A stretch of 64,000 nucleotides of DNA. Origin: Arenimonas donghaensis DSM 18148 = HO3-R19. GTDB taxonomy: Bacteria; Pseudomonadota; Gammaproteobacteria; Xanthomonadales; Xanthomonadaceae. The translations under genes and the position numbers were made by a program. The stretch spans positions 1-64,000 of the forward strand of contig NZ_AVCJ01000001.1 in assembly GCF_000743535.1 (NCBI RefSeq), given 5' to 3'. Shown here one piece after another: positions 1 to 64,000 of this stretch (its first letter is position 1; each line of letters begins with the position of its first letter). Under the pieces are notes generated by a model that was not told the origin of the DNA, made no database searches, and saw only the letters and a list, made by a program, of their open reading frames with translations.

Positions 1-297
1 CGCGCCGAGGTGCCGGAGCGCCTGCCGCTGGTCGAGGTGCCGCGGGCGCGGGTGTCGCCGCTGCCGGGCCGGGAGATCCAGGCACTGGCCGCCGGGCTGG
101 CGGACGAGCCGTCGGCCCGGCCCTGGCCGCGCTCGCCGCTCGCCCAGGACGAACGGGCGCTCGAGGCCTACCTGGTCCGGCACAACGCCATGATGGCCGC
201 CGACGGCCTGGGCGGCTTCATGCCTTACGTCGACGTGGTCGCCCACGGTGAACCGGGTGCCGGCGGCGACGAAGCGGACGAAGCCAGCCGCCAGTGA
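1..297 (+). CDS. rseA: Anti-sigma-E factor RseA/MucA, C-terminal part (cut by window edge)
   Basis: The open frame runs in from the left edge and encodes about 98 residues, so the start and the cytoplasmic sigma-binding domain lie outside. The visible part ends with YLVRHNAMMAADGLGGFMPY, which matches the conserved periplasmic C-terminal region of RseA/MucA that RseB binds. RseA holds sigma-E at the inner membrane until envelope stress triggers its proteolysis. The stop codon overlaps the start of rseB by four bases, and rseC and a DegP-type protease follow, which is the classical rpoE-rseA-rseB-rseC-mucD order and supports the call. rpoE is presumably just upstream, outside the window. Confidence 0.85.
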   Translation, partial: RAEVPERLPLVEVPRARVSPLPGREIQALAAGLADEPSARPWPRSPLAQDERALEAYLVRHNAMMAADGLGGFMPYVDVVAHGEPGAGGDEADEASRQ

Positions 298-1226
298 AAC
301 GCGTCCTGCTGACCGCGCTGCTCTGCCTGCTCGCCCCGGTTGCCCTGGCGGCGACGGATGCGGCAGCCTGGCTGGCACGCGTGGGTCCGGCGCTGCGTGG
401 CCTCGATTACCAGGGCACCCTGGTGGTGGTCGCCAATGGCCGGGTGGACACGCTACGGGTCCACCACCGCGTCGACGGTGGCCGCGAGCGCGAGCGTCTG
501 GTGGCGCTCAGTGGTCCGCCGCGGGAAGTCATCCGCGACGGCAGCCGGGTGATGTGCATCGGCACCGGCGAATCGCCGGTGGCCTACGACATGGGCCAGG
601 CCGGGCGCTGGAGCGAGGCGCTGGCGGTTTCCGAGGCCGTGGGCCTGGCGGGCTACCAGGCGCGGCTGGGTGGACGCGGTCGCGTCGCCGGCCACGCCGT
701 GCAGCGGGTCGAAGTGCTCGCCACCGATCCCTGGCGCTATGGCTACCGGCTCTGGCTGGAAAAGCGCAGCGGCCTGCCGCTGCGCGTGGACCTGCTCGAC
801 GGCGAGGGTCGTTCGATCGAACAGGTGGCCTTCACCGACATCGCGCTGGACCAGCGTCCCAGCGACGCCGACCTGGCGCCATCGGCACCGGCCGCGCTCG
901 AGCGCGTCTCGCCGCTGCCGGCGCCGACGGGCCAGGCGCTGGGTTGGCAGGTCCCGGCACCCCCCGCCGGTTTCCGGCTGCGGGCAACCCGACCCCTGCC
1001 CGACGACGGCGTGCACCTGCTCTACAGCGACGGCCTGGCCAGCGTTTCGGTCTATGTCGAGCGCGTGGGCAGCGGCCTGCGCGGCGATGCCCGGCGCCAG
1101 CGCGGCGCCGTGCATGCCCGCTCGTTCTGGCTCGATGGCTGGCAGGTGCTCGCCATCGGGAAGGTGCCGGCGTCGACGGTGGACCGGTTCGCCCGGACCG
1201 TGCGCGCGGTGCCTGCCGATGGCTGA
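294..1226 (+). CDS. rseB: Sigma-E regulatory protein RseB/MucB
   Basis: A 310-residue protein with a Sec signal peptide (residues 1 to about 19, ending ALA). It is the periplasmic partner of RseA: in the family RseB shields RseA from DegS cleavage and senses mislocalised lipoproteins or LPS. The N-terminal half has the lipoprotein-carrier-like fold typical of MucB (GTLVVV, then RLVALSGPPREVIRDG), and the C-terminal part from about residue 215 is the second RseB domain. The ATG overlaps the rseA stop, and the gene's own end overlaps rseC by eight bases, so the genes are probably translationally coupled. Length is normal for the family. Confidence 0.93.
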   Translation: MKRVLLTALLCLLAPVALAATDAAAWLARVGPALRGLDYQGTLVVVANGRVDTLRVHHRVDGGRERERLVALSGPPREVIRDGSRVMCIGTGESPVAYDMGQAGRWSEALAVSEAVGLAGYQARLGGRGRVAGHAVQRVEVLATDPWRYGYRLWLEKRSGLPLRVDLLDGEGRSIEQVAFTDIALDQRPSDADLAPSAPAALERVSPLPAPTGQALGWQVPAPPAGFRLRATRPLPDDGVHLLYSDGLASVSVYVERVGSGLRGDARRQRGAVHARSFWLDGWQVLAIGKVPASTVDRFARTVRAVPADG

Positions 1227-1671
1227 ACGCGACGCCGAAGTCCTGGGCGTGCGCGGAAAGCGGCTGTCGCTGCGCTTGCTCGGCAGCGCCTGCGATGGCT
1301 GTGCCGGTGGCTGCGGCGGGCGCTGCAGCCTGTTCGCCGGCGCCGGCGACCATGGCTTCGAGCTCGACGTCGAGGATGCCGGCGATTTCCCCCCGGGTCG
1401 GCGCCTTCGGCTGCGCATCGACGACCAGGCGCTGCGCCGGGCCGCCTGGCGCGGCTACGGCCGCGTCCTGCTGGGCTTGCTGGCGGGCGCGCTGCTGGGC
1501 CATGCGGTGGGGCTTGCCGTCGGCGGGTACGCGAACGTGCTCACCCTGGCGGGTCTGCTGACGGGAACTTTGCTGGCCGCGCGCGTTTCAAAGCCGCACC
1601 TTCCCGAGCCGGAAATCCTGGCCGCCGGAACCGAAATCCATTTGCCTGCACAAGGAAAAACACGCCCATGA
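1219..1671 (+). CDS. rseC: RseC family protein
   Basis: A 150-residue inner-membrane protein. The N-terminal cytoplasmic part has a cysteine cluster (C25, C28, C32, C36) typical of RseC, whose family acts in sigma-E control and in reduction of the SoxR iron-sulfur cluster. Two hydrophobic segments follow at about residues 79-101 and 103-120. I chose the ATG at 1219 because it gives the normal family length and places the cysteine cluster near the N-terminus; it overlaps the end of rseB by eight bases. The stop overlaps the degP start (ATGA). RseC function is less well defined than that of RseA or RseB, so the role is inferred from family and position. Confidence 0.88.
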   Translation: MAERDAEVLGVRGKRLSLRLLGSACDGCAGGCGGRCSLFAGAGDHGFELDVEDAGDFPPGRRLRLRIDDQALRRAAWRGYGRVLLGLLAGALLGHAVGLAVGGYANVLTLAGLLTGTLLAARVSKPHLPEPEILAAGTEIHLPAQGKTRP

Positions 1672-3161
1672 AAACGCTGCATTGCCGTGCCCTCCTGCTC
1701 GCGCTGGCGCTTGGCGCCTCGCCCCTGGTGGCATACGCCCAGGCGCGTGAAGCGCCTGCGCCCGGCGGAACGCTGCCGACGCCGGTGGTCAACCTGCCGG
1801 ACTTCACCCGCCTGGTCGAAGCGGTCGGGCCGGCAGTGGTGAACATCGAGGCCAGCAGCGAAGGCAGCGGCGACCCGGAGCAGGCTGCGCGCCGCGGCGC
1901 CGAACCGATGCCGGAAGACATGCCGGAATTCTTCCGCCGTTTCTTCGGCCAGCCCGGCATGCCGGGGCAGCCGGGCATGCCCGACCGGATGCCGCGCGGC
2001 GGCACGTCGCAGGGCTCGGGTTTCATCATTTCCAGTGATGGCTACGTGCTGACCAACCACCACGTGGTCAGCGGCGCCGACCGCATCGTGGTTCGCCTGA
2101 GCGACCGCAACGAGCTCGAGGCCGAGCTGGTGGGGTCCGACCCGCTTTCCGACGTCGCCCTGCTCAAGGTCGACGGCAAGAACCTGCCGGTGCTCAAGAC
2201 CGGTGACTCGCGCAACCTCAAGGCCGGCCAGTGGGTGCTGGCGATCGGTTCGCCCTTTGGTTTCGAACACTCGGTGACCGCCGGCATCGTCAGCGGCGTT
2301 GGCCGGCGTTCGCTCGACCCGAGCCAGCAGTACGTGCCCTTCATCCAGACCGACGTGGCGATCAACCGCGGCAATTCCGGCGGTCCGCTGCTCAACACCC
2401 GCGGCGAGGTGGTCGGCATCAACTCGCAGATCTTCTCCAACTCCGGTGGCTACATGGGCGTGAGCTTCGCGATCCCGATCGAGGTGGCGATGAACGCGGT
2501 GCGCCAGCTGCGCGAGACCGGCACGGTCACCCGCGGCCAGCTCGGCGTGCGCATCCAGGACGTCGACCGTGGCCGCCTGGCCGAGCTGGGGCTGGACCGG
2601 CCGGTCGGTGCGTTCGTTGATTCGGTCGAGAACGGCAGCGCCGCCGACAAGGCCGGCATCCGCCCGGGCGACGTGATCACCCGCTTCAACGGCCGCGAAG
2701 TGCTGCGTTCGGCGTCGCTGCCGCCGATGGTCGGGGCACTGCCACCGGGCAGCCGGGCCACGGTCACCGTGATGCGCGAAGGCAAGACGCGTGAGCTGGT
2801 GGTCACCCTGTCGGCGCTGGACATGGCCGCGATGGGTTCGCCGGGACCCTCCGGTCGCCCGGCCGCGCCCGAGGCAGCGGCCAACCCGCTGGGCCTGGAA
2901 GTCGAGGCGCTGGACGCCGCCGCGCGCTCGGCCATGGGCCTGGGCGCCGGCGAGGGCGTGCTGGTGTCGCGGGTGACCGGCCTGGCGGCGCGCCAGGCCG
3001 GGCTGGCCCCGGGTGACGTGGTGCTGCGCGTGGGCCAGGACGAGGTCGGCTCGGTGGCCGAGTTCAAGGCAGCCACCGAAGACCTGGGTCCGGGCGACGA
3101 AGTCCGCCTGCTGGTGCGCAATACCCGCAGCACCGGCTTCGTCAGCTTCGTGCTGCGCTGA
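1668..3161 (+). CDS. degP: Periplasmic serine endoprotease DegP/MucD-like
   Basis: A 497-residue HtrA-family protease with a signal peptide ending near AYAQA. The trypsin-like domain has the full catalytic triad: H132 in TNHHVV, D162 in SDVALLKV and S237 in NRGNSGGPL. Two PDZ domains follow (about 285-375 and 400-490). It degrades or refolds misfolded envelope proteins. Its place at the end of the rseA-rseB-rseC cluster matches mucD of Pseudomonas and Xanthomonas, where it acts in the sigma-E feedback loop. A methionine/glycine/proline-rich loop before the protease core (FFGQPGMPGQPGMPDRM) corresponds to the variable LA loop. The start overlaps rseC. Confidence 0.95.
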   Translation: MKTLHCRALLLALALGASPLVAYAQAREAPAPGGTLPTPVVNLPDFTRLVEAVGPAVVNIEASSEGSGDPEQAARRGAEPMPEDMPEFFRRFFGQPGMPGQPGMPDRMPRGGTSQGSGFIISSDGYVLTNHHVVSGADRIVVRLSDRNELEAELVGSDPLSDVALLKVDGKNLPVLKTGDSRNLKAGQWVLAIGSPFGFEHSVTAGIVSGVGRRSLDPSQQYVPFIQTDVAINRGNSGGPLLNTRGEVVGINSQIFSNSGGYMGVSFAIPIEVAMNAVRQLRETGTVTRGQLGVRIQDVDRGRLAELGLDRPVGAFVDSVENGSAADKAGIRPGDVITRFNGREVLRSASLPPMVGALPPGSRATVTVMREGKTRELVVTLSALDMAAMGSPGPSGRPAAPEAAANPLGLEVEALDAAARSAMGLGAGEGVLVSRVTGLAARQAGLAPGDVVLRVGQDEVGSVAEFKAATEDLGPGDEVRLLVRNTRSTGFVSFVLR

Positions 3162-3170
3162 CCCCCGGTC

Positions 3171-3203
3171 GCCCCGGCCGGCCCATCCGGGCCCGGCCGG
3201 GGC
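3171..3203. repeat. GC-rich inverted repeat between degP and lepA
   Basis: The arms CCCCGGCCGG (3172-3181) and CCGGCCGGGG (3193-3202) form a perfect 10-bp stem with an 11-base loop that can itself pair partly. There is no T-tract, so it is not a standard intrinsic terminator. It lies just after the degP stop and just before the lepA promoter candidate and may limit read-through. Confidence 0.5.
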
Positions 3204-3208
3204 CGCTG

Positions 3209-3217
3209 TGCGATAAT
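3209..3217 (+). promoter_or_regulatory. Candidate extended -10 promoter for lepA
   Basis: TGCGATAAT contains a TGn extension followed by GATAAT, a 5/6 match to the -10 consensus. I see no good -35 hexamer 16-18 bases upstream, which fits an extended -10 promoter. It lies 41 bases before the lepA start and separates the sigma-E cluster from the lepA operon. Confidence 0.45.
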
Positions 3218-3258
3218 GGCCCGTTTACAGCCACGAACCGGCAACCAGACCGCCCCGC

Positions 3259-5052
<1,794 letters not shown>

Positions 5053-5081
5053 GCGGCCCCCGCCGCGAGGAACCCTGACGC

Positions 5082-5903
5082 GTGAAAATCGACCTGGCAC
5101 TGATCCTGACCTCCCTGGCCGCGCTGACCGGCCTGATCTGGCTCATCGACCGACTCTTCTTCGCCCGCAGCCGCAAGCTCATGCAGGCCGAAGGCGAGGA
5201 CGTGCAGGAACCGGTGGTGGTGGACTACGCCCGGCAGCTGTTCCCGATCATCCTGATCGTGCTGCTGCTGCGGAGCTTCCTGGCCGAACCCTTCCGCATC
5301 CCGTCCAGTTCGATGATGCCGACCCTGCTCGTGGGCGACTTCATCCTGGTCAACAAGTTCGCCTACGGCATCCGCCTGCCGGTGGTGAACACCAAGGTCA
5401 TCGAGGTCGGCGCCCCCAGCCGCGGGGACGTCGTGGTCTTCCGCTACCCGGGCATGGGGCCGGACGACGACCGCGCCGGCGCCGACTACATCAAGCGCAT
5501 CGTTGGCCTGCCCGGCGACCACATCGCGTTTCGCGACCAGGTGCTGTACGTCAACGGCGAACCCGTGCCCAAGCAGGCCGACGGCTACTACGTCGGCGCC
5601 GGCCGGGAAGGCCGGAAAATGACCGGCGCGACGCGTTTCCGGGTCGACCTGGACGGCCGCGAGCACCTGACCCTGGAAACCAGCCCCTTCTCCAGCCCGC
5701 GTGCGGAAGGCGAGTGGGAAGTGCCGGCCGGCCACTATTTCGCCATGGGCGACAACCGCGACCGCAGCGAGGACAGCCGCTACTGGGGCTTCGTTCCGGA
5801 GGAAAACCTGGTGGGCAAGGCCTTCGCGGTCTGGCTCAACTGCGAGGGCTGGTTCTGCTCGGGGGCGTTTGACTACACCCGGATTGGCGATACCATCCGC
5901 TGA
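5082..5903 (+). CDS. lepB: Signal peptidase I
   Basis: A 273-residue inner-membrane peptidase that removes Sec and Tat signal peptides from exported proteins. Two N-terminal membrane segments (about residues 5-27 and 50-68) precede the periplasmic catalytic domain. The nucleophile is S77 in the box PSSSMMPTLLVGDFILVNKF, and the general base is K138 in YIKRIVGLPGD; GDNRDRSEDSRYWG is the family's third signature. The start is GTG at 5082. It lies 29 bases after lepA, the usual pairing. Confidence 0.96.
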   Translation: MKIDLALILTSLAALTGLIWLIDRLFFARSRKLMQAEGEDVQEPVVVDYARQLFPIILIVLLLRSFLAEPFRIPSSSMMPTLLVGDFILVNKFAYGIRLPVVNTKVIEVGAPSRGDVVVFRYPGMGPDDDRAGADYIKRIVGLPGDHIAFRDQVLYVNGEPVPKQADGYYVGAGREGRKMTGATRFRVDLDGREHLTLETSPFSSPRAEGEWEVPAGHYFAMGDNRDRSEDSRYWGFVPEENLVGKAFAVWLNCEGWFCSGAFDYTRIGDTIR

Positions 5904-5929
5904 ATGGGGCAGCCCCCGGGGGAGTGGAC

Positions 5930-6307
5930 ATGGTTAGCAAGCCGCGTGGCATAACGTTGATGAGCTTCTTGATCGTCTTGGTGGTGGTTGGTTTCTTCGC
6001 CCTGGTCATCATGAAGCTGTTCCCGATGTACAGCGAGTACTACAGCCTCAAGGGCGTCATGGAGGAGTACGCGGCCCAGCCGAACTCCGCCGCGAACTCG
6101 CCGACGCAGATGTACAACGACCTCGAACGCCGTTTCGGCATCGCCTACATCGATTCGGTCGAGCGAGAGCACATGAAGGTCACGCGCAGTGGCGGCGTCA
6201 GCCAGCTCAACATCGCCTATGAAGTGCGGGTGCCGCTGTTCGCCAACCTCGACGTGGTCGGCAAGTTCGACAACACCGTCAACCTGAGCGGCCGTTCGAG
6301 CGAGTGA
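5930..6307 (+). CDS. DUF4845 family membrane protein
   Basis: A 125-residue protein with a single N-terminal membrane segment (about residues 12-32, [17 protein letters not shown]) and a short periplasmic domain. The family regularly sits between lepB and rnc in gammaproteobacteria and has no known function; the N-terminus looks pilin-like. I chose the ATG at 5930 over the GTG at 5924 because GGGGGAG at 5918-5924 is a good ribosome binding site for the ATG. The gene end overlaps rnc by four bases. Confidence 0.85.
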
Positions 6308-6960
6308 CCGACCGGCTCGGCCACCGTTTCGAAAAGCCCGAACTGCTGCAACAAGCCCTCCGGCACCGCAGCGCCGGATCGCCGCACAACGAACGCCTGG
6401 AGTTCCTCGGTGATGCCCTGGTCAACCTGGTCATCGCCGAGGCGCTCTACCAGCGTTGGCCCAAGGCCGACGAAGGCACCCTGACCCGCGCCCGGGCCAG
6501 CCTGGTGCGCGAATCGTCGCTTGCCGAGCTGGCGCGCCGCCTGGAACTGGGCGCGCGCCTGGAGCTCGGGCCCGGCGAGATGAAGAGCGGTGGCCACCGC
6601 CGCGATTCGATCCTTGCCGATGCGGTTGAGGCCGTCATTGGCGCCATCCACCTCGACGCGGGCTTCGAGACCTGCCGCGAGGTCGTGCTGGGCTGGTTCG
6701 AGCCCGGCCTGGCCGAGCTGCCCACCGGCAAGGCGGAGAAGGACCCCAAGACCCGCCTGCAGGAATGGCTGCAGGCGCGCCAGTTCCCGCGTCCGAACTA
6801 CCGGTTGCTGGAAACCACCGGCGACGACCATGCCCGCGTCTTCCATGTCGCCTGCGAAACCGCCGAACCCCCGCTGAAGGAACAGGCCGAGGCCAGCTCC
6901 CTGCGCGCCGCCGAACAACTCGCCGCCGAACGTGTGCTGGCGACGCTGGAGAAAAAGTGA
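6304..6960 (+). CDS. rnc: Ribonuclease III
   Basis: A 218-residue double-strand-specific endoribonuclease that processes rRNA precursors and regulates mRNAs. The signature [12 protein letters not shown] (residues 30-41) carries the catalytic E33 and D37, and [15 protein letters not shown] supplies the second acidic pair. A C-terminal double-stranded RNA-binding domain runs from about residue 150. The start is GTG within the GTGA overlap with the preceding stop. The end overlaps era by four bases, a conserved rnc-era coupling. Confidence 0.96.
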
Positions 6961-7868
6961 GCCCGTCCGATTCCACGCAAGCCCCGTTTCGCGCCGGCAC
7001 CGTCGCCGTCCTGGGCCGCCCCAACGTCGGCAAGTCGACCCTGGTCAACGCCCTGGTCGGCGCCAAGGTCAGCATCGTGTCGCCGCGGCCGCAGACCACG
7101 CGCCACCGGCTGCTGGGCATCGCCAGCTTCGACGCGGGCCAGCTGCTTCTGGTGGACACGCCCGGCATCCATCGCGAACAGAAGCGCGCGATGAACCGCA
7201 TGATGAATCGCGCCGCCCGCGGCGCGGTCGAGGGCGTGGACGCGGCCGCGCTGGTCATCGAGGCCGGACGCTGGACCGAGGAGGACGGGCTGGCCTATTC
7301 GGCCCTGAACGCGGCCGGCGTGCCGGTCGCGCTGGTGGTGAACAAGGTCGACAAGATGGCGGACAAGACGGAACTGCTGCCCTTCATCGCCGAAGTCACC
7401 CGCGAGCGGGTCTTCGCCTCCGTGCACCTGGTTTCGGCGCTCAAGTCCAAGGGGCTCGACGTCCTGGTCAAGGACCTGCTGCAGCTGATGCCGGCGTCGG
7501 CGCCGATCTACGGCGAGGACGAGATCACCGATCGCAGCGAACGATTCCTGGCCGGCGAACTGGTCCGTGAGCAGCTGATGCTGCGCCTGGGCGAGGAGCT
7601 GCCGTACTCGACCACGGTCGAGATCGAACGCTTCGAGGAAGACGGCGAGATGCTGCGCATCGCCGCCATCGTCTGGGTCGAGCGCGAGGGCCAGAAGCCG
7701 ATCGTCATCGGCAAGGGCGGTGAACGCATGAAGGCGATCAGCACCGGCGCCCGCATCGGCATGGAAAAGCTGTTCGGCCGCAAGGTGTTCCTGGAAACCT
7801 GGTGCCGGGTGCGCGAGGGCTGGTCGGACGACGAGGCCGCGCTGCGGCGCTTCGGCTATTCGGACTGA
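6957..7868 (+). CDS. era: GTPase Era
   Basis: A 303-residue essential GTPase that binds the 3' end of 16S rRNA during 30S maturation. G1 is GRPNVGKS (residues 20-27), G3 is DTPGIH, G4 is NKVD, and the C-terminal KH domain contains [11 protein letters not shown]. The start is GTG at 6957 inside the rnc stop (GTGA overlap); a longer upstream reading of the same frame lies inside rnc and lacks homology. Length matches the family. Confidence 0.96.
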
Positions 7869-7871
7869 GCC

Positions 7872-8600
7872 ATGCGCGTGCTCGCGCAGCCGGCCTTCGT
7901 GCTGCATGCGCGCCCCTGGCGCGAAACCAGCCTCATGGTCGAACTGCTGACCCGCGACCACGGCCGGGTCGGCGTGGTCGCACGCGGCGTCCAGGGGGCC
8001 AAGCGGCATCCGCTGCGGGCCGCCTTGCAACCGCTGCAGCAGCTGCGCGCTGACTTCCTGCCCCGGGGCGAGCTCGCCCGCCTGCTCCAGGCCGAGGCGG
8101 TGGATGCCGCCCCGCGGCTGGCCGGCGATGCTTTGATGGCAGCCTTTTACGTCAATGAACTGGTGCTGCGGCTGCTGCCCCGCAATGACCCGGCGCCCGA
8201 ACTCTTCGAACGCTACGGGGAGCTGCGTGGCCGCCTGGGCGACGCCGGCGGGCCCGCCTGGCAGCTGCGGCGGTTCGAACGCGACCTGCTCGACCTGCTC
8301 GGCTACGGGCTGTCGCTGGAGGAAAGCGAGGAGGGTGCGCCGCTGGATCCGGCTGCGCGCTACGTGCTCGATGCCGAACGGGGCGCCGTCCGCGACCGCA
8401 GCCACGCACCGGGCTCGACCTCGGGTGCGGCGCTGCTTTCGCTGGCCCAGGACCGGCCGCCGCCGCCGGAGCAACTGCAGGAGCTGCGTGGCGCCCTGCG
8501 CGGCGTGCTGGCCATCCACCTGGGTCCGCAACCGCTCAAGTCCTGGGGCCTGCTGTCGGCGCTGGCGCGCCTGGGCCGGGACCAGGACATCAGCCGCTAG
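7872..8600 (+). CDS. recO: DNA repair protein RecO
   Basis: A 242-residue recombination mediator that, with RecR, loads RecA onto SSB-coated DNA in the RecF pathway. The N-terminal OB-fold region (AFVLHARPWRETSLMVELLT, residues 7-26) is the most conserved part; the helical C-terminal domain follows. The ATG is three bases after the era stop, the conserved era-recO arrangement. The 3' end overlaps by 11 bases, tail to tail, with the REC-Hpt gene on the other strand. Confidence 0.94.
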   Translation: MRVLAQPAFVLHARPWRETSLMVELLTRDHGRVGVVARGVQGAKRHPLRAALQPLQQLRADFLPRGELARLLQAEAVDAAPRLAGDALMAAFYVNELVLRLLPRNDPAPELFERYGELRGRLGDAGGPAWQLRRFERDLLDLLGYGLSLEESEEGAPLDPAARYVLDAERGAVRDRSHAPGSTSGAALLSLAQDRPPPPEQLQELRGALRGVLAIHLGPQPLKSWGLLSALARLGRDQDISR

Positions 8601-9258
8601 CCAGCAGGCGCTGCGAACAATCCTGGAAACGCTGCAGCGCCCCGGCATCGCCGGGGGCGGCGTGCAGGGCCCGGACGGCTCCCAGCAGCGGCAGCGCACC
8701 GACGAAACCGCAGCTGGCCTTGAGCCGGTGCAGGTGCGCGCGCGCGGCGGCCTCGTCGCCGGCACGGCAGGCCGCCAGCACCTCGTGGCGCTGGAGGGGC
8801 AGCTCGTCCAGGAACAGCCTGCGCAGCGTTTCCAGCGCGGTCGCCTGTCCGGCCACCGCGGCCAGGCCGGCGGCATCGTCCCAGGGTGGCAGCAGCCCGG
8901 CCGGCAACCAGGCGGTGACGGCCGCGCGCAGTTCGGCCAGGGCCAGCGGCTTGGCCAGGACCCGCGCGAAACCCGGCGCCGCGGCCTGGGGGTCGGCGCT
9001 CAGCGCCAGGGCCGGCGTCGCCAGGCCCCGGTCCCGCAGCCGCGCCAGCAGTTCGTCGCCGCGGCCATCGGGCAACTGCAGGTCGAACAGCCACAGCGCA
9101 TGGCTGTCCCGTGCCGCCAGCGCCTCGGCCTGGGCAAGGGTCGACGCGTGGTCCACGTGGGCCGGCAGCGATTCCAGCCCGGCACGCAGCGCGGCGGCGC
9201 TGGTGGGGTCGTCCTCGAGCAGCAGCAGGTTGGGCAAAGGCACTATGCTGGCCAGCAT
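8590..9258 (-). CDS. Response-regulator receiver / histidine phosphotransfer (REC-Hpt) protein
   Basis: A 222-residue two-domain signalling protein. The receiver domain (about 8-118) has acidic residues E15, D16, D17, the phosphoacceptor D59 in WLFDLQLPDG and K103 in LAKPL. The C-terminal Hpt domain (about 125-218) has H177 in HRLKASCGFVGA, the site that passes phosphate in phosphorelays. There is no output domain and no kinase nearby, so it is probably a relay or sink for a distant hybrid kinase. I chose the ATG at 9258 (start MLASIVPLPNLLLLEDD); the longer upstream frame is out of character. No ribosome binding site is visible, and the start overlaps that of the divergent YdbH-like gene. 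Confidence 0.85.
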   Translation of the reverse strand: MLASIVPLPNLLLLEDDPTSAAALRAGLESLPAHVDHASTLAQAEALAARDSHALWLFDLQLPDGRGDELLARLRDRGLATPALALSADPQAAAPGFARVLAKPLALAELRAAVTAWLPAGLLPPWDDAAGLAAVAGQATALETLRRLFLDELPLQRHEVLAACRAGDEAAARAHLHRLKASCGFVGALPLLGAVRALHAAPGDAGALQRFQDCSQRLLASG

Positions 9259-11278
9259 GCGGCGACCGGTTCGACTCGGCAAGTTCCTCTGCGGCGCCTG
9301 GCTGCTGCTGGCGCTGGTGCCCGCGGCTGCCAACGAACTGCAGCTGCGGATCGGCGCCGTGCACAACGACGCGGCCAGGTTGGAGCAGGTACGGGTCAGC
9401 CTGGACTGGCCGGCGGGAGCGGCCTCCGGCGAGCTGACCTTGCAAGCCGCACGGCTGCAGGTGCCGGCCATGGGCCAGGACCTTCGGTCGCTGCGCTGGC
9501 GTTGCCCGCTGTCGCTTGCGGACGATGGCCAATGGCGATGCGAAGGCCCGGTGGACAGCGCCGGTGGTGCCGGCGCCCTGGCGGTGTCGCTGTCCCCGGC
9601 GCAGATCGACGCCATGTTGTCGGCCCGCGGCAGCCAGCTCGATTACGCCTGGCGCGCCGGCGCACCGGATCGCCACCAAGTCGACCTCAAGGCCGTGCCC
9701 GTGGCGTGGCTGAAGGCGTTCCTGGCGACGATATGGGAAGACGGCCAGTGGTCCGGCGGGCGCCTTGACGGTCGGGTGTCGGTCGGCACGGGCGGGGCCG
9801 TGTCGGTGCAGACCGACCTCAGGCTGCGCGAGGTAGGGCTGGAAACCCCCGATGGCTGGCTGGCCGCGGCCGGCATGCAGGGGCGCCTGGAGCTGGACTA
9901 CGACGGGGCCGGCCCCCGTCCGCGTACTGCCGTGCGCTACACCGCCCGCGGCGGCGAGTTCCTGGTCGGCAGCCTCTATGTCCCGCTACCGCAATCAGCC
10001 GTGCAGGTCGACGTCGAGCTGCTGCCGGGGCAGGGCGGCGGCTGGGAGGTCCCGCGCTTCGGCTGGCGCGACGGCGACGTGCTCAAGGCCACCGGTTCGG
10101 CGCGGCTGGACGCCGGCAATACGCTTTCCGACCTCGAGCTGAGCCTTTCCCTGGACGAACTCGCGACGGCGCGTGACCGGTATCTGAGCGGATTCCTGGC
10201 GCCGGCGGGTTTCGCCGACCTGGTGCTGGCCGGCGGCGTGCAGGCCCGCTTGCGCATGGCCGACGGCCAATGGCAGTCGATGGCGCTGGGTTTGCAGCGG
10301 CTCAACGCCATCGATCCGCGCCAGCGTTTCACCCTGGCCGGGTTGCACGGCAACCTGCACTGGCAGGCCGGCGGCGACGCCGAACCCGGGCAGTTGGCCT
10401 GGGACAGCGCGGCGCTGTTCGGCATTGGCCTGGGCCATGCCCGGCTTGGCTTCACCAGCGATGGTGGCCAGTTGAAGCTGCGTGAGCCGGTGTCGATCGC
10501 GGTGCTGCAGGGCCAGCTGCGCCTGGACCACCTGCGCTGGCAGCCGCCGGCCGGCGACCAGGGCATCCGCTTCGCCTTGGGCGCCACGCTGCAGGACCTG
10601 GACCTGGGCAGCCTGTCCCAGCGCCTGGGCTGGCCGCCGTTCGAGGGAAGCATCAGCGGCCGCATTCCCTCCGCACGCTACCAGGCCAACGTGCTGACCC
10701 TCGACGGTGGGCTCACGATGCAGCTCTTCGACGGCACGGTGGCGCTGTCGAGCCTGGAAATGGAGCGCCCCTTCGGCGTCGCGCCGACGCTGTCGGCCGA
10801 CGTGGTGATCGAAGACATCGATCTCGAGCCGATGACCGCGGCCTTTGGTTTTGGTTCGATCACCGGCCGGCTCGACGGCCACATCCAGGGCCTGCGCATG
10901 GTGGACTGGTCGCCGGTGGCCTTCGACGCCCGGCTGCAGTCCGACCCGGACTGGAAAGGGCGCCGCCGGATCAGCCAGCGCGCGGTCGAGGACATCTCGA
11001 AGGTCGGCGGCGGCGGCGGACTGATGGGCGGCCTGCAGGCCCAGGCATTGCGGTTGTTCGACGACTTCCGTTATTCCCGCATCGGCCTGGCCTGCCGGCT
11101 GCGCGACAACGTCTGCCTGATGGACGGTGTGGATTCAGCCGGCGATGGCTATACCATCGTGCAGGGCGCGGGATTGCCGCGCATCCAGGTGGTGGGATTT
11201 CGCCGCCGCGTCGACTGGCCCACGCTGGTGGACCGCCTCAAGGCGGCCACCGAGGGGCAAACCCCGGTCATCCAATGA
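9257..11278 (+). CDS. YdbH/AsmA-like envelope protein (putative intermembrane lipid transport)
   Basis: A 673-residue exported protein with a signal peptide (MRRPVRLGKFLCGAWLLLAL, cleavage near AAA-NEL). The rest is a long beta-rich repetitive region ending in an AsmA-type C-terminal section (GSITGRLDGHIQGLRMVDWS, RRISQRAVEDISKVGGGGG). In the E. coli YdbH family such proteins bridge the periplasm and carry phospholipids to the outer membrane. The next gene is a DUF1318 (YdbL-type) lipoprotein, which is the partner expected beside ydbH and supports the call. The start may instead be ATG 9245, four codons earlier. The stop overlaps an ATG at 11275 that is probably unused. Function is inferred from family and context. 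Confidence 0.75.
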   Translation: MRRPVRLGKFLCGAWLLLALVPAAANELQLRIGAVHNDAARLEQVRVSLDWPAGAASGELTLQAARLQVPAMGQDLRSLRWRCPLSLADDGQWRCEGPVDSAGGAGALAVSLSPAQIDAMLSARGSQLDYAWRAGAPDRHQVDLKAVPVAWLKAFLATIWEDGQWSGGRLDGRVSVGTGGAVSVQTDLRLREVGLETPDGWLAAAGMQGRLELDYDGAGPRPRTAVRYTARGGEFLVGSLYVPLPQSAVQVDVELLPGQGGGWEVPRFGWRDGDVLKATGSARLDAGNTLSDLELSLSLDELATARDRYLSGFLAPAGFADLVLAGGVQARLRMADGQWQSMALGLQRLNAIDPRQRFTLAGLHGNLHWQAGGDAEPGQLAWDSAALFGIGLGHARLGFTSDGGQLKLREPVSIAVLQGQLRLDHLRWQPPAGDQGIRFALGATLQDLDLGSLSQRLGWPPFEGSISGRIPSARYQANVLTLDGGLTMQLFDGTVALSSLEMERPFGVAPTLSADVVIEDIDLEPMTAAFGFGSITGRLDGHIQGLRMVDWSPVAFDARLQSDPDWKGRRRISQRAVEDISKVGGGGGLMGGLQAQALRLFDDFRYSRIGLACRLRDNVCLMDGVDSAGDGYTIVQGAGLPRIQVVGFRRRVDWPTLVDRLKAATEGQTPVIQ

Positions 11279-11289
11279 AGGAGAAGACA

Positions 11290-11901
11290 ATGGGCAAGAA
11301 CTTCAAGCGGCTGCTGGCGGCCCCCCTGGTGGCGCTGGCGGTCTTCGCGCTGGGCGCCTGCGTCACGATCAACGTGTATTTCCCGGCGGCGGAGGCCCAG
11401 CAGGCGGCCGAGGAGTTCGTCGAGAAGGTGCTGGGCGAAGACGCTGCCGGCGCAGCGGCGGAAGGCGAGCCGCAGGCCTTCGCGCCGGCGCCGCGTCCGC
11501 GCTGGAGCCCGATGTCCCTGCTGATCTCCCAGGCCCATGCCCAGCAGGCGGACATCACCATCCGCACGCCGGCGATCCAGGCCATCCAGGACCGGATGGC
11601 TGCGCGCTTCCAGTCGGGCCTGCAGGAGCATTTCAACGCCGGCGCGCTGGGGTTCGGCAATGATGGCCTGGTGGTGCTGCGCGACCCGGGCAAGGTTGCG
11701 CTCAAGGACCGCGTGGCGGTGAACCAGATGGTGGCGGAGGAAAACCGTGACCGCAACGCGGTCTACCGCGAGATCGCCGTCGCCAACAACCACCCGGAGT
11801 GGGAAGGCCAGATCCGCGAGACCTTCTCGCGCCAGTGGGTGGCCAGCGCCCGCGCCGGCTGGTGGTACCAGGCCGCCGACGGCAGCTGGAAGCAGAAGTA
11901 G
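11290..11901 (+). CDS. DUF1318 (YdbL-type) lipoprotein
   Basis: A 203-residue lipoprotein. The signal ends at the lipobox LGAC, followed by VTINVYFPAAEAQQAAEEF, reminiscent of the short YnbE lipoprotein. After a linker of low conservation the DUF1318 domain (about residues 85-203) begins at IRTPAIQAIQDRMAARF and ends in WYQAADGSWKQK, a typical YdbL end. I chose ATG 11290 because AAGGAG at 11278-11283 stands six bases before it; ATG 11275 overlaps the previous stop but has no ribosome binding site. Paired with the YdbH-like gene, so it probably works in the same envelope lipid system. Confidence 0.8.
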   Translation: MGKNFKRLLAAPLVALAVFALGACVTINVYFPAAEAQQAAEEFVEKVLGEDAAGAAAEGEPQAFAPAPRPRWSPMSLLISQAHAQQADITIRTPAIQAIQDRMAARFQSGLQEHFNAGALGFGNDGLVVLRDPGKVALKDRVAVNQMVAEENRDRNAVYREIAVANNHPEWEGQIRETFSRQWVASARAGWWYQAADGSWKQK

Positions 11902-11928
11902 CCGCGCGCACCCGGGGTGCAAGCGTCT

Positions 11929-11966
11929 GGGGCGCGGATTTGCGACAATCCGCGCCCCATTTGTTT
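11929..11966 (+). terminator. Rho-independent terminator after the DUF1318 gene
   Basis: GGGGCGCGGATT (11929-11940) and AATCCGCGCCCC (11947-11958) form a perfect 12-bp stem with a six-base loop, followed by ATTTGTTT. The loop region also contains GACAAT (11944-11949), a fair -10 hexamer for rlmD, so the site may double as the rlmD promoter. Confidence 0.7.
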
Positions 11967-11978
11967 CTGGCATCACCC

Positions 11979-13298
11979 GTGGCCCGGAAAGGTTTCAAGC
12001 AGCGCCCTCCCTTCGAGATCCAGATCACCGACCTGAGCCATGACGGCCGCGGCGTCGGCCGCCGGGAGGGCAAGACCGTGTTCGTGTCCGGTGCGCTGCC
12101 GGGTGAAACCGTGCAGGTCGAACAGACCGGGCGAAACCGCCACTTCGACGAAGGCCGCTGCCTCGAGGTACTTGTCGCCTCGCCCGACCGGATCGAGCCA
12201 CGCTGCCCGCATTTCGGCACCTGCGCCGGCTGCGTGCTGCAGCACCTGGCCGAACCGCGCCAGATCGCCGCCAAACACGGCGTGCTGATGGACAACCTGC
12301 AGCGCATCGGCCACGTCGAGCCGCGCACGGTGCTCGAACCGCTGGTCGACAAGGCCTGGGGCTACCGCCGGAAGGGCCGCTTCTCGGTGCGATACGTCGA
12401 GAAGAAGGGCAAGGCCGTGGTCGGTTTCCGGGAAACCAACCCGCGATTCGTGGCCGACCTGTCGGTTTGCCACACCGTCATCCCGGAAATCGGCGACCGC
12501 CTGCCCGAGCTGGCCGCGCTGGTGGACAGCCTGGACGGCAAGCGCACGCTGCCGCAGATCGAATTCATCGCCGGCGAGCAGGGCGTGGCGCTGGTGTTCC
12601 GGCACCTGGAGCCGCTGTCCGGGGAAGACCGAGAGCGCCTGGTCGCCTTCGCCCGCGCCACGGGCTTCGCGGTGTTCCTGCAGCCTGGCGGCATCGAATC
12701 GGTGCACGCGCTCTGGCCGGAGCAGGTGGACCTGTCGTTCGCCCTGCCGGACTTCGACCTGCACCTGGCGTTCCGGCCGCTGGACTTCATCCAGGTCAAT
12801 GCCGGCCTCAACGACAAGATGATCCGCAAGGCCATCGAACTGCTCGATCCGCAGCCCCAGGATCGCGTGCTCGACCTGTTCTGCGGCCTCGGCAATTTCA
12901 CCCTGCCGTTGGCGCGCCGTGCCGGCACCGTCGTCGGCGTCGAAGGCGACGCCGGCCTGGTGGCGCGGGCCCGCGACAATGCCGCGCGCAACCAGGTCGG
13001 CAACGTCGAGTTCCATGCCGCCGACCTGGCCAAGGACCTGGCCGGGGAGCCCTGGATGAAGGCGGGCTTCGACAAGCTGCTGCTGGACCCGCCGCGTGCC
13101 GGCGCCGCCGAGGTGCTGGCGCAGCTGCCGCTCAAGGGCATCCGCCGCATCGTCTACGTCTCCTGCCACCCGGGTTCGCTGGCGCGCGACGCCGGCTTCC
13201 TGGTGCGCGAGCGCGGCTACACGCTGGTGGCCGCGGGTGCGATGGACATGTTCCCGCAGACCGCGCACGTCGAATCGATCGCGCTGTTCGAGAAATAG
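11979..13298 (+). CDS. rlmD: 23S rRNA (uracil-1939-C5)-methyltransferase RlmD
   Basis: A 439-residue RNA methyltransferase that makes m5U1939 in 23S rRNA from S-adenosylmethionine. An N-terminal TRAM-like domain (ITDLSHDGRGVGR) precedes the iron-sulfur cluster cysteines C76, C82 and C85 in CPHFGTCAGC and the distant C164. The methyltransferase core has DLFCGLGNFTLP, DPPRAG and the nucleophile C396 in YVSCHPGSLARD. These spacings follow E. coli RlmD closely. The start is GTG 11979 (MARKGFKQRPPFEIQITDLS), which matches xanthomonad homologues; the longer frame runs back into the previous gene. Confidence 0.94.
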   Translation: MARKGFKQRPPFEIQITDLSHDGRGVGRREGKTVFVSGALPGETVQVEQTGRNRHFDEGRCLEVLVASPDRIEPRCPHFGTCAGCVLQHLAEPRQIAAKHGVLMDNLQRIGHVEPRTVLEPLVDKAWGYRRKGRFSVRYVEKKGKAVVGFRETNPRFVADLSVCHTVIPEIGDRLPELAALVDSLDGKRTLPQIEFIAGEQGVALVFRHLEPLSGEDRERLVAFARATGFAVFLQPGGIESVHALWPEQVDLSFALPDFDLHLAFRPLDFIQVNAGLNDKMIRKAIELLDPQPQDRVLDLFCGLGNFTLPLARRAGTVVGVEGDAGLVARARDNAARNQVGNVEFHAADLAKDLAGEPWMKAGFDKLLLDPPRAGAAEVLAQLPLKGIRRIVYVSCHPGSLARDAGFLVRERGYTLVAAGAMDMFPQTAHVESIALFEK

Positions 13299-13301
13299 GC
13301 C

Positions 13302-13805
13302 ATGGGCATCGAGATCGAACGCAAGTTCCTGCTGGCCGGCGACGGCTGGCGCGCGTCCGTGATCCGGTCCGTGCGCATGGCCCAGGGTTACATCAACGAC
13401 ATGGCGGCCCTGCGCGACGGGCGGCAGAACGCCTCGGTGCGCGTGCGCATCGCCGGCGACGCGGCTTTCCTCAACCTCAAGTCGCGCGAAGCCGGGCACA
13501 CCCGGCAGGAATTCGACTACCCCATCCCCGTCGCCGACGCCGAAGCGCTGCTGGCGCTGTGCGTGGGCGGCCGGATCGACAAGCTGCGGCACTACGTGGG
13601 CCACGGCGGCCATACCTGGGAAGTGGACGAGTTCGCCGGCGACAACGCCGGCCTGCTGGTCGCCGAGCTCGAGCTGGCTTGCGCCGACGAGGCCTTCGAC
13701 CGACCGGCCTGGCTGGGCCGCGAGGTCACCGACGAAACACGGTGGTACAACCTGGCGCTGGCCGAGCGCCCGTACTCGCGCTGGAACGCGCAGGAGAAGA
13801 ACTGA
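13302..13805 (+). CDS. CYTH domain protein (inorganic triphosphatase / adenylate cyclase class IV fold)
   Basis: A 167-residue single-domain CYTH (triphosphate tunnel) protein. The N-terminal EIERKF motif (residues 4-9), the basic residues in ASVRVRIAGDAAFLNLKSR, and the acidic WEVDEF and LVAELEL motifs are the metal and triphosphate ligands of the tunnel. Bacterial proteins of this short type are usually tripolyphosphatases; the cyclase alternative is less likely. It starts three bases after rlmD and its stop touches the nagZ start, so it is in an operon with both. Confidence 0.88.
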   Translation: MGIEIERKFLLAGDGWRASVIRSVRMAQGYINDMAALRDGRQNASVRVRIAGDAAFLNLKSREAGHTRQEFDYPIPVADAEALLALCVGGRIDKLRHYVGHGGHTWEVDEFAGDNAGLLVAELELACADEAFDRPAWLGREVTDETRWYNLALAERPYSRWNAQEKN

Positions 13806-14815
13806 TGCTGGTGATTGGACTGGGCGGCCTGGTGCTGTCGGACGAAGAGCGCGACTGGCTGCAGCATCCGGCGGTGTCGGGCGTCATCCTGTTCAAGCGC
13901 AACTTCGCCTCGCGCAGCCAGGCGGGCGAGCTGTGCCAGGCCATCCGCGAAGCGGCCCCGCGCCCGCAGCTGCTGTGCGTGGACCAGGAAGGCGGTCGCG
14001 TGCAGCGCTTCCGCGAAGGGTATTCCGAGCTGCCGGCGCTGGAGGGTTTCGGCCGCCTGCATGGCCAGGACCGCGACGCGGCCCTGGCGCTGGCCCATGA
14101 ACACGCCTGGCTGATGGCCAGCGAAATCCTGGCCACCGGCCTGGACCTGAGCTTCGCGCCGGTGGTGGACCTGGGGCGCGGCAACCTGGCCATCGGCAAC
14201 CGCGCCTTCCACGCCGACCCGGTCATCGTGTCCGACTTCTGCCGCGCCTACGTGGCCGGCCTGCACGAGGCTGGCATGGCCGCGACCATCAAACACTTCC
14301 CGGGCCATGGTTCCGTGCTCGAAGACACCCACTTCGACGACGCGGTCGACCCGCGTCCGCTGGCGGACCTGCAGGCGCTGGACCTGCTTCCCTTTGCCGC
14401 CGGCATCGACGCCGGCGCCGAAGCGGTGATGATGGCGCACGTGAAGTACCCGGGCGTCGCTCCCGAACCGGCGGGCTATTCGCCGCGCTGGATCGGCGAG
14501 ATCCTTCGCCGGGACATGGGCTTTGGCGGCATCGTCTTCAGCGACGACATCGGCATGGCCGCCGCCGAATCCGCCGGTGGCGTGAAGTCCCGCATCGACG
14601 CCCACCTCGACGCCGGCTGCGATGCGGTGCTGGTGTGCGCGCCGGCGCTGGTCGCCGATTCCCTGCAGGCGGTGAGCTCGCGCAAGTCGGCGCCCACGGA
14701 CCTCCTGGCGCCGCTGTTCGCGCGCAAATCGCCGGCCTGGGACGCACTGCTGGCGGACGCACGTTACGATGGGGCCCGCGACGCGCTTGCGCGCATCGAG
14801 CAAGGAGCCAGCTGA
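13805..14815 (+). CDS. nagZ: Beta-N-acetylhexosaminidase NagZ
   Basis: A 336-residue cytoplasmic family-3 glycosidase of peptidoglycan recycling. It cleaves GlcNAc from 1,6-anhydro-MurNAc-peptides, whose products control AmpC-type beta-lactamase induction in many species. The signature KHFPGHGSVLEDTH holds the catalytic His-Asp loop, and FSDDIGM contains the nucleophile aspartate. Length is normal. The ATG at 13805 shares one base with the preceding stop. A second recycling gene, mupP, lies at 51103. Confidence 0.95.
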   Translation: MLVIGLGGLVLSDEERDWLQHPAVSGVILFKRNFASRSQAGELCQAIREAAPRPQLLCVDQEGGRVQRFREGYSELPALEGFGRLHGQDRDAALALAHEHAWLMASEILATGLDLSFAPVVDLGRGNLAIGNRAFHADPVIVSDFCRAYVAGLHEAGMAATIKHFPGHGSVLEDTHFDDAVDPRPLADLQALDLLPFAAGIDAGAEAVMMAHVKYPGVAPEPAGYSPRWIGEILRRDMGFGGIVFSDDIGMAAAESAGGVKSRIDAHLDAGCDAVLVCAPALVADSLQAVSSRKSAPTDLLAPLFARKSPAWDALLADARYDGARDALARIEQGAS

Positions 14816-14816
14816 C

Positions 14817-15374
14817 ATGTCCCACGACCTCAAGGACGCGCTCGCACGGTCCGACCAACTGTTCGATCGCGACGCCCTGGAAGCCGGCATCGGCCGCATC
14901 GCCGCCGAAATCGACCAGGCCTATGCTGACGATGGCGACCACGGCGACCGCCCGCTGCTGCTGACCGTCATGCACGGCGGCCTGCCGTTCGCCGCGCAGC
15001 TGGCGATGGCGATGAAAACCGACCTGCAGTTCGATTACCTGCACGCCACCCGCTACCGCGGCGCCACCGAAGGCAGCGGACTGGAGTGGCGACACCGCCC
15101 GGCCACACCGCTCAAGGGCCGGCGCGTGCTCGTCGCCGACGACATCCTGGACGAAGGCCACACGCTGCGCGCCATCCTCGACTGGTGCCGGGAGCAGGGT
15201 GCCGCCGAAACCCGCGTGGCGGTGCTGGCGCTGAAAGTGCACGACCGCCGCGTGCTCGGCGTCACCGCCGACCACGTCGCGGTCGAAGTCCCTGACCGCT
15301 ACGTCTATGGTTATGGCATGGACTACTACGAGCAGGGCCGCAACCTGCCGGGCATCTACGCGATCAAGGACTGA
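14817..15374 (+). CDS. hpt: Hypoxanthine-guanine phosphoribosyltransferase
   Basis: A 185-residue purine salvage enzyme converting hypoxanthine (and guanine) plus PRPP to IMP (GMP). The PRPP-binding loop is RVLVADDILDEGHTL, with LLTVMHGGLPFAAQL upstream. The ATG at 14817 has AAGGAG at 14802-14807. Hypoxanthine-guanine rather than adenine use is inferred from the family and from the neighbour: the next gene releases hypoxanthine from methylthioinosine, so the two genes form a direct salvage pair. Confidence 0.92.
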   Translation: MSHDLKDALARSDQLFDRDALEAGIGRIAAEIDQAYADDGDHGDRPLLLTVMHGGLPFAAQLAMAMKTDLQFDYLHATRYRGATEGSGLEWRHRPATPLKGRRVLVADDILDEGHTLRAILDWCREQGAAETRVAVLALKVHDRRVLGVTADHVAVEVPDRYVYGYGMDYYEQGRNLPGIYAIKD

Positions 15375-15377
15375 ACC

Positions 15378-16121
15378 ATGTCGGGAATCGAGCTCGCCGT
15401 CATCGGCGGCACCGGCCTTTATCGCCTCGCGGCGCTGTCGGACGTCCAGGCGGCGGAGGGCGAAACCCCCTACGGCCCGCCGTCCGGTCCGGTGCGCATC
15501 GGCCGGCTGGCCGGCCGCCGGGTCGCGTTCCTGGCCCGCCACGGCGAGGGGCATTCGCTGCCGCCGCACCGGGTCAACTACCGCGCCAACCTGTGGCGCC
15601 TGAAGGAGCTCGGCGTGCGTCGGGTGCTCGCCGTCAACACCGTCGGCGGCATCACCGAGCGTTATGGCCCGCAGGTGCTGGGCTTGCCCGACCAGCTGAT
15701 CGACTACACCCATGGCCGTGACGCCAGCTTCTGGGACGGCGAGGGCGGCGAGGTGCTGCACGTGGATTTCGGCGACCCCTACACACCGTCGCTGCGCGCC
15801 GCGGTGCTCGCCGCCGCCGGACGTGCCGGCGTCGCCGTGGTGGACGGTGGGTGTTACGGCGCCACCCAGGGGCCGCGGCTGGAAACGCGCGCCGAAATCG
15901 CCCGCATGCGCCGGGATGGCTGCGACCTGGTCGGCATGACCGGCATGCCCGAGGCCGGGCTGGCGCGCGAACTGGGCCTGGACTACGCCTGCCTGGCGAT
16001 CGTCGCCAACTGGGCGGCCGGCTGCGGTGATGCCGGGGAGATCACGCTCGAGGAAGTGCTGGCCAACGTCGAGGCCGCCAGTGCCGGCCTGCCGGCGGTG
16101 CTGGAGGCCCTGCTGGGGTGA
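15378..16121 (+). CDS. S-methyl-5'-thioinosine phosphorylase
   Basis: A 247-residue phosphorylase of the PNP/MTAP family. In Pseudomonas aeruginosa the homologue (PA3004, also next to nagZ) cleaves methylthioinosine to hypoxanthine and methylthioribose-1-phosphate. Motifs seen are the N-terminal phosphate loop IGGTGLYRL, ARHGEGHSLPPHRVNYRAN, NTVGGI and GMTGMPEAGLARELGL. An adenosine-specific MTAP would look similar. I prefer the inosine enzyme because the MTA deaminase that makes its substrate (mtaD, 49053) and the hypoxanthine consumer (hpt) are both present. It starts three bases after hpt. Confidence 0.88.
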   Translation: MSGIELAVIGGTGLYRLAALSDVQAAEGETPYGPPSGPVRIGRLAGRRVAFLARHGEGHSLPPHRVNYRANLWRLKELGVRRVLAVNTVGGITERYGPQVLGLPDQLIDYTHGRDASFWDGEGGEVLHVDFGDPYTPSLRAAVLAAAGRAGVAVVDGGCYGATQGPRLETRAEIARMRRDGCDLVGMTGMPEAGLARELGLDYACLAIVANWAAGCGDAGEITLEEVLANVEAASAGLPAVLEALLG

Positions 16122-16151
16122 TTGTCAAGCGTTTTGCTGTTGTTCATACTC
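16122..16151 (+). promoter_or_regulatory. Candidate sigma-70 promoter of the cold-shock gene
   Basis: TTGTCA (16122-16127, 5/6 to the -35 consensus) and CATACT (16146-16151, 4/6 to -10) stand 18 bases apart, directly after the phosphorylase stop. Transcription from here would give a 5' leader of about 60 bases before the cold-shock ATG at 16221, a region often used for temperature-dependent RNA folding in this family. Confidence 0.55.
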
Positions 16152-16220
16152 GGCCCGTGCACGGGACCGGGGCATCGGCACACGGGGCACGCTTGTTCTA
16201 ACAGCATGTGAGGTCACTAC

Positions 16221-16424
16221 ATGAGTTTCGGTACCGTGAAGTGGTTCAACGACGCCAAGGGGTTCGGTTTCATCGCGCCTGAAGACGGCAGCGCGGACGT
16301 GTTCGTGCACTTTTCCGCCATCAGCGCCTCGGGCTTCCGTTCCCTGCAGGAAGGCCAGCGGGTCAGCTTCGAGGTCGTGCAGGGCCCGAAGGGCTCGCAA
16401 GCCGCCAACGTCGTTCCAGCCTGA
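16221..16424 (+). CDS. Cold-shock protein (CspA family)
   Basis: A 67-residue single cold-shock domain that binds single-stranded RNA and DNA as an RNA chaperone. RNP1 is KGFGFI (residues 13-18) and RNP2 is VFVHF (about 29-33); the start is [17 protein letters not shown]. Length is normal. It has its own promoter candidate and terminator, so it is probably monocistronic. The sequence does not show whether it is cold-induced or constitutive. Confidence 0.96.
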
Positions 16425-16445
16425 ACCACGCAAACCTGTTCGACC

Positions 16446-16477
16446 CGAAGCCCCGCCCGCGCGGGGCTTCGTTTTTT
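16446..16477 (+). terminator. Rho-independent terminator of the cold-shock gene
   Basis: CGAAGCCCCGC (16446-16456) and GCGGGGCTTCG (16461-16471) form a perfect 11-bp stem with a four-base loop, followed by six T residues. Confidence 0.92.
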
Positions 16478-16488
16478 CAAGGGTTGCC

Positions 16489-17706
16489 ATGACAGCACTG
16501 GACATCGCCATCGTGGGTTACGGCAGCGGCGGCCAGGCCGCCGCGCTGGCCCTGTCGCGCGACGGCCATCGGGTGGAGGTCTTCGAACAGGCCCCGGCCC
16601 TGCGTCCGGTCGGTGCCGGTTTCCTGCTCCAGCCGACCGGGCTGTCGGCCCTGTGGGAACTGGGCTTGCTGGCGCCGGCGCTTTCGCTCGGCCGGCGCGT
16701 CGACCGGCTGTTGGGCGAAAACCACGCCGGCCGCCCGGTGATGGACATGGCCTATGCGGACCTGGATCGCCGCCTCTTTGGACTGGGCCTGCAGCGCAAT
16801 GCCTTGTTCGAACTCCTGCGCGAGGCCTGGCCCGGTGCCGCCGGCGTGCGCACCGCGACGCGCATCGCTGCGCTGGCGCCAGGTGGCCGTGAACTGCTGG
16901 ACGAATCCGGCGGCCGCCACGGTCCCTACGACCTGGTGGTCGCTGCCGATGGTGCGGCCTCGAAGCTGCGGGCGGCGGTGGGCAAGCCGCGCCTGGACAG
17001 GTCCTATCCCTGGGGCGCGCTCTGGTGCCTGCTGCCGGAGGCCGGGTGGCCGTGGCCAAACCAGCTGCGCCAGTGCTACCGGCAGGCGCGCGAAATGGCC
17101 GGTATGCTGCCGGTGGGCGGTCGTCCCGGGGATCCGACCCCGCGACTGAGTTTTTTCTGGAGCCTGCCGGCGGCGGCCTTGCCCGATTGGTCGCGCGAAG
17201 GCCTGGCCGGCTGGAAGGCGCGGGTGGTCGCGCTCTGGCCGGCGCTGGCGCCGATGCTCGAACCGATCCAGGCGCCGGAACAACTGGCCCAGGCCCGCTA
17301 CCGGGACGCCATTCCCGGCGCATGGTCGCATGGCCGCCTGGCGCTGCTGGGGGACGCCGCCCACGCAATGAGCCCGCAGCTGGGGCAGGGCGTGAACATG
17401 GCGCTGCTCGATGCGCTGGCGCTGCGCGATGCCCTGCGCCGCGGGCCTGGGGTCGAAGCCGCCCTGGCTGCGTACGGTGCTTCGCGCCGCCGGCACGTGG
17501 CGATCTATCAGTTCTGGAGCCGCTGGCTGACGCCGGTGTTCCAGTCAGACGCCGATGCGCTGGCCTGGCTGCGGGACCGCGCGTTCCTGCCCCTGGGCCG
17601 GCTGCCCGGCGGCCGCGGGCAGATGCTGCGGGTGCTGGCGGGCACGCAGCACGGCTGGTTCGGCCGGCACGCGCTTCCTGCCGGTTTCCTCGAGGCCCTG
17701 GACTGA
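16489..17706 (+). CDS. FAD-dependent monooxygenase (PHBH/UbiH-like)
   Basis: A 405-residue class A flavoprotein monooxygenase. It has the N-terminal Rossmann motif GYGSGG with E29-type acidic end (HRVEVFEQAP), the middle DLVVAADGAASKLR (DG motif) and the FAD ribityl-binding GDAAHAMSPQLGQGVNMALLD. The family hydroxylates aromatic or related substrates with NAD(P)H and oxygen. The substrate cannot be read from the sequence; the gene stands alone between the csp terminator and a convergent ABC transporter, so context gives no pathway. It is not one of the recognisable Ubi hydroxylases by context. Confidence 0.85.
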   Translation: MTALDIAIVGYGSGGQAAALALSRDGHRVEVFEQAPALRPVGAGFLLQPTGLSALWELGLLAPALSLGRRVDRLLGENHAGRPVMDMAYADLDRRLFGLGLQRNALFELLREAWPGAAGVRTATRIAALAPGGRELLDESGGRHGPYDLVVAADGAASKLRAAVGKPRLDRSYPWGALWCLLPEAGWPWPNQLRQCYRQAREMAGMLPVGGRPGDPTPRLSFFWSLPAAALPDWSREGLAGWKARVVALWPALAPMLEPIQAPEQLAQARYRDAIPGAWSHGRLALLGDAAHAMSPQLGQGVNMALLDALALRDALRRGPGVEAALAAYGASRRRHVAIYQFWSRWLTPVFQSDADALAWLRDRAFLPLGRLPGGRGQMLRVLAGTQHGWFGRHALPAGFLEALD

Positions 17707-17708
17707 CT

Positions 17709-19478
17709 TCAGGCGCCGGACGGAGCGTGGTCGAACTGCAGCCGCGCCAGGTCCGCGTACAGGCCGCCGCGCGCCAGCAGTTCGGCGTGGGTGCCCTGGG
17801 CGACGATGCGTCCCCGGTCCATCACCACGATGCGGTCGGCCTTGAGCACGGTGGCCAGGCGATGGGCGATGACCAGGGTCGTGCGGCCGCGCATCAGGCG
17901 CTCGAGGGCCTGTTGCACGGCGCGTTCGCTTTGCGCGTCCAGCGCGCTGGTGGCTTCGTCGAGCAGCAGCACCGGCGCATCCTTGAGCAGGGCGCGGGCG
18001 ATCGCGAGGCGCTGCTGTTGGCCGCCCGACAGGCGGGCGCCGCGTTCGCCCAGTTCGCTGTCGTAGCCCTGCGGCAGCGCCGACAGGAAGTCGTGGGCCT
18101 CGGCGCTGCGGGCGGCGGCTTCGATGTCGGCGTCGTTGGCGTCGAGGCGGCCGTAGCGGATGTTCTCCCTGGCGGTGGTGCCGAAGATGACCGGATCCTG
18201 CGGCACCAGGGCGATTTGCGCACGCAGCGACACCGGGTCGAGCTGGCGCAGGTCGTGGCCGTCGAGCGTGATGCTGCCGGCCTCGGGGTCGTGGAAGCGC
18301 AGCAGCAGCTGCAGCACCGTGCTCTTGCCGGCGCCCGAGGGACCCACCAGGGCGACGGTTTCGCCGGGCTGCAGGTCCAGGTCGAAATCCTCCAGCGCCG
18401 GTGCGTCGGGGCGGGTGGGGTAGTGGAAGCGCACGCCGCGCAGGCGGATATGGCCCTGGACCGGCGTAGCCAAGGGTTCGGCCCGCGCCGGCACCGGCAG
18501 CACCGAGCGCTCGCCCAGCAGTTCGGAAATGCGGGCCATGCCGCCGGCGGCGCGCTGGACCTCGGTCCAGACTTCCGCCAGCGCGCCGACCGAGCCGGCG
18601 CCGATCAGGGCGTAAAGCACGAACTGGCCGAGCGTGCCGGCGGTCATTTCGCCGGCGATCACGTCGCGGGCGCCGACCCACAACACCGCCGTGATCGAGC
18701 CGAAGACCAGCACGATAACGATGGCGGTCAGCATCGCCTGCAGGCGGATGCGTTTGCGCGCCACGCCCAGGGCCAGGGCCACGGCCTGGTGGAAGCGCCC
18801 GGTCTCGTAGGATTCGCGGGCATAACTTTGCACGGTGTGCATGGCGCCCAGGGTCTCGCCGGCGCGGGCGTTGGCGTCGGCGACACGATCCTGCGCGGCC
18901 TTGGCGACGCTGCGCACGCGGCGGCCGGAGAACGCCATCGGCAGCACGATCAGCGGGATACCCAGCAGCACGAACAGCGCCAGCCGCGGGCTGGTGACCG
19001 CCAGCATCACCGCGCTGCCGAGCACCGTGATGCCGCTGCGCAAGGCCACCGACATGCTCGAACCGACCACGCTGCGCAACAGCTCCGCGTCGGCGGACAG
19101 GCGCGAGAGCAACTCACCGGCACGGGTGCGTTCGAAGAAGGCCTGGTCCAGGGACAGCAGGTGGGCGTAGAGGCCTCGCCGCAGGTCGGCGACCACGCGC
19201 TCGCCGAGCAGGGTGACGAAGTAGAAGCGGGCTGCCGTGGCCAGCGCCAGCGCCACGGCCACCGCGAACAGCAGCGCGAACCAGCGGTCGATCTCGCTGC
19301 CGGCGCTGAAGCCCTGGTCGATCATGTGCCTGACCGCCACCGGCAGCGCCAGGGTGGCGCTGGAGGACAGCGCCAACGCGCCCAGCCACGCCGCCACCAG
19401 CCCGCGGTGCGGGCGCACGAAGGGCAGCAGGTCGCGCAGCGAGTTGACGGGCGGTTTTTCCGCCGGGCTTGGGTTCAT
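17709..19478 (-). CDS. ABC transporter, fused permease and ATP-binding protein (MsbA/LmrA type)
   Basis: A 589-residue half-transporter expected to work as a homodimer exporter. Six membrane segments lie in residues about 20-310, and the ATPase domain follows with Walker A GPSGAGKST (379-387), signature LSGGQQQR, Walker B VLLLDEATSALD and H-loop VIAHRL. The substrate is unknown; the family exports lipids, drugs or peptides. It is the last gene of a minus-strand cluster (its ATG overlaps the yigZ stop) and is convergent with the FAD monooxygenase, two bases apart. It may simply read through from the sigma-factor operon. Confidence 0.9.
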   Translation of the reverse strand: MNPSPAEKPPVNSLRDLLPFVRPHRGLVAAWLGALALSSSATLALPVAVRHMIDQGFSAGSEIDRWFALLFAVAVALALATAARFYFVTLLGERVVADLRRGLYAHLLSLDQAFFERTRAGELLSRLSADAELLRSVVGSSMSVALRSGITVLGSAVMLAVTSPRLALFVLLGIPLIVLPMAFSGRRVRSVAKAAQDRVADANARAGETLGAMHTVQSYARESYETGRFHQAVALALGVARKRIRLQAMLTAIVIVLVFGSITAVLWVGARDVIAGEMTAGTLGQFVLYALIGAGSVGALAEVWTEVQRAAGGMARISELLGERSVLPVPARAEPLATPVQGHIRLRGVRFHYPTRPDAPALEDFDLDLQPGETVALVGPSGAGKSTVLQLLLRFHDPEAGSITLDGHDLRQLDPVSLRAQIALVPQDPVIFGTTARENIRYGRLDANDADIEAAARSAEAHDFLSALPQGYDSELGERGARLSGGQQQRLAIARALLKDAPVLLLDEATSALDAQSERAVQQALERLMRGRTTLVIAHRLATVLKADRIVVMDRGRIVAQGTHAELLARGGLYADLARLQFDHAPSGA

Positions 19479-20080
19479 GGGGCCGGGGTCTCGATCCGTT
19501 GCAGGCTGGCGGTGCCGCGACTGATGTCGCGCAGGCGTCCGGCCAGGGAGTCGATAGTGTAATCGGGCAGGCGCACCCGCAGTCGCAGGCCGCTGGTGGC
19601 GAAGCTCTCATCGAGCTTCTGGCCACCAAACTCGGCGAGCAGGCCATGCACGGCATTGGCGAGCTCGAAGCCGCAGGCCAGTTCCGCCTCGCACCAGGGC
19701 ACCAGCTCACGCCGCGGCGCCGTGCGCAGGCATTCGGCCGCGGCGCCGCCATAGGCACGGATCAGGCCGCCCACGCCCAGGTTGGTGCCGCCGTACCAGC
19801 GCGTCACCACCACCACGACCTGGTCCAGGCCCTGGCCCTCGATGGCGGCCAGGATGGGCCGCCCGGCGCTGCCACCGGGCTCGCCGTCGTCGGAGGAACG
19901 ATACTCGGCGCCGATGCGATAGGCCCAGCAGTTGTGCGTGGCCTGCGGGTCGGACACCGATTGCAGCCAGGCCAGCGCCGCGTCGGGGCTGTCCGTCGGC
20001 GCGGCCCGGGCCAGGAAACGACTGCGTTTTGCTTCCAGCTCGAATTCGGCCGGACCCGCCAGCGTCTGCGACACGCTCAC
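19475..20080 (-). CDS. yigZ: YigZ/IMPACT family protein
   Basis: A 201-residue protein of the UPF0029/IMPACT family. The N-terminal domain carries the conserved HNCWAYRIG and SSDDGEPGGSAGRPIL motifs and VVVVVTRWYGGTNLGVGGLI; the C-terminal domain has an EF-G-like alpha/beta fold. Bacterial members bind nucleic acid and have no settled role. It overlaps both neighbours by four bases, which places it in the minus-strand operon between the small membrane protein and the ABC transporter. Confidence 0.92.
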   Translation of the reverse strand: MSVSQTLAGPAEFELEAKRSRFLARAAPTDSPDAALAWLQSVSDPQATHNCWAYRIGAEYRSSDDGEPGGSAGRPILAAIEGQGLDQVVVVVTRWYGGTNLGVGGLIRAYGGAAAECLRTAPRRELVPWCEAELACGFELANAVHGLLAEFGGQKLDESFATSGLRLRVRLPDYTIDSLAGRLRDISRGTASLQRIETPAP

Positions 20081-20958
20081 GGCCGGAACGCGGCCAGGTC
20101 GGGCGGCAGCGGCAGGTCCGGATGGTCGCGTTCGAAGCGGCGAAGGCTGGCGCTGGCACCGGCGCGATCGCCCTGGCGCACGCGCTCGCGGATGCGCTCG
20201 AGCCAGGCTTCGGCGTCGAGCCGGGCGTCTTCCTCCACCGGCGGCAGCACGTCGTCGGCGCTGAAGGCCGAGGGCAGGGGGTCGGCGCTGTCGTCGGTTT
20301 GGGGCCTTGGCGTCGACTCGCCGATCGGCGCCGGCGCCACGCTTTGGACCTCGCGACTGCGCGTGGGTGCCAGGGCCTGGGCCGGCGCGGCCACGGCTTC
20401 GGCGGCATCGGATCGTGCCGCCTCCCGGCGGTCGCTGGCGACGGCGCGTGGGGCGGGCGGGGGTGGCGGGGGCGCCACGAAGGCCTCGGCGGGTTCGGGA
20501 GCCGATGCCGGGGCCGCCGGCGCCTGGCGGCGTGCGGCCGGGCTTTCCGGCTTGGCCTGCGGGACCGGTGCGCCGGCATCGGCTTCGGCTTCCGCTTCCG
20601 CTTCCGGCATGCGTTCGAGCCGCGCGCCGCCCAGTTCGGGCTGGCCCGGTCCGTCCGATGCCTCGGCGGGGGTTTGCGCCGGCACGCCATCGGGCAGGCT
20701 CTCGCGGCCAAGGTCCAGCTGCAGCCCGATACCGACCGCCAGGACCGCGGCGGCGGCGGTGCCCAGCGCCCAGCCCGGCAGGCCGCGCCGGCGATGCCGC
20801 GCCCGTGACGATCCCGAGCTCGCGTCGCGGGCCGCCGCCAGGATGGCGGCGTCCACGCGCGGCGAAGGCTCACCCCCCGGCAGGGCGCGCAGGACCTTGG
20901 CCAGGTCGGCTTCGTCGTCCTGGAGCGTGTCCTTGCGCGGGTCCTGCGGGGTTTTCAT
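20077..20958 (-). CDS. Single-pass membrane protein of unknown function, anti-sigma-like layout
   Basis: A 293-residue protein I do not recognise as a named family. The cytoplasmic N-terminus (about 1-60) is acidic and helical (DEADLAKVLRALPGGEPSPRV). One membrane segment lies at about 61-83 (ALGTAAAAVLAVGIGLQL). A long Ala/Pro-rich linker then leads to a conserved C-terminal helix pair (AWLERIRERVRQGDRAGA and FERDHPDLPLPPDLAAF). This N-in/C-out layout beside an ECF sigma factor and a VWA lipoprotein resembles an anti-sigma or sensor protein, but no zinc-binding anti-sigma motif is seen. Anti-sigma activity is inference only. Nine bases separate it from the VWA gene. Confidence 0.7.
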   Translation of the reverse strand: MKTPQDPRKDTLQDDEADLAKVLRALPGGEPSPRVDAAILAAARDASSGSSRARHRRRGLPGWALGTAAAAVLAVGIGLQLDLGRESLPDGVPAQTPAEASDGPGQPELGGARLERMPEAEAEAEADAGAPVPQAKPESPAARRQAPAAPASAPEPAEAFVAPPPPPPAPRAVASDRREAARSDAAEAVAAPAQALAPTRSREVQSVAPAPIGESTPRPQTDDSADPLPSAFSADDVLPPVEEDARLDAEAWLERIRERVRQGDRAGASASLRRFERDHPDLPLPPDLAAFRP

Positions 20959-20967
20959 CGTGAGGCG

Positions 20968-22668
20968 TCAGTCCTGGCTGATCTGGATGGCGGGGGCGGG
21001 CGCCGGGGCCAGCGAACGGGCCTGCGCGACAAGCTGCAGGAATTCACCGCGATAGCCCCAGGGGTCTTCGCCCCGGGCGCCGCGCGCCAGGCTTTCCACC
21101 TGGTCCCAGCCGAAGCCCGACATGTTACGCCCCCCGCGCAGCAGGTCGGCGTAGGCCGCCACTGCCGCCGCGAAGCGCAGGCTTTCCCCGGGCTGCCGGC
21201 GAAGGTCGGTGCGGCGGATGGGCTGCTCGACCAGCACGCTGGTGGCTTGCCCCGGCTGCTTGTAGCGCAGCTTGAGGAAGGCGATCTCGCCGGTGCCGGT
21301 GGCGGCCGCCGGGGCGGATGAATAGCGCAGGGCGTCGCTGGACTCACAGCCCATGTCCACCAAGCAAAGTTCGTACAGCGCCGTGACGTCGTGGCCGGCA
21401 CCGATCTCGCCGGCATCGACCTGGTCGTTGTTGAAGTCCTCACGCGCGAGCTGGCGGTTCTCATAGCCCACCAGGCGGTATTCGGCGACCTGGGCCGGGT
21501 TGAATTCGACCTGGATCTTCACGTCGCTGGCGATGGTGAGCAGGGTCGAGCCCATTTCCTCGACCAGCACCTTGCGGCCTTCCATCAGGTTGTCGATATA
21601 GGCGTGGTTGCCGTCGCCGACATCGGCCAGTTTTTCCGCCAGCGCATCGTTGTAGTTGCCCTGGCCGAAGCCCAGCGTGGTGAGCGCGATGCCCGACTTG
21701 CGACCCGCCTCGACCTTGGTTTCCAGTGCCCGCGGATCGAAGATGCCGACGTTGAAGTCGCCGTCGGTGGCCAGGATCACGCGGTTGACGCCGTTTTCCA
21801 CGAACGCCTGCCGGGCCATCGCATAGGCCAGGTCGATGCCTTCGCCGCCGTTGGTGGATCCACCGGCCTCCAGTCGCGACAGCGCCGCCAGGATTTCGCC
21901 GTGGTGGTCGCCCGGCGTCGGCGGCAGTACCAGCCCGGCGCTGCCGGCGTAGACCACGATCGACACGCGGTCCTGGGCGCGCAGGCGCGGCACCATCTGC
22001 CGGAAGCTCTCCTTGAGCAGGGGCAGTTTGTCGTCCGAGCCCATCGAGCCCGAGGTGTCGATCAGGAACACCAGGTTGGCGGCCGGGATTTCACTGCGTG
22101 CGACCTCGTAACCCTTCAGGCCGACCTGCATCAGCACGCGCTTGCCGTCCCATGGCGCGGGCGCCAGCTCAGTACTGACCCGGAACGGTTGGCGACGGTC
22201 AGTCGGCGCCGCGTACCCGTAGTCGAAGTAGTTGATCATTTCCTCGACGCGCACCGCGTCGCGCGGCGGCAGCTGGCCCTGCACCAGCATGCGCCGCACG
22301 TTGCTGTAGCTGCCGGTGTCGACGTCGATGGAAAAGGTGGACACGGGCTGTTCGGCGGCACGCACGATGCCGCTGTCTTCGAAGGCCGTGTAGTTCTCGG
22401 TGTTGCGCTCCACTGGCGGCGCGGGCATGGCGACCGTCGGCGCCGGCGGCGGGGCCATCAGCGCCTGGGCGGGCAGCCGGGATCCCGTCACTTCGATCGC
22501 TTCGAGTTCGCTGCGCTTGGAGCGGTCGCGGGCCTGTTCGCGGGCGACCGAATCAGCGGCGGCGGCTTGCCCGGCGAATTTTTCTTCGACGTCGGGGGCC
22601 TCAGCGGTCTTGTGGGCACAGCCGGCGGCGATGGCGAGGGCAAGGGTGGTAAGGACGATCTGGCGCAT
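20968..22668 (-). CDS. YfbK-like von Willebrand factor A lipoprotein
   Basis: A 566-residue lipoprotein. The signal ends in the lipobox AAGC (C17). A YfbK N-terminal domain (FSIDVDTGSYSNVRR) precedes a VWA domain with an intact MIDAS motif DTSGS (204-208), so it can bind a metal and a protein ligand. A C-terminal DUF3520-type domain ends the protein. I chose ATG 22668 because it gives the lipoprotein signal and has GGAG upstream; ATG 22737 overlaps the sigma stop but adds 23 non-signal residues. The stretch SELEAIEVTGSRLP near residue 55 looks like a TonB-receptor N-terminus. It lies directly behind an ECF sigma gene. Confidence 0.88.
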   Translation of the reverse strand: MRQIVLTTLALAIAAGCAHKTAEAPDVEEKFAGQAAAADSVAREQARDRSKRSELEAIEVTGSRLPAQALMAPPPAPTVAMPAPPVERNTENYTAFEDSGIVRAAEQPVSTFSIDVDTGSYSNVRRMLVQGQLPPRDAVRVEEMINYFDYGYAAPTDRRQPFRVSTELAPAPWDGKRVLMQVGLKGYEVARSEIPAANLVFLIDTSGSMGSDDKLPLLKESFRQMVPRLRAQDRVSIVVYAGSAGLVLPPTPGDHHGEILAALSRLEAGGSTNGGEGIDLAYAMARQAFVENGVNRVILATDGDFNVGIFDPRALETKVEAGRKSGIALTTLGFGQGNYNDALAEKLADVGDGNHAYIDNLMEGRKVLVEEMGSTLLTIASDVKIQVEFNPAQVAEYRLVGYENRQLAREDFNNDQVDAGEIGAGHDVTALYELCLVDMGCESSDALRYSSAPAAATGTGEIAFLKLRYKQPGQATSVLVEQPIRRTDLRRQPGESLRFAAAVAAYADLLRGGRNMSGFGWDQVESLARGARGEDPWGYRGEFLQLVAQARSLAPAPAPAIQISQD

Positions 22669-22733
22669 GGAGAGACTCCGGTTGGGAAGGGCAAGGCTTC
22701 CAACGCGCCAGGGGTGGACATGGGGTTGATGGC

Positions 22734-23282
22734 TCATGGCCGCAGCCTCGCGCGCAGTTTGTCCATGGCATAGCGCAGGCGTGATTTGACGGTTTCGCGG
22801 CCGACGCCGGTGATCTCGCCGATTTCCTCCAGGGTCAGCTCCTGTTCCAGGCGCAGCAGCAGGACTTCGCGCTGGTCGGCCGGCAGCTCCTCGAGCGCCA
22901 GCTGCAGGCGCCGACGCTCTTCGAAGGCGGAAAGCTGGCGCTCCGGGCTGTCGGGGTCGGGCAGCTGTTCGGCCTGCTCGCGTGCATCCTCGGGCGCATC
23001 GGGCCGGTGCGACTTCGCCCGCCAGTGGTCGGCCAGGCGGTTGTGGGCGATCTGGTGCAGCCAGGTGCTGAACTTCGCGTCGGGGCGGTAGCGCTCGCGG
23101 GCGCTGATGACGCGCTGCCAGACGTCCTGGAACAGCTCCTCGGCGAGGCTGGCGTCGCGCAGCTGGCGCTGCAGGTGCCGGAACAGGCGCAGGCGGTGGC
23201 GGGCGTAGAGGGTCTCGAAGGCGCCGCCATCGCCGGCCCCGAAGGCCAGCATCAGATCCTCGTCGGTGGGCTCTGCCTGCAT
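22734..23282 (-). CDS. ECF-family RNA polymerase sigma factor
   Basis: A 182-residue extracytoplasmic-function sigma factor. Region 2 is at about residues 20-90 (FETLYARHRLRLFRHL, AEELFQDVWQRV, FSTWLHQIAHNRLADHWR), and region 4 at about 125-180 (LALEELPADQREVLLLR, TLEEIGEITGVGRETVKSRL helix-turn-helix). It probably controls the operon behind it: VWA lipoprotein, membrane protein, yigZ and ABC transporter. The divergent CHASE-GGDEF gene starts 78 bases away and may share the promoter region. The target promoter cannot be read with confidence. Confidence 0.93.
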   Translation of the reverse strand: MQAEPTDEDLMLAFGAGDGGAFETLYARHRLRLFRHLQRQLRDASLAEELFQDVWQRVISARERYRPDAKFSTWLHQIAHNRLADHWRAKSHRPDAPEDAREQAEQLPDPDSPERQLSAFEERRRLQLALEELPADQREVLLLRLEQELTLEEIGEITGVGRETVKSRLRYAMDKLRARLRP

Positions 23283-23360
23283 GGGCCGAGGGTACGGCCT
23301 TTCACGGGGAGGGTGAAGCGGGTCCGGGCGGGTTCACGGACCACGTTGTACATTGGCGTA

Positions 23361-24818
23361 ATGGGGGCCCGCGACATCTCGTCCGACACCTTCCTCGCCG
23401 GGGCCAGCGACCCGGCGGGCGGGTGGCTGCGTCCGGGAAGACCCTTGTTGGTCGGCCTGGCGGTGCTGGCCCTGGGCTTGTATTTCAGCGTCAGCACCAC
23501 CCAGCTCGAGCGCGACCGCTACCTGAGCGAACGCCAGTCCCGGGTGCAGGGCGAGCTTTCGGACTTCCGCGCGCGGCTCGAAACCCAGATCTACGCCCAG
23601 GTCGGGCTCATCCGCGGGTTGGCGGTCCAGGTCGTGCGCCAGGAAGGCATTTCCGACGCGGAATTCAAGGCCATCGCCGCCGAGCTGGTACGCGGCCAGC
23701 CGCAGATCCGCGACCTGAGCCTGGCCCCGGGTTTCGTCATCGGCTCGGTTTACCCCGAGCGCGGCAATGAAGCCGCCCTGGGCTTGGACCTGCTGGCCGA
23801 TCCGGTGCAAAAGCAGGCCACCCTGCGTGCCATCCGCGAAGACGGCCCGCTGCTGGCCGGCCCGTTCGAACTCAAGCAGGGGGGGCGCGCGCTCGCGATC
23901 CGCCTGCCGCTGTGGGTGGACCGCGAAGGCGTGCCGCGGCTCTGGGGCGCGGTGAGCCTGGTGCTCGATTACGAGCAGGTCATGGCCGACGCCGGCATCG
24001 GCAGCCTGGAGAAAGACCTGCGCCTGAGCATCGTCGGGCGCGATGCCGCCGGTCCGGGCGGCGACATCGTGCGCGGCGTGCGGTTGCCGCCCGGCTCCGG
24101 CGCCGTGCGCGTGCCCGCGTTCCTGCCCGGGGGCAGCTGGCTGATTTCGGCGATTCCGCAGGAGGGCTGGGATGCCCGTGCCTGGTGGCAAATGCCGGGG
24201 TTCCCGATCCGCCTGGGCCTGAGCCTGCTGGCGGCACTGGCCACCACGCGCATCCTGCACGACCGGCAACGCATCCGGCGGCTTGCCGGCCGGGACGCCC
24301 TGACCAACCTGCCCAACCGGCGACTGGCCATGCATTACCTGGGTCGCCTGATCGCGCGGGCGCGCCGCGGCGACGGCCGGTTTGCCCTGCTCAGCTTCGA
24401 CCTCGACGGATTCAAGCCCGTCAACGACACCTACGGCCACGCCGCCGGCGACCTGCTGCTCGCCGAAATCGGCCGGAGGCTCAACGATTCGGTGCGGCCC
24501 GGCGACCTGGTCGCGCGCATGGGCGGCGACGAGTTCCTGGTCATCGTCAGCATCGACAACGGCGACGACGAGCCCTGGCTGCGCGCCGTGGCCGAACGCG
24601 TGCAGGCGGCCATCAGCCGGCCGGTGCCGATCGAAGGACATTGGGTGGTGGTGGGCGCCAGCATCGGCGTCGCCCGGTTCCCCGAGGACGGCGACGACTC
24701 GGAGAACCTGCTGCGACGCGCCGACGAAGCCATGTACCGGGCGAAGAACGGCCGCGCCGCGGGCGTCGAGTTCGCCCGGCCGCTGGCCCTGGGCCGGGCC
24801 CCGGGCGCCGTCGATTAG
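23361..24818 (+). CDS. Membrane CHASE-GGDEF diguanylate cyclase
   Basis: A 485-residue cyclic-di-GMP synthase. A membrane segment (about 27-47) is followed by a periplasmic CHASE sensor (about 55-260; [20 protein letters not shown] is typical), a second membrane segment (about 275-297) and a GGDEF domain. The active site GGDEF (388-392) and the inhibitory site RPGD (379-382) are both intact, so it should make and sense c-di-GMP. I chose ATG 23361 because it places the first membrane segment properly; upstream codons fall inside the divergent sigma gene. The ligand of the CHASE domain is unknown. The end overlaps xseA by four bases, tail to tail. Confidence 0.92.
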
Positions 24819-26161
24819 TCCTCGCGCGGTTCGACCCTCACGCGAAGTTCGCCGTCCGCCAGGCGGGTCCTGAGCGAGTCGCCGGCGCGGGCGTCGGCCG
24901 CGCGACGCAATACCTGTCCGCTGGCGTCGAAGACGATCGCGTAGCCCCGGCCCAGGGTGGCCAGCGGACTGACGCCCTCGAGCGCGCGGGCCAGACCACG
25001 AAGCTGCAAGCGCCGCGGCTCGAGCAAGCGGGACGGCATGGCATCGAGACCACGCCTGGCCAGGCCGAGCCGATGGCTGAGGGCTTCGAGCCGGCGCCGC
25101 GGATGGGACTGGTCGAGCCGGCGCAGCGCGCGCGCGAGCCGCTCGCTGCGCCCCGTGGCCGGCGTGCGCCAGCCCTGTTCGAGGCGGTGGCGCAGGGCGT
25201 CGAGCCGGTGCCGTCCGCGCTCCAGCCGCAGCTGCGGGCGCAGGGCCTGCAGCTTCAGGAACGCCTGGTCGAGCCGCTGGGCGCGGGCGCCCAGCCCGCG
25301 GGCCAGCAGCGCCTCGAAACGCTGGCGATCGCGGCGCAGGCGTTCGGCGAGTTCGGCGCGGTCGGGTACCACCAGCTCGGCGGCCGCCGACGGCGTGGGC
25401 GCGCGCAGGTCGGCGGCGAAGTCGGCGAGGCTGACGTCGACCTCGTGCCCGACCGCCGCGACCACCGGCACCGGCGAGGCGGCGATGGCACGTGCCAGGG
25501 CTTCGTCGTTGAAGGCCCAGAGGTCTTCGAGCGAACCCCCGCCACGGGTCAGCAGCACCAGGTCGTAGCGGCCGGAGCCAGCGGCGCGCCGCAGCATGTC
25601 CAGGATCTGCGCGGCGGCACCTTCGCCTTGCACCGGCACCGGCAGCACATCCACTTCCAGCAGCGGGAAGCGCCGCGCCAGCACGCTCAGCACGTCGCGC
25701 ACCGCCGCGCCGCGCGGCGAGGTGACCACCGCCAGCCGGCGAACGAAGGCGGGCAGCGGCCGCTTGCGCGAGGTGTCGAACAGGCCCTCGGCGGCCAGGC
25801 GCGCCTTGAGTTCCTCGAAGGCACGCCGGAGGGCCCCTTCGCCGGCTTCCTCCAGGTGCTCCAGGACCAGCTGGTAGTCGCCGCGGGCTTCGTAGAGGGT
25901 CAGCCGGCCACGCGCCAGCACCAGCATGCCGTCGCGCGGCGCGAAGCGCAGGCGGGCGGCATTGGACCGGAACAGGGCGCAGCGCACCTGGGCGCGGGCA
26001 TCCTTGAGGGTGAAATAGGCGTGGCCCGAGGCCGGCCGGGAGAAATTGCTGATCTCGCCCTCCACCCAGACCTGCGGGAAGCTGCCCTCAAGCAGGTCGC
26101 GCGCCAGCGCATTGAGCTGGGACGGGCGCAGGACCTGGCGTTCGCGGGCTAGGGTGGACAT
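24815..26161 (-). CDS. xseA: Exodeoxyribonuclease VII large subunit
   Basis: A 448-residue subunit of the single-strand-specific nuclease that degrades DNA to oligonucleotides in repair and recombination. An N-terminal OB fold ([20 protein letters not shown]) precedes the catalytic domain ([44 protein letters not shown]) and a long coiled-coil region rich in Arg/Leu. I chose ATG 26161 ([15 protein letters not shown]), close to the E. coli length; ATG 26206 would add 15 residues. xseB is not in the window. Confidence 0.95.
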
Positions 26162-26265
26162 GGCTCGGGCCGGGGAGGGCCCCACAGGATACCCGCTGCC
26201 GTTCACCCTGGGGGTGGGGCCGGCCCGCGAGCCGGTCTAAACTGTTCGCGCCACGAGGACTCCGA

Positions 26266-27951
26266 ATGAGCGAAAGCTACCGCCGCCTGTGCCAGGACCT
26301 GCCGCCCACCGCCGGTGGTCCCGTGCGTTTCCCGGCCGAACCGAAAAAGGTCAAAGCCTGGGTCGCGGCGTTGCCGCGGGCCAACCCGCAGGCCGCCGAG
26401 CAGGAAATCGCCCGCGCCCTTGAAGGGCTGGCCGGCCAGCGCCTGGACGGCGGGAAGCGCCTGGCGGCGCTCGAAGAGGTGCGCGGCACCGCACTCGAGG
26501 CGATCGTCCTGCTCGAGCGTGGATTCCAGGGCAGCTCGCTGCCCTTGCCGCCCGACCAGGCGCGCGCGGCTTCGGTCGCCGGCCAGTTCCACCTCAATCT
26601 GGCCATCGGATACCGCCAGGCCGCCTGCGAACTGTGCGCCCCTTCCGGCAGCGTGCCTTTCCTCCGTGGGTCCAGCGTGCTGTCGGCGCTGGAACGCTCG
26701 GCCTGGCACTACGTGCGTTCGCTGGCGCTGGCCTGGCGCGTCTACCGGCCGGCGCCCGCCGGCGCCTGGCAGGGCCTGCACCGGCTGCACCGCTTCGCCA
26801 GCGCGCTAAAGCTCGAGCGCAAGACCACCGAGGACAAGGCCGCCGGCGGCGCCAACGACGTGCACACGCTTTACATGCAGGCCTTGCTGATGGCCTCGGT
26901 GAATCCCTACGCCTTCGCGCAGACTGAACAGGATGCGCTCTGGCCTGCCACGCGCGGTTATGCGGCGCGCTGTGGCCTGCTCACGCACGCGCCCGAGGGC
27001 ATCGCCCCGGTGGTGCCCAACGACGCCGACCGTGGCCCCGGCGCCGGTGGCAGCGACGAATCGCCGTCGACCTGGCTCGACCTGGCGCCGTTTGCCGAGG
27101 ACGTCGAACGCGCCCTGCGCCGCGTGCGCGACGGCCAGGGCGAACTGGCGCCCACGCCGGGACTGTCGGTGCCGGTGGGCAACGACCTGCTGATCCGCCT
27201 GCATCGCGCGTTCGGCCAGATGGCCGCACGCGGCCTGGTGCGGCTGCCCGCCGGGCATTCGCTGGACACCGTGCTGGGCCTGAGCGGCCTGCACTACCTG
27301 CTGGCCGGGCAACGCGATTTCGATACCTTCATGCGGCAGTCCGCCCAGGGCACCGTGCACGTGATCGCCGGCGCCGCCTGGACCCAGGGCAGTGCCTCGA
27401 TGACCAAGCTGCCGCGCTTCAGCGCGCGGGTGCTCGACCAGAGTCTCGGTGGCTATCGCATGGCCTGGGACAGCGCCGAGCAGGCGCGCGCGAAAGTGGG
27501 CGAGTTGGTCGGCCTGGGCTTCGGCGAGGACCAGGACGACACCGACTGGATGGTCGGCGTGATGCGCTGGTTGCGCTATGAAACCGACGGCAGCCTGTCG
27601 GCGGGCGTGGAACTGCTGTCGCGGCGCTCGAGCCCGGTCGCCCTGCGCGCGGTCAGCCCCGATGGCGGCAGCCGCCAGGTCCAGCGCGCCGTCGAGGTTT
27701 TCCCGATCGACGGCACCCCGGGGCGCTGCTTCGTCTGCAGCGCGTCGATCGAGGCCGGCAGCCGGGTCGAGGTGATCCACGACTCGGCCAGCCACATTCC
27801 CGAAGTCGGCATGCGCGGCCCCGACCTGCTCGAGGAGGTCGAGGTGCTGCTCAATGCCGGCGACTACGTCCTGCTCGGTGAACGACTGCCCGAGGCCGCG
27901 GTGCCGGACGACAGCGAGTCCAATGACGCCCTGGAGGGCGAACCGGCATGA
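26266..27951 (+). CDS. Large conserved protein with a PilZ-like C-terminal region
   Basis: A 561-residue cytoplasmic protein, no signal or membrane segment, that I cannot assign to a named family. The N-terminal about 350 residues are mostly helical ([20 protein letters not shown]). From about residue 380 the sequence looks like a PilZ barrel: R384 and R388 in RFSAR, then D391, S393 and G396 in DQSLGG, followed by VGELVGLGF and [15 protein letters not shown] then AGVELLS. In standard PilZ domains RxxxR lies 20-30 residues before DxSxxG; here it is only two residues away, so c-di-GMP binding is uncertain. It has a GAGGA site before ATG 26266 and overlaps ispG, so it is co-transcribed with it. 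Confidence 0.7.
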
Positions 27952-29183
27952 GCGAAGCCAAGGCGATGCCGCGGCGCGGCACCCGTGCCGTGGCGGTCGG
28001 ACCGGTCCGCATCGGTGGCGGCGGGCCGATCGTCGTGCAATCGATGACCAACACCGACACCGCCGACGTCGCCAGCACGGTGAAGCAGGTGGCCGAGCTC
28101 TGGCGTGCCGGCTCGGAGCTGGTGCGGGTGACGGTCAACAACCCCGAGTCCGCCGCCGCGGTTCCGCGCATCCGCGACAAGCTGGACATGATGAACGTGC
28201 CGGTGCCCCTGGTCGGCGACTTCCACTACAACGGCGACCGCCTGCTCGCGGCCGAGCCGGCCTGCGCCGAAGCGCTGGCCAAATACCGCATCAACCCGGG
28301 CAACGTCGGCTTCGGCAAGAAGCGCGACACCCAGTTCGCGGCCATCGTCGAGAAGGCCATCGAGTTCGACAAGCCGGTGCGCATCGGCGTGAACTGGGGT
28401 TCGCTCGACCAGGCCCTGGCCGCGCGCCTGATGGACGAAAACGCCGCCCGCGCCGAACCCTGGGACGCGGCCCGGGTGCTGCGCGAAGCCCTGGTGGTGT
28501 CGGCGCTGGAGTCGGCCGAACGCGCCGTGGAAATCGGGCTGGCGCGCGAACGCATCGTGCTCTCGGCCAAGGTCAGCGGCGTGCAGGAGCTGATCGCGGT
28601 CTACCGCGACCTGGCGGCGCGCTCTGATTTCGCGCTGCACCTGGGCCTGACCGAGGCCGGCATGGGCAGCAAGGGCATCGTCGCCTCCAGCGCCGCGCTG
28701 GCGGTGCTGATGCAGGAAGGCATCGGTGACACCATCCGGATTTCGCTCACGCCCGAACCCGGCGCCGCGCGGACGCTGGAAGTGCAGGTCGCGCAGGAAC
28801 TGCTCCAGACGATGGGCCTGCGTGCATTCACGCCTCTGGTCACCGCCTGCCCGGGCTGTGGCCGCACCACCAGCGAGTTTTTCCAGGTGCTGGCGCAGAA
28901 GGTGCAGGAACACGTGCGCGGCCAGATGCCGGTCTGGAAACTCAAGTATCCGGGCGTCGAGAACCTGTCGCTGGCGGTGATGGGCTGCGTGGTCAACGGT
29001 CCCGGCGAGTCGCGGCATGCCGACATCGGCATTTCGCTGCCGGGCACCGGCGAGGCGCCGTCGGCGCCGGTCTTCATCGACGGCCAGAAGGCCATGACCC
29101 TGCGCGGCGAGAACATCGCCGATGACTTCGTCGGCGTCATCGACCAGTACGTCGCGCGTCGTTACGGCGGGGGCGCCGCCTGA
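27948..29183 (+). CDS. ispG: 4-hydroxy-3-methylbut-2-en-1-yl diphosphate synthase (IspG)
   Basis: A 411-residue [4Fe-4S] enzyme of the MEP isoprenoid pathway converting methylerythritol cyclodiphosphate to HMBPP. The N-terminal TIM barrel starts [20 protein letters not shown]; the cluster cysteines are C301 and C304 in CPGCGRTT and C347 in GCVVNGPGE, whose glutamate is the fourth ligand. The protein is somewhat longer than E. coli IspG (372). The ATG overlaps the stop of the PilZ-like gene. Confidence 0.97.
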
Positions 29184-29284
29184 GCCGGCGGGCTTGGCTG
29201 GCGCGCCACGGGCGTCGCCTGCAAGCCCACGCGCCGGCCCTGTGGCGCGGTACCCGGCGCCTGCTGGCGCGCCGCTGGCGGCGC

Positions 29285-29929
29285 ATGTTGCTCGTGTTCC
29301 TGGGCATCGCGATGCCGCTGTCGCTGTTCTCCGAGCTTGCCGAGGAAATCCACGGGGCCGACCTGCTCGGCTTCGACGAGGCGCTGCTGCGCCGGGCCGG
29401 GCAATCGGCCTCGCCGGCGCTGGACCAGGCGATGCTGCTGGCCAGCGACCTGGGCTACGCCTGGGGCGTCGTGCCGCTGGTCGTGCTGGTGTTCGCCGGC
29501 CTGCTGTTGGCCGGCCACATCCGGCGGGCCACCTACTTCGGCATTGCGGTCGGCGGTTCGGCGCTGCTCAACCTGGTGGCGAAGGCCGTCTTCGTCCGCG
29601 AGCGCCCGTCGCTGTGGCTGTCGCTGGCGCCGGAGCATAGCTACAGCTTCCCCAGCGGCCATGCCATGGGTGCGATGAGCCTGTCCGCGGCGATCGTGCT
29701 GATGCTCTGGCACACCCGCTGGCGCTGGCCGGCCCTGGTGCTGGGGCTGGGCTTCACGGTGTGGGTCGGCAGCTCGCGGGTGTACCTGGGCGTGCATTAC
29801 CCCTCGGACATCCTGGCGGGCTGGGCGGCGGCCCTGGCCTGGGTGTCCGCGGTCTACCTGGTGGTGCGGCCCAGGCACGGTGGCCAGCGCCCGGCGCCCG
29901 CGCAGGCGGGCGCGGACGACGCCGGCTAG
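29285..29929 (+). CDS. PAP2-family membrane phosphatase
   Basis: A 214-residue membrane phosphatase with about six membrane segments. The three acid phosphatase motifs are intact: KAVFVRERP, PSGH in SYSFPSGHAMG, and SRVYLGVHYPSD. Family members dephosphorylate phosphatidic acid, PGP or undecaprenyl diphosphate; the position after ispG, an isoprenoid gene, makes a polyprenyl phosphate substrate plausible but not shown. ATG 29285 has no clear ribosome binding site. The frame is open upstream to a CTG at 29180 overlapping the ispG stop and would add an Arg-rich cytoplasmic segment, so the true start may be earlier. Confidence 0.85.
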   Translation: MLLVFLGIAMPLSLFSELAEEIHGADLLGFDEALLRRAGQSASPALDQAMLLASDLGYAWGVVPLVVLVFAGLLLAGHIRRATYFGIAVGGSALLNLVAKAVFVRERPSLWLSLAPEHSYSFPSGHAMGAMSLSAAIVLMLWHTRWRWPALVLGLGFTVWVGSSRVYLGVHYPSDILAGWAAALAWVSAVYLVVRPRHGGQRPAPAQAGADDAG

Positions 29930-30819
29930 GCTTCGACGCAGACCCGGTTGCGGCCTTCGTCCTTGGCCCGGTAGAGGGCGTTGTCGGCGGCCTGCATCAG
30001 CGGACTGCGTTCTTCGCGTCCCGGTGCCAGGCTGGCGATGCCGATGCTGATGGTCATCCGGTGCGGTACGTCGCCCACCATGAAGACGTCCTCGGCCACG
30101 GCCTCGCGCAGCCGTTCGGCGAAGGCGCGGGCGGCCTCCAGGTCGGTTTCCGGCAACATCACCGCGAACTCCTCGCCGCCGATCCTCGCGGCGACGTCTT
30201 CGCCGCGAACGAAACGCCGGACGATGGCCGCCAGCTGGCGAAGCACGTCGTCGCCGGCGATGTGGCCGTACTTGTCGTTGACGGGCTTGAACTTGTCCAC
30301 GTCGATGATGCACATCACCAGCGGCCGGCCGTGCCGGGTGGCCCGGGCGATCTCGCGGTCCACGGCTTCGACGAAATGCCGGCGGTTGTAGAGTTCGGTC
30401 AGGCCATCGCGCGTCGCCAGTTGGTAAACCTCCTGGTGATAGCGCGCCTCCACGCTGGAGTGGCTGATGAACTTGAGGATGCACTCGCCCAGGGTGATGT
30501 GGTCGCCGTCGGCCAGTTCGGCGCGGGTCACGGCCACGTCGTTGACCCGGGTCCGGTTGGTGGCGCCCATGTCGGCGATGTAATAGCTGTCGCCGTCGCG
30601 CCAGATCCGGCAGTGCCAGCGCGACACCGAGTTGTGCGGGATGTGCAGGTCCGATTCCGGCGAGCGGCCGATCACCACCGCCGCCTCGCCCAGGTCCGCG
30701 CGTTTGCCCAGGCCTTCGCCGTGGATCACCACCACGCAGGCGGAGCGCGGCGCCGACCGGCGGGGTCCGTCGCTGAGCAGCGTGCGTTGGGTGATGCAGG
30801 TCTTCTCGGTCTGGCGCAT
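29926..30819 (-). CDS. FHA-GGDEF diguanylate cyclase
   Basis: A 297-residue soluble c-di-GMP synthase. The FHA domain (about 28-118) keeps the phosphothreonine-binding signature: GRSPESD (51-57), SVSRWHC (64-70) and the N residues in TNRTRVND. The GGDEF domain has GGEEF (214-218) with inhibitory site RGED (205-208), so it should be active. I chose ATG 30819 (MRQTEKTCITQRTLL) because FHA sequence begins soon after; 17 further upstream residues from ATG 30870 look non-coding. It diverges from a Ser/Thr kinase gene 92 bases away, and FHA domains recognise kinase products, so the kinase may control this cyclase (inference). Confidence 0.92.
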   Translation of the reverse strand: MRQTEKTCITQRTLLSDGPRRSAPRSACVVVIHGEGLGKRADLGEAAVVIGRSPESDLHIPHNSVSRWHCRIWRDGDSYYIADMGATNRTRVNDVAVTRAELADGDHITLGECILKFISHSSVEARYHQEVYQLATRDGLTELYNRRHFVEAVDREIARATRHGRPLVMCIIDVDKFKPVNDKYGHIAGDDVLRQLAAIVRRFVRGEDVAARIGGEEFAVMLPETDLEAARAFAERLREAVAEDVFMVGDVPHRMTISIGIASLAPGREERSPLMQAADNALYRAKDEGRNRVCVEA

Positions 30820-30911
30820 GGGAGTCAGGCGGAAGGATTGGGCCGAGTTTAGCGGGTTGCCGGGCGCCATGTTCGCGCTGGGCTAGACTGGGCCCAGCAA
30901 GGGGGAGGGGC

Positions 30912-33670
<2,759 letters not shown>

Positions 33671-33674
<4 letters not shown>

Positions 33675-34594
33675 CGCGGTGTCGGCGTTTCCGGATTGAT
33701 CTCGGGGTCGGTGACCGCCTGCCGGGCCAGCTTGGCTTCGCGGCGGGCGATGTAGACGTTGGACCCGAAGATGATGGCCGCGCCGAGCACGGTCCAGCGG
33801 TCCAGGGTTTCACCGAACAGCCACCAGCCAAAGGCGCCCACGACCAGGATCTGCAGGAAACTGATCGGGGTCAGCATCGAGGCGTCGCCCAGGCGCAGGG
33901 CGCGGGTCCAGAACATGTGGGCGATGCTGCCCAGTGAGCCCGCCAGCACGATCCACAGCCAGGTGATGCCGGCTGGCGTTTCCCAGACCATCAGGGCCGG
34001 CACCAGCGACATCGGTATCCACAGCATCGTCGTCCAGATGACGATGGCGTCGGGATGTTCGGTGCGCGAAAGGAACTTGATGCTGATCGCCGCGCTGGCG
34101 CTGGCGACCGCCGCCAGCAGCGCCACCAGGCTGCCGGTGGTGAAGGATTGGCTGCCCGGCTGCACGATCAGCAGCACGCCCAGGAAACCGACGATGACCG
34201 CCGTCCAGCGTCGGGCCCGCACCACTTCGCCCAGCACGATGACCGCGGCGATGGTGACGAACAGCGGCGTCGAATACGACAGCGCGATGGCCTGGGCCAG
34301 GGGCAGGTTCACGATGGCCCAGAAACCCGCGAGCATCGACACCATGCCGATGCTGCAGCGGCCGATGTAGAAACCCAGCTTGTCGGTGCGCAGCAGCGAG
34401 GGCCCATGCCGGAACAGGATCGGCAGCAGCACCACGAAACCGAAGAAGTTCCGGAAGAAGGCGATTTCGAACGGATGCAGTTGTTCGGACGCCAGGCGGA
34501 TGCAGACCGCCATGAAGCCGAACAGGACGGTGCCCAGCGCCATCAGCCCGACGGCGCGGGTGACCTGCGAAGCCTGGGCCGGGGCGGCGTTCAC
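33671..34594 (-). CDS. EamA/DMT-family transporter
   Basis: A 307-residue inner-membrane protein with ten predicted membrane segments in two EamA repeats, the drug/metabolite transporter fold. The N-terminal repeat starts GLMALGTVLFGFMAVCIRLA; the second starts near GSLVALLAAVASASAAISIK. Substrates in the family range from amino acids to purines, and nothing here defines it. The start is GTG 34594, overlapping the murB stop as GTGA, so it is the last gene of the minus-strand operon. The 3' end overlaps the kinase gene by four bases, tail to tail. Confidence 0.9.
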
Positions 34595-35634
34595 CCGGTG
34601 GTGAAACGGGCGCCGATGATGCGCGGTTCCGGCTCGAGCGCGACGCCGAAGCGGTCCTTCACCGAAGCCGCGATGCGTCGGGCCAGGTCCAGCAATTGCT
34701 GGCCGGTGGCCTGGCCGTGGTTGACCAGCACCAGGGCGTGCTGTTCGGCGACGCCGGCGTCGCCTTCGCGCCGGCCCTTCCAGCCACAGGCTTCGATCAT
34801 CCAGGCGGCGGACAGCTTGTGCGCGTCGTCGGCGCCCGCGAAGACGGGCAGGGCGGGGTGTTGGGCTTTCAGCGCCGCCGCCGTGCCGGCGTCGACCACG
34901 GGATTCTTGAAAAAGCTTCCTGCATTGCCCAGCAGCGCCGGGTTGGGCAGCTTGCGCGTGCGCAGGCGGCTGATGGCTTCGGCGACATGCACGGCGCGCG
35001 GCGTGTCCACGCCCATGGCGGCCAGTTCCTCGCGCACGCCGGCATAGTCGAGCCGCAGCTCACGCTGGCGGGGCAGTCTCAGCTCGAGCGCGGTGACCAC
35101 CCAGCGTTCGGGCTCGCGCTTGAACAGGCTGTCGCGGTAGCCAAAGGCGCAGTCGGCGGCCGGCAGGCGCTTGACCTGGCCGGTGTCGCGCTGGAACGCC
35201 TCGACGGCCTCGACGAACTCGCCGACCTCGACGCCATAGGCGCCGATGTTCTGGATCGGCGCGGCGCCGACCGTGCCCGGGATGAGGGCCATGTTCTCCA
35301 GGCCACACAGGCCGCGCGCGAGCGTCCAGCCGACCAGGTCGTTCCAGTTCACGCCCGCTTCGGCGCGGACCACGGCGGTGTCGCCGTCGTCGCGGATGAT
35401 CGCCACGCCGGCCATGGTCAGGCAGATGGCCACGCCCGGGAAATCACCGACGAACAGCAGGTTGCTGCCTTCGCCCAGCACCAGCACCGGGCCGTCGCGC
35501 AGCATGGCGAACTCGAACAGTTCCGCCAGCGCGTCGGCGCGCGAGACGTCGGCCATCATCGCCGCGCGGGCGGCGACACGGAAGGTATTGCGGCCAGCCA
35601 GCGAGACCGAGTCGGCCAGCTGGTAGCCGCTCAC
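34591..35634 (-). CDS. murB: UDP-N-acetylenolpyruvoylglucosamine reductase (MurB)
   Basis: A 347-residue FAD enzyme that reduces enolpyruvyl-UDP-GlcNAc to UDP-MurNAc with NADPH, the second committed step of peptidoglycan synthesis. Motifs are GEGSNLLF and [17 protein letters not shown] for FAD, and [10 protein letters not shown] holding the proton-donor serine. The type I C-terminal domain ends with the glutamate in EPEPRIIG. I chose GTG 35634 ([18 protein letters not shown]) because it overlaps the pyrD stop as GTGA and gives normal length; a farther ATG at 35673 lies inside pyrD. Confidence 0.95.
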
Positions 35635-36665
35635 GCAACGCCCTCGCGACGGCGGCGCATGGATTGCACGCATTCGCCGATGAGCTCCGGTCCGCGGTAG
35701 ATCAGGCCGGTATAGAACTGCACCATCAGTGCGCCGGCGGTGATCTTGCCGGCGGCGTCGGCACCGCTGAGGATGCCGCCAACGCCGATGATCGGGATGG
35801 ATTCATCCAGGCGTCCGCGCAGTCGCCGCAGGACCGCAGTGGACTTGCCATACAGGGGCGCGCCGGACAGGCCGCCGGCTTCATGGGCGAAGGCGTGGCC
35901 TTCCACCGGCAGGCGGTCGAGCGTGGTGTTGGTGGCGATCACGCCGTCCACCTTCAGGTCGCCCAGCACGCGGGCGCAGGCGTCGACGTCGTCGTCGGAC
36001 AGGTCCGGCGCGACCTTGACCAGCATCGGCACCCGCTTGCCATGCTGGGCGCCGAGTTTTTCCTGGGCTTCGCGCAGCTCGCCGACCAGGCGGCGCAATT
36101 GCTGTTCTTCCTGCAGTTCGCGCAGGCCGGCGGTGTTGGGCGAGGAAATGTTGACGGTGACGTAGTCCGCCAGCGGATAGACGCGTTCCAGGCAGTACAG
36201 GTAGTCGTCGGCCGCGTCTTCGTTGTGGGTGTCCTTGTTCTTGCCGATGTTGATGCCCAGCAGGCCGTGCTTGCGGCGCGCGCGCGAGACGTTCTTCACC
36301 AGCGCATCAACGCCCAGGTTGTTGAAACCCAGGCGGTTGATGACGGCATTGTGCTCGGGCAACCGGAACATGCGCGGGCGCGGATTGCCTTCCTGCGGTC
36401 GCGGCGTGGTCGTGCCGACCTCCACGAAGCCAAAGCCCAGCGACAGCAGGGCGTCGACGTGGTTGCCGTCCTTGTCCAGGCCGGCGGCGCAGCCGACCGG
36501 ATTGGGGAAGACCAGGCCGAAGGCCTTGGTCGGCAGCGGCTTGGGCCGGCCAGCCAGCAGCGGGCTCATGCCCATGCGGTAGGCGGTCTCGATCGCGCGA
36601 AGGCCCACGCCGTGGGCCTGTTCCGCGTCAAGGTGGAACAGGAAGGGTCTTGCCAGCGAATACAT
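35631..36665 (-). CDS. pyrD: Dihydroorotate dehydrogenase (quinone), class 2
   Basis: A 344-residue FMN enzyme of pyrimidine synthesis that feeds electrons to the quinone pool. The N-terminal membrane-associated helices ([20 protein letters not shown]) mark class 2; NRLGFNNLG, the catalytic serine region [14 protein letters not shown] and the C-terminal FMN loops ([31 protein letters not shown]) are all present. The gene overlaps murB by four bases and follows a small DUF4190 gene. Confidence 0.97.
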
Positions 36666-36677
36666 GCGGCCTGCCTG

Positions 36678-36977
36678 TCAGAGTTGGCCGCTGATGCCCA
36701 GTACGGCCAACAACGCCGCCAGGCCACCCAGGAAGACGACGAAGACCAGCACGGTCAGCACCGAAATGGCGACGACCAGCCAGCCCAGCACCAGGCCGGC
36801 GATGGCCAGGCCATCGCCGTCCACCTGGCCGTTGGCGCGCCGGATCTCGGCACGGGCCATGTGGCCCGTGACGATGGCAACGAGGCTCCCCACCAGCGGC
36901 AGGAAGGTCCAGCCCAGCAAACCGCTGACTAGGCTGGTGATCGCAAGGGCGCTGGTTTGCCGTGGAGCCATGTTCAT
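36678..36977 (-). CDS. DUF4190 small membrane protein
   Basis: A 99-residue protein with two or three hydrophobic segments. It starts NMAPRQTSALAITSLVSGLL, has the family's middle part GHMARAEIRRANGQVDGDGL and ends in a long hydrophobic tail. The family has no known function and often sits near housekeeping genes. ATG 36977 has GAGG upstream; ATG 36971 is a possible alternative. It lies ten bases after the aldehyde dehydrogenase and twelve before pyrD. Confidence 0.8.
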   Translation of the reverse strand: MNMAPRQTSALAITSLVSGLLGWTFLPLVGSLVAIVTGHMARAEIRRANGQVDGDGLAIAGLVLGWLVVAISVLTVLVFVVFLGGLAALLAVLGISGQL

Positions 36978-36987
36978 GGACGTAGCC

Positions 36988-38520
36988 TCAGAGGTCGAAC
37001 TTGATGCCCTGTGCCAGCGGCAGCGCGTCGGAGTAGTTGATGGTGTTGGTCTGGCGGCGCATGTAGACCTTCCACGCGTCGGAGCCGGATTCGCGGCCAC
37101 CGCCGGTTTCCTTTTCGCCGCCGAAGGCGCCGCCGATCTCGGCGCCGGAGGTGCCGATGTTGACGTTGGCGATGCCGCAATCCGAACCCCAGGCGGCCAG
37201 GAACTGCTCGGCGGCCTTGAGGTTCTGGGTGAAGATCGCCGAAGACAGGCCCTGCGGCACGTCGTTCTGCATGGCGATGGCCTCGTCCAGGTCGGAGTAG
37301 GGCATGACGTACAGGATCGGGGCGAAGGTTTCGTGCTGCACGATCTCGTCGCTGTTCTTCAGGCCGGTGATGATGGTCGGAAGCACGAAGTTGCCCGGGC
37401 GGTCGAGCGCGGCACCGCCGGTTTCAACCTTGCCGCCGGCGGCCTGGGCCTTCTTGACCGCGTCCAGGTAGGCCTGCACGCCGTCCTTGCTGTTGAGCGG
37501 ACCCATCAGGTTGGCCGGGTCGGTCGGATCGCCGATCTTCTTTTCTACCTGCTTGTAGCCGGCGACGAGCTTGGCCAGCACGTCGTCGAAGATCGATTCA
37601 TGGATGAAGGCGCGACGGGTCGACGTGCAGCGCTGGCCGGCGGTGCCGACGGCGCCGAAGACGATGGCCGGGATGGCCAGCTTCAGGTCGGCGGTGGCGT
37701 CGACGATCATGGCGTTGTTGCCGCCCAGCTCGAGCAGGCTGCGGCCCATGCGGCGGGCAACGCGCTCGCCGACGTGGCGGCCGACCTTGGTCGAGCCGGT
37801 GAAGCTGATCAGCGGGATGCGCTTGTCGTCGACGAAGGCCTGGGCCAGGTCGGTGCCACCGTCGTTGAACAGGAAGAAGATGTCCGGGAAGCCGCCCTTG
37901 CGCAGCGCTTCGTTGCAGATCTTCATCGAGGCGATCGCCGACAGCGGGGTCTTGGGCGAGGGCTTCCAGATGCAGATGTCGCCGCAGACGCCGGCCACGA
38001 AGGCATTCCATGCCCAGACCGCGACCGGGAAATTGAAGGCCGAGATGATGCCGACGATGCCCAGCGGGTGGTACTGCTCGTACATGCGGTGGCCGGGACG
38101 CTCGGAGTGCATGGTCAGGCCGTAGAGCTGGCGGGAGAGACCGACGGCGAATTCGCCGATGTCGATCATCTCCTGGACCTCGCCGTCGCCTTCGGGCTTG
38201 GACTTGCCCATTTCCAGCGCGACCAGGGAGCCCAGGGCGTCCTTGTGGGTGCGCAGCGCGTCGGCGCACAGGCGGATCGCCTCGCCGCGGCGCGGGGCCG
38301 GGGTGCTGCGCCAGACCTTGAAGGCGGCCTGGGCGCGCTCGACGATGGTGTCGTAGTCGGACTGCGAGGACGCATAAACCTTGCCCAGCACCTCGCCATT
38401 GCCCGGGTTGACCGGCTCGATGACGCCGGCATCGCGTGTCTGCGACCACTCGCCGTGGCCGAGGTAGGTGCCGGATTCCTGGCCGGAAAGGCCAAGGGCG
38501 GAAAGGACTGCGTGGGTCAT
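36988..38520 (-). CDS. Aldehyde dehydrogenase, ALDH7 (aminoadipate semialdehyde / antiquitin) type
   Basis: A 510-residue NAD-dependent aldehyde dehydrogenase. Catalytic cysteine is in [12 protein letters not shown] and the general base in [10 protein letters not shown]; the cofactor region is [12 protein letters not shown], and the start of the core is [20 protein letters not shown]7 enzymes oxidise alpha-aminoadipic semialdehyde in lysine breakdown, the most likely substrate here, although no other lysine genes are close. The C-terminal [20 protein letters not shown] is typical for ALDH7. It heads the minus-strand operon DUF4190-pyrD-murB-eamA and follows a tRNA gene upstream. Confidence 0.88.
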
Positions 38521-38561
38521 TGAATACTCCGGAAACGGGGGCCGTGGTTCGGCCTTTGGAA

Positions 38562-38638
38562 TGGCGACCCCGACACGATTCGAACGTGTGACCTTCCCCT
38601 TAGGAGGGGGATGCTCTATCCAGCTGAGCTACGGGGCC
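38562..38638 (-). tRNA. tRNA-Arg (anticodon CCT)
   Basis: Reading the minus strand, a full cloverleaf forms: acceptor GGCCCCG pairs with CGGGGTC, D arm GCTC/GAGC, anticodon arm TCCCC/GGGGA around loop CTCCTAA, and T arm ACACG/CGTGT with TTCGAAT. The anticodon CCT reads AGG. The discriminator is G and the CCA end is encoded (38562-38564). Confidence 0.96.
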
Positions 38639-38642
38639 ATGC

Positions 38643-38660
38643 GGCCCGCCGGGGCGGGCC
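38643..38660. repeat. Perfect GC hairpin 5' of tRNA-Arg
   Basis: GGCCCGCC and GGCGGGCC flank a two-base centre. There is no T-tract on either strand. It lies between the lipoprotein gene and tRNA-Arg, both on the minus strand, and may fold in the intervening RNA. Confidence 0.35.
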
Positions 38661-38802
38661 TGCGGCTTAACTTCGAGATTGTCTCATGGGGGGCAGGGGC
38701 GGGGCCAATCACGGGGATTGCCCAGGTCCCGATGGTTGCCTCCTGGACGCGGCGCCGGCCGGGCCCGGTCGTTCCTTACCAAGCCGCTCGTCCCGCCGGG
38801 TT

Positions 38803-39414
38803 TCAGCCGTTGCACCATCCGCAGCCGAGCAGGTAGCGGCCAGGGGCGAGCTCGTGCAGGCCGACCATGTCGGGACAGTCGGCGAAGGCGCCGTCCTGGG
38901 CGTCCTTGCCGGCCGGGCGCACCCAATCGGCAATGGCGGCGGGATGACTGGTCCGTGGCTGCAGTCCCAGCGACTCGATGGCCGCCCCGGCGTCGCCCTG
39001 GACGTGCGCGTAAACGAGTGCGCCGAAGCCAGGGACCGGGGGATCGAAGGACAGGGTCACGGATCGGACCTGTGCATTGCCGTTGCCGATCGGCAGCGCC
39101 AGGGACGGCGAGAGTCTCACCTCTATCCGCTCCTCCAGGCCGTCCCGCCCATTGCTGAGGACGGTCATGCCGTCGGCCGCGGCGGCCTCGGGCCCGGCGG
39201 CGAGTTCCCGCAGGACGCCAAGCGGGTCGGGTACGTCGCAAAGCAGGGCAGCCACGAGGGCAGACCGCGGCGAAACCGGTATCGGCGTCCTGATCGGTCC
39301 GGCCGGATCGGGAGGCACGCCGGGGGTTTCGGCGCGACCCGGCGAACCACAGGCCAGCAGCGCTGCCGACAAGCCGGCGAGCACGAAGGCGAGGACCGTC
39401 GGCAGTCGATTCAT
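38803..39414 (-). CDS. Putative lipoprotein of unknown function
   Basis: A 203-residue protein with a lipoprotein signal (MNRLPTVLAFVLAGLSAALL then the lipobox LLAC). The mature part is Pro/Ala-rich at first and then a compact domain with four or more cysteines, including a C-terminal GCGWCNG. I recognise no family. ATG 39414 is chosen because it starts the signal peptide; ATG 39420 is two codons upstream. It lies alone between two tRNA genes on the same strand. Confidence 0.6.
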   Translation of the reverse strand: MNRLPTVLAFVLAGLSAALLACGSPGRAETPGVPPDPAGPIRTPIPVSPRSALVAALLCDVPDPLGVLRELAAGPEAAAADGMTVLSNGRDGLEERIEVRLSPSLALPIGNGNAQVRSVTLSFDPPVPGFGALVYAHVQGDAGAAIESLGLQPRTSHPAAIADWVRPAGKDAQDGAFADCPDMVGLHELAPGRYLLGCGWCNG

Positions 39415-39495
39415 CGGCATGGATCCGGACTCCGGCAAGGGTCGCCGATCCAGTATGGGAGTCGCCGGAGGCACGGGGCAAGGCGCGACGCAACG

Positions 39496-39525
39496 AAAAA
39501 GGGCCAGGATTGCTCCTGGCCCTTT
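39496..39525 (-). terminator. Rho-independent terminator downstream of tRNA-Ala
   Basis: On the minus strand a perfect 12-bp stem (39514-39525 with 39498-39509, four-base loop) is followed by a run of T (plus-strand AAAAA at 39496-39500). It ends ten bases past the tRNA-Ala 3' end. Confidence 0.9.
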
Positions 39526-39535
39526 CCGGAATTCG

Positions 39536-39611
39536 TGGTGGAGAGGATGGGGATCGAACCCACGACCTCATCGATGCGAACGATGCGCTCTCCCAGCTGA
39601 GCTACCCCCCC
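39536..39611 (-). tRNA. tRNA-Ala (anticodon CGC)
   Basis: On the minus strand: acceptor GGGGGGG pairs with CCTCTCC (with two G-T pairs), D arm GCTC/GAGC, anticodon arm CATCG/CGATG around loop TTCGCAT, and T arm GTGGG/CCCAT with TTCGATC. The anticodon CGC reads GCG. The CCA end is encoded (39536-39538). Confidence 0.95.
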
Positions 39612-39652
39612 ACGGAAGGTCGGGAAATTATAAGGACATGTGGCGGCGAAGG

Positions 39653-40741
39653 CTAGCCATTGGCCAGCAGGGGCTCCAGGGCCGGTGCCAGGAGCTCGCG
39701 GCGCCACCCGGACAGGGCATCGGGCCAGCCGCGGCCGGAAAGCAGGGCCTCAAGGTGCTTGCGGGAGCACAGCAGGCCTTCGGGCAGCCCATGTTCGGCG
39801 GCAAGGGTGGCCACCGCCTGCTGCATGGCCTTGACCCTGGCCTTGTCCAGGCTGTCGCCCAGGGCCAGCGGCAAGTCGGTTTCGCCGTCGGCCAGGGGCG
39901 GTGACAGCACGTCCCAGAGCTCGCCGCGGGCCTTGCGCGGTGCCTTGGGGTGGCGGTCGAGCGTGGCGTGGAACTCCGAGAGGCTGCGGGGCGGCCGGCG
40001 TGCCAGCGCCACGGCCAGTTCATTGTCCAGGACCCAGCTCTTGGGCTTGTCGCTGCGACGCGCCTGGCCCTCGCGCCAGCGCAGCAGCCGCACCAGGCGC
40101 GCCTGGCCTTCGGCATCGAGCGACTGGGCGCTGCGAACGGCCAGGTGCGGCCAGGGATCGTCGGATTCATCGGCGGCGTTGTGCAGCGCGCGTTCGGCGT
40201 CCTGCTGCAGCCAGGCGTGGCGACCGCGCTCGGCCAGCTCCCGGTCCAGGAAGGCGTGCAGGGCATGCACATGGCGAACGTCGTCGGCGGCATATTCCTT
40301 CTGGGCATCGCTCAGCGGCCGGCGCAGCCAGTCCGACCGGGTCTCGCCCTTGGCCAGCTGCACGCCGGTCACCTGTTCCACCAGCTTCTGGTAGCCCAGG
40401 CCGGCGCCCAGTCCGCACATCGCCGCCGCGACCTGGGTGTCGAACAGCGGTGCCGGCAGGGCGGCGCAGCCGCGCTGCAGCGCCTGCAGGTCCTCACTGG
40501 CGCTGTGCATGACCTTGGTGACCGAAGCGTCGACCAGCAGCGGCCGCAGGGCCGCGTCCATGCCCGGGACCAGCGGGTCCACCAGCAGGATCTCGTCGGG
40601 CACCGAAAGCTGCACCAGGGCCAGCTGCGGGTAATAGGTGCGTTCACGGATGAATTCGGTGTCCAGCGCCACCAGGGGCTGGCCGGCCCAGCGGGCGAGG
40701 CGTTCGGACAGGGCGTCGGGGCGGTCGATCCAGGAAGTCAC
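39653..40741 (-). CDS. rnd: Ribonuclease D
   Basis: A 362-residue 3'-5' exoribonuclease that trims tRNA precursors. The DEDD exonuclease domain has D27 and E29 in VALDTEFIRERTYYPQLALV, the middle aspartate in HSASEDLQAL and the final motif EYAADDVRHVHAL. HRDC domains follow (about 210-290 and the C-terminus). The start is GTG 40741 (MTSWIDRPDALSERLARW); the frame continues upstream but only as antisense to the next gene. It lies just downstream of tRNA-Ala's 5' end on the same strand. Confidence 0.93.
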   Translation of the reverse strand: MTSWIDRPDALSERLARWAGQPLVALDTEFIRERTYYPQLALVQLSVPDEILLVDPLVPGMDAALRPLLVDASVTKVMHSASEDLQALQRGCAALPAPLFDTQVAAAMCGLGAGLGYQKLVEQVTGVQLAKGETRSDWLRRPLSDAQKEYAADDVRHVHALHAFLDRELAERGRHAWLQQDAERALHNAADESDDPWPHLAVRSAQSLDAEGQARLVRLLRWREGQARRSDKPKSWVLDNELAVALARRPPRSLSEFHATLDRHPKAPRKARGELWDVLSPPLADGETDLPLALGDSLDKARVKAMQQAVATLAAEHGLPEGLLCSRKHLEALLSGRGWPDALSGWRRELLAPALEPLLANG

Positions 40742-40831
40742 GGGGGTCCATTTGGTTGCCAGGAGCCGGCACCTTAGCCTAAGTTCGGCTCGCCAGACCG
40801 AACCGAGGCCGAAGGGCGCCCGCGCCCGAAG

Positions 40832-42775
40832 ATGATGACCAAGCTCGCGAGAATCCTGCCGGTCGGACTGCTGGCCGCCCTGCTGCTCGCGGCCTGCGGC
40901 GGTGAGTCCGAATCCGACCCGACCACTGCCGGCACCCCGGCGGCGCCGGTGACGGTCGACCCCGAAGAGCTCGAGCGCGAGGTGGTGCTGGCGCCGAGAC
41001 CGGAGGAAGTGGACGTGCCGGCCTGGACGCCGGACGTTCCCGCGGTCGCCGGCGACGGCATCCGCCGGGCGCTGGCCGCCGCCAGGGACGCGGAGGCGCA
41101 GGGCCGGCTGTTCGTGCCGCCGGCGGACCTGGCCGGCGTGCCGCCGGCGCAAACCGCCCCGGACGCGCCGGGTGACGTCAGTGCCGAAGCCGCACCGGCG
41201 CCGGATCCGGAGCCGGGTGCCATGGAATGGCTGCTGGGCGTGCTGGCGACCGACGGGGACAACGCAGAAGCGCTGGCTGGCGTGGAACGCATCCTGGCGG
41301 AAGTCCTGCGTCGCGGCCGCGTCGCCCTGACCGAGGGGCGCTTCGTGGACGCCGAACGTGCCGAGCGGCTGGCGGCGCGCGCCCAACCGCAGCATCCGGA
41401 CCTCGCGGCTTACCGCGAGGCACTGGCCGCCGCACGCCGGGCACAGGACGCGGTGCACCTGGCCGAAGCCCGCGCCGCGGCCAACCGCATCTTCAAGCCC
41501 GAAGGCGAGGGTGCGGTGGCGGCCTACCGCAGCGCGCTGCGCGCATTCCCCGACTACCTGCCGGCCAGCGACGGCCTGGCCAGGCTGCAGGCGCGGCACC
41601 TGGACCGCGCCCTTGCCGCGGCCCAGAACGGCGACTACCCGGCCTCCGAACGCCTGCAATCGGAGGCCGCCCGCATCGTGCCCGATTCGGCGGCCATGCA
41701 GGACATGCTGGCGCGCATCGTCGAACTGCGCCAGGCACGCACCGAAACGCTGCTCGCCCAGGGCCACGCGGCCGTGGACGCGCTCGACCTGGAGCTGGCG
41801 GCGCGACGCCTGGAAGAAGCCGAACAGGTGTCGCTGCAGGCGCAGGGCCTGGACAGCCTGCGCGAACGCATCGAGCTGGCGCGCCACTACGGGCATTTCC
41901 GTCCCGGCCAGGTGTTCCGCGAACCGCTGGCCTCCGGCGGCGAGGCACCGGAGATGGTGGTGTTGGCCTATGGCGAGTTCAGGATGGGGTCGCCCGAGGA
42001 CGAACGCGGACGGCTGGAAAACGAAGGCCCGCGACACACGGTTTCGTTCGAGCGCGGCTTCGCCATCGCCCGCAACGAAACCACCGTGGCCGACTTCCGC
42101 GCCTTCGTCGAAGCCAGCGGCCATCGTTCGCTGGCCACCCGCCGCGGTCGCTCCACGGTGTACGACGAGAAGGGCGGGGTCATGGGTGAACACGGCCGCG
42201 TCGACTGGCGGCGGGACTACGCCGGCGCCCCGGCCAAGCCCGACCTGCCGGTGGTGCACGTGGCCTTCGAAGACGCCCAGGCCTACGCCGCCTGGCTATC
42301 GGCCCAGACCGGCCAGCGCTACCGCCTGCCCAGCGAGGCGGAGTTCGAATATGCGCTGCGCGCGGGACGCGACGAAGCCTGGCCCTGGGGCAACGGGACG
42401 CCGACCCGCGTGGTCGGCAACCTGACCGGCGACGGTGACCAGTCGCGGCTCAAGCGACAGTGGGCGAACGCGATTCCCGGCTACGACGACGGCCACTGGG
42501 GGCCAGCGCCGGTGCGCAGCTACCCGGCGGAAGCCTTCGGCACCTTCGACCTGGTCGGCAACGTCAGCGAATGGGTGCTCGACTGCTGGCACGACAGCTA
42601 CCGGCGGGCACCGCGCGACGGCAGTGCCTGGGTCAACCCCGGGTGCAGCGACCGGGTCATCCGCGGCGCGTCCTGGGCCAGTTCACTCGATCGCGCGCGC
42701 TCTGCCTACCGCCAGTCGACGCCGGCCGACACCACCAATGCCCGGCTGGGCTTCCGGGTGGTTCGCGAACTCTAG
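40832..42775 (+). CDS. Lipoprotein with helical repeats and a SUMF1/FGE-sulfatase domain
   Basis: A 647-residue lipoprotein; signal MMTKLARILPVGLLAALLLA ends at lipobox LAAC. Residues about 40-360 are an Ala-rich helical TPR-like region. The C-terminal 260 residues are a SUMF1 (formylglycine-generating enzyme-like) fold: EFRMGSPEDERGRLENEGPR, RLPSEAEFEYALRAG, LVGNVSEWVLD and RVIRGASWASS. The copper-binding cysteine pair of true FGEs is absent from the GASW region, so it is unlikely to make formylglycine. It may be a carbohydrate-binding or protein-interaction module. It is divergent from rnd. Confidence 0.82.
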   Translation: MMTKLARILPVGLLAALLLAACGGESESDPTTAGTPAAPVTVDPEELEREVVLAPRPEEVDVPAWTPDVPAVAGDGIRRALAAARDAEAQGRLFVPPADLAGVPPAQTAPDAPGDVSAEAAPAPDPEPGAMEWLLGVLATDGDNAEALAGVERILAEVLRRGRVALTEGRFVDAERAERLAARAQPQHPDLAAYREALAAARRAQDAVHLAEARAAANRIFKPEGEGAVAAYRSALRAFPDYLPASDGLARLQARHLDRALAAAQNGDYPASERLQSEAARIVPDSAAMQDMLARIVELRQARTETLLAQGHAAVDALDLELAARRLEEAEQVSLQAQGLDSLRERIELARHYGHFRPGQVFREPLASGGEAPEMVVLAYGEFRMGSPEDERGRLENEGPRHTVSFERGFAIARNETTVADFRAFVEASGHRSLATRRGRSTVYDEKGGVMGEHGRVDWRRDYAGAPAKPDLPVVHVAFEDAQAYAAWLSAQTGQRYRLPSEAEFEYALRAGRDEAWPWGNGTPTRVVGNLTGDGDQSRLKRQWANAIPGYDDGHWGPAPVRSYPAEAFGTFDLVGNVSEWVLDCWHDSYRRAPRDGSAWVNPGCSDRVIRGASWASSLDRARSAYRQSTPADTTNARLGFRVVREL

Positions 42776-42791
42776 GCGCGGCGCGGGGCCG

Positions 42792-43289
42792 TCAGCGGGC
42801 GCGGGATTTCGGCGTGCGCGTCGTCTTGCGGGCCGTCGTGCCGGACACACCGCCGCCGCTGCCCAGGCCCTGCTGGAAGGAACGCCAGATATCGAGGTTG
42901 CGCTCGGCGAGCTGGTTGAGCAGCGCCCAGGGCGCCTGGCCGACGAGCTGGCCGATCTGGCCGCGGATCTGCTGCTGCTGTTCCAGGAAGAACTGCAGGC
43001 TGCGCTCCAGGAAGCTGCCCAGGTGGCCTTGCATCGAGTCGCCGCGGAAGCGGATGACCTGGGTCAGCAGCTCGGTGGTGAAGATCGGCTGCCCGTGCTC
43101 TTCGTGCTCGGCGATGATCTGCATCAGCACGGGCCGGGTGATGTCGTTGCCGCTGCGGGCGTCGCGCACCACGAAGTTTTCGCCGTCCACGATCAGCTGG
43201 CGGACGTCCTCAAGCGTGACGTAGCTGGAAATCTCGGTGTCGTAAAGGCGGCGGTTCGGGTACTTCTTGATGATGCGGACATGCGACAT
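42792..43289 (-). CDS. phaR: Polyhydroxyalkanoate synthesis regulator PhaR-like
   Basis: A 165-residue protein with the PHB_acc_N DNA-binding domain (VRIIKKYPNRRLYDTEISSY) and a PHB_acc segment (DITRPVLMQIIAEHEEHGQP). The tail is Gln-rich then basic. In producers PhaR represses phasin and PHA genes and senses the polymer. No PHA synthase or phasin gene is in this window, so the target is elsewhere, or the protein has another role. I chose ATG 43289, where homology begins. Confidence 0.88.
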   Translation of the reverse strand: MSHVRIIKKYPNRRLYDTEISSYVTLEDVRQLIVDGENFVVRDARSGNDITRPVLMQIIAEHEEHGQPIFTTELLTQVIRFRGDSMQGHLGSFLERSLQFFLEQQQQIRGQIGQLVGQAPWALLNQLAERNLDIWRSFQQGLGSGGGVSGTTARKTTRTPKSRAR

Positions 43290-43375
43290 GCAGGGCACCG
43301 GAAGTTCGCGACGGCAGGCGGGCTCCGGAGCATCCCCCAGCGGTCGCCGGGATGCAAGCAAGCGGCCCGCGGCCT

Positions 43376-44266
43376 TCACGCGCCTGCGACCGGGGCGAGC
43401 GGGCGCGTGCGCGGAATGCGATCCGGGTCGAAGTGGGGCAGTGCCGCCACCAGCGCATCGGCGGCGTGCCCGGCGCGGGGCAGGCATCGTGGCTCCTGGC
43501 CCAGGAAGCACCAGGCCGCGTGCAGTGCCGGCAGGGGCGCCTGCGCATCGACGGGCAGGGCGGCCAGCGACTTGCCGAGCTTGAGACCCTGCTCGTCGAG
43601 CACCAGCGGCAGGTGCGCGTAACCCGGCGTCGGCAGGCCCAGGCAGTGCTGCAGGTAAATCTGCCGCGGCGTGGAATCGAGCAGGTCGGCGCCGCGCACG
43701 ACATCGGTGATGCCCTGCGCCGCGTCGTCGACGACCACCGCCAGCTGGTAGGCCCAGAAACCGTCGGCCCGGCGCAGCACGAAATCGCCGACCTCGCTTT
43801 CGAGGTCCTGGCTGAATTCGCCCTGGATGCGGTCCTGGAAGCCAAGGCGTCCTTCGGGGACGCGCAGGCGCACTGCCGGCGATCGCCTGGGCCGGGGCCT
43901 TCCCACGCAGCGTTTGTGAATGCCGGCGACCGCCGCCAGGTCGCTACGGCTGCAGTGGCATTCAAAGGCATGGCCAGCAGCCAGCAGGCTGTCCACGGCC
44001 GCCGCGTAGGCGTCGCCGCGGGTGGACTGGACCCAGGGGACGGCGTCCGGCACCAGGCCGAATCGCTCGAGCGCGGCGCACTGCTGCCGGGCCGCGCCGG
44101 GAACTTCACGCGGGGGGTCGAGGTCTTCGATCCGGACCAGCCACTGGCCGCCGGCCCGGCGCGCGAACAGCCAGCTGCCCAGCGCCGCGACCAGCGAGCC
44201 AAAGTGCAGCGGACCGGTCGGCGAGGGTGCGAAGCGGCCCCGGTAGGGCGGGTCTGGGTTCATCAC
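43376..44266 (-). CDS. gluQ: Glutamyl-Q tRNA(Asp) synthetase
   Basis: A 296-residue truncated glutamyl-tRNA synthetase homologue, catalytic domain only, that attaches glutamate to queuosine in tRNA-Asp. The class I HIGH motif is HFGS in RFAPSPTGPLHFGSLVAALG, and the KMSKS-like motif is KLGKS. The zinc ligands ECHCSRSD and the later cysteine are present. The start may be 44266 or the next ATG at 44263. It is divergent from htpX and 86 bases upstream of phaR on the same strand. Confidence 0.94.
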   Translation of the reverse strand: MMNPDPPYRGRFAPSPTGPLHFGSLVAALGSWLFARRAGGQWLVRIEDLDPPREVPGAARQQCAALERFGLVPDAVPWVQSTRGDAYAAAVDSLLAAGHAFECHCSRSDLAAVAGIHKRCVGRPRPRRSPAVRLRVPEGRLGFQDRIQGEFSQDLESEVGDFVLRRADGFWAYQLAVVVDDAAQGITDVVRGADLLDSTPRQIYLQHCLGLPTPGYAHLPLVLDEQGLKLGKSLAALPVDAQAPLPALHAAWCFLGQEPRCLPRAGHAADALVAALPHFDPDRIPRTRPLAPVAGA

Positions 44267-44343
44267 GACTTGAATTTAACCGTCACTGAGACAATTTAAC
44301 CCCAGAACGGCGGCGAAGCCGCCATCCCCACGAGAGAGACCCC

Positions 44344-45231
44344 ATGTTCAAGCGAGTCGGACTATTCATTGCCACCAACCTCGCGGTGCTGGTGTTGCTG
44401 GGCATCGTGATGAGCGTGCTGCAGAACGTCTTCGGCGTCACCCTGGGCAACAACGGCGCGCTGCTGCTGTTCGCGGCCGTGTTTGGTTTCGGCGGCGCCT
44501 TCATTTCGCTGGCCATTTCCAAGTGGATGGCCAAGCGCAGCACCGGCCTGCACCTGATCACCGAACCGCGCAACGAAGGCGAAGCCTGGCTGCAAGCCAC
44601 GGTGAAGCGCCAGGCCGAAGCGGCCGGCATCGCGATGCCCGAGGTGGGCATCTACGATGCGCCGGAGATCAACGCCTTCGCCACGGGCCCGAGCCGCAAC
44701 AACGCGCTGGTGGCGGTGTCCACCGGCCTGCTTCGCAGCATGACCCGCGACGAGGCGGAGGCGGTGCTGGCGCATGAAGTCAGCCACGTGGCCAACGGCG
44801 ACATGGTGACGATGGCGCTCATCCAGGGCGTGCTCAACACCTTCGTGATCTTCCTGTCGCGCATCGTCGGCCGGGTCATCGACGCGGCGCTGAGCGGCAA
44901 CCGGGACGGCGGCACGGGCCCGTTCTACTTCATCACGGTGCTGGTGCTGGACGTCATCTTCGGCGTGCTCGCCTCGGTGGTGGCGATGTGGTTCAGCCGC
45001 TGGCGCGAGTTCCGTGCCGATGCGGGCGGTGCCCGCCTGGCCGGTCGCGAAAAGATGATCGCCGCGCTCGAGCGGCTCAACCAGACCTACGGCCAGACCA
45101 CCTTGCCGAGCGAAGTCCGCGCCTTCGGCATTTCCGGCGCGGTCGGCCACGGCCTGCGCCGCCTGTTCATGACCCATCCGCCGCTGACCGAGCGCATCAA
45201 CGCCCTGCGCAAGATGCCTGCGACGATCTGA
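44344..45231 (+). CDS. htpX: Membrane zinc metalloprotease HtpX
   Basis: A 295-residue M48 protease of inner-membrane quality control. Two N-terminal membrane segments (about 7-27 and 38-58) precede the zinc site HEVSH (H144, E145, H148); two more hydrophobic segments (about 160-178 and 195-215) are followed by the third ligand region [12 protein letters not shown]. It works beside FtsH on misfolded membrane proteins. GAGAGA precedes ATG 44344. Confidence 0.95.
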
Positions 45232-45238
45232 GGGTGGT

Positions 45239-47314
45239 TCAGCCGAAGTCGTAGTTCATCTGCGGGCCGGGGGTGGCCAGGAAGTTGCCTTCGACGAAGT
45301 CGACCCCCATGCCGAAGAGCACGCTCATGGTGGACGCATCGGAAACGAACTCCGCCAGCGCCAGCTTGCCTTCGGCGTGGGCCTTTTCGACGATCCCGCG
45401 CACCTGCTTCTGAACGTCCGGGTTCTTGCCCAGTTCGGTGATGAAGCTGCGGTCGATCTTGAGGATGGCCGGGTCGAAGTGGGTCAGCATCTGGAAGGAG
45501 TTCAGGCCGGTGCCGAACTGTTCCAGGGCCAGCCTGCAGCCCATGGCCGAAACCGACTTCTGGAACGACTGCAGTGACTTGAGGTGGGTGAACACCTTCG
45601 ATTCCGGAATCTGCAGCACCAGGCGCTCGCCGGCCACGCCATGGGCCTTGAGCTGTTCGGCGATGTGTTTTTCAAGGCCACCTTCGACCAGCGAGGCCGG
45701 GGTGATCTTGACGAACAGGTTGGTGGTCTTGCCGGCCTTCTCGCGTTCGGCGATGACGCCGATGGCGTGGCTGATCACCCAGCGGTCGATGTCGTCGAGC
45801 AGGCCGTGTTCTTCGGCGATGGCCAGGTAGGTGACCGGCGGGATCACTTCGCCGCTCGGCCCCTTCATCCGCAGGTAGACGTCGTAGTTTTCTTCCTCGG
45901 CGCCGGTGAGGCTGATGATCGGCTGGTAGTGCAGCACGAACTGGTCGCCGGCCAGGGCTTCGCGGATGCGCAGCACCCAGGCCTGGATGCGCTCTTCCTC
46001 GGCGCGGTCACGAGCGGCCGGGTCGAAGATCTCGATGCGGTTGCCGCCCATGCCTTCGCAGGACGCCAGGCACTGGCTGGACTTGCCCATCACCTGGGTG
46101 ACCGAGGCGATGCGTTCGCCGATCTGCACGCCGCCGACGCTGACGCTCAGGTTCACCGAACGCTCGCCCAGCTCGAGGATGTGGTCCTTGAAGGCCTCGC
46201 GGATGCGTTCGGCCTGCTTCTGGCTCTGGTTGTGGTCGTGGGCCAGGCACAGCACGGCGAAACCGTGGTCGCTCATGCGCGCCAGCATCGTGTCCTTGTC
46301 CAGCGCGCCGGTGAGCCGGTCGGCCACGCCCTTGATCAGTTCGTCGGCGCCGGCCAGGCCGATCTCGGCCAGCAGGTTCTCGTAGTGGTCCGGTTCCACC
46401 AGCAGCAGGGCCTGCTTGTCCTTGCCTTCGGTGGCGCGCATCACGGCGGCTTCGAGCTCGCTCATGAAATGCTGGCGATTGAACAGGCCGGTGAGCTGGT
46501 CGCGCTGGCGAAGGGTGTCGAGCTCCTTCACCATTTCCGCGTCCACCGCCTGCTGGCGGAAGACGATCTGCAGGCAGTTCTCGCCTTCGTAGGTGGCCGG
46601 GGTGAACTCCATCACCGCGTCGAAGACGCTGCCGTCGGCGCGCTGGGCCTGCAGTTCGAGCTGGCGCGGCGGCGCTTCGCCCTTGCTCATCTTCTTGAGC
46701 AGCTGGCGGAAGGTGTCGGCGTGCGCCGGCGCGACCAGGTCGAGCACGGTCAGGCCTTCGATTTCCTCGAAGTCCTCGAAGCCGAACATTTCCAGGTAGG
46801 CGTCATTGGCGCGGATGTGCATGCCCTCGTGCACGTAGGCGATCGGGTCGCGCGAGGAGGCGATGAGCGCATCGCAGCGGCGCTCGGTTTCGCGCAGCGA
46901 GGCTTCCAGGTGGCGCAGGCCACGGCGCGCCTGCAGCGCGGAGAACTCCGAGCGCACCACCGCCTGGATGTGTTCGGCGCGGCCACGGATGGCGACGTCG
47001 CGGGTGCCGGCGGCCAGGGCCGCCAGCGCCACTTTTTCGTCAAGCGTGGTGACCGAGGCGATTACCGGGATGTCCTTGCCGGTGGCGGTGACCCGCTCGA
47101 GCACGGTGGCCAGTGGCAGGTACTTCGCTTCAAAGGCGGCGATGACGATGTCGGCGCTCTGCTTGGCCAGCAGTTCGACCAGTTCGTCTTCGGATTCGGG
47201 GCGCTGCGGACGCACCGCCATGCCCCCGTTTCGCAGGTGGCTGATGATTTGTTCGGCGTCGTCCAGGCGGTCTTCCACCAGGAGCAAACGGATCACGGCA
47301 TCCTGCTGTGCCAT
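45239..47314 (-). CDS. fimX: FimX-like degenerate GGDEF-EAL c-di-GMP receptor
   Basis: A 691-residue protein, the same length as Pseudomonas FimX, with REC, PAS, GGDEF and EAL domains in order. All enzyme sites are degenerate: the receiver has AAFE where the phospho-aspartate is expected (about 58-62), GGDEF is replaced by SDHGF (348-352), and EAL by VYL (479-481). It should therefore bind c-di-GMP in the EAL domain, not make or break it. FimX promotes type IV pilus assembly with PilZ and PilB. AAGGAG stands eight bases before ATG 47314, which decides the start over ATG 47338. No pilus genes are near. Confidence 0.9.
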   Translation of the reverse strand: MAQQDAVIRLLLVEDRLDDAEQIISHLRNGGMAVRPQRPESEDELVELLAKQSADIVIAAFEAKYLPLATVLERVTATGKDIPVIASVTTLDEKVALAALAAGTRDVAIRGRAEHIQAVVRSEFSALQARRGLRHLEASLRETERRCDALIASSRDPIAYVHEGMHIRANDAYLEMFGFEDFEEIEGLTVLDLVAPAHADTFRQLLKKMSKGEAPPRQLELQAQRADGSVFDAVMEFTPATYEGENCLQIVFRQQAVDAEMVKELDTLRQRDQLTGLFNRQHFMSELEAAVMRATEGKDKQALLLVEPDHYENLLAEIGLAGADELIKGVADRLTGALDKDTMLARMSDHGFAVLCLAHDHNQSQKQAERIREAFKDHILELGERSVNLSVSVGGVQIGERIASVTQVMGKSSQCLASCEGMGGNRIEIFDPAARDRAEEERIQAWVLRIREALAGDQFVLHYQPIISLTGAEEENYDVYLRMKGPSGEVIPPVTYLAIAEEHGLLDDIDRWVISHAIGVIAEREKAGKTTNLFVKITPASLVEGGLEKHIAEQLKAHGVAGERLVLQIPESKVFTHLKSLQSFQKSVSAMGCRLALEQFGTGLNSFQMLTHFDPAILKIDRSFITELGKNPDVQKQVRGIVEKAHAEGKLALAEFVSDASTMSVLFGMGVDFVEGNFLATPGPQMNYDFG

Positions 47315-47415
47315 CCGGGGCACTCCTTTACGTATCAATGGCTTGCACGGGGGGATTGAGACAATACCAGAATGCCGCCGGGGGCAACATCCTGTCCGAA
47401 GGTCCGGCCTTGGTT

Positions 47416-48438
47416 CTACAACGGGGTCTTGGCCGGTGCCCCGGCCACTTCACGGACCAGCCTGGGCACCAGGTAGCCCGGCAGCGAGGCGGCGAGCGCC
47501 TCGTGCAGTTCGCGGGCCCGGTCGTCCGGGACTTCGAAGTGCGCGGTGCCGGCGACGCGGTCGAGCTGGTGCAGGTAGTAGGGCAGCACGCCGGCGGCGA
47601 ACAGCCGCTCCGAGAGGCCTGCCAGCGCCGGCAGCGAGTCGTTGACGCCGCGCAGCAGCACCGCCTGGTTGAGCAGGTGCGCGCCGGTGTCGCGCAGGCG
47701 CGCCAGGGCGGCGCTCACGTCCTGGTCGATTTCGTTGCCGTGGTTGGCATGGATGACCACGACCACCGGCCAGGGCAGGCCGGCCAGCCAGGCCTGCAGC
47801 TCCTGGTCCACGCGCTCGGGCAGGACCACGGGCAGCCGGGTGTGCAGGCGCAGCCGGCGTACGTGCGGCAGCCGGGCCAGGGCGGTGGTGAACTCGGCCA
47901 GCTTGGCGGTGGACAGCGACAGGGGGTCGCCGCCGGACAGCAGCACCTCGCTGACGCTGGTGTCGGCGGCCAGGTAGTCCAGGGCTTCGCGCCAGTTGGC
48001 GGCGGCCGCCGTCTGTTCGGCGTAGGGGTAATGCCGCCGGAAGCAGTACCGGCAGTGCACGGCACAGCTGCCGGTGGCCACCAGCAGCACCCGCCCCTGG
48101 TATTTGTGGATCACGCCGGTGCCACCGCCGGCCGCCAGGTCGCCGACGGCGTCCAGGCCGAAGCCCGGTACCTGCCGGTCCTCGTCGTCCAGCGGAAGAA
48201 CCTGGCGCAGGAGCGGGTCGTGCGGGTCGCCATGGCGCATACGGCCGACGAATCCCCGGGGAACGCGCAGCGGGAACTGGCGGCCGGCTTCCGGCGACAG
48301 GCGCCCGGCCAGCTCGTCCAGGCCCAGCAGGCCCAGCAGTTCGGCGGGGTCGCGGACGGCCTCGCGCCATAGCTGCTGCCACCGCCCCGGCGGGGCGGAC
48401 GGTTCAGGCTGCAGGGTAGGGGCGGGGGCGGTTATCAT
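47416..48438 (-). CDS. epmB: EF-P (R)-beta-lysylation protein EpmB (lysine 2,3-aminomutase family)
   Basis: A 340-residue radical SAM/PLP enzyme that makes (R)-beta-lysine, which EpmA attaches to EF-P. The cluster motif is C125, C129, C132 in [16 protein letters not shown]; the SAM region is [10 protein letters not shown]; the PLP lysine is K337 in the C-terminal GAPAKTPL. It is divergent from efp, its substrate, with only 43 bases between the start codons. epmA is not in the window. Confidence 0.94.
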
Positions 48439-48460
48439 AGGCGGCTATACCCATTGTAAC
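48432..48460 (+). promoter_or_regulatory. Candidate efp promoter overlapping the epmB start
   Basis: TTATCA (48432-48437, 4/6 to -35) and TGTAAC (48455-48460, 4/6 to -10) are 17 bases apart on the plus strand. The -35 covers the epmB start codon. On the minus strand TATAGC lies five bases before the epmB ATG, which would imply a leaderless epmB message. Confidence 0.45.
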
Positions 48461-48481
48461 CGCGACACTCAGGAGCAACGC

Positions 48482-49048
48482 ATGGCCAGCTATGGCATGA
48501 ACGACGTCAAGAACGGCATGAAGATCATCGTCAACGGCGAGCCGTGCGTGATCACCGACACCGAATACGTCAAGCCGGGCAAGGGCCAGGCCTTCACCCG
48601 CATCAAGTACCGCTTCATCAAGTCCGGCCGTACGGTCGAGCTGACCATGAAGGCCACCGACAGCCTCGAGGCCGCCGACGTCGTCGATACCGACATGCGT
48701 TTCCTGTACGCGGACGGCGAGTTCTGGCACTTCATGGACCCCGACACCTTCGAGCAGGTGCAGTGCGACGAAGCCGGCATCGGCGACACCCGGAACTACC
48801 TCAAGGGCGAGGAAGACTGCGTGGTCACCCTGTGGAACGGCACCCCGATTTCCGTGCAGGCGCCGAACTTCGTCGAGCTCAAGATCGTCGAAACCGATCC
48901 GGGCGTGCGTGGCGACACCTCGGGCGGCGGCGGCAAGCCGGCCAAGCTCGAGACCGGTGCGGTGGTGCGCGTGCCGCTGTTCGTCAACCAGGACGAAGTG
49001 ATCAAGGTGGACACCCGCTCCGGCGAGTACGTCTCCCGGGTCAAGTGA
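48482..49048 (+). CDS. efp: Elongation factor P
   Basis: A 188-residue translation factor that rescues ribosomes stalled at polyproline. The modified lysine K34 sits in KPGKGQA, the E. coli-type loop for beta-lysylation, which agrees with the divergent epmB gene. Three beta-barrel domains follow; the signature is [10 protein letters not shown]-like ([15 protein letters not shown] at the C-terminus). AGGAG precedes ATG 48482. It is first in the efp-mtaD-ubiG-mupP run. Confidence 0.98.
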
Positions 49049-49052
49049 CCTG

Positions 49053-50399
49053 ATGACGACGAGTACCGCGCCGCAGGCCTGCGACCTGCTGATCGAAGCC
49101 GGCTGGGTGGTCCCGGTCGAGCCGGCCGGCGTGGTGCTCGAAGACCATGCCGTGGCCATTGCTGGTGGCCGCATCCTCGCGGTGCTGCCGCGCGAACAGG
49201 CCCGGGCACGCTACAGCGCAGCCGAGGTCGTGTCGCGACCCGGGGCCGCGCTCATGCCCGGCCTGGTCAACAGCCACTGCCACAACCCGATGACCCTTCT
49301 GCGCGGTGTCGCCGACGACCTGCCGCTGATGGTGTGGCTGCAGGAACACATCTGGCCGGTCGAAGGCCAGGTGATCGGCCCCGAGTTCGTCGCCGACGGC
49401 ATCGAGCTGGCCGTGGCCGAGATGCTGCGCGGCGGCACCACCGCCTGCGCCGAGAACTATTTCTTCCCGGACGTGCAGGCCAGCACCTATTCGCGCCTGG
49501 GGTTCCGGGCCATGGTGGGCCTGCCGGTCATCGACTTCCCGACCGCCTGGGCGCGCACCCAGGACGAATATTTCGACAAGGGCCTGGAAGTGCACGACAA
49601 CTGGCGGCGCGATCCGCTGGTATCGCTGTGCTTCGTGCCGCATGCGCCCTATACGGTCAACGACGCGGCCTTCGAACGCATCCGCATGCTGGCCGACCAG
49701 CTCGACCTGGTCGTGCACTGCCACATCCACGAAACCGCCAACGAAAACGTCGAGGCGATGAAGACCCATGGCATGCGCCAGCTGGCGCGGCTCGACCGCC
49801 TGGGCCTGGTCAACGACCGGCTGATGGCGGTGCACATGACCGACCTGACCGACGGCGAGATCGCCCTGTGCGCCGAGCGCGGCGTGTCGGTGGTGCACTG
49901 CCCGGAATCGAACCTCAAGCTGGCGTCGGGTTTTTGCCCGGTGGCGAAGCTGCAAAAGGCCGGCATCACCCTGGGAATCGCCACCGACGGCTGCGCCAGC
50001 AACAACGACCTGGACATGTTCGGCGAGATGCGGACCGCGGCGCTGCTGGCCAAGGGCGTGGCGGGTGACCCCTCGGCGCTCGACGCCGCCAGCGCCCTGC
50101 GCGCGGCGACCCTGGGCAGTGCCCGGGCCATGGGCCTGGGTGACGCGATCGGCTCGATCGAGCCCGGCAAGCTCGCCGACCTGGCCTGCGTGGACCTGTC
50201 GCCGCTGGAAACCCAGCCACTGCACAACGTGATCTCCCAGCTGGTGTACGCCACCGGCCGCCACCAGGTCTGCGACGTCTGGGTCGCCGGCAAGGCGCGT
50301 GTCGCCGGCGGCAGGTTGCTCGACCTCGATGCCGACGCCATCCGCGCCAAGGCCAGGCGCTGGCGCGAGCGCATCGCCGGCCTGCGGGGCGGCGCATGA
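49053..50399 (+). CDS. mtaD: 5-methylthioadenosine / S-adenosylhomocysteine deaminase (TRZ/ATZ family)
   Basis: A 448-residue metal-dependent amidohydrolase. Metal ligands are in [12 protein letters not shown], the histidine in HCHIHET, the HMTDLTD histidine and the aspartate in [16 protein letters not shown]. In Pseudomonas the homologue PA3170, also next to ubiG and the HAD phosphatase gene, deaminates methylthioadenosine to methylthioinosine. That product is the substrate of the phosphorylase at 15378. The stop overlaps ubiG by four bases. Confidence 0.9.
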
Positions 50400-51106
50400 A
50401 CGGCGCCGCGGCCAATGTCAGCCAGGCCGAGCTCGACAAGTTCGGCGCCCTGGCGCGGCGCTGGTGGGACCCGCAGGGCCCGCAACGGCCGCTGCACGAA
50501 CTCAACCCGGCGCGCCTGGGCTACGTGCGCGAGCGGATCGACCTGGCCGGCGCCCGGGTCCTGGACGTCGGCTGCGGCGGTGGCCTGCTCAGCGAGGCGC
50601 TGGCGGCCGAAGGCGCCCGCACCACCGCGCTCGACCTCGCGCCCGAACTGATCGAGGTCGCCCGCCTGCACCTGCTCGAGTCCGGCCTGGACGTCGACTA
50701 CCGCCTGCAATCCGTCGAGTCGATGGCGGCGGAAATGCCCGGGCACTTCGACGCGATCACCTGCATGGAAATGCTCGAGCACGTCCCGGACCCGGCATCG
50801 GTGCTGCGCGCCTGCGCCCGCCTGCTCAAGCCCGGCGGCCGGTTGTTGCTCTCCACGCTCAACCGGACGCCGGCGGCATTCGCCCTGGCCATCGTCGGCG
50901 CTGAATACATCGCCCGCCTGCTGCCGCGTGGCACCCACGACTACAAGCAGTTCATCAAACCCTCCGAGCTCGGCGCCTGGCTGCGCGCGGCCGGCCTGTC
51001 CCTGCAGGACGTCAGCGGCCTGGCCTACGACCCGGTTCGGCGCAAGGCCTGGGTCGGCGGCCCGACGGCGGTGAACTACCTGGCCTGCGCGGTGAAACCG
51101 GAATGA
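50396..51106 (+). CDS. ubiG: Ubiquinone biosynthesis O-methyltransferase UbiG
   Basis: A 236-residue SAM-dependent methyltransferase that does both O-methylations of ubiquinone synthesis. Motif I is [16 protein letters not shown]; the N-terminal [20 protein letters not shown] and the post-motif region EMLEHVPDP and [12 protein letters not shown] are typical UbiG. The ATG overlaps the mtaD stop and the stop overlaps the next gene, so these three are translationally coupled. Confidence 0.96.
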
Positions 51107-51759
51107 GCCTGCCGCCGGCGGTGGTGCTGTTCGACCTCGACGGAACCCTGGTGGACAGCGCGCCCGACCTGGCCGCCGCCGCCAACCGGGTACTGGCCGA
51201 CCATGGCCGGCCGCCGGTGCCCTACGAACGCCTGCGCCAGGTCGTGTCCAAGGGCGGCCGTGCCATGCTGGCGGTGTCGTTCCCGGACCTGAGCGAACCG
51301 CAGCGCGAGCCGCTGCTGCCGGTGTTCCTGCGGTATTACGGCGAGGCCCTGGTCCGGGAAAGCACGCTGTTCGACGGGGTCGAGGCCTTGCTGGCGGCGC
51401 TGGACGCGCGCGGCATCCGCTGGGGCATCGTCACCAACAAGCCCGAAGGCCTGGCCCGCGGCGTCGTCGAAGGATTCGGCTGGCGCCGCCGTTGCGCGGT
51501 GCTGGTGGGCGGCGACACGCTGCCCACGCGCAAGCCCGACCCGGCCCCCCTGCTGCACGCCTGCGCGGCGCTGGACGTGGCACCGGCACGATGCCTCTAC
51601 GTCGGCGACGACCTGCGCGACGTCCAGGCCGCGCGTGCCGCCGGCATGCCGTGCGTGGCCGCCCTGTGGGGCTATCGCGAAGATGGCGACGATCCGCTGC
51701 GCTGGCAGGCCGACCACGTCTCGGCGCACGCCAGCCAGGTGCTGGAACACCTGCCGTGA
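51103..51759 (+). CDS. mupP: HAD phosphatase, MupP/phosphoglycolate phosphatase type
   Basis: A 218-residue haloacid dehalogenase phosphatase. Motif I is [13 protein letters not shown], motif II TNKPEG, motif [11 protein letters not shown], and motif [17 protein letters not shown]. It is usually labelled Gph, but the ubiG-linked copy in Pseudomonas is MupP, which dephosphorylates MurNAc-6-phosphate in peptidoglycan recycling; nagZ of the same pathway is in this window. The MupP role is inferred from position; phosphoglycolate is the alternative. Overlaps ubiG and the next gene. Confidence 0.88.
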
Positions 51760-52523
51760 ACAGCCCGCGCACCGACGCGATCGAACACTTCGTGGCCAAA
51801 TGGCAGCGGCGCGAGCCGGAGATGGCCCAGGCCGAGGTCTTCTGCCCGCCGGCGCTGCGCCAGCGCTACCGCGCCTGGGGCGCGCTGCTGCATGAACTGC
51901 GCGAGGCCGCCTTCGAACTCTCCGACGCCCGCGTGGCCGAGGTGAAAGGGCAGTGGTGGGCGGAAGAGTTGCTGGGCCTGGCCGAAGGCCGCAGTCGCCA
52001 CCCGGTGACGGCGCCGCTGCGCGAAGTCACCGCACCCTGGCAGGCGCTGGTACACGCGCTGCTGGCCTTGCCGCAGCACGACGCGCGCCCTGGCGACACC
52101 CCGGCCGCGCTGGCCCGGCTGGCGCCGCTGGCCGCGGCGATCGCCGCCACCGAAGCCGGCGTGTTCGATGCCCGGCCGGCACCGCAGGACGCCGACGCGG
52201 TTGCCGTGCACCTGCTGCTGTTCCGCCTGCCCGAGGGCCTGGCCAGCGACGACCAGGCCGGCCTGCCGATGCGCCTGTTGGCGCGGCATGGACTCAGCGC
52301 CGCCGAGGTCGCGGCAGGGCAGGGTGACGCCCTGCTGCGCGACTGGGCGGCCGAACTGCTGGCGGCATCGCCGCCGGCGGATACGCACGACAGCCAGTTC
52401 CGTCGGCTGCGGACCGGCTTCGACCGTGCCCGGCTGGCCCGGTTGGCCAAGGGCCGCGGTTTCGATCCGCCGGGCCCCTTCGCCACCCTGCTGCGCGCCT
52501 GGCGACTGGCGCGCCGCCCCTGA
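51756..52523 (+). CDS. Squalene/phytoene synthase-like protein lacking the Asp-rich motif
   Basis: A 255-residue protein with the all-helical SQS/PSY family pattern: YRAWGALLHELREAAFELSD, VAEVKGQWWAEELLGLAEG and RHPVTAPLREV. The aspartate-rich DxxxD motifs that bind the prenyl diphosphate magnesium are not visible, so it is probably not a catalytic prenyl synthase. Similar short homologues behave as non-enzymatic relatives of NDUFAF6. The start is GTG 51756, overlapping the mupP stop as GTGA. The function in this operon is unknown. Confidence 0.78.
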   Translation: MNSPRTDAIEHFVAKWQRREPEMAQAEVFCPPALRQRYRAWGALLHELREAAFELSDARVAEVKGQWWAEELLGLAEGRSRHPVTAPLREVTAPWQALVHALLALPQHDARPGDTPAALARLAPLAAAIAATEAGVFDARPAPQDADAVAVHLLLFRLPEGLASDDQAGLPMRLLARHGLSAAEVAAGQGDALLRDWAAELLAASPPADTHDSQFRRLRTGFDRARLARLAKGRGFDPPGPFATLLRAWRLARRP

Positions 52524-52625
52524 AATGCAACGTTGCGTCGCGATGCCCTGAATGGGGCCCGGACTTGACGTAGCCTGCACTACCCCCCACCTAGCGTGTT
52601 CGCAATACCGGAAAGGAGAGCCACC

Positions 52626-53600
52626 TTGGCCCCGAGCAACCTCGACAACACCGCCCGCGTCCTGCCCGACGTGGCCAATGAACCCCGCGCCGCCCTGGCC
52701 GGCGCGCTGGACTGGGTGGGCATGGGCGAAATCGAGATGCCGGTGACGCTGGTCGGCGACGGCGGCCGGCAGTCCACCGCCGCCGCGCGGGTGAACGCCT
52801 TCGTCAACCTGGCCCAGCCGGACGTGCGCGGCATCCACATGTCGCGCCTGTACCTGCACGTGGACAAGTTGCTTTCCAGCGAACCGGCCACGCCGACGTC
52901 GCTGCGGCGGCTGCTCAAGGAGTTCCTCGACTCGCATGCGGGGCTGTCGGACCGGGCGATGGTGAGCCTGCGCTTCGAGCACCTGGTGCGGCGCCCGGCG
53001 CTGGCCAGCGACAACAGCGGCTGGAAGGCCTATCCGGTCACCATCACCGCGGTGATGGACCGGGGCCATTTCGCCGTGGAACTTGGGCTCTCGGTGGCGT
53101 ACTCGAGCACCTGCCCGTGCTCGGCGGCGCTGGCGCGCCAGCTCATCCAGGAACAATTCGAGGCTGATTTCGCAGCGGGCAAGCCGCTTGACCGCGACGC
53201 CGTCCTGGCCTGGCTGGGCACCGAGCAGGGCATCCGGGCGACGCCGCACAGCCAGCGCAGCCACGCCGAAGTCAAGCTGCGCCTGGTGCCTTCGTTCCAG
53301 GACTTCCCGGTCATCGATGCGATCGACCGCATCGAGGCCGCGCTCAAGACCCCGGTCCAGACCGCGGTCAAGCGCGTGGACGAACAGGCCTTCGCCCTGC
53401 TCAACGGACAGAACCTGATGTTCTGCGAAGACGCCGCGCGCCGGATCAAGGCGGCCCTGCAGGACGACGAGCGCATCAGCGACTTCTGGCTGCGCGCCTC
53501 GCACCTGGAAAGCCTGCATCCGCACGACGCCGTGGCCGTGGCCACCAAGGGCGTCGCCGGCGGCTATTCGGCACTGCCGGAAGGCCTGGCGCCGCGCTGA
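52626..53600 (+). CDS. folE2: GTP cyclohydrolase FolE2 (type IB)
   Basis: A 324-residue enzyme of the COG1469 family, which makes dihydroneopterin triphosphate from GTP for folate (and queuosine) synthesis without the strict zinc need of FolE. The catalytic cysteine region is AYSSTCPCSAALARQL, and the N-terminal start is PSNLDNTARVLPDV. I chose the TTG start at 52626 because AAAGGAG lies at 52612-52618, seven bases before it; the GTG at 52596 lacks this. In many bacteria FolE2 is zinc-regulated; a clear Zur box is not visible. It stands alone downstream of the mupP cluster. Confidence 0.93.
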   Translation: MAPSNLDNTARVLPDVANEPRAALAGALDWVGMGEIEMPVTLVGDGGRQSTAAARVNAFVNLAQPDVRGIHMSRLYLHVDKLLSSEPATPTSLRRLLKEFLDSHAGLSDRAMVSLRFEHLVRRPALASDNSGWKAYPVTITAVMDRGHFAVELGLSVAYSSTCPCSAALARQLIQEQFEADFAAGKPLDRDAVLAWLGTEQGIRATPHSQRSHAEVKLRLVPSFQDFPVIDAIDRIEAALKTPVQTAVKRVDEQAFALLNGQNLMFCEDAARRIKAALQDDERISDFWLRASHLESLHPHDAVAVATKGVAGGYSALPEGLAPR

Positions 53601-53621
53601 CGCGGCGCCCGGTGCCTGGGG

Positions 53622-55172
53622 CTAGTTGCAGTCCAGGCCGGTGGTACGACCCAGGCGCTCGAGGTTGAGCACCTGGGTGCCGTCGGTGCCTGCGAGCTCG
53701 GCCACCGCGACCTCGCAGCTCACCCAGGTGATGCGGGCCTGGCCCCAGGTCGGCCGCTGGATCGCCGCCGGGTCGAGGCCATTGAAGCGGCCGCCGCGGG
53801 TTTCGTAGAGGTCGAAGGTGATTTCCTGGCCGAAGTCCCAGGCCCCGTCACGCTGGCCGACCAGGAAGATGTTGTCGCCGTTGTCGCGATGGCCGTAGAA
53901 GAACAGTAGCGCGGTATTGCCGTTGATCCACTGCAGCTCGAAGCCCTGGCCCGATGTGGCGGGTTCGAACCAGGCGCCGATCAGTCCGCGCATGTCGGCG
54001 ATGGCGGTGGTGGTGTCGCCGACGCGGAAGAAATGCCGCTTCGTCTCGCCCTGGTAGGTGGCCTCGAAGGTCCACTGGCCGTGGGGCGCGTTGGCGGGTA
54101 GCTGGTTGTTCCAGTACCAGTAGCTGGCGTTGTAGACCGAGGGCGCTCCCTGGTCGGCCGAATCGAAGTTCCAGGCGGTGAATACGCTCTGGTCCGGTCG
54201 CAGCACCCGGAACTGGGTGACCTGGCCGCGCGCCTGGTCGCGGTAGGCCGCCAGCAGCGTGATCGGATCGCCCGGCTGGAAGTGGTCCTTGTAGCGCGGC
54301 ACGTCGGTGTTGTGCTGGATCACGCCCACCTGCGGGCAGCCCAGCAGGGTGGGTGCGGCGGCGTGGGTGGAAACCTGGTTGATCTTCGAATCGCGGTAGG
54401 GACGCTGGTCGAGCCAGCCGGACGCGACGTTGTTGCAGGCGCCGGTGTGCGGCTCGATGACCGCCGCACCGGCGGTTTCGTTGGCGCGGATCTCCAGGTG
54501 CAGGTGGGGGCCGGTCGAGATGCCGGAGCTGCCGACCTTGCCGATGACTTCACCCGCGGCGATCGCCGAGCCGATCGGGCGCGTGGTCACCGACCCGGTC
54601 TTGAAGTGCAGGTAGCGCGCGACGGTGCCGTCGGCATGCAGGATGATCGCGTAATTGGCCGTGTCGGGCGCGTTCAACGAGCACGAACGGTCGTTGTTGC
54701 CGTCGCCGCGGCCGACCAGGGTGCCCGGTGCGACGGCGCGGACGTCCACCACGCCCCCGTCCATCAGGTGCCAGGCGAAGGGCCAGATGAAATAGTCGAT
54801 GCCCCGGTGGTTGTAGCCGCTGTTGGTGTCGTAGCTGCGGGTGCCGCAGGTGTAGTCCTGGACCCGGTTCGGGTAGGCCGCATCCAGGTCGACGTAGTTG
54901 GAGATGCCATGCAGGTCGGTGCCGGCACCGTCCACCGGGCCCAAGGGCCAGACCAGGCCCGCCACCTTGGGCCGCGCCTGGGGCAGGCGGCCCTCGCTGC
55001 GCAGGCGGGCGATGTTGGCGATGGTTTCCTCGGCCAGGCGGGCGTCCATGGCGGCGCTCACGTGGTCGGCGATATCACCGTCTTCCAGCGCGTGGCCGCC
55101 ATCGGGCCGCGTGGCCTGCGCAGGCATCGCCAGCAAGGCGGCGAGGGCGAGAAAGGCGAGGCTGCGCATCAT
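53622..55172 (-). CDS. Secreted M23 (LytM) peptidase, tandem paralogue 1
   Basis: A 516-residue exported protein (signal to about residue 20, MPAQA). The M23 domain has ligands H122 and D126 in HRGID and H223, H225 in PHLHLE, with YLHF (H189) between, so the zinc site is complete. A cysteine pair (C109, and C164 region) may form disulfides. After it comes a beta-rich part (YKDHFQPGDPITLLAAYRD) and a C-terminal module (GAWFEPATSGQGFELQW to VLNLERLGRTTGLDCN) also present in the next gene. AGAGGA precedes ATG 55172. The family cleaves peptidoglycan crosslinks or other Gly-rich peptides. Confidence 0.88.
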   Translation of the reverse strand: MMRSLAFLALAALLAMPAQATRPDGGHALEDGDIADHVSAAMDARLAEETIANIARLRSEGRLPQARPKVAGLVWPLGPVDGAGTDLHGISNYVDLDAAYPNRVQDYTCGTRSYDTNSGYNHRGIDYFIWPFAWHLMDGGVVDVRAVAPGTLVGRGDGNNDRSCSLNAPDTANYAIILHADGTVARYLHFKTGSVTTRPIGSAIAAGEVIGKVGSSGISTGPHLHLEIRANETAGAAVIEPHTGACNNVASGWLDQRPYRDSKINQVSTHAAAPTLLGCPQVGVIQHNTDVPRYKDHFQPGDPITLLAAYRDQARGQVTQFRVLRPDQSVFTAWNFDSADQGAPSVYNASYWYWNNQLPANAPHGQWTFEATYQGETKRHFFRVGDTTTAIADMRGLIGAWFEPATSGQGFELQWINGNTALLFFYGHRDNGDNIFLVGQRDGAWDFGQEITFDLYETRGGRFNGLDPAAIQRPTWGQARITWVSCEVAVAELAGTDGTQVLNLERLGRTTGLDCN

Positions 55173-55234
55173 GGTGGGGTTCCTCTGGATCCTTGCGGCG
55201 ATCATACGCCGCGTAGCGGCGCCGGGCCGGGCGA

Positions 55235-56788
55235 TCACTGGCAGTCCAGGCCGTCGGTGCGGCCGAGCCGTTCGAGATTGAGCACCTGGGTGCCATCGAT
55301 GCCGTCGAGTTCGGCCACCGCGGTTTCGCAGTTGACGAACGTGATGCGCGCCTGGCCCCAGGCCGGGCGGGTGATGTCGTCGGGGTCCAGGCCGGTGAAG
55401 CGGCCACCGAGCGTCTGGTAGAGGTCGAACACCACTTCCTGGCCGAAATCGAAGCGGCCGTCGCGCTGGCCGAGCACGAAGAAATTGCGGCCATCGTCGT
55501 GGTGTCCGTAGAAGAACAGCAGCGCCGTCTGGTCGTTGAGCCAATGCAGTTCGAAGCCCTGGCCCGATGTCGCCGGTTCGTACCAGGCGCCGACCAGGCC
55601 ACGCATGTCGCCGATGGCGCTGGTGGTGTTGCCCACGCGGAACGCATGGCGCGTGGTCGTGCCCTGGAACTGCACCTCGTAGGTCCACAGTCCGTGCCGC
55701 GCGTCGGCCGGCAGCAGGTGGCTCCAGGTCCAGTAGCCGCCCGTTACGTAGTCGGTGGTCACCTCGGGGTCGTTGGCGGTGTCGAAACTCCAGCTGGCGA
55801 ATACCTGGCCATCGGCGTCGATGACCCGGAACTGGCTGGCCTGGCCGCGCTGCAGGTCGCGATAGGCCGCCAGGAAGGTCATCGACTCGCCGGGCTGGAA
55901 GCGGTCCTTGAACCGCGCGATCTCGGTGGTGTCCGGACAGGTGGGGTAGTGCGGGTCGGCGGAGTGCGTGGACAGCCTGAGCAGCCGGGGCTCGCGGTAG
56001 GGACGTTGGTTCGCCCAGGTCGAGGCGCTGGCGTTGCAGGCGCCCTGGTGGGCTTCGATCACCGGGGCGTTGACGTGGTTGGTGGCGCGCAGTTCGAAGT
56101 GCAGGTGCGGCAGCTTGGAAATGCCCGAACTGCCGACCTTGCCGATCACCTCGCCGGCGGCGATGGCGCTGCCGATGGGACGCGGGGTGACCGAGCCGCG
56201 TTTCATGTGCAGGTAGCGGGCGATGCTGCCGTCGGCGTGCAGCACGATCACGTAGTTGGCGTTGTCCGGGCCGTCCCAGTTGCAGGCGCGGTCGCTGGCG
56301 CCGTCGCGCTTTTCGATCAGGGTGCCCGGCGCCGCCGCGCGGATGTCCACCGGCGCGTTGTCCATCAGGTGCCAGGGAAACGGCCAGGGGATGTAGTCGA
56401 TGCCGCGGTGGTTGTAGCCGGCCGCGGTGTCGTAGGTGCGCGTGCCGCAGGTGTAGTCGCGCAGCTGGCCGGGAAAGGCCGGGTTGAGGTCGACGAATCC
56501 CGAGGTCGCGTGCCATTCGGCGGCCGGCCCGGTGGCGGGACCCATCGGCCAGACCAGGCCGGACACCTTGGCGGCGGACTTGGCGGGCAGGCGGCCTTCG
56601 CGGCGCAGCATTTCGATGTTGCGGTCCACGGCCTCGACCATCCGGCGGTCGAGTTCGGCGGGGACGTGGTCCATGGCCGGTTCGGCGTCCAGCAGCTGGC
56701 GTCCCTGCGGCGTGGTGGCCGCGACCGGCGAGGCCAGGGCGGCCAGCAGGGCGCCCAGGGCCAGCAGACGGGGGAGTGCGGGACTCAT
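55235..56788 (-). CDS. Secreted M23 (LytM) peptidase, tandem paralogue 2
   Basis: A 517-residue exported protein, signal to about residue 24 (ASPVAA). The zinc ligands H127 and D131 in HRGID and H228, H230 in PHLHFE are intact, with YLHM (H194). The C-terminal module GAWYEPATSGQGFELHW to VLNLERLGRTDGLDCQ is nearly the same as in the downstream gene at 53622, so the two are a tandem duplication with 62 bases between. AGGAG lies seven bases before ATG 56788. Substrate unknown; both could be secreted bacteriolytic or cell-wall enzymes. Confidence 0.88.
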   Translation of the reverse strand: MSPALPRLLALGALLAALASPVAATTPQGRQLLDAEPAMDHVPAELDRRMVEAVDRNIEMLRREGRLPAKSAAKVSGLVWPMGPATGPAAEWHATSGFVDLNPAFPGQLRDYTCGTRTYDTAAGYNHRGIDYIPWPFPWHLMDNAPVDIRAAAPGTLIEKRDGASDRACNWDGPDNANYVIVLHADGSIARYLHMKRGSVTPRPIGSAIAAGEVIGKVGSSGISKLPHLHFELRATNHVNAPVIEAHQGACNASASTWANQRPYREPRLLRLSTHSADPHYPTCPDTTEIARFKDRFQPGESMTFLAAYRDLQRGQASQFRVIDADGQVFASWSFDTANDPEVTTDYVTGGYWTWSHLLPADARHGLWTYEVQFQGTTTRHAFRVGNTTSAIGDMRGLVGAWYEPATSGQGFELHWLNDQTALLFFYGHHDDGRNFFVLGQRDGRFDFGQEVVFDLYQTLGGRFTGLDPDDITRPAWGQARITFVNCETAVAELDGIDGTQVLNLERLGRTDGLDCQ

Positions 56789-56837
56789 GCGCGGGCTCCT
56801 GGCGACTGACGATCCAAGCATACGCCTCCCGCCGCGC

Positions 56838-57725
56838 TCATTCAGGCGGGGATGTCCCGAGCGTGCCGGCGGTTGCGGGCCATTTTTCCAGCACGGCCCG
56901 CGGATCCACGCGCACGCCGAACCAGTTCATGCCCCAATGCATGTGCGGGCCGGTGGCGCGGCCGGTCGCGCCCACCAGGCCGATGACCTGGCCGGCCTCG
57001 ATCCGGTCGCCGACCGCGACGTCGATGCGGCTCAGGTGCAGGAAATTCGAGCTGACGCCGTGGCCGTGGTCGAGCAGCACGGTGCCGCCGGTCAGGTACA
57101 GGTCGGCGTCGGCGAAGGTGACCACGCCGGCCGCCGGCGCACGGATCGGCGTGCCCGAGGGTGCGGCGACGTCCAGGCCCGAGTGCGGTGAGCGCGGCGT
57201 GCCGTTGTAGATGCGCTGGCTGCCATAAACACCGCTGACGCGGCCCTTGAGCGGCCACTCGAAACCACTGGCGAAGTCGCTGCGGTCGTCGTCGCGCTCG
57301 CGGGCGGCGACCACGCCGGCCTGCTCGCGGGCGATGCGCGCGGCGATGGCCGGGTCCGGGGTGACGGTCTGCTGCGGGACGCCGTCCACGCGCTCGATCT
57401 TCCACTCGCGCCTGGTCACGGCCCGCTGGGCGGTTTCAAGGCGGCCATCGGGCAATTTCACCACCAGGCTGACCGGGCCCGCTTCGTCGCGACCGACGCC
57501 GAAGACGAAGCGTCCTTCCGGGTCCACGCGCAGCGTCGTGTCACCGTACGCGACCTCGCTGCCGGGCACGGTGCGGCCGATCACCAGGTCGCCCTGGGCG
57601 ACGGCATCGGGCAGCTGCACGGGACTGGCGGCTGCGCCGGCCGCGAGCAGGGCCAGCAGCGCGAACAGCGGCCACAGCAGGGCGCGATCGATGGCGGGGA
57701 GGTCCGGCAGGCGCGACGGCTTCAT
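56838..57725 (-). CDS. M23 peptidase (LytM domain, NlpD/MepM-like)
   Basis: A 295-residue exported or membrane-anchored peptidase. An N-terminal hydrophobic segment (about 17-35) leads to a beta-rich pro-domain ([22 protein letters not shown]) and the LytM domain: [11 protein letters not shown] (H-x3-D), [15 protein letters not shown] and [12 protein letters not shown] (H-x-H). All zinc ligands are seen. The product resembles envelope endopeptidases used in cell growth more than the larger tandem pair. Its ATG overlaps the yidD stop. Confidence 0.9.
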
Positions 57726-57988
57726 TCGGGGTCTTTTTCCTGGTTCCAGGTCTCGGGGACCGGGTCGGGTCCGCCAGGGTGGAGGGGGTGGCACCTGGCG
57801 ATGCGCCTGGCGCCGAGCCAGCCGCCGCGCAGCACGCCGAAGCGTTCGATCGCCTCCATCGTGTAGCTCGAACAGCTGGGATAGAAGCGACAACGCTGGC
57901 CCAGCAGGGGGCTGATGGCCACCTTGTAGCCACGAAGCAGCAGGAGGACGGGTTTTTTCACTGATTGCGCCGGCGGAGCCACCGGCAT
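57722..57988 (-). CDS. yidD: Membrane protein insertion efficiency factor YidD
   Basis: An 88-residue amphipathic protein of the inner-membrane face that aids YidC-dependent insertion. The family core [21 protein letters not shown] is complete, and the C-terminal [13 protein letters not shown] is typical. The usual rnpA-yidD-yidC order is not seen here; it heads a peptidase gene instead. The start may be ATG 57988 or the GTG at 57961 ([13 protein letters not shown]). Confidence 0.93.
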
Positions 57989-57992
57989 AAGG

Positions 57993-58021
57993 TTGCTGCT
58001 GGAGAAGGACTAGGCTATAAC
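57993..58021 (+). promoter_or_regulatory. Candidate sigma-70 promoter of the dksA-like gene
   Basis: TTGCTG (57993-57998) and TATAAC (58016-58021, 5/6 to -10) are exactly 17 bases apart. The start codon follows 41 bases downstream. Confidence 0.55.
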
Positions 58022-58062
58022 ACGCCGCCTTCGAGCCTCAAGGAAAGAGAGGAATTGCCCTA

Positions 58063-59022
58063 GTGGCCGCTAAGAAACCAACCAAGAAGGCCGGCAAGCC
58101 GGCCGCCAAGAAGCCCGCCAAGGCGGCCAAGTCCTCCAAGTCCGCCAAGAAGCCGGCGGCAAAGGCCAAGGCGCCTGCCAAGAAGGCCGCCAAGCCGGCC
58201 GCAAAGCCGGTGAAGAAGGCGGCTGCCAAGGCCAAGCCGGTCAAGAAGGCCGCTGCCAAGGTCGCCAAGAAGGTCACCAAGGTCGTCAAGAAGGCCGCCA
58301 AGGCGGTCAAGCCGGCCGCCAAGCCGGTCAAGAAGGCGCCTGCCAAGCCGGCCAAGAAGGCTGCGAAGCCGGCTGCGAAGCCGGCCAAGAAGGCCGTCGC
58401 CAAGCCGGCGCCGAAGGTTGCGCAAAAGCCTGCCGCCAAGGCCGTGGCCAAGCCAGCGTCCAAGGCCCCGGCCAAGCCGGTCGCCAAGGCCGTGCCGCCG
58501 CCCGCCCCGGCCGTCAAGCCGGTCCGGCGCAGCAGTGGCGTCGTGGCTGGCTACGTCAAGCCGACCACCCCGCGTCCCGAGCGCATCAAGCCGGCGACTT
58601 CGCGGGCTGTCCGGGTGGACCTGCCGGCCGGCTACAAGCCCAGCAACAAAGAGGAATACATGGGCCCGATGCACCTGGAGTACTTCCGCCAGCGCCTGCT
58701 GCAGTGGAAGGAAGACCTGGTGGAGGAGTCCAAGCAGACCATCGAGAACCTCAAGGAAGAAGTGCGTGACGTCGGCGACGAAGCCGAGCGCGCCAGCCGT
58801 GAGTCCGAGAACAGCCTGGAATTGCGCACCCGCGACCGCTATCGCAAGCTGATCAGCAAGATCGACAGCACGCTCAAGCGCATCGAGGACGGCAGCTACG
58901 GCTATTGCGTGGACACCGGCGAAGAGATCGGCCTCGAGCGCCTCGAAGCCCGCCTCACCGCCGAGCGCACCATCGACGCCCAGGAGCGCTGGGAACACCG
59001 CCAGAAACAAATGGGCGAGTGA
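58063..59022 (+). CDS. dksA: DksA-like RNA polymerase factor with H1-like Lys/Ala/Pro N-terminal tail
   Basis: A 319-residue protein. Residues 1 to about 150 are a Lys/Ala/Pro repeat tract (units such as KPAAKPVKKA) resembling histone H1 or AlgP. The C-terminal about 115 residues are DksA-like: coiled coil, then the tip motif DxxDxA at D236, D239, A241, then LRTRDRYRKLISKIDSTLKRIEDGSYGYC. Only one of the zinc-finger cysteines remains (C282), so this is a cysteine-poor form that may not depend on zinc or redox. In the family it acts with ppGpp in the RNA polymerase secondary channel. The start is GTG 58063 with AGAGAGGA upstream. A terminator follows. Confidence 0.88.
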   Translation: MAAKKPTKKAGKPAAKKPAKAAKSSKSAKKPAAKAKAPAKKAAKPAAKPVKKAAAKAKPVKKAAAKVAKKVTKVVKKAAKAVKPAAKPVKKAPAKPAKKAAKPAAKPAKKAVAKPAPKVAQKPAAKAVAKPASKAPAKPVAKAVPPPAPAVKPVRRSSGVVAGYVKPTTPRPERIKPATSRAVRVDLPAGYKPSNKEEYMGPMHLEYFRQRLLQWKEDLVEESKQTIENLKEEVRDVGDEAERASRESENSLELRTRDRYRKLISKIDSTLKRIEDGSYGYCVDTGEEIGLERLEARLTAERTIDAQERWEHRQKQMGE

Positions 59023-59045
59023 TCCAGGTCGCGCCTTGAGTCAGG

Positions 59046-59076
59046 AAAAAGCCCCGGGAAACCGGGGCTTTTTTTT
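59046..59076 (+). terminator. Rho-independent terminator of the dksA-like gene
   Basis: GCCCCGG (59051-59057) and CCGGGGC (59062-59068) with a GAAA loop, flanked by A5 and followed by eight T residues. The A/T flanks make it able to work for the minus-strand DUF885 transcript as well. Confidence 0.92.
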
Positions 59077-59082
59077 GGTCCG

Positions 59083-59136
59083 CCGTGGGAGGGGCTTCAG
59101 TCCCGAAAGGCGTCGGGACTGAAGTCCCTCCCACGG
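59083..59136. repeat. REP-like extragenic palindrome
   Basis: A long imperfect palindrome: GTGGGAGGGGCTTCAGTCCC on the left and GGGACTGAAGTCCCTCCCAC on the right around a short GAAAGGCGTC centre. This resembles the GTAGGAGCGGCTTCAGCCGC class of repetitive extragenic palindromes seen in pseudomonads and xanthomonads. It lies between two convergent genes, the usual site. A single copy is visible here. Confidence 0.75.
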
Positions 59137-59138
59137 GT

Positions 59139-60875
59139 TCAGTCGTAGAAGCGCCAGTCCGCGCGCAGGTCCGAGGCCGGCACGTTGCCCGACAGCCGGG
59201 CCCGGACGGCGGCAACCGGCATCGGCCCGCCCTTGAGGATGGCGTCGTGGAACTCGCGTTCGGTCATCTTGCCCGAGACGACGAATTCCTCGTGCAGGGC
59301 GCGGAACTGCAGGCCGCCAATCATGTAGGCGATCTGGTAGAGCGGGCCATAGTCGCCGGCGAAGCTGCGGCGCACTTCGGCGCGCGCGTTCTCGCGCTCG
59401 TGGCCGACGCGGTCGACCAGCAGTTGCACCGCCTCGTCGGGCGACAGTTTGCCCAGGTGGAACCCCAGCGAGAACAGGATGCGGGCGGCGCGGTGGCTTC
59501 GCCAGAACAGCATGCCGATCTTGTCCTCCGGCGTCTGCGCGAAGCCGCGCTCGTAGAGACGGAACTCCCAGTACAGGGCCCAGCCCTCGGTCCAGAACGG
59601 GGTGTCGAACAGCTCCCGGTGCGTCTGGTAGCGGTTGTTGTAGAAGTACTGGAGGTGATGGCCGGGGATCAGTTCGTGGTGCACCACCGCCCGCGAGAAA
59701 TGCCGGTTGTTGCCGCGCAGGGCCATCAGCTTCTTTTCGTGCGGCATGGTGTCGGTGGGGTAGGCCACCCAGACGTCCTGGCCGCCGAGGAAAAACGGCG
59801 CGGTCAGCTGGTACTCCGGCGACAGCATGGTCATGCGCCAGTCGCGCTTGGCCAGCTCGGGCACCGTCAGCAGGTCGTTGGCCTCGAGGTAGTGGACGGC
59901 TTCGTCAGCCAGTTCCACGACCAGCTTGGGCTGGTCGCCGGGTGCGGGGTGCAGGCCCTTCACCCGCTCCAGTGCCTCGCGCCAGTCCCTGGCGCCCATT
60001 TCGGTGGCGGCCTTGGCCAGTTCCGCCTCGCACCAGGCAAGCTCGCGTTCGGCCAGCGCCATCAGTTGTTCGGGCGTGTAGGGGATCAGCTCGTGCTGCA
60101 GGCCGGCGAGCAGTGCATCGCGGCCGATCGGGTCGCCGATGATGGTCTCCGGGTCACTGGCGCCGGCCAGCTTGTCGCGCAGCAGTTTGGCGTGGGATTC
60201 GAGCTGGGCGTCCAGCGCTTCGTAAGGCTGGCGGGTCCACCAGGTGAACTCCGGGTCGTAGCCGGCATGGAAACCGTGCCACTGCTTGAGGTCTTCGCGC
60301 ACGCGCTCGAGCAGGCCGGCCGCGCGGTAGGCGACGATGGGCGTGGTGCCCAGGGCCTTGGGGTCTTTTTCCAGGCGGGCCTGCAGGTCGGCCAGGCGTT
60401 GGCGCGTGCGGTCGAGCGTCGTTGCCGTCGTCCGGCCGTCCGGGTACTCGAGGGCGCGGCGGGCCTCGGCCAGGGCGATCAGGTCGGAGACGCCCGGTAG
60501 CAGCGGCGCGGCGTCGGTGTAGCGGCCGCGCTGGAAGTCGAGCTGTTCGAGCCGGTAGGCCAGGTCGCGGCGGAACAGGGCGTGGTCGAGCCGGTCTTCG
60601 TCGGCCAGGCTGGCCGGGTCGATCTGTGCCAGGCGCTGCTGCCAATCGCCGTACAGTCGCCGCAAGGCCTGTTCGCGGCGCGGCCCGGCGGTGGTGTCGT
60701 GCACCCGCTCGAGGCTGGCCAGGTCGGCGCGAAAACGCGCCACCACCGGGGCCATCACCTGGGCCTGGGCCGGCATCTGTGCCAGCGGCGGGGCCAGGCT
60801 GGGGGTCGCGACGGCCAGGCCGGGAACGACGAGGGCGGCAGCGAGACAGCTGGCGAGCAGGCGACGAAGCGGCAT
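59139..60875 (-). CDS. DUF885 family peptidase-like protein, exported
   Basis: A 578-residue exported protein (signal to about residue 23, LAVA). The DUF885 domain contains HHELIPGHH, a zinc-type HExxH-like motif, and WTEGWALYWEFRLYERGF, the second conserved block. The family is related to carboxypeptidases but few members have known substrates. AAGGA stands before ATG 60875. It lies downstream of sufE and ends in the REP palindrome. The frame continues upstream only as shadow of cysS. Confidence 0.85.
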   Translation of the reverse strand: MPLRRLLASCLAAALVVPGLAVATPSLAPPLAQMPAQAQVMAPVVARFRADLASLERVHDTTAGPRREQALRRLYGDWQQRLAQIDPASLADEDRLDHALFRRDLAYRLEQLDFQRGRYTDAAPLLPGVSDLIALAEARRALEYPDGRTTATTLDRTRQRLADLQARLEKDPKALGTTPIVAYRAAGLLERVREDLKQWHGFHAGYDPEFTWWTRQPYEALDAQLESHAKLLRDKLAGASDPETIIGDPIGRDALLAGLQHELIPYTPEQLMALAERELAWCEAELAKAATEMGARDWREALERVKGLHPAPGDQPKLVVELADEAVHYLEANDLLTVPELAKRDWRMTMLSPEYQLTAPFFLGGQDVWVAYPTDTMPHEKKLMALRGNNRHFSRAVVHHELIPGHHLQYFYNNRYQTHRELFDTPFWTEGWALYWEFRLYERGFAQTPEDKIGMLFWRSHRAARILFSLGFHLGKLSPDEAVQLLVDRVGHERENARAEVRRSFAGDYGPLYQIAYMIGGLQFRALHEEFVVSGKMTEREFHDAILKGGPMPVAAVRARLSGNVPASDLRADWRFYD

Positions 60876-60889
60876 GGCGTTTCCTTGGA

Positions 60890-61321
60890 TCAGGCCGGCG
60901 CGTGCCGGCGGGCGGTGTCCTGGATGAACTGCAGCAGCGCGGCCAGGCCGTTGCTGCGCGTGGGGGAAAGGTGCTTGGCCAGGCCGATGTCGGCGATGTA
61001 GTCGGGCGTGGTGGCCAGGATTTCTTCGGCGCTGCGGCCCGAGTAAACGCGCAGCGCGAGGTAGATCAGGCCCGAGACGATGCTCGAGTCGCTGACGGCA
61101 TCGAAGTCGAGCTCGCGGGCGTCGCCCCGGGCGACGATCCAGACCATCGACTGGCAGCCGTGCAGGCGGTGTTCCTCGGTCTTGAGCGCGTCGGGGAAGT
61201 CGGGCAGCTTGCGGCCCAGGTCGATCAGGTACTGGTAGCGTTCGGACCAGTCGCCGAAGAACGAGAACTCCTCGGCGATCGCGGCCTGGGCCTCGGCGGC
61301 GCTGGGTTCGGTCGGGCGCAT
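60890..61321 (-). CDS. sufE: Cysteine desulfuration protein SufE
   Basis: A 143-residue sulfur acceptor that takes persulfide from SufS. The acceptor C56 is in RLHGCQSMVWI, and GLIYLALRVYSGR and KHLSPTRSNGLAALL are the other family blocks. The ATG overlaps the cysS stop by one base, so the two are co-transcribed, linking cysteine use and Fe-S assembly. No sufS or sufBCD in the window. Confidence 0.93.
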   Translation of the reverse strand: MRPTEPSAAEAQAAIAEEFSFFGDWSERYQYLIDLGRKLPDFPDALKTEEHRLHGCQSMVWIVARGDARELDFDAVSDSSIVSGLIYLALRVYSGRSAEEILATTPDYIADIGLAKHLSPTRSNGLAALLQFIQDTARRHAPA

Positions 61322-62691
61322 CAGGCGCGCCTCCAGCGTACGCCCTGGGCCGTGTCCTCGAGCAGCACGCCTTCTTCGGCCAGCTGTCGCCGGATGGTGT
61401 CGGCGCGCACGAAATCGCGCGAGGCCTTGGCGGCGTTGCGTTCCTCGACCAGGGCCTGGATGCGGGCATCGTCGCCGGCATCGCCGCCGCGGTTGAACCA
61501 GGCTTCGGGCCTCTGCTGCAGCAGGCCCAGCAGCATGCCGCCGCCAAGCAGTTCGGCCTTGAGGCTGGCGCGGGCGATCGGAGACCCGGCCTTGCGCGCC
61601 TCGGTGGCGATGCGCGAAAGCTCGGCGAGCGCCGCCGGCGTGTTGAGGTCGTCGCACAGGGCAGCTTCCACCGCCACCGGCACGATGGCCTCGGTGGACG
61701 GCACGCCGGACAGGTCGCGCAGGGTGCCGTAGAGACGGTCGAGCGTGCGTACGCTTTGTTCGATGACGGCGTCCGACCACTCCAGCGGCTGCCGGTACTG
61801 GGCCGAGAGCAGCGCATATCGCAGGGCCTCGGGCGGATGTTTTTCCAGCAGCTCGTGCACGCGGGCGACGTTGCCGACGGACTTGGACATCTTGGCGCCG
61901 TCGAAGTTGAGCAGCCCGTTGTGCAGCCAGTAACGGGCGAACACCTGGCCGCCGTGGGCGCAGGTGGACTGGGCGATCTCGTTCTCGTGGTGCGGGAACT
62001 GCAGGTCGATGCCGCCGGCGTGGATGTCGATGCTGTCGCCCAGGTGGGCCTCGGCCATGGCCGAGCATTCGATGTGCCAGCCCGGGCGGCCGATGCCCCA
62101 GGGCGATTCCCAGCCGGGCAGGTCGGGCGTGGACGGCTTCCAGAGCACGAAGTCGCCCGGGTCGCGCTTGTAGGGCGCGACCTCGACGCGGGCTCCGGCC
62201 AGCATTTCGTCCGGGTCGCGGCGCGAGAGGCGGCCATAGTCGGGATAGCTGCCGACCGAGAACAGCACGTGGCCGTCGGCGGCGTAGGCGTGGCCGGAGG
62301 CGATCAGCCGCTCGATCATCGCGATGATGTGCGGGATGTGGGCGGTGGCATGCGGCGTGACGTCCGGCGGGGCGATGCCCAGGCCGGCCATGTCCTGGGC
62401 GAAGGCCTCGGCGAACTTGCCGGTGATCTCGCCGATGGCCACGCCCTGCTCGCGGGCGGCCTGGTTGATCTTGTCGTCGACATCGGTGATGTTTCGGGCG
62501 TACACCACCCGGCCGTAATGGCGGCGCAGCAGGTTGGCGAGCAGGCCGAAGACCACGTAGGGGCGGGCATTGCCGATATGTACGTAGTTGTAGACCGTGG
62601 GCCCGCAGACGTACATCGTGACCCGGTCCGGATCCTGGGGTTGGAAAACCTCCAGCTGTCGGGTCAGGGTGTTGTAGAGGCGCAGTTCCAT
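61321..62691 (-). CDS. cysS: Cysteinyl-tRNA synthetase
   Basis: A 456-residue class I aminoacyl-tRNA synthetase. The zinc ligand C29 in [17 protein letters not shown] is next to the HIGN motif (38-41); other zinc residues are in HIECSAMA and FPHHENE, and KMSKS is at 267-271. ATG 62691 is the natural start; the frame continues upstream without homology into the divergent gene. Length is normal. Confidence 0.97.
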
Positions 62692-62811
62692 GGCGGGGCA
62701 GGCAGTCAAAGTCCTGAGTCTAGCAAGCCAGACCCCCCGTTTAACGAAATTCTTAGGCAAGGGTTCAGCGTCGGGATGCTTGAATTCCGCCGTCCGCCCG
62801 GAGGTTTCCCC

Positions 62812-63378
62812 ATGTCGTTCGCCCTGCGTCTGCTCCCCCTGCTGGCCCTGGCCGCCACCCCGGCCCTGGCCCAGTACCCGTCCGATCCTTACGAGCAGGA
62901 GGATTACGGCCAGTACGAAGCCGCGCCGGTGCCGGAAAACGTCAGCTATGGCTACGCCCAGGTGCTGCGTGCCGACGAGGTGACCCAGATCGTTCGCACC
63001 CGGACCCCGGAAGAGCGCTGCGACGGCGTCGAATACCGCCAGTCGGGGCAGACCACCGGCGGCACCGTGATCGGCGCACTGGTCGGCGCGGCCCTCGGCA
63101 ACCAGGTGGGCAAGGGCAATGGCCGCAAGGCCGCCACCGTCGCCGGTGCCGTCGCCGGCGGTGCCATTGGCAACAACATCGCCCGCAACAAGGCCGAGGC
63201 CGAAGCCCGCGGCTGCCGCATCGTCGAGGTCGAGCGCGAGGAGCGCCAGGTCGTCGGTTACGACGTCGAGTACATGTACAAGGGCGAGAAGTACATGTCG
63301 CGCCTGCCCTACGACCCGGGCAATCGCCTCCGCATCCGGGTCGCTGTGACCCCGGACGAGACCGGCTACAGCCGCTGA
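62812..63378 (+). CDS. Glycine-zipper 2TM (17-kDa antigen-like) envelope protein
   Basis: A 188-residue exported protein with a signal peptide (ending ALA-Q) and a glycine-zipper block [20 protein letters not shown] then [14 protein letters not shown] (about 84-125), the Rick_17kDa pattern that embeds in the outer membrane or peptidoglycan region. The C-terminal part ([15 protein letters not shown]) is an SH3-like end. GGAGG precedes ATG 62812. Divergent from cysS with about 120 bases between. Confidence 0.85.
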
Positions 63379-63379
63379 G

Positions 63380-63408
63380 TTGCGGCCGTGCCGGCCCGCC
63401 GGCATACT
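63380..63408 (+). promoter_or_regulatory. Candidate promoter of the argF' leader
   Basis: TTGCGG (63380-63385) and CATACT (63403-63408) are 17 bases apart. Transcription would start near 63415, just before the leader ATG at 63417, so the leader peptide would be read from an almost leaderless RNA. No ribosome binding site is seen, which agrees. Confidence 0.5.
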
Positions 63409-63416
63409 CCTCCCCC

Positions 63417-63521
63417 ATGACCTGCACCGCCCCCACCGCCGCCGTGATGACCTCCGCCTGGATGGCGGCGGGCATGACCTCGCGTGCGCGTCGACCGGAA
63501 GCCCACATCCACGCTGGGTAG
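63417..63521 (+). CDS. Putative 34-residue leader peptide with Arg codons
   Basis: A short frame ATG to TAG between the glycine-zipper gene and argF'. Residues 22-28 read SRARRPE; the three Arg codons are at 63483, 63489 and 63492. The stop codon (63519-63521) lies directly against the sequence GCTGGG (63513-63518) that can pair with CCCAGC of the downstream terminator. It is too short for homology. The support is position, Arg codons beside an arginine gene, and the RNA pairing; it also has one Trp and two His codons. Confidence 0.5.
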
Positions 63522-63546
63522 CCGGGGGCGAGTGCCTGTCCGACTG

Positions 63547-63580
63547 AAAGCCCAGCCCCGTGCTGGGCTTTTTTGTTTTT
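63547..63580 (+). terminator. Intrinsic terminator / attenuator before argF'
   Basis: Stem AAAGCCCAGC (63547-63556) with GCTGGGCTTT (63562-63571), five-base loop, then a T-rich run to 63580. It stands between the leader peptide and argF'. The upstream GCTGGG (63513-63518) is identical to the 3' arm, so CCCAGC can pair with either one, which is attenuator design. Confidence 0.85.
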
Positions 63581-63608
63581 CGCGCCTCCCGAACCTCCTT
63601 TTCACTCC

Positions 63609-64000
63609 ATGGAATCCCCGATGAAGCACTTCCTCAACACCCAGGACTGGTCCCGCGCCGAGCTCGACGCCGTGCTGGCCGAGGCCGCGGCGTTCCGCCA
63701 GGGCAAGGCCAGCCAGGCGCTGAAGGGCAAGTCCATTGCCCTGGTGTTCTTCAACCCCTCGCTGCGCACGCGCACCAGCTTCGAGATCGGTGCCTTCCAG
63801 ATGGGCGGGCACGCGGTGGTGCTGCAGCCGGGCAAGGATGCGTGGCCGATCGAGTTCGAGCTGGGCACGGTGATGGACGGCGAGGCCGAGGAGCACATCG
63901 CCGAAGTAGCGCGGGTGCTTTCGCGCTACGTGGACCTGGTGGCGGTGCGGGCCTTCCCGAAGTTCCAGGACTGGTCGGTGGACCGCCAGGACACCGTGCT
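63609..64000 (+). CDS. argF': N-acetylornithine carbamoyltransferase (ArgF'), N-terminal part
   Basis: The first about 130 residues are visible; the window cuts the gene. They match the acetylornithine transcarbamylase of Xanthomonas: [16 protein letters not shown], the carbamoyl-phosphate loop [13 protein letters not shown] and [19 protein letters not shown]. This enzyme makes N-acetylcitrulline in the variant arginine pathway. The WPIEF-type segment distinguishes it from ordinary ornithine transcarbamylase. The start is ATG 63609 or 63621; neither has a strong ribosome binding site. Preceded by a leader peptide and terminator. Confidence 0.93.

Follow-up and report, generated by a model that had tools for sequence, protein, structure and literature searches.

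The region upstream of argF′ in Arenimonas donghaensis DSM 18148 very probably works as a ribosome-mediated transcription attenuator of the trp/his type that senses arginine. We examined this region in a window of 64,000 nucleotides (contig NZ_AVCJ01000001.1, positions 1 to 64,000 of the forward strand; all coordinates refer to this window) and compared it with the corresponding loci of relatives. As judged from the sequences, its anatomy and its conservation both show the sequence-level features of a ribosome-mediated attenuator: a short frame with clustered Arg codons, RNA arms with the potential to pair in alternative ways, an intrinsic terminator and, behind it, an arginine biosynthesis operon. 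We found no ArgR in this bacterial family, where the attenuator could be standing in for that repressor in the control of arginine synthesis.

For A. donghaensis, we infer the transcription start, the translation of the leader, ribosome stalling, and the response to arginine, and the switch would operate as follows. Transcription would begin about 2 nt before the leader ATG at 63417, and a 34-codon peptide would be translated from an almost leaderless 5′ end. When arginine is plentiful, the ribosome would pass the Arg-Ala-Arg-Arg codons, reach the stop codon at 63519, and cover region 2, leaving region 3 to pair with region 4 in a terminator that would halt transcription before argF′. A shortage of charged tRNA-Arg would hold the ribosome at CGT/CGA (63489 to 63494), where it would cover region 1; regions 2 and 3 would then pair, the terminator would come too late, and argF′-argG-argE-argB-GNAT-argC-argH would be transcribed. 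If the leader is not translated, the 1:2 helix would form and leave the terminator free.

The novelty lies in the specificity for arginine, in a start that is almost leaderless, and in the relation to ArgR. We found no arginine-specific transcription attenuator of an arg operon in searches of open PMC papers, and the words "arginine" and "argF" do not occur in the main text of PMC2965389. The model would give the RNA family Xoo5 a concrete function, explain possible arginine control in a large bacterial group where ArgR was not found, and extend to arginine the set of amino acids that biosynthetic operons sense through leader-peptide attenuation.

TABLE 1 Features of the argF′ leader region in the window
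Feature	Position	Strand	Remarks
Probable sigma-70 promoter	63380–63408	+	TTGCGG 63380–63385, 17-nt spacer, CATACT 63403–63408; read from the sequence
Predicted transcription start	63415	+	From homology to Xoo5 alone; 2 nt before the first ATG
Leader peptide frame	63417–63521	+	34 codons; ATG 63417, stop TAG 63519
Hairpin CCGCC/GGCGG	63454–63468	+	Pairing is better between own arms than after swapping among genera
Rfam RF02242 (Xoo5) match	63455–63530	+	Model positions 38–112 of 124; 56 bits against a gathering threshold of 50; E = 2.1e-10
Core MTSRARR	63474–63494	+	Near-invariant; inside the last 15 codons of the leader frame
Arg codons of the core	63483–63485, 63489–63491, 63492–63494	+	CGT, CGT, CGA; the last two are the proposed stall site
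Region 1	63495–63505	+	CCGG 63495–63498 and CCCA 63502–63505; pairs with region 2 and its 3′ flank
Region 2	63513–63525	+	GCTGGGT 63513–63519 (spans the two final sense codons and reaches into the stop), plus outer CCGG 63522–63525
Region 3	63550–63556	+	GCCCAGC; partner of region 2 (antiterminator) or region 4 (terminator)
Region 4	63562–63568	+	GCTGGGC; 3′ side of the terminator stem
Intrinsic terminator with T tract	63546–63580	+	Scan finds hairpin 63546–63572
argF′ (N-acetylornithine carbamoyltransferase)	63621–64000	+	First operon gene; NCBIfam NF003384; runs past the window

The leader carries a conserved, arginine-rich frame

The argF′ query matched in 296 of the 297 genomes of the window's family, though in a few it hit only related carbamoyltransferases; DNA upstream of argF′ was taken from 165 of the 297. 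Three loci without a true argF′ (L088 to L090, in genomes G007, G049, and G257) were left out, giving 162 family loci, of which 122 had been chosen by argF′ and 40 by an Xoo5 match (L001 to L030 and L154 to L163). The core was located with a pattern fixing first and second codon positions. Locus L017 was found with a relaxed version of the pattern; only L140 was lost, so it was read by eye and is absent from the counts over 161 loci.

A short frame containing SRARR precedes argF′ in all 162 loci, and the core reads MTSRARR in 160 of them, MASRARR in L017, and LTSRARR in L140. Arg occupies all three core places in 161/161 loci, which puts three Arg codons within four codons. The 34-codon frame with close Arg codons that a first-pass annotation of this DNA had proposed is present in the window, and such a frame recurs across the family. 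Across core codons 2 to 7 of the 161 loci, departures from the commonest letter number 166 at third positions (39, 7, 57, 38, 20, and 5, respectively), all of them synonymous, against a single departure at first or second positions. This three-base rhythm is the pattern of a translated peptide.

Codon choice within the core is also conserved. In 156 of the 161 loci, CGA encodes the third Arg, although no CGN codon is rarer than CGA in the argF′ genes counted (5 of 450 Arg codons in 23 genes, i.e., those of 57 loci tried whose frame was readable by script). Seven coding stretches from the genome of the window use it for 3 of 199 Arg codons. The other residues hardly vary either (Thr2 in 160/161 loci, Ser3 and Ala5 in 161/161 each), while the third positions of their codons do. 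Codon sensing does not account for this constancy, and the peptide itself may have a role.

The frame 5′ of the core is more loosely conserved. Because only MTSRARR is near-invariant, a 15-codon frame starting at 63474 was favored at first. The start at 63417 is now preferred because synonymous conservation extends upstream of the core as SAxMA[A/S]G (161 loci), because an in-frame ATG or GTG lies 42 to 66 nt upstream of the MTS codon in 159/161 loci by raw count, and because the Xoo5 RACE end fits it; in the remaining two loci (L055 and L061), the sequence is cut where the upstream start codon is expected. The frame thus probably starts at 63417, with internal starts at 63462 or 63474 possible. 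The stop codon falls at offset 33 to 48 in 160/161 loci, and at 33 to 36 in 19 of the 161. L140 (genome G168) has lost the leader stop; by eye, its frame reads through the terminator and ends in a TGA overlapping the argF′ ATG.

The motif ATGACCT occurs three times in the leader (63417, 63447, and 63474), and in relatives the two halves of the peptide, LTSARMAAG and MTSRARRP, look as if they arose by an old internal duplication. A tandem-repeat scan found just a weak 15-nt double at 63435 to 63464.

Promoter and transcription start

A consensus promoter scan of the region returned no promoters, the TTGCGG/CATACT pair falling below its threshold. When 159 family loci were aligned on the first start codon and weighted by genus, the upstream columns showed T at −38 and −37 (71% and 64%) and A and T at −11 and −10 (53% and 54%). 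To place the transcription start, we equated position 1 of the Xoo5 model with the published RACE end, as both the model and the published RNA are 124 nt long. In 5/5 loci examined, the first in-frame ATG comes 2 nt after position 1, so that translation of the leader probably begins on an almost leaderless RNA. Evidence against an attenuator, as named in advance, would have been a transcript starting downstream of 63521; the RACE end of Xoo5 in Xanthomonas oryzae (PMC3039613) instead corresponds by homology to about 63415.

The upstream gene (62812 to 63378) ends just before the proposed −35 element, and a protein tail reading DPGNRLRxRVSVTP precedes the leader in many family loci.

The core peptide is shared by four families and apparently replaced in others

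Across the order, 117 of 250 genomes carry the exact MTSRARR pattern, distributed as 54/54 genomes in family f1, 3/3 in f2, 8/10 in f3, 51/51 in f12, and 1/132 in the others; in that lone genome, the pattern is on a different contig from argF′. In 30/30 order loci examined, argF′ follows the pattern at 111 to 248 nt. A scan of named genomes with a longer pattern found at least 119 stretches. The 80 matches listed come from Xanthomonadales (Lysobacterales) or loosely named proteobacterial bins, and argF′ lies 126 to 282 nt downstream on the same strand in 77 of these 80, while the other 3 end at a sequence edge.

Families f4 to f9 present a different picture. In 13 of their 18 readable argF′ loci, we found a short Arg-run frame together with a terminator whose stem is of the CCCAGC/GCTGGG or CCCGGC type; L205 (no argF′ in the piece) and L214 (contig ending at argF′) were excluded. 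For 11 of the 13, an Arg run as good arose in at most 6 of 200 shuffles, while in L209 (26/200) and L212 (46/200), the run is within chance. The other 5 loci showed no Arg-run frame, and 4 of these had no terminator. The argF′ loci without an Arg-rich leader are found in f5 and f9 (L196, L198, L207, L213, and L215). By eye, the peptides of f4, f6, f7, f8, and f9 look unrelated to MTSRARR.

These data bear on a nascent-peptide arrest mechanism, in which the ribosome tunnel would sense TSRARR itself, arginine or a pathway intermediate perhaps serving as the ligand, and the codons would matter only as spelling. The near-invariance of Thr2, Ser3, and Ala5 over varying third positions is of a kind that a sensor of Arg codons alone does not need, and the core is common to f1, f2, f3, and f12. 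We nevertheless consider peptide arrest by itself improbable, because five families combine seemingly unrelated Arg-run peptides with a similar terminator, because the conserved rare CGA is unneeded by a peptide sensor, and because arginine-induced arrest at the Arg codons would regulate a biosynthetic operon in the wrong direction. The turnover of the peptide across families argues that the Arg codons and the RNA arms are what counts. Such turnover behind a similar RNA scaffold is also a natural experiment on whether the codons, the rare CGA, the peptide, or all of them are needed.

A tentative and on balance unlikely extension of codon sensing is a composite sensor acting on a leaderless mRNA, in which the Arg codons and the conserved nascent peptide SAxMA[A/S]GMTSRARR together tune or gate the stall; the ligand, if any, could be arginine or a pathway intermediate. 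Such a sensor would have replaced ArgR in an ancestor of these families, and the outlying families would have kept the RNA scaffold and swapped the peptide.

Alternative helices between leader and terminator

The letters on which the first-pass annotation had built its switch are as it gave them, namely, GCTGGG at 63513 to 63518 and again at 63562 to 63567, CCCAGC at 63551 to 63556 between them, and CCCA at 63502 to 63505. The proposed intrinsic terminator before argF′ was recovered by the scan, which found 3 terminator-like sites in 1.2 kb against 0.7 expected from shuffles. A terminator-like hairpin is likewise present in 161/161 family loci, if doubtfully in L064 and L087. Aligning relatives had been suggested as the check, and both the short Arg-codon frame and the alternative pairing proved to be conserved.

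Three helices are supported by swap and shuffle controls. The swap tests asked how well arms pair with their own partners compared with arms swapped between genera, using one locus per genus, so that deeper shared ancestry stays in. L064 and L140 are absent from the family-only arm swaps, and in the multifamily swaps, 6 of 211 loci had no usable region 2. L230 was left out of alignment A1 (94 sequences, also lacking L064), of the folds, and of the multifamily swaps, as the script found no terminator there, though one is visible.

For helix 1:2, own partners outpaired swapped ones within the family (0/300 permutations in each of 30 draws; 51 genera) and in the wider set (P ≤ 0.0033 in 20 draws; 74 genera), and at least four pairs are predicted in 203/211 loci. 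In one fixed register, 71% of cells pair, a level reached by 0/500 shuffles. By eye, the register varies by sequence class (CCGG..CCGG, CCGTT..AACGG, and CGC..GCG), and we therefore rely on the swap test rather than on the fixed-register count. The pairing of CCCA with the first TGGG, as first proposed, holds within this helix, although region 1 is longer than had been thought, since CCGG at 63495 to 63498 joins in by pairing with CCGG at 63522 to 63525.

Helix 2:3, the putative antiterminator, has seven pairs in the window (63513 to 63519 with 63550 to 63556). In A1, 96.5% of its cells are paired, with 0/500 shuffles reaching this value, and sliding the register by one column lowers pairing to 48 to 56%. 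The middle pair is U-A in 51 sequences, U-G in 10, C-G in 27, and unpaired in 6. Region 2 reads GCTGGG in 141 of the 160 family loci where it was recognized, always at offset 35 to 42, and is not recognizable in L064; in f12, it is mostly GCCGGG, opposite a region 3 reading CCCGGC. The arms of helix 3:4, the terminator, are paired in 100% of A1 cells, with 40 and 37 double changes at two pairs.

As to the covariation of GCTGGG and CCCAGC that had been anticipated, swapping the 2:3 arms among members of the family gave no significant result (median P = 0.11); with f2, f3, and f12 added, swapped arms did as well as true partners in 0/300 permutations in each of 20 draws. A tree-based coupling test on the argF′ tree, which took in 110 of 117 loci (L001 to L087 and L166 to L195), met with too few independent double changes (median P = 0.5). 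On this tree, the middle pair changed eight times in region 2 and nine times in region 3, mostly the same way where both change, and simple coupling is broken in 9 of the 110 loci, 4 of which have a C-A mismatch (L043, L067, L073, and L081).

The few independent changes at 2:3, together with the fact that region 2 is also held through its pairing with region 1, would suit control by leader translation with a constitutive terminator and no 2:3 antiterminator (for example, through Rho-dependent termination or translational coupling), which we regard as very improbable given the 96.5% pairing that collapses on a one-column slide and the persistence of region 2 where the frame stops ahead of it. 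GCTGGG is kept outside the frame in L111, L113, and L152, for example, and its retention beyond early leader stops indicates that the arm is kept as RNA.

Predicted folds bear out the two ribosome positions of the attenuation model. With a ribosome at the second or third Arg codon (mask to 63501 or 63504) and RNA extending to 63560, the first GCTGGG is freed to pair with CCCAGC, as the first-pass annotation had it for a stall at 63489 to 63494, and the 2:3 antiterminator forms (−21.9 kcal/mol) with a small inner hairpin. With a ribosome at the stop codon (mask to 63531), the first GCTGGG is hidden and the terminator forms (−19.3 kcal/mol), again as had been proposed. A ribosome at the first Arg codon (63483) is predicted to leave the 1:2 helix in place, with no antiterminator. 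In folds stalled at the third Arg codon, the antiterminator appeared in 209/211 loci versus 271/633 controls with shuffled spacers; shuffled spacers thus make antiterminator-like pairs in 43% of cases. With region 4 transcribed, the terminator is the more stable structure in all cases folded, even with a ribosome at the Arg codons (−30.7 and −29.6 kcal/mol), and the switch would therefore have to be kinetic. Attenuation in trp likewise depends on timing.

An additional hairpin upstream of the core (CCGCC/GGCGG) passed the swap test with 0/300 permutations in each of 20 draws over 77 genera. Only a few bases separate its end from the MTS codon, and it could act in the timing of RNA polymerase or of ribosome loading.

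The downstream operon and ArgR

The first downstream gene is argF′, scoring 619.6 bits against NF003384 (cutoff, 288; L236:72-1073). In the window's genome it is followed by argG, argE, an argB with an acetyltransferase (NAT) domain, a GNAT acetyltransferase, argC, and argH, the last just under its NCBIfam cutoff in the stretch examined. The switch would thus govern most of the pathway. The GNAT acetyltransferase gene between argB and argC lies at L236:4732-5334.

An Arg leader had seemed unusual in the first-pass annotation, as ArgR would be expected to regulate such operons. That expectation does not hold for the window's family: neither ArgR model, PF01316 nor TIGR01529, matched any of 60 family genomes, the window's genome included (0/60 for each), and each was detected in 9 of 14 control genomes. 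Among the 250 genomes of the order, PF01316 was found in 8, all in family f11, and none of these 8 has argF′ at an E value of 1e-30 or the MTSRARR pattern.

Comparison with known systems

The argF′ leader shares with the enterobacterial attenuators of trp, his, and leu the codons for the end product in a short frame, the helices 1:2, 2:3, and 3:4, a stop codon at region 2, and an intrinsic terminator before a biosynthetic operon. Unlike them, it would sense arginine, its frame probably starts at the RNA 5′ end, it has three Arg in four codons rather than a longer run, its peptide is conserved beyond the codons, and it occurs where the usual repressor was not found. ArgR does the same job of arginine-dependent arg control but is a DNA-binding protein, and we did not find it in the window's family.

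Consecutive Arg codons that answer to arginine supply are also found in orf34/SpeFL before Salmonella speF, but that leader controls ornithine decarboxylase via mRNA structure and decay rather than an arg operon via an intrinsic terminator (PMC6386406). By eye, the SpeFL core HIRRT.HIM is absent from the window's leader, and the downstream gene is argF′, not an ornithine decarboxylase gene. Attenuation on the branch between arginine and pyrimidines has been proposed for Pseudomonas carA leaders, with a leader peptide reported in P. aeruginosa, but it is attributed there to pyrimidines and concerns another gene and organism (PMC4997734).

The leader is the RNA known as Xoo5

An Rfam scan of 62000 to 64000 found no riboswitch or T-box at the gathering threshold; only Xoo5 (RF02242) passed, and ncS035, RsmY, P34, rnk_pseudo, and anti-hemB matched below it. 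By sequence homology, Xoo5 is the leader of argF′, and the leader of about 63415 to 63580 contains it. Xoo5 belongs to a set of eight small RNAs reported from X. oryzae in 2011; it was termed a small noncoding RNA, without a stated function, and its 5′ end was mapped by RACE, with a size of 124 nt (PMC3039613). Northern blots showed bands of about 130 and 100 nt, both early in growth and just the short one later (PMC3039613). Table 2 of that paper places Xoo5 before PXO_00353, which another table there gives as N-acetylornithine carbamoyltransferase; the main text contains no word starting with "arginine" or "leader." The link between Xoo5 and argF′ is thus already in print, but we saw it made explicit nowhere.

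By homology, the published 3′ end of Xoo5 (PMC3039613) lies about 5 nt before the terminator stem, and the Northern sizes are shorter than the roughly 160 nt predicted for the terminated leader. This mismatch needs an explanation such as processing. Discrete bands of poorly matching size are what might be seen if Xoo5 were a trans-acting small RNA lying before argF′ by happenstance, an account that we find scarcely credible given its fixed place (argF′ within 600 nt on the same strand in the 77 of 80 listed matches noted above), its coding-type conservation, and its Arg codons. An additional role of Xoo5 in trans is possible alongside attenuation.

Within the window's family, Xoo5 matches were found in 227 of 297 genomes, in 141 of them above the cutoff. 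Four genomes (G128, G005, G018, and G227) have two Xoo5 matches each.
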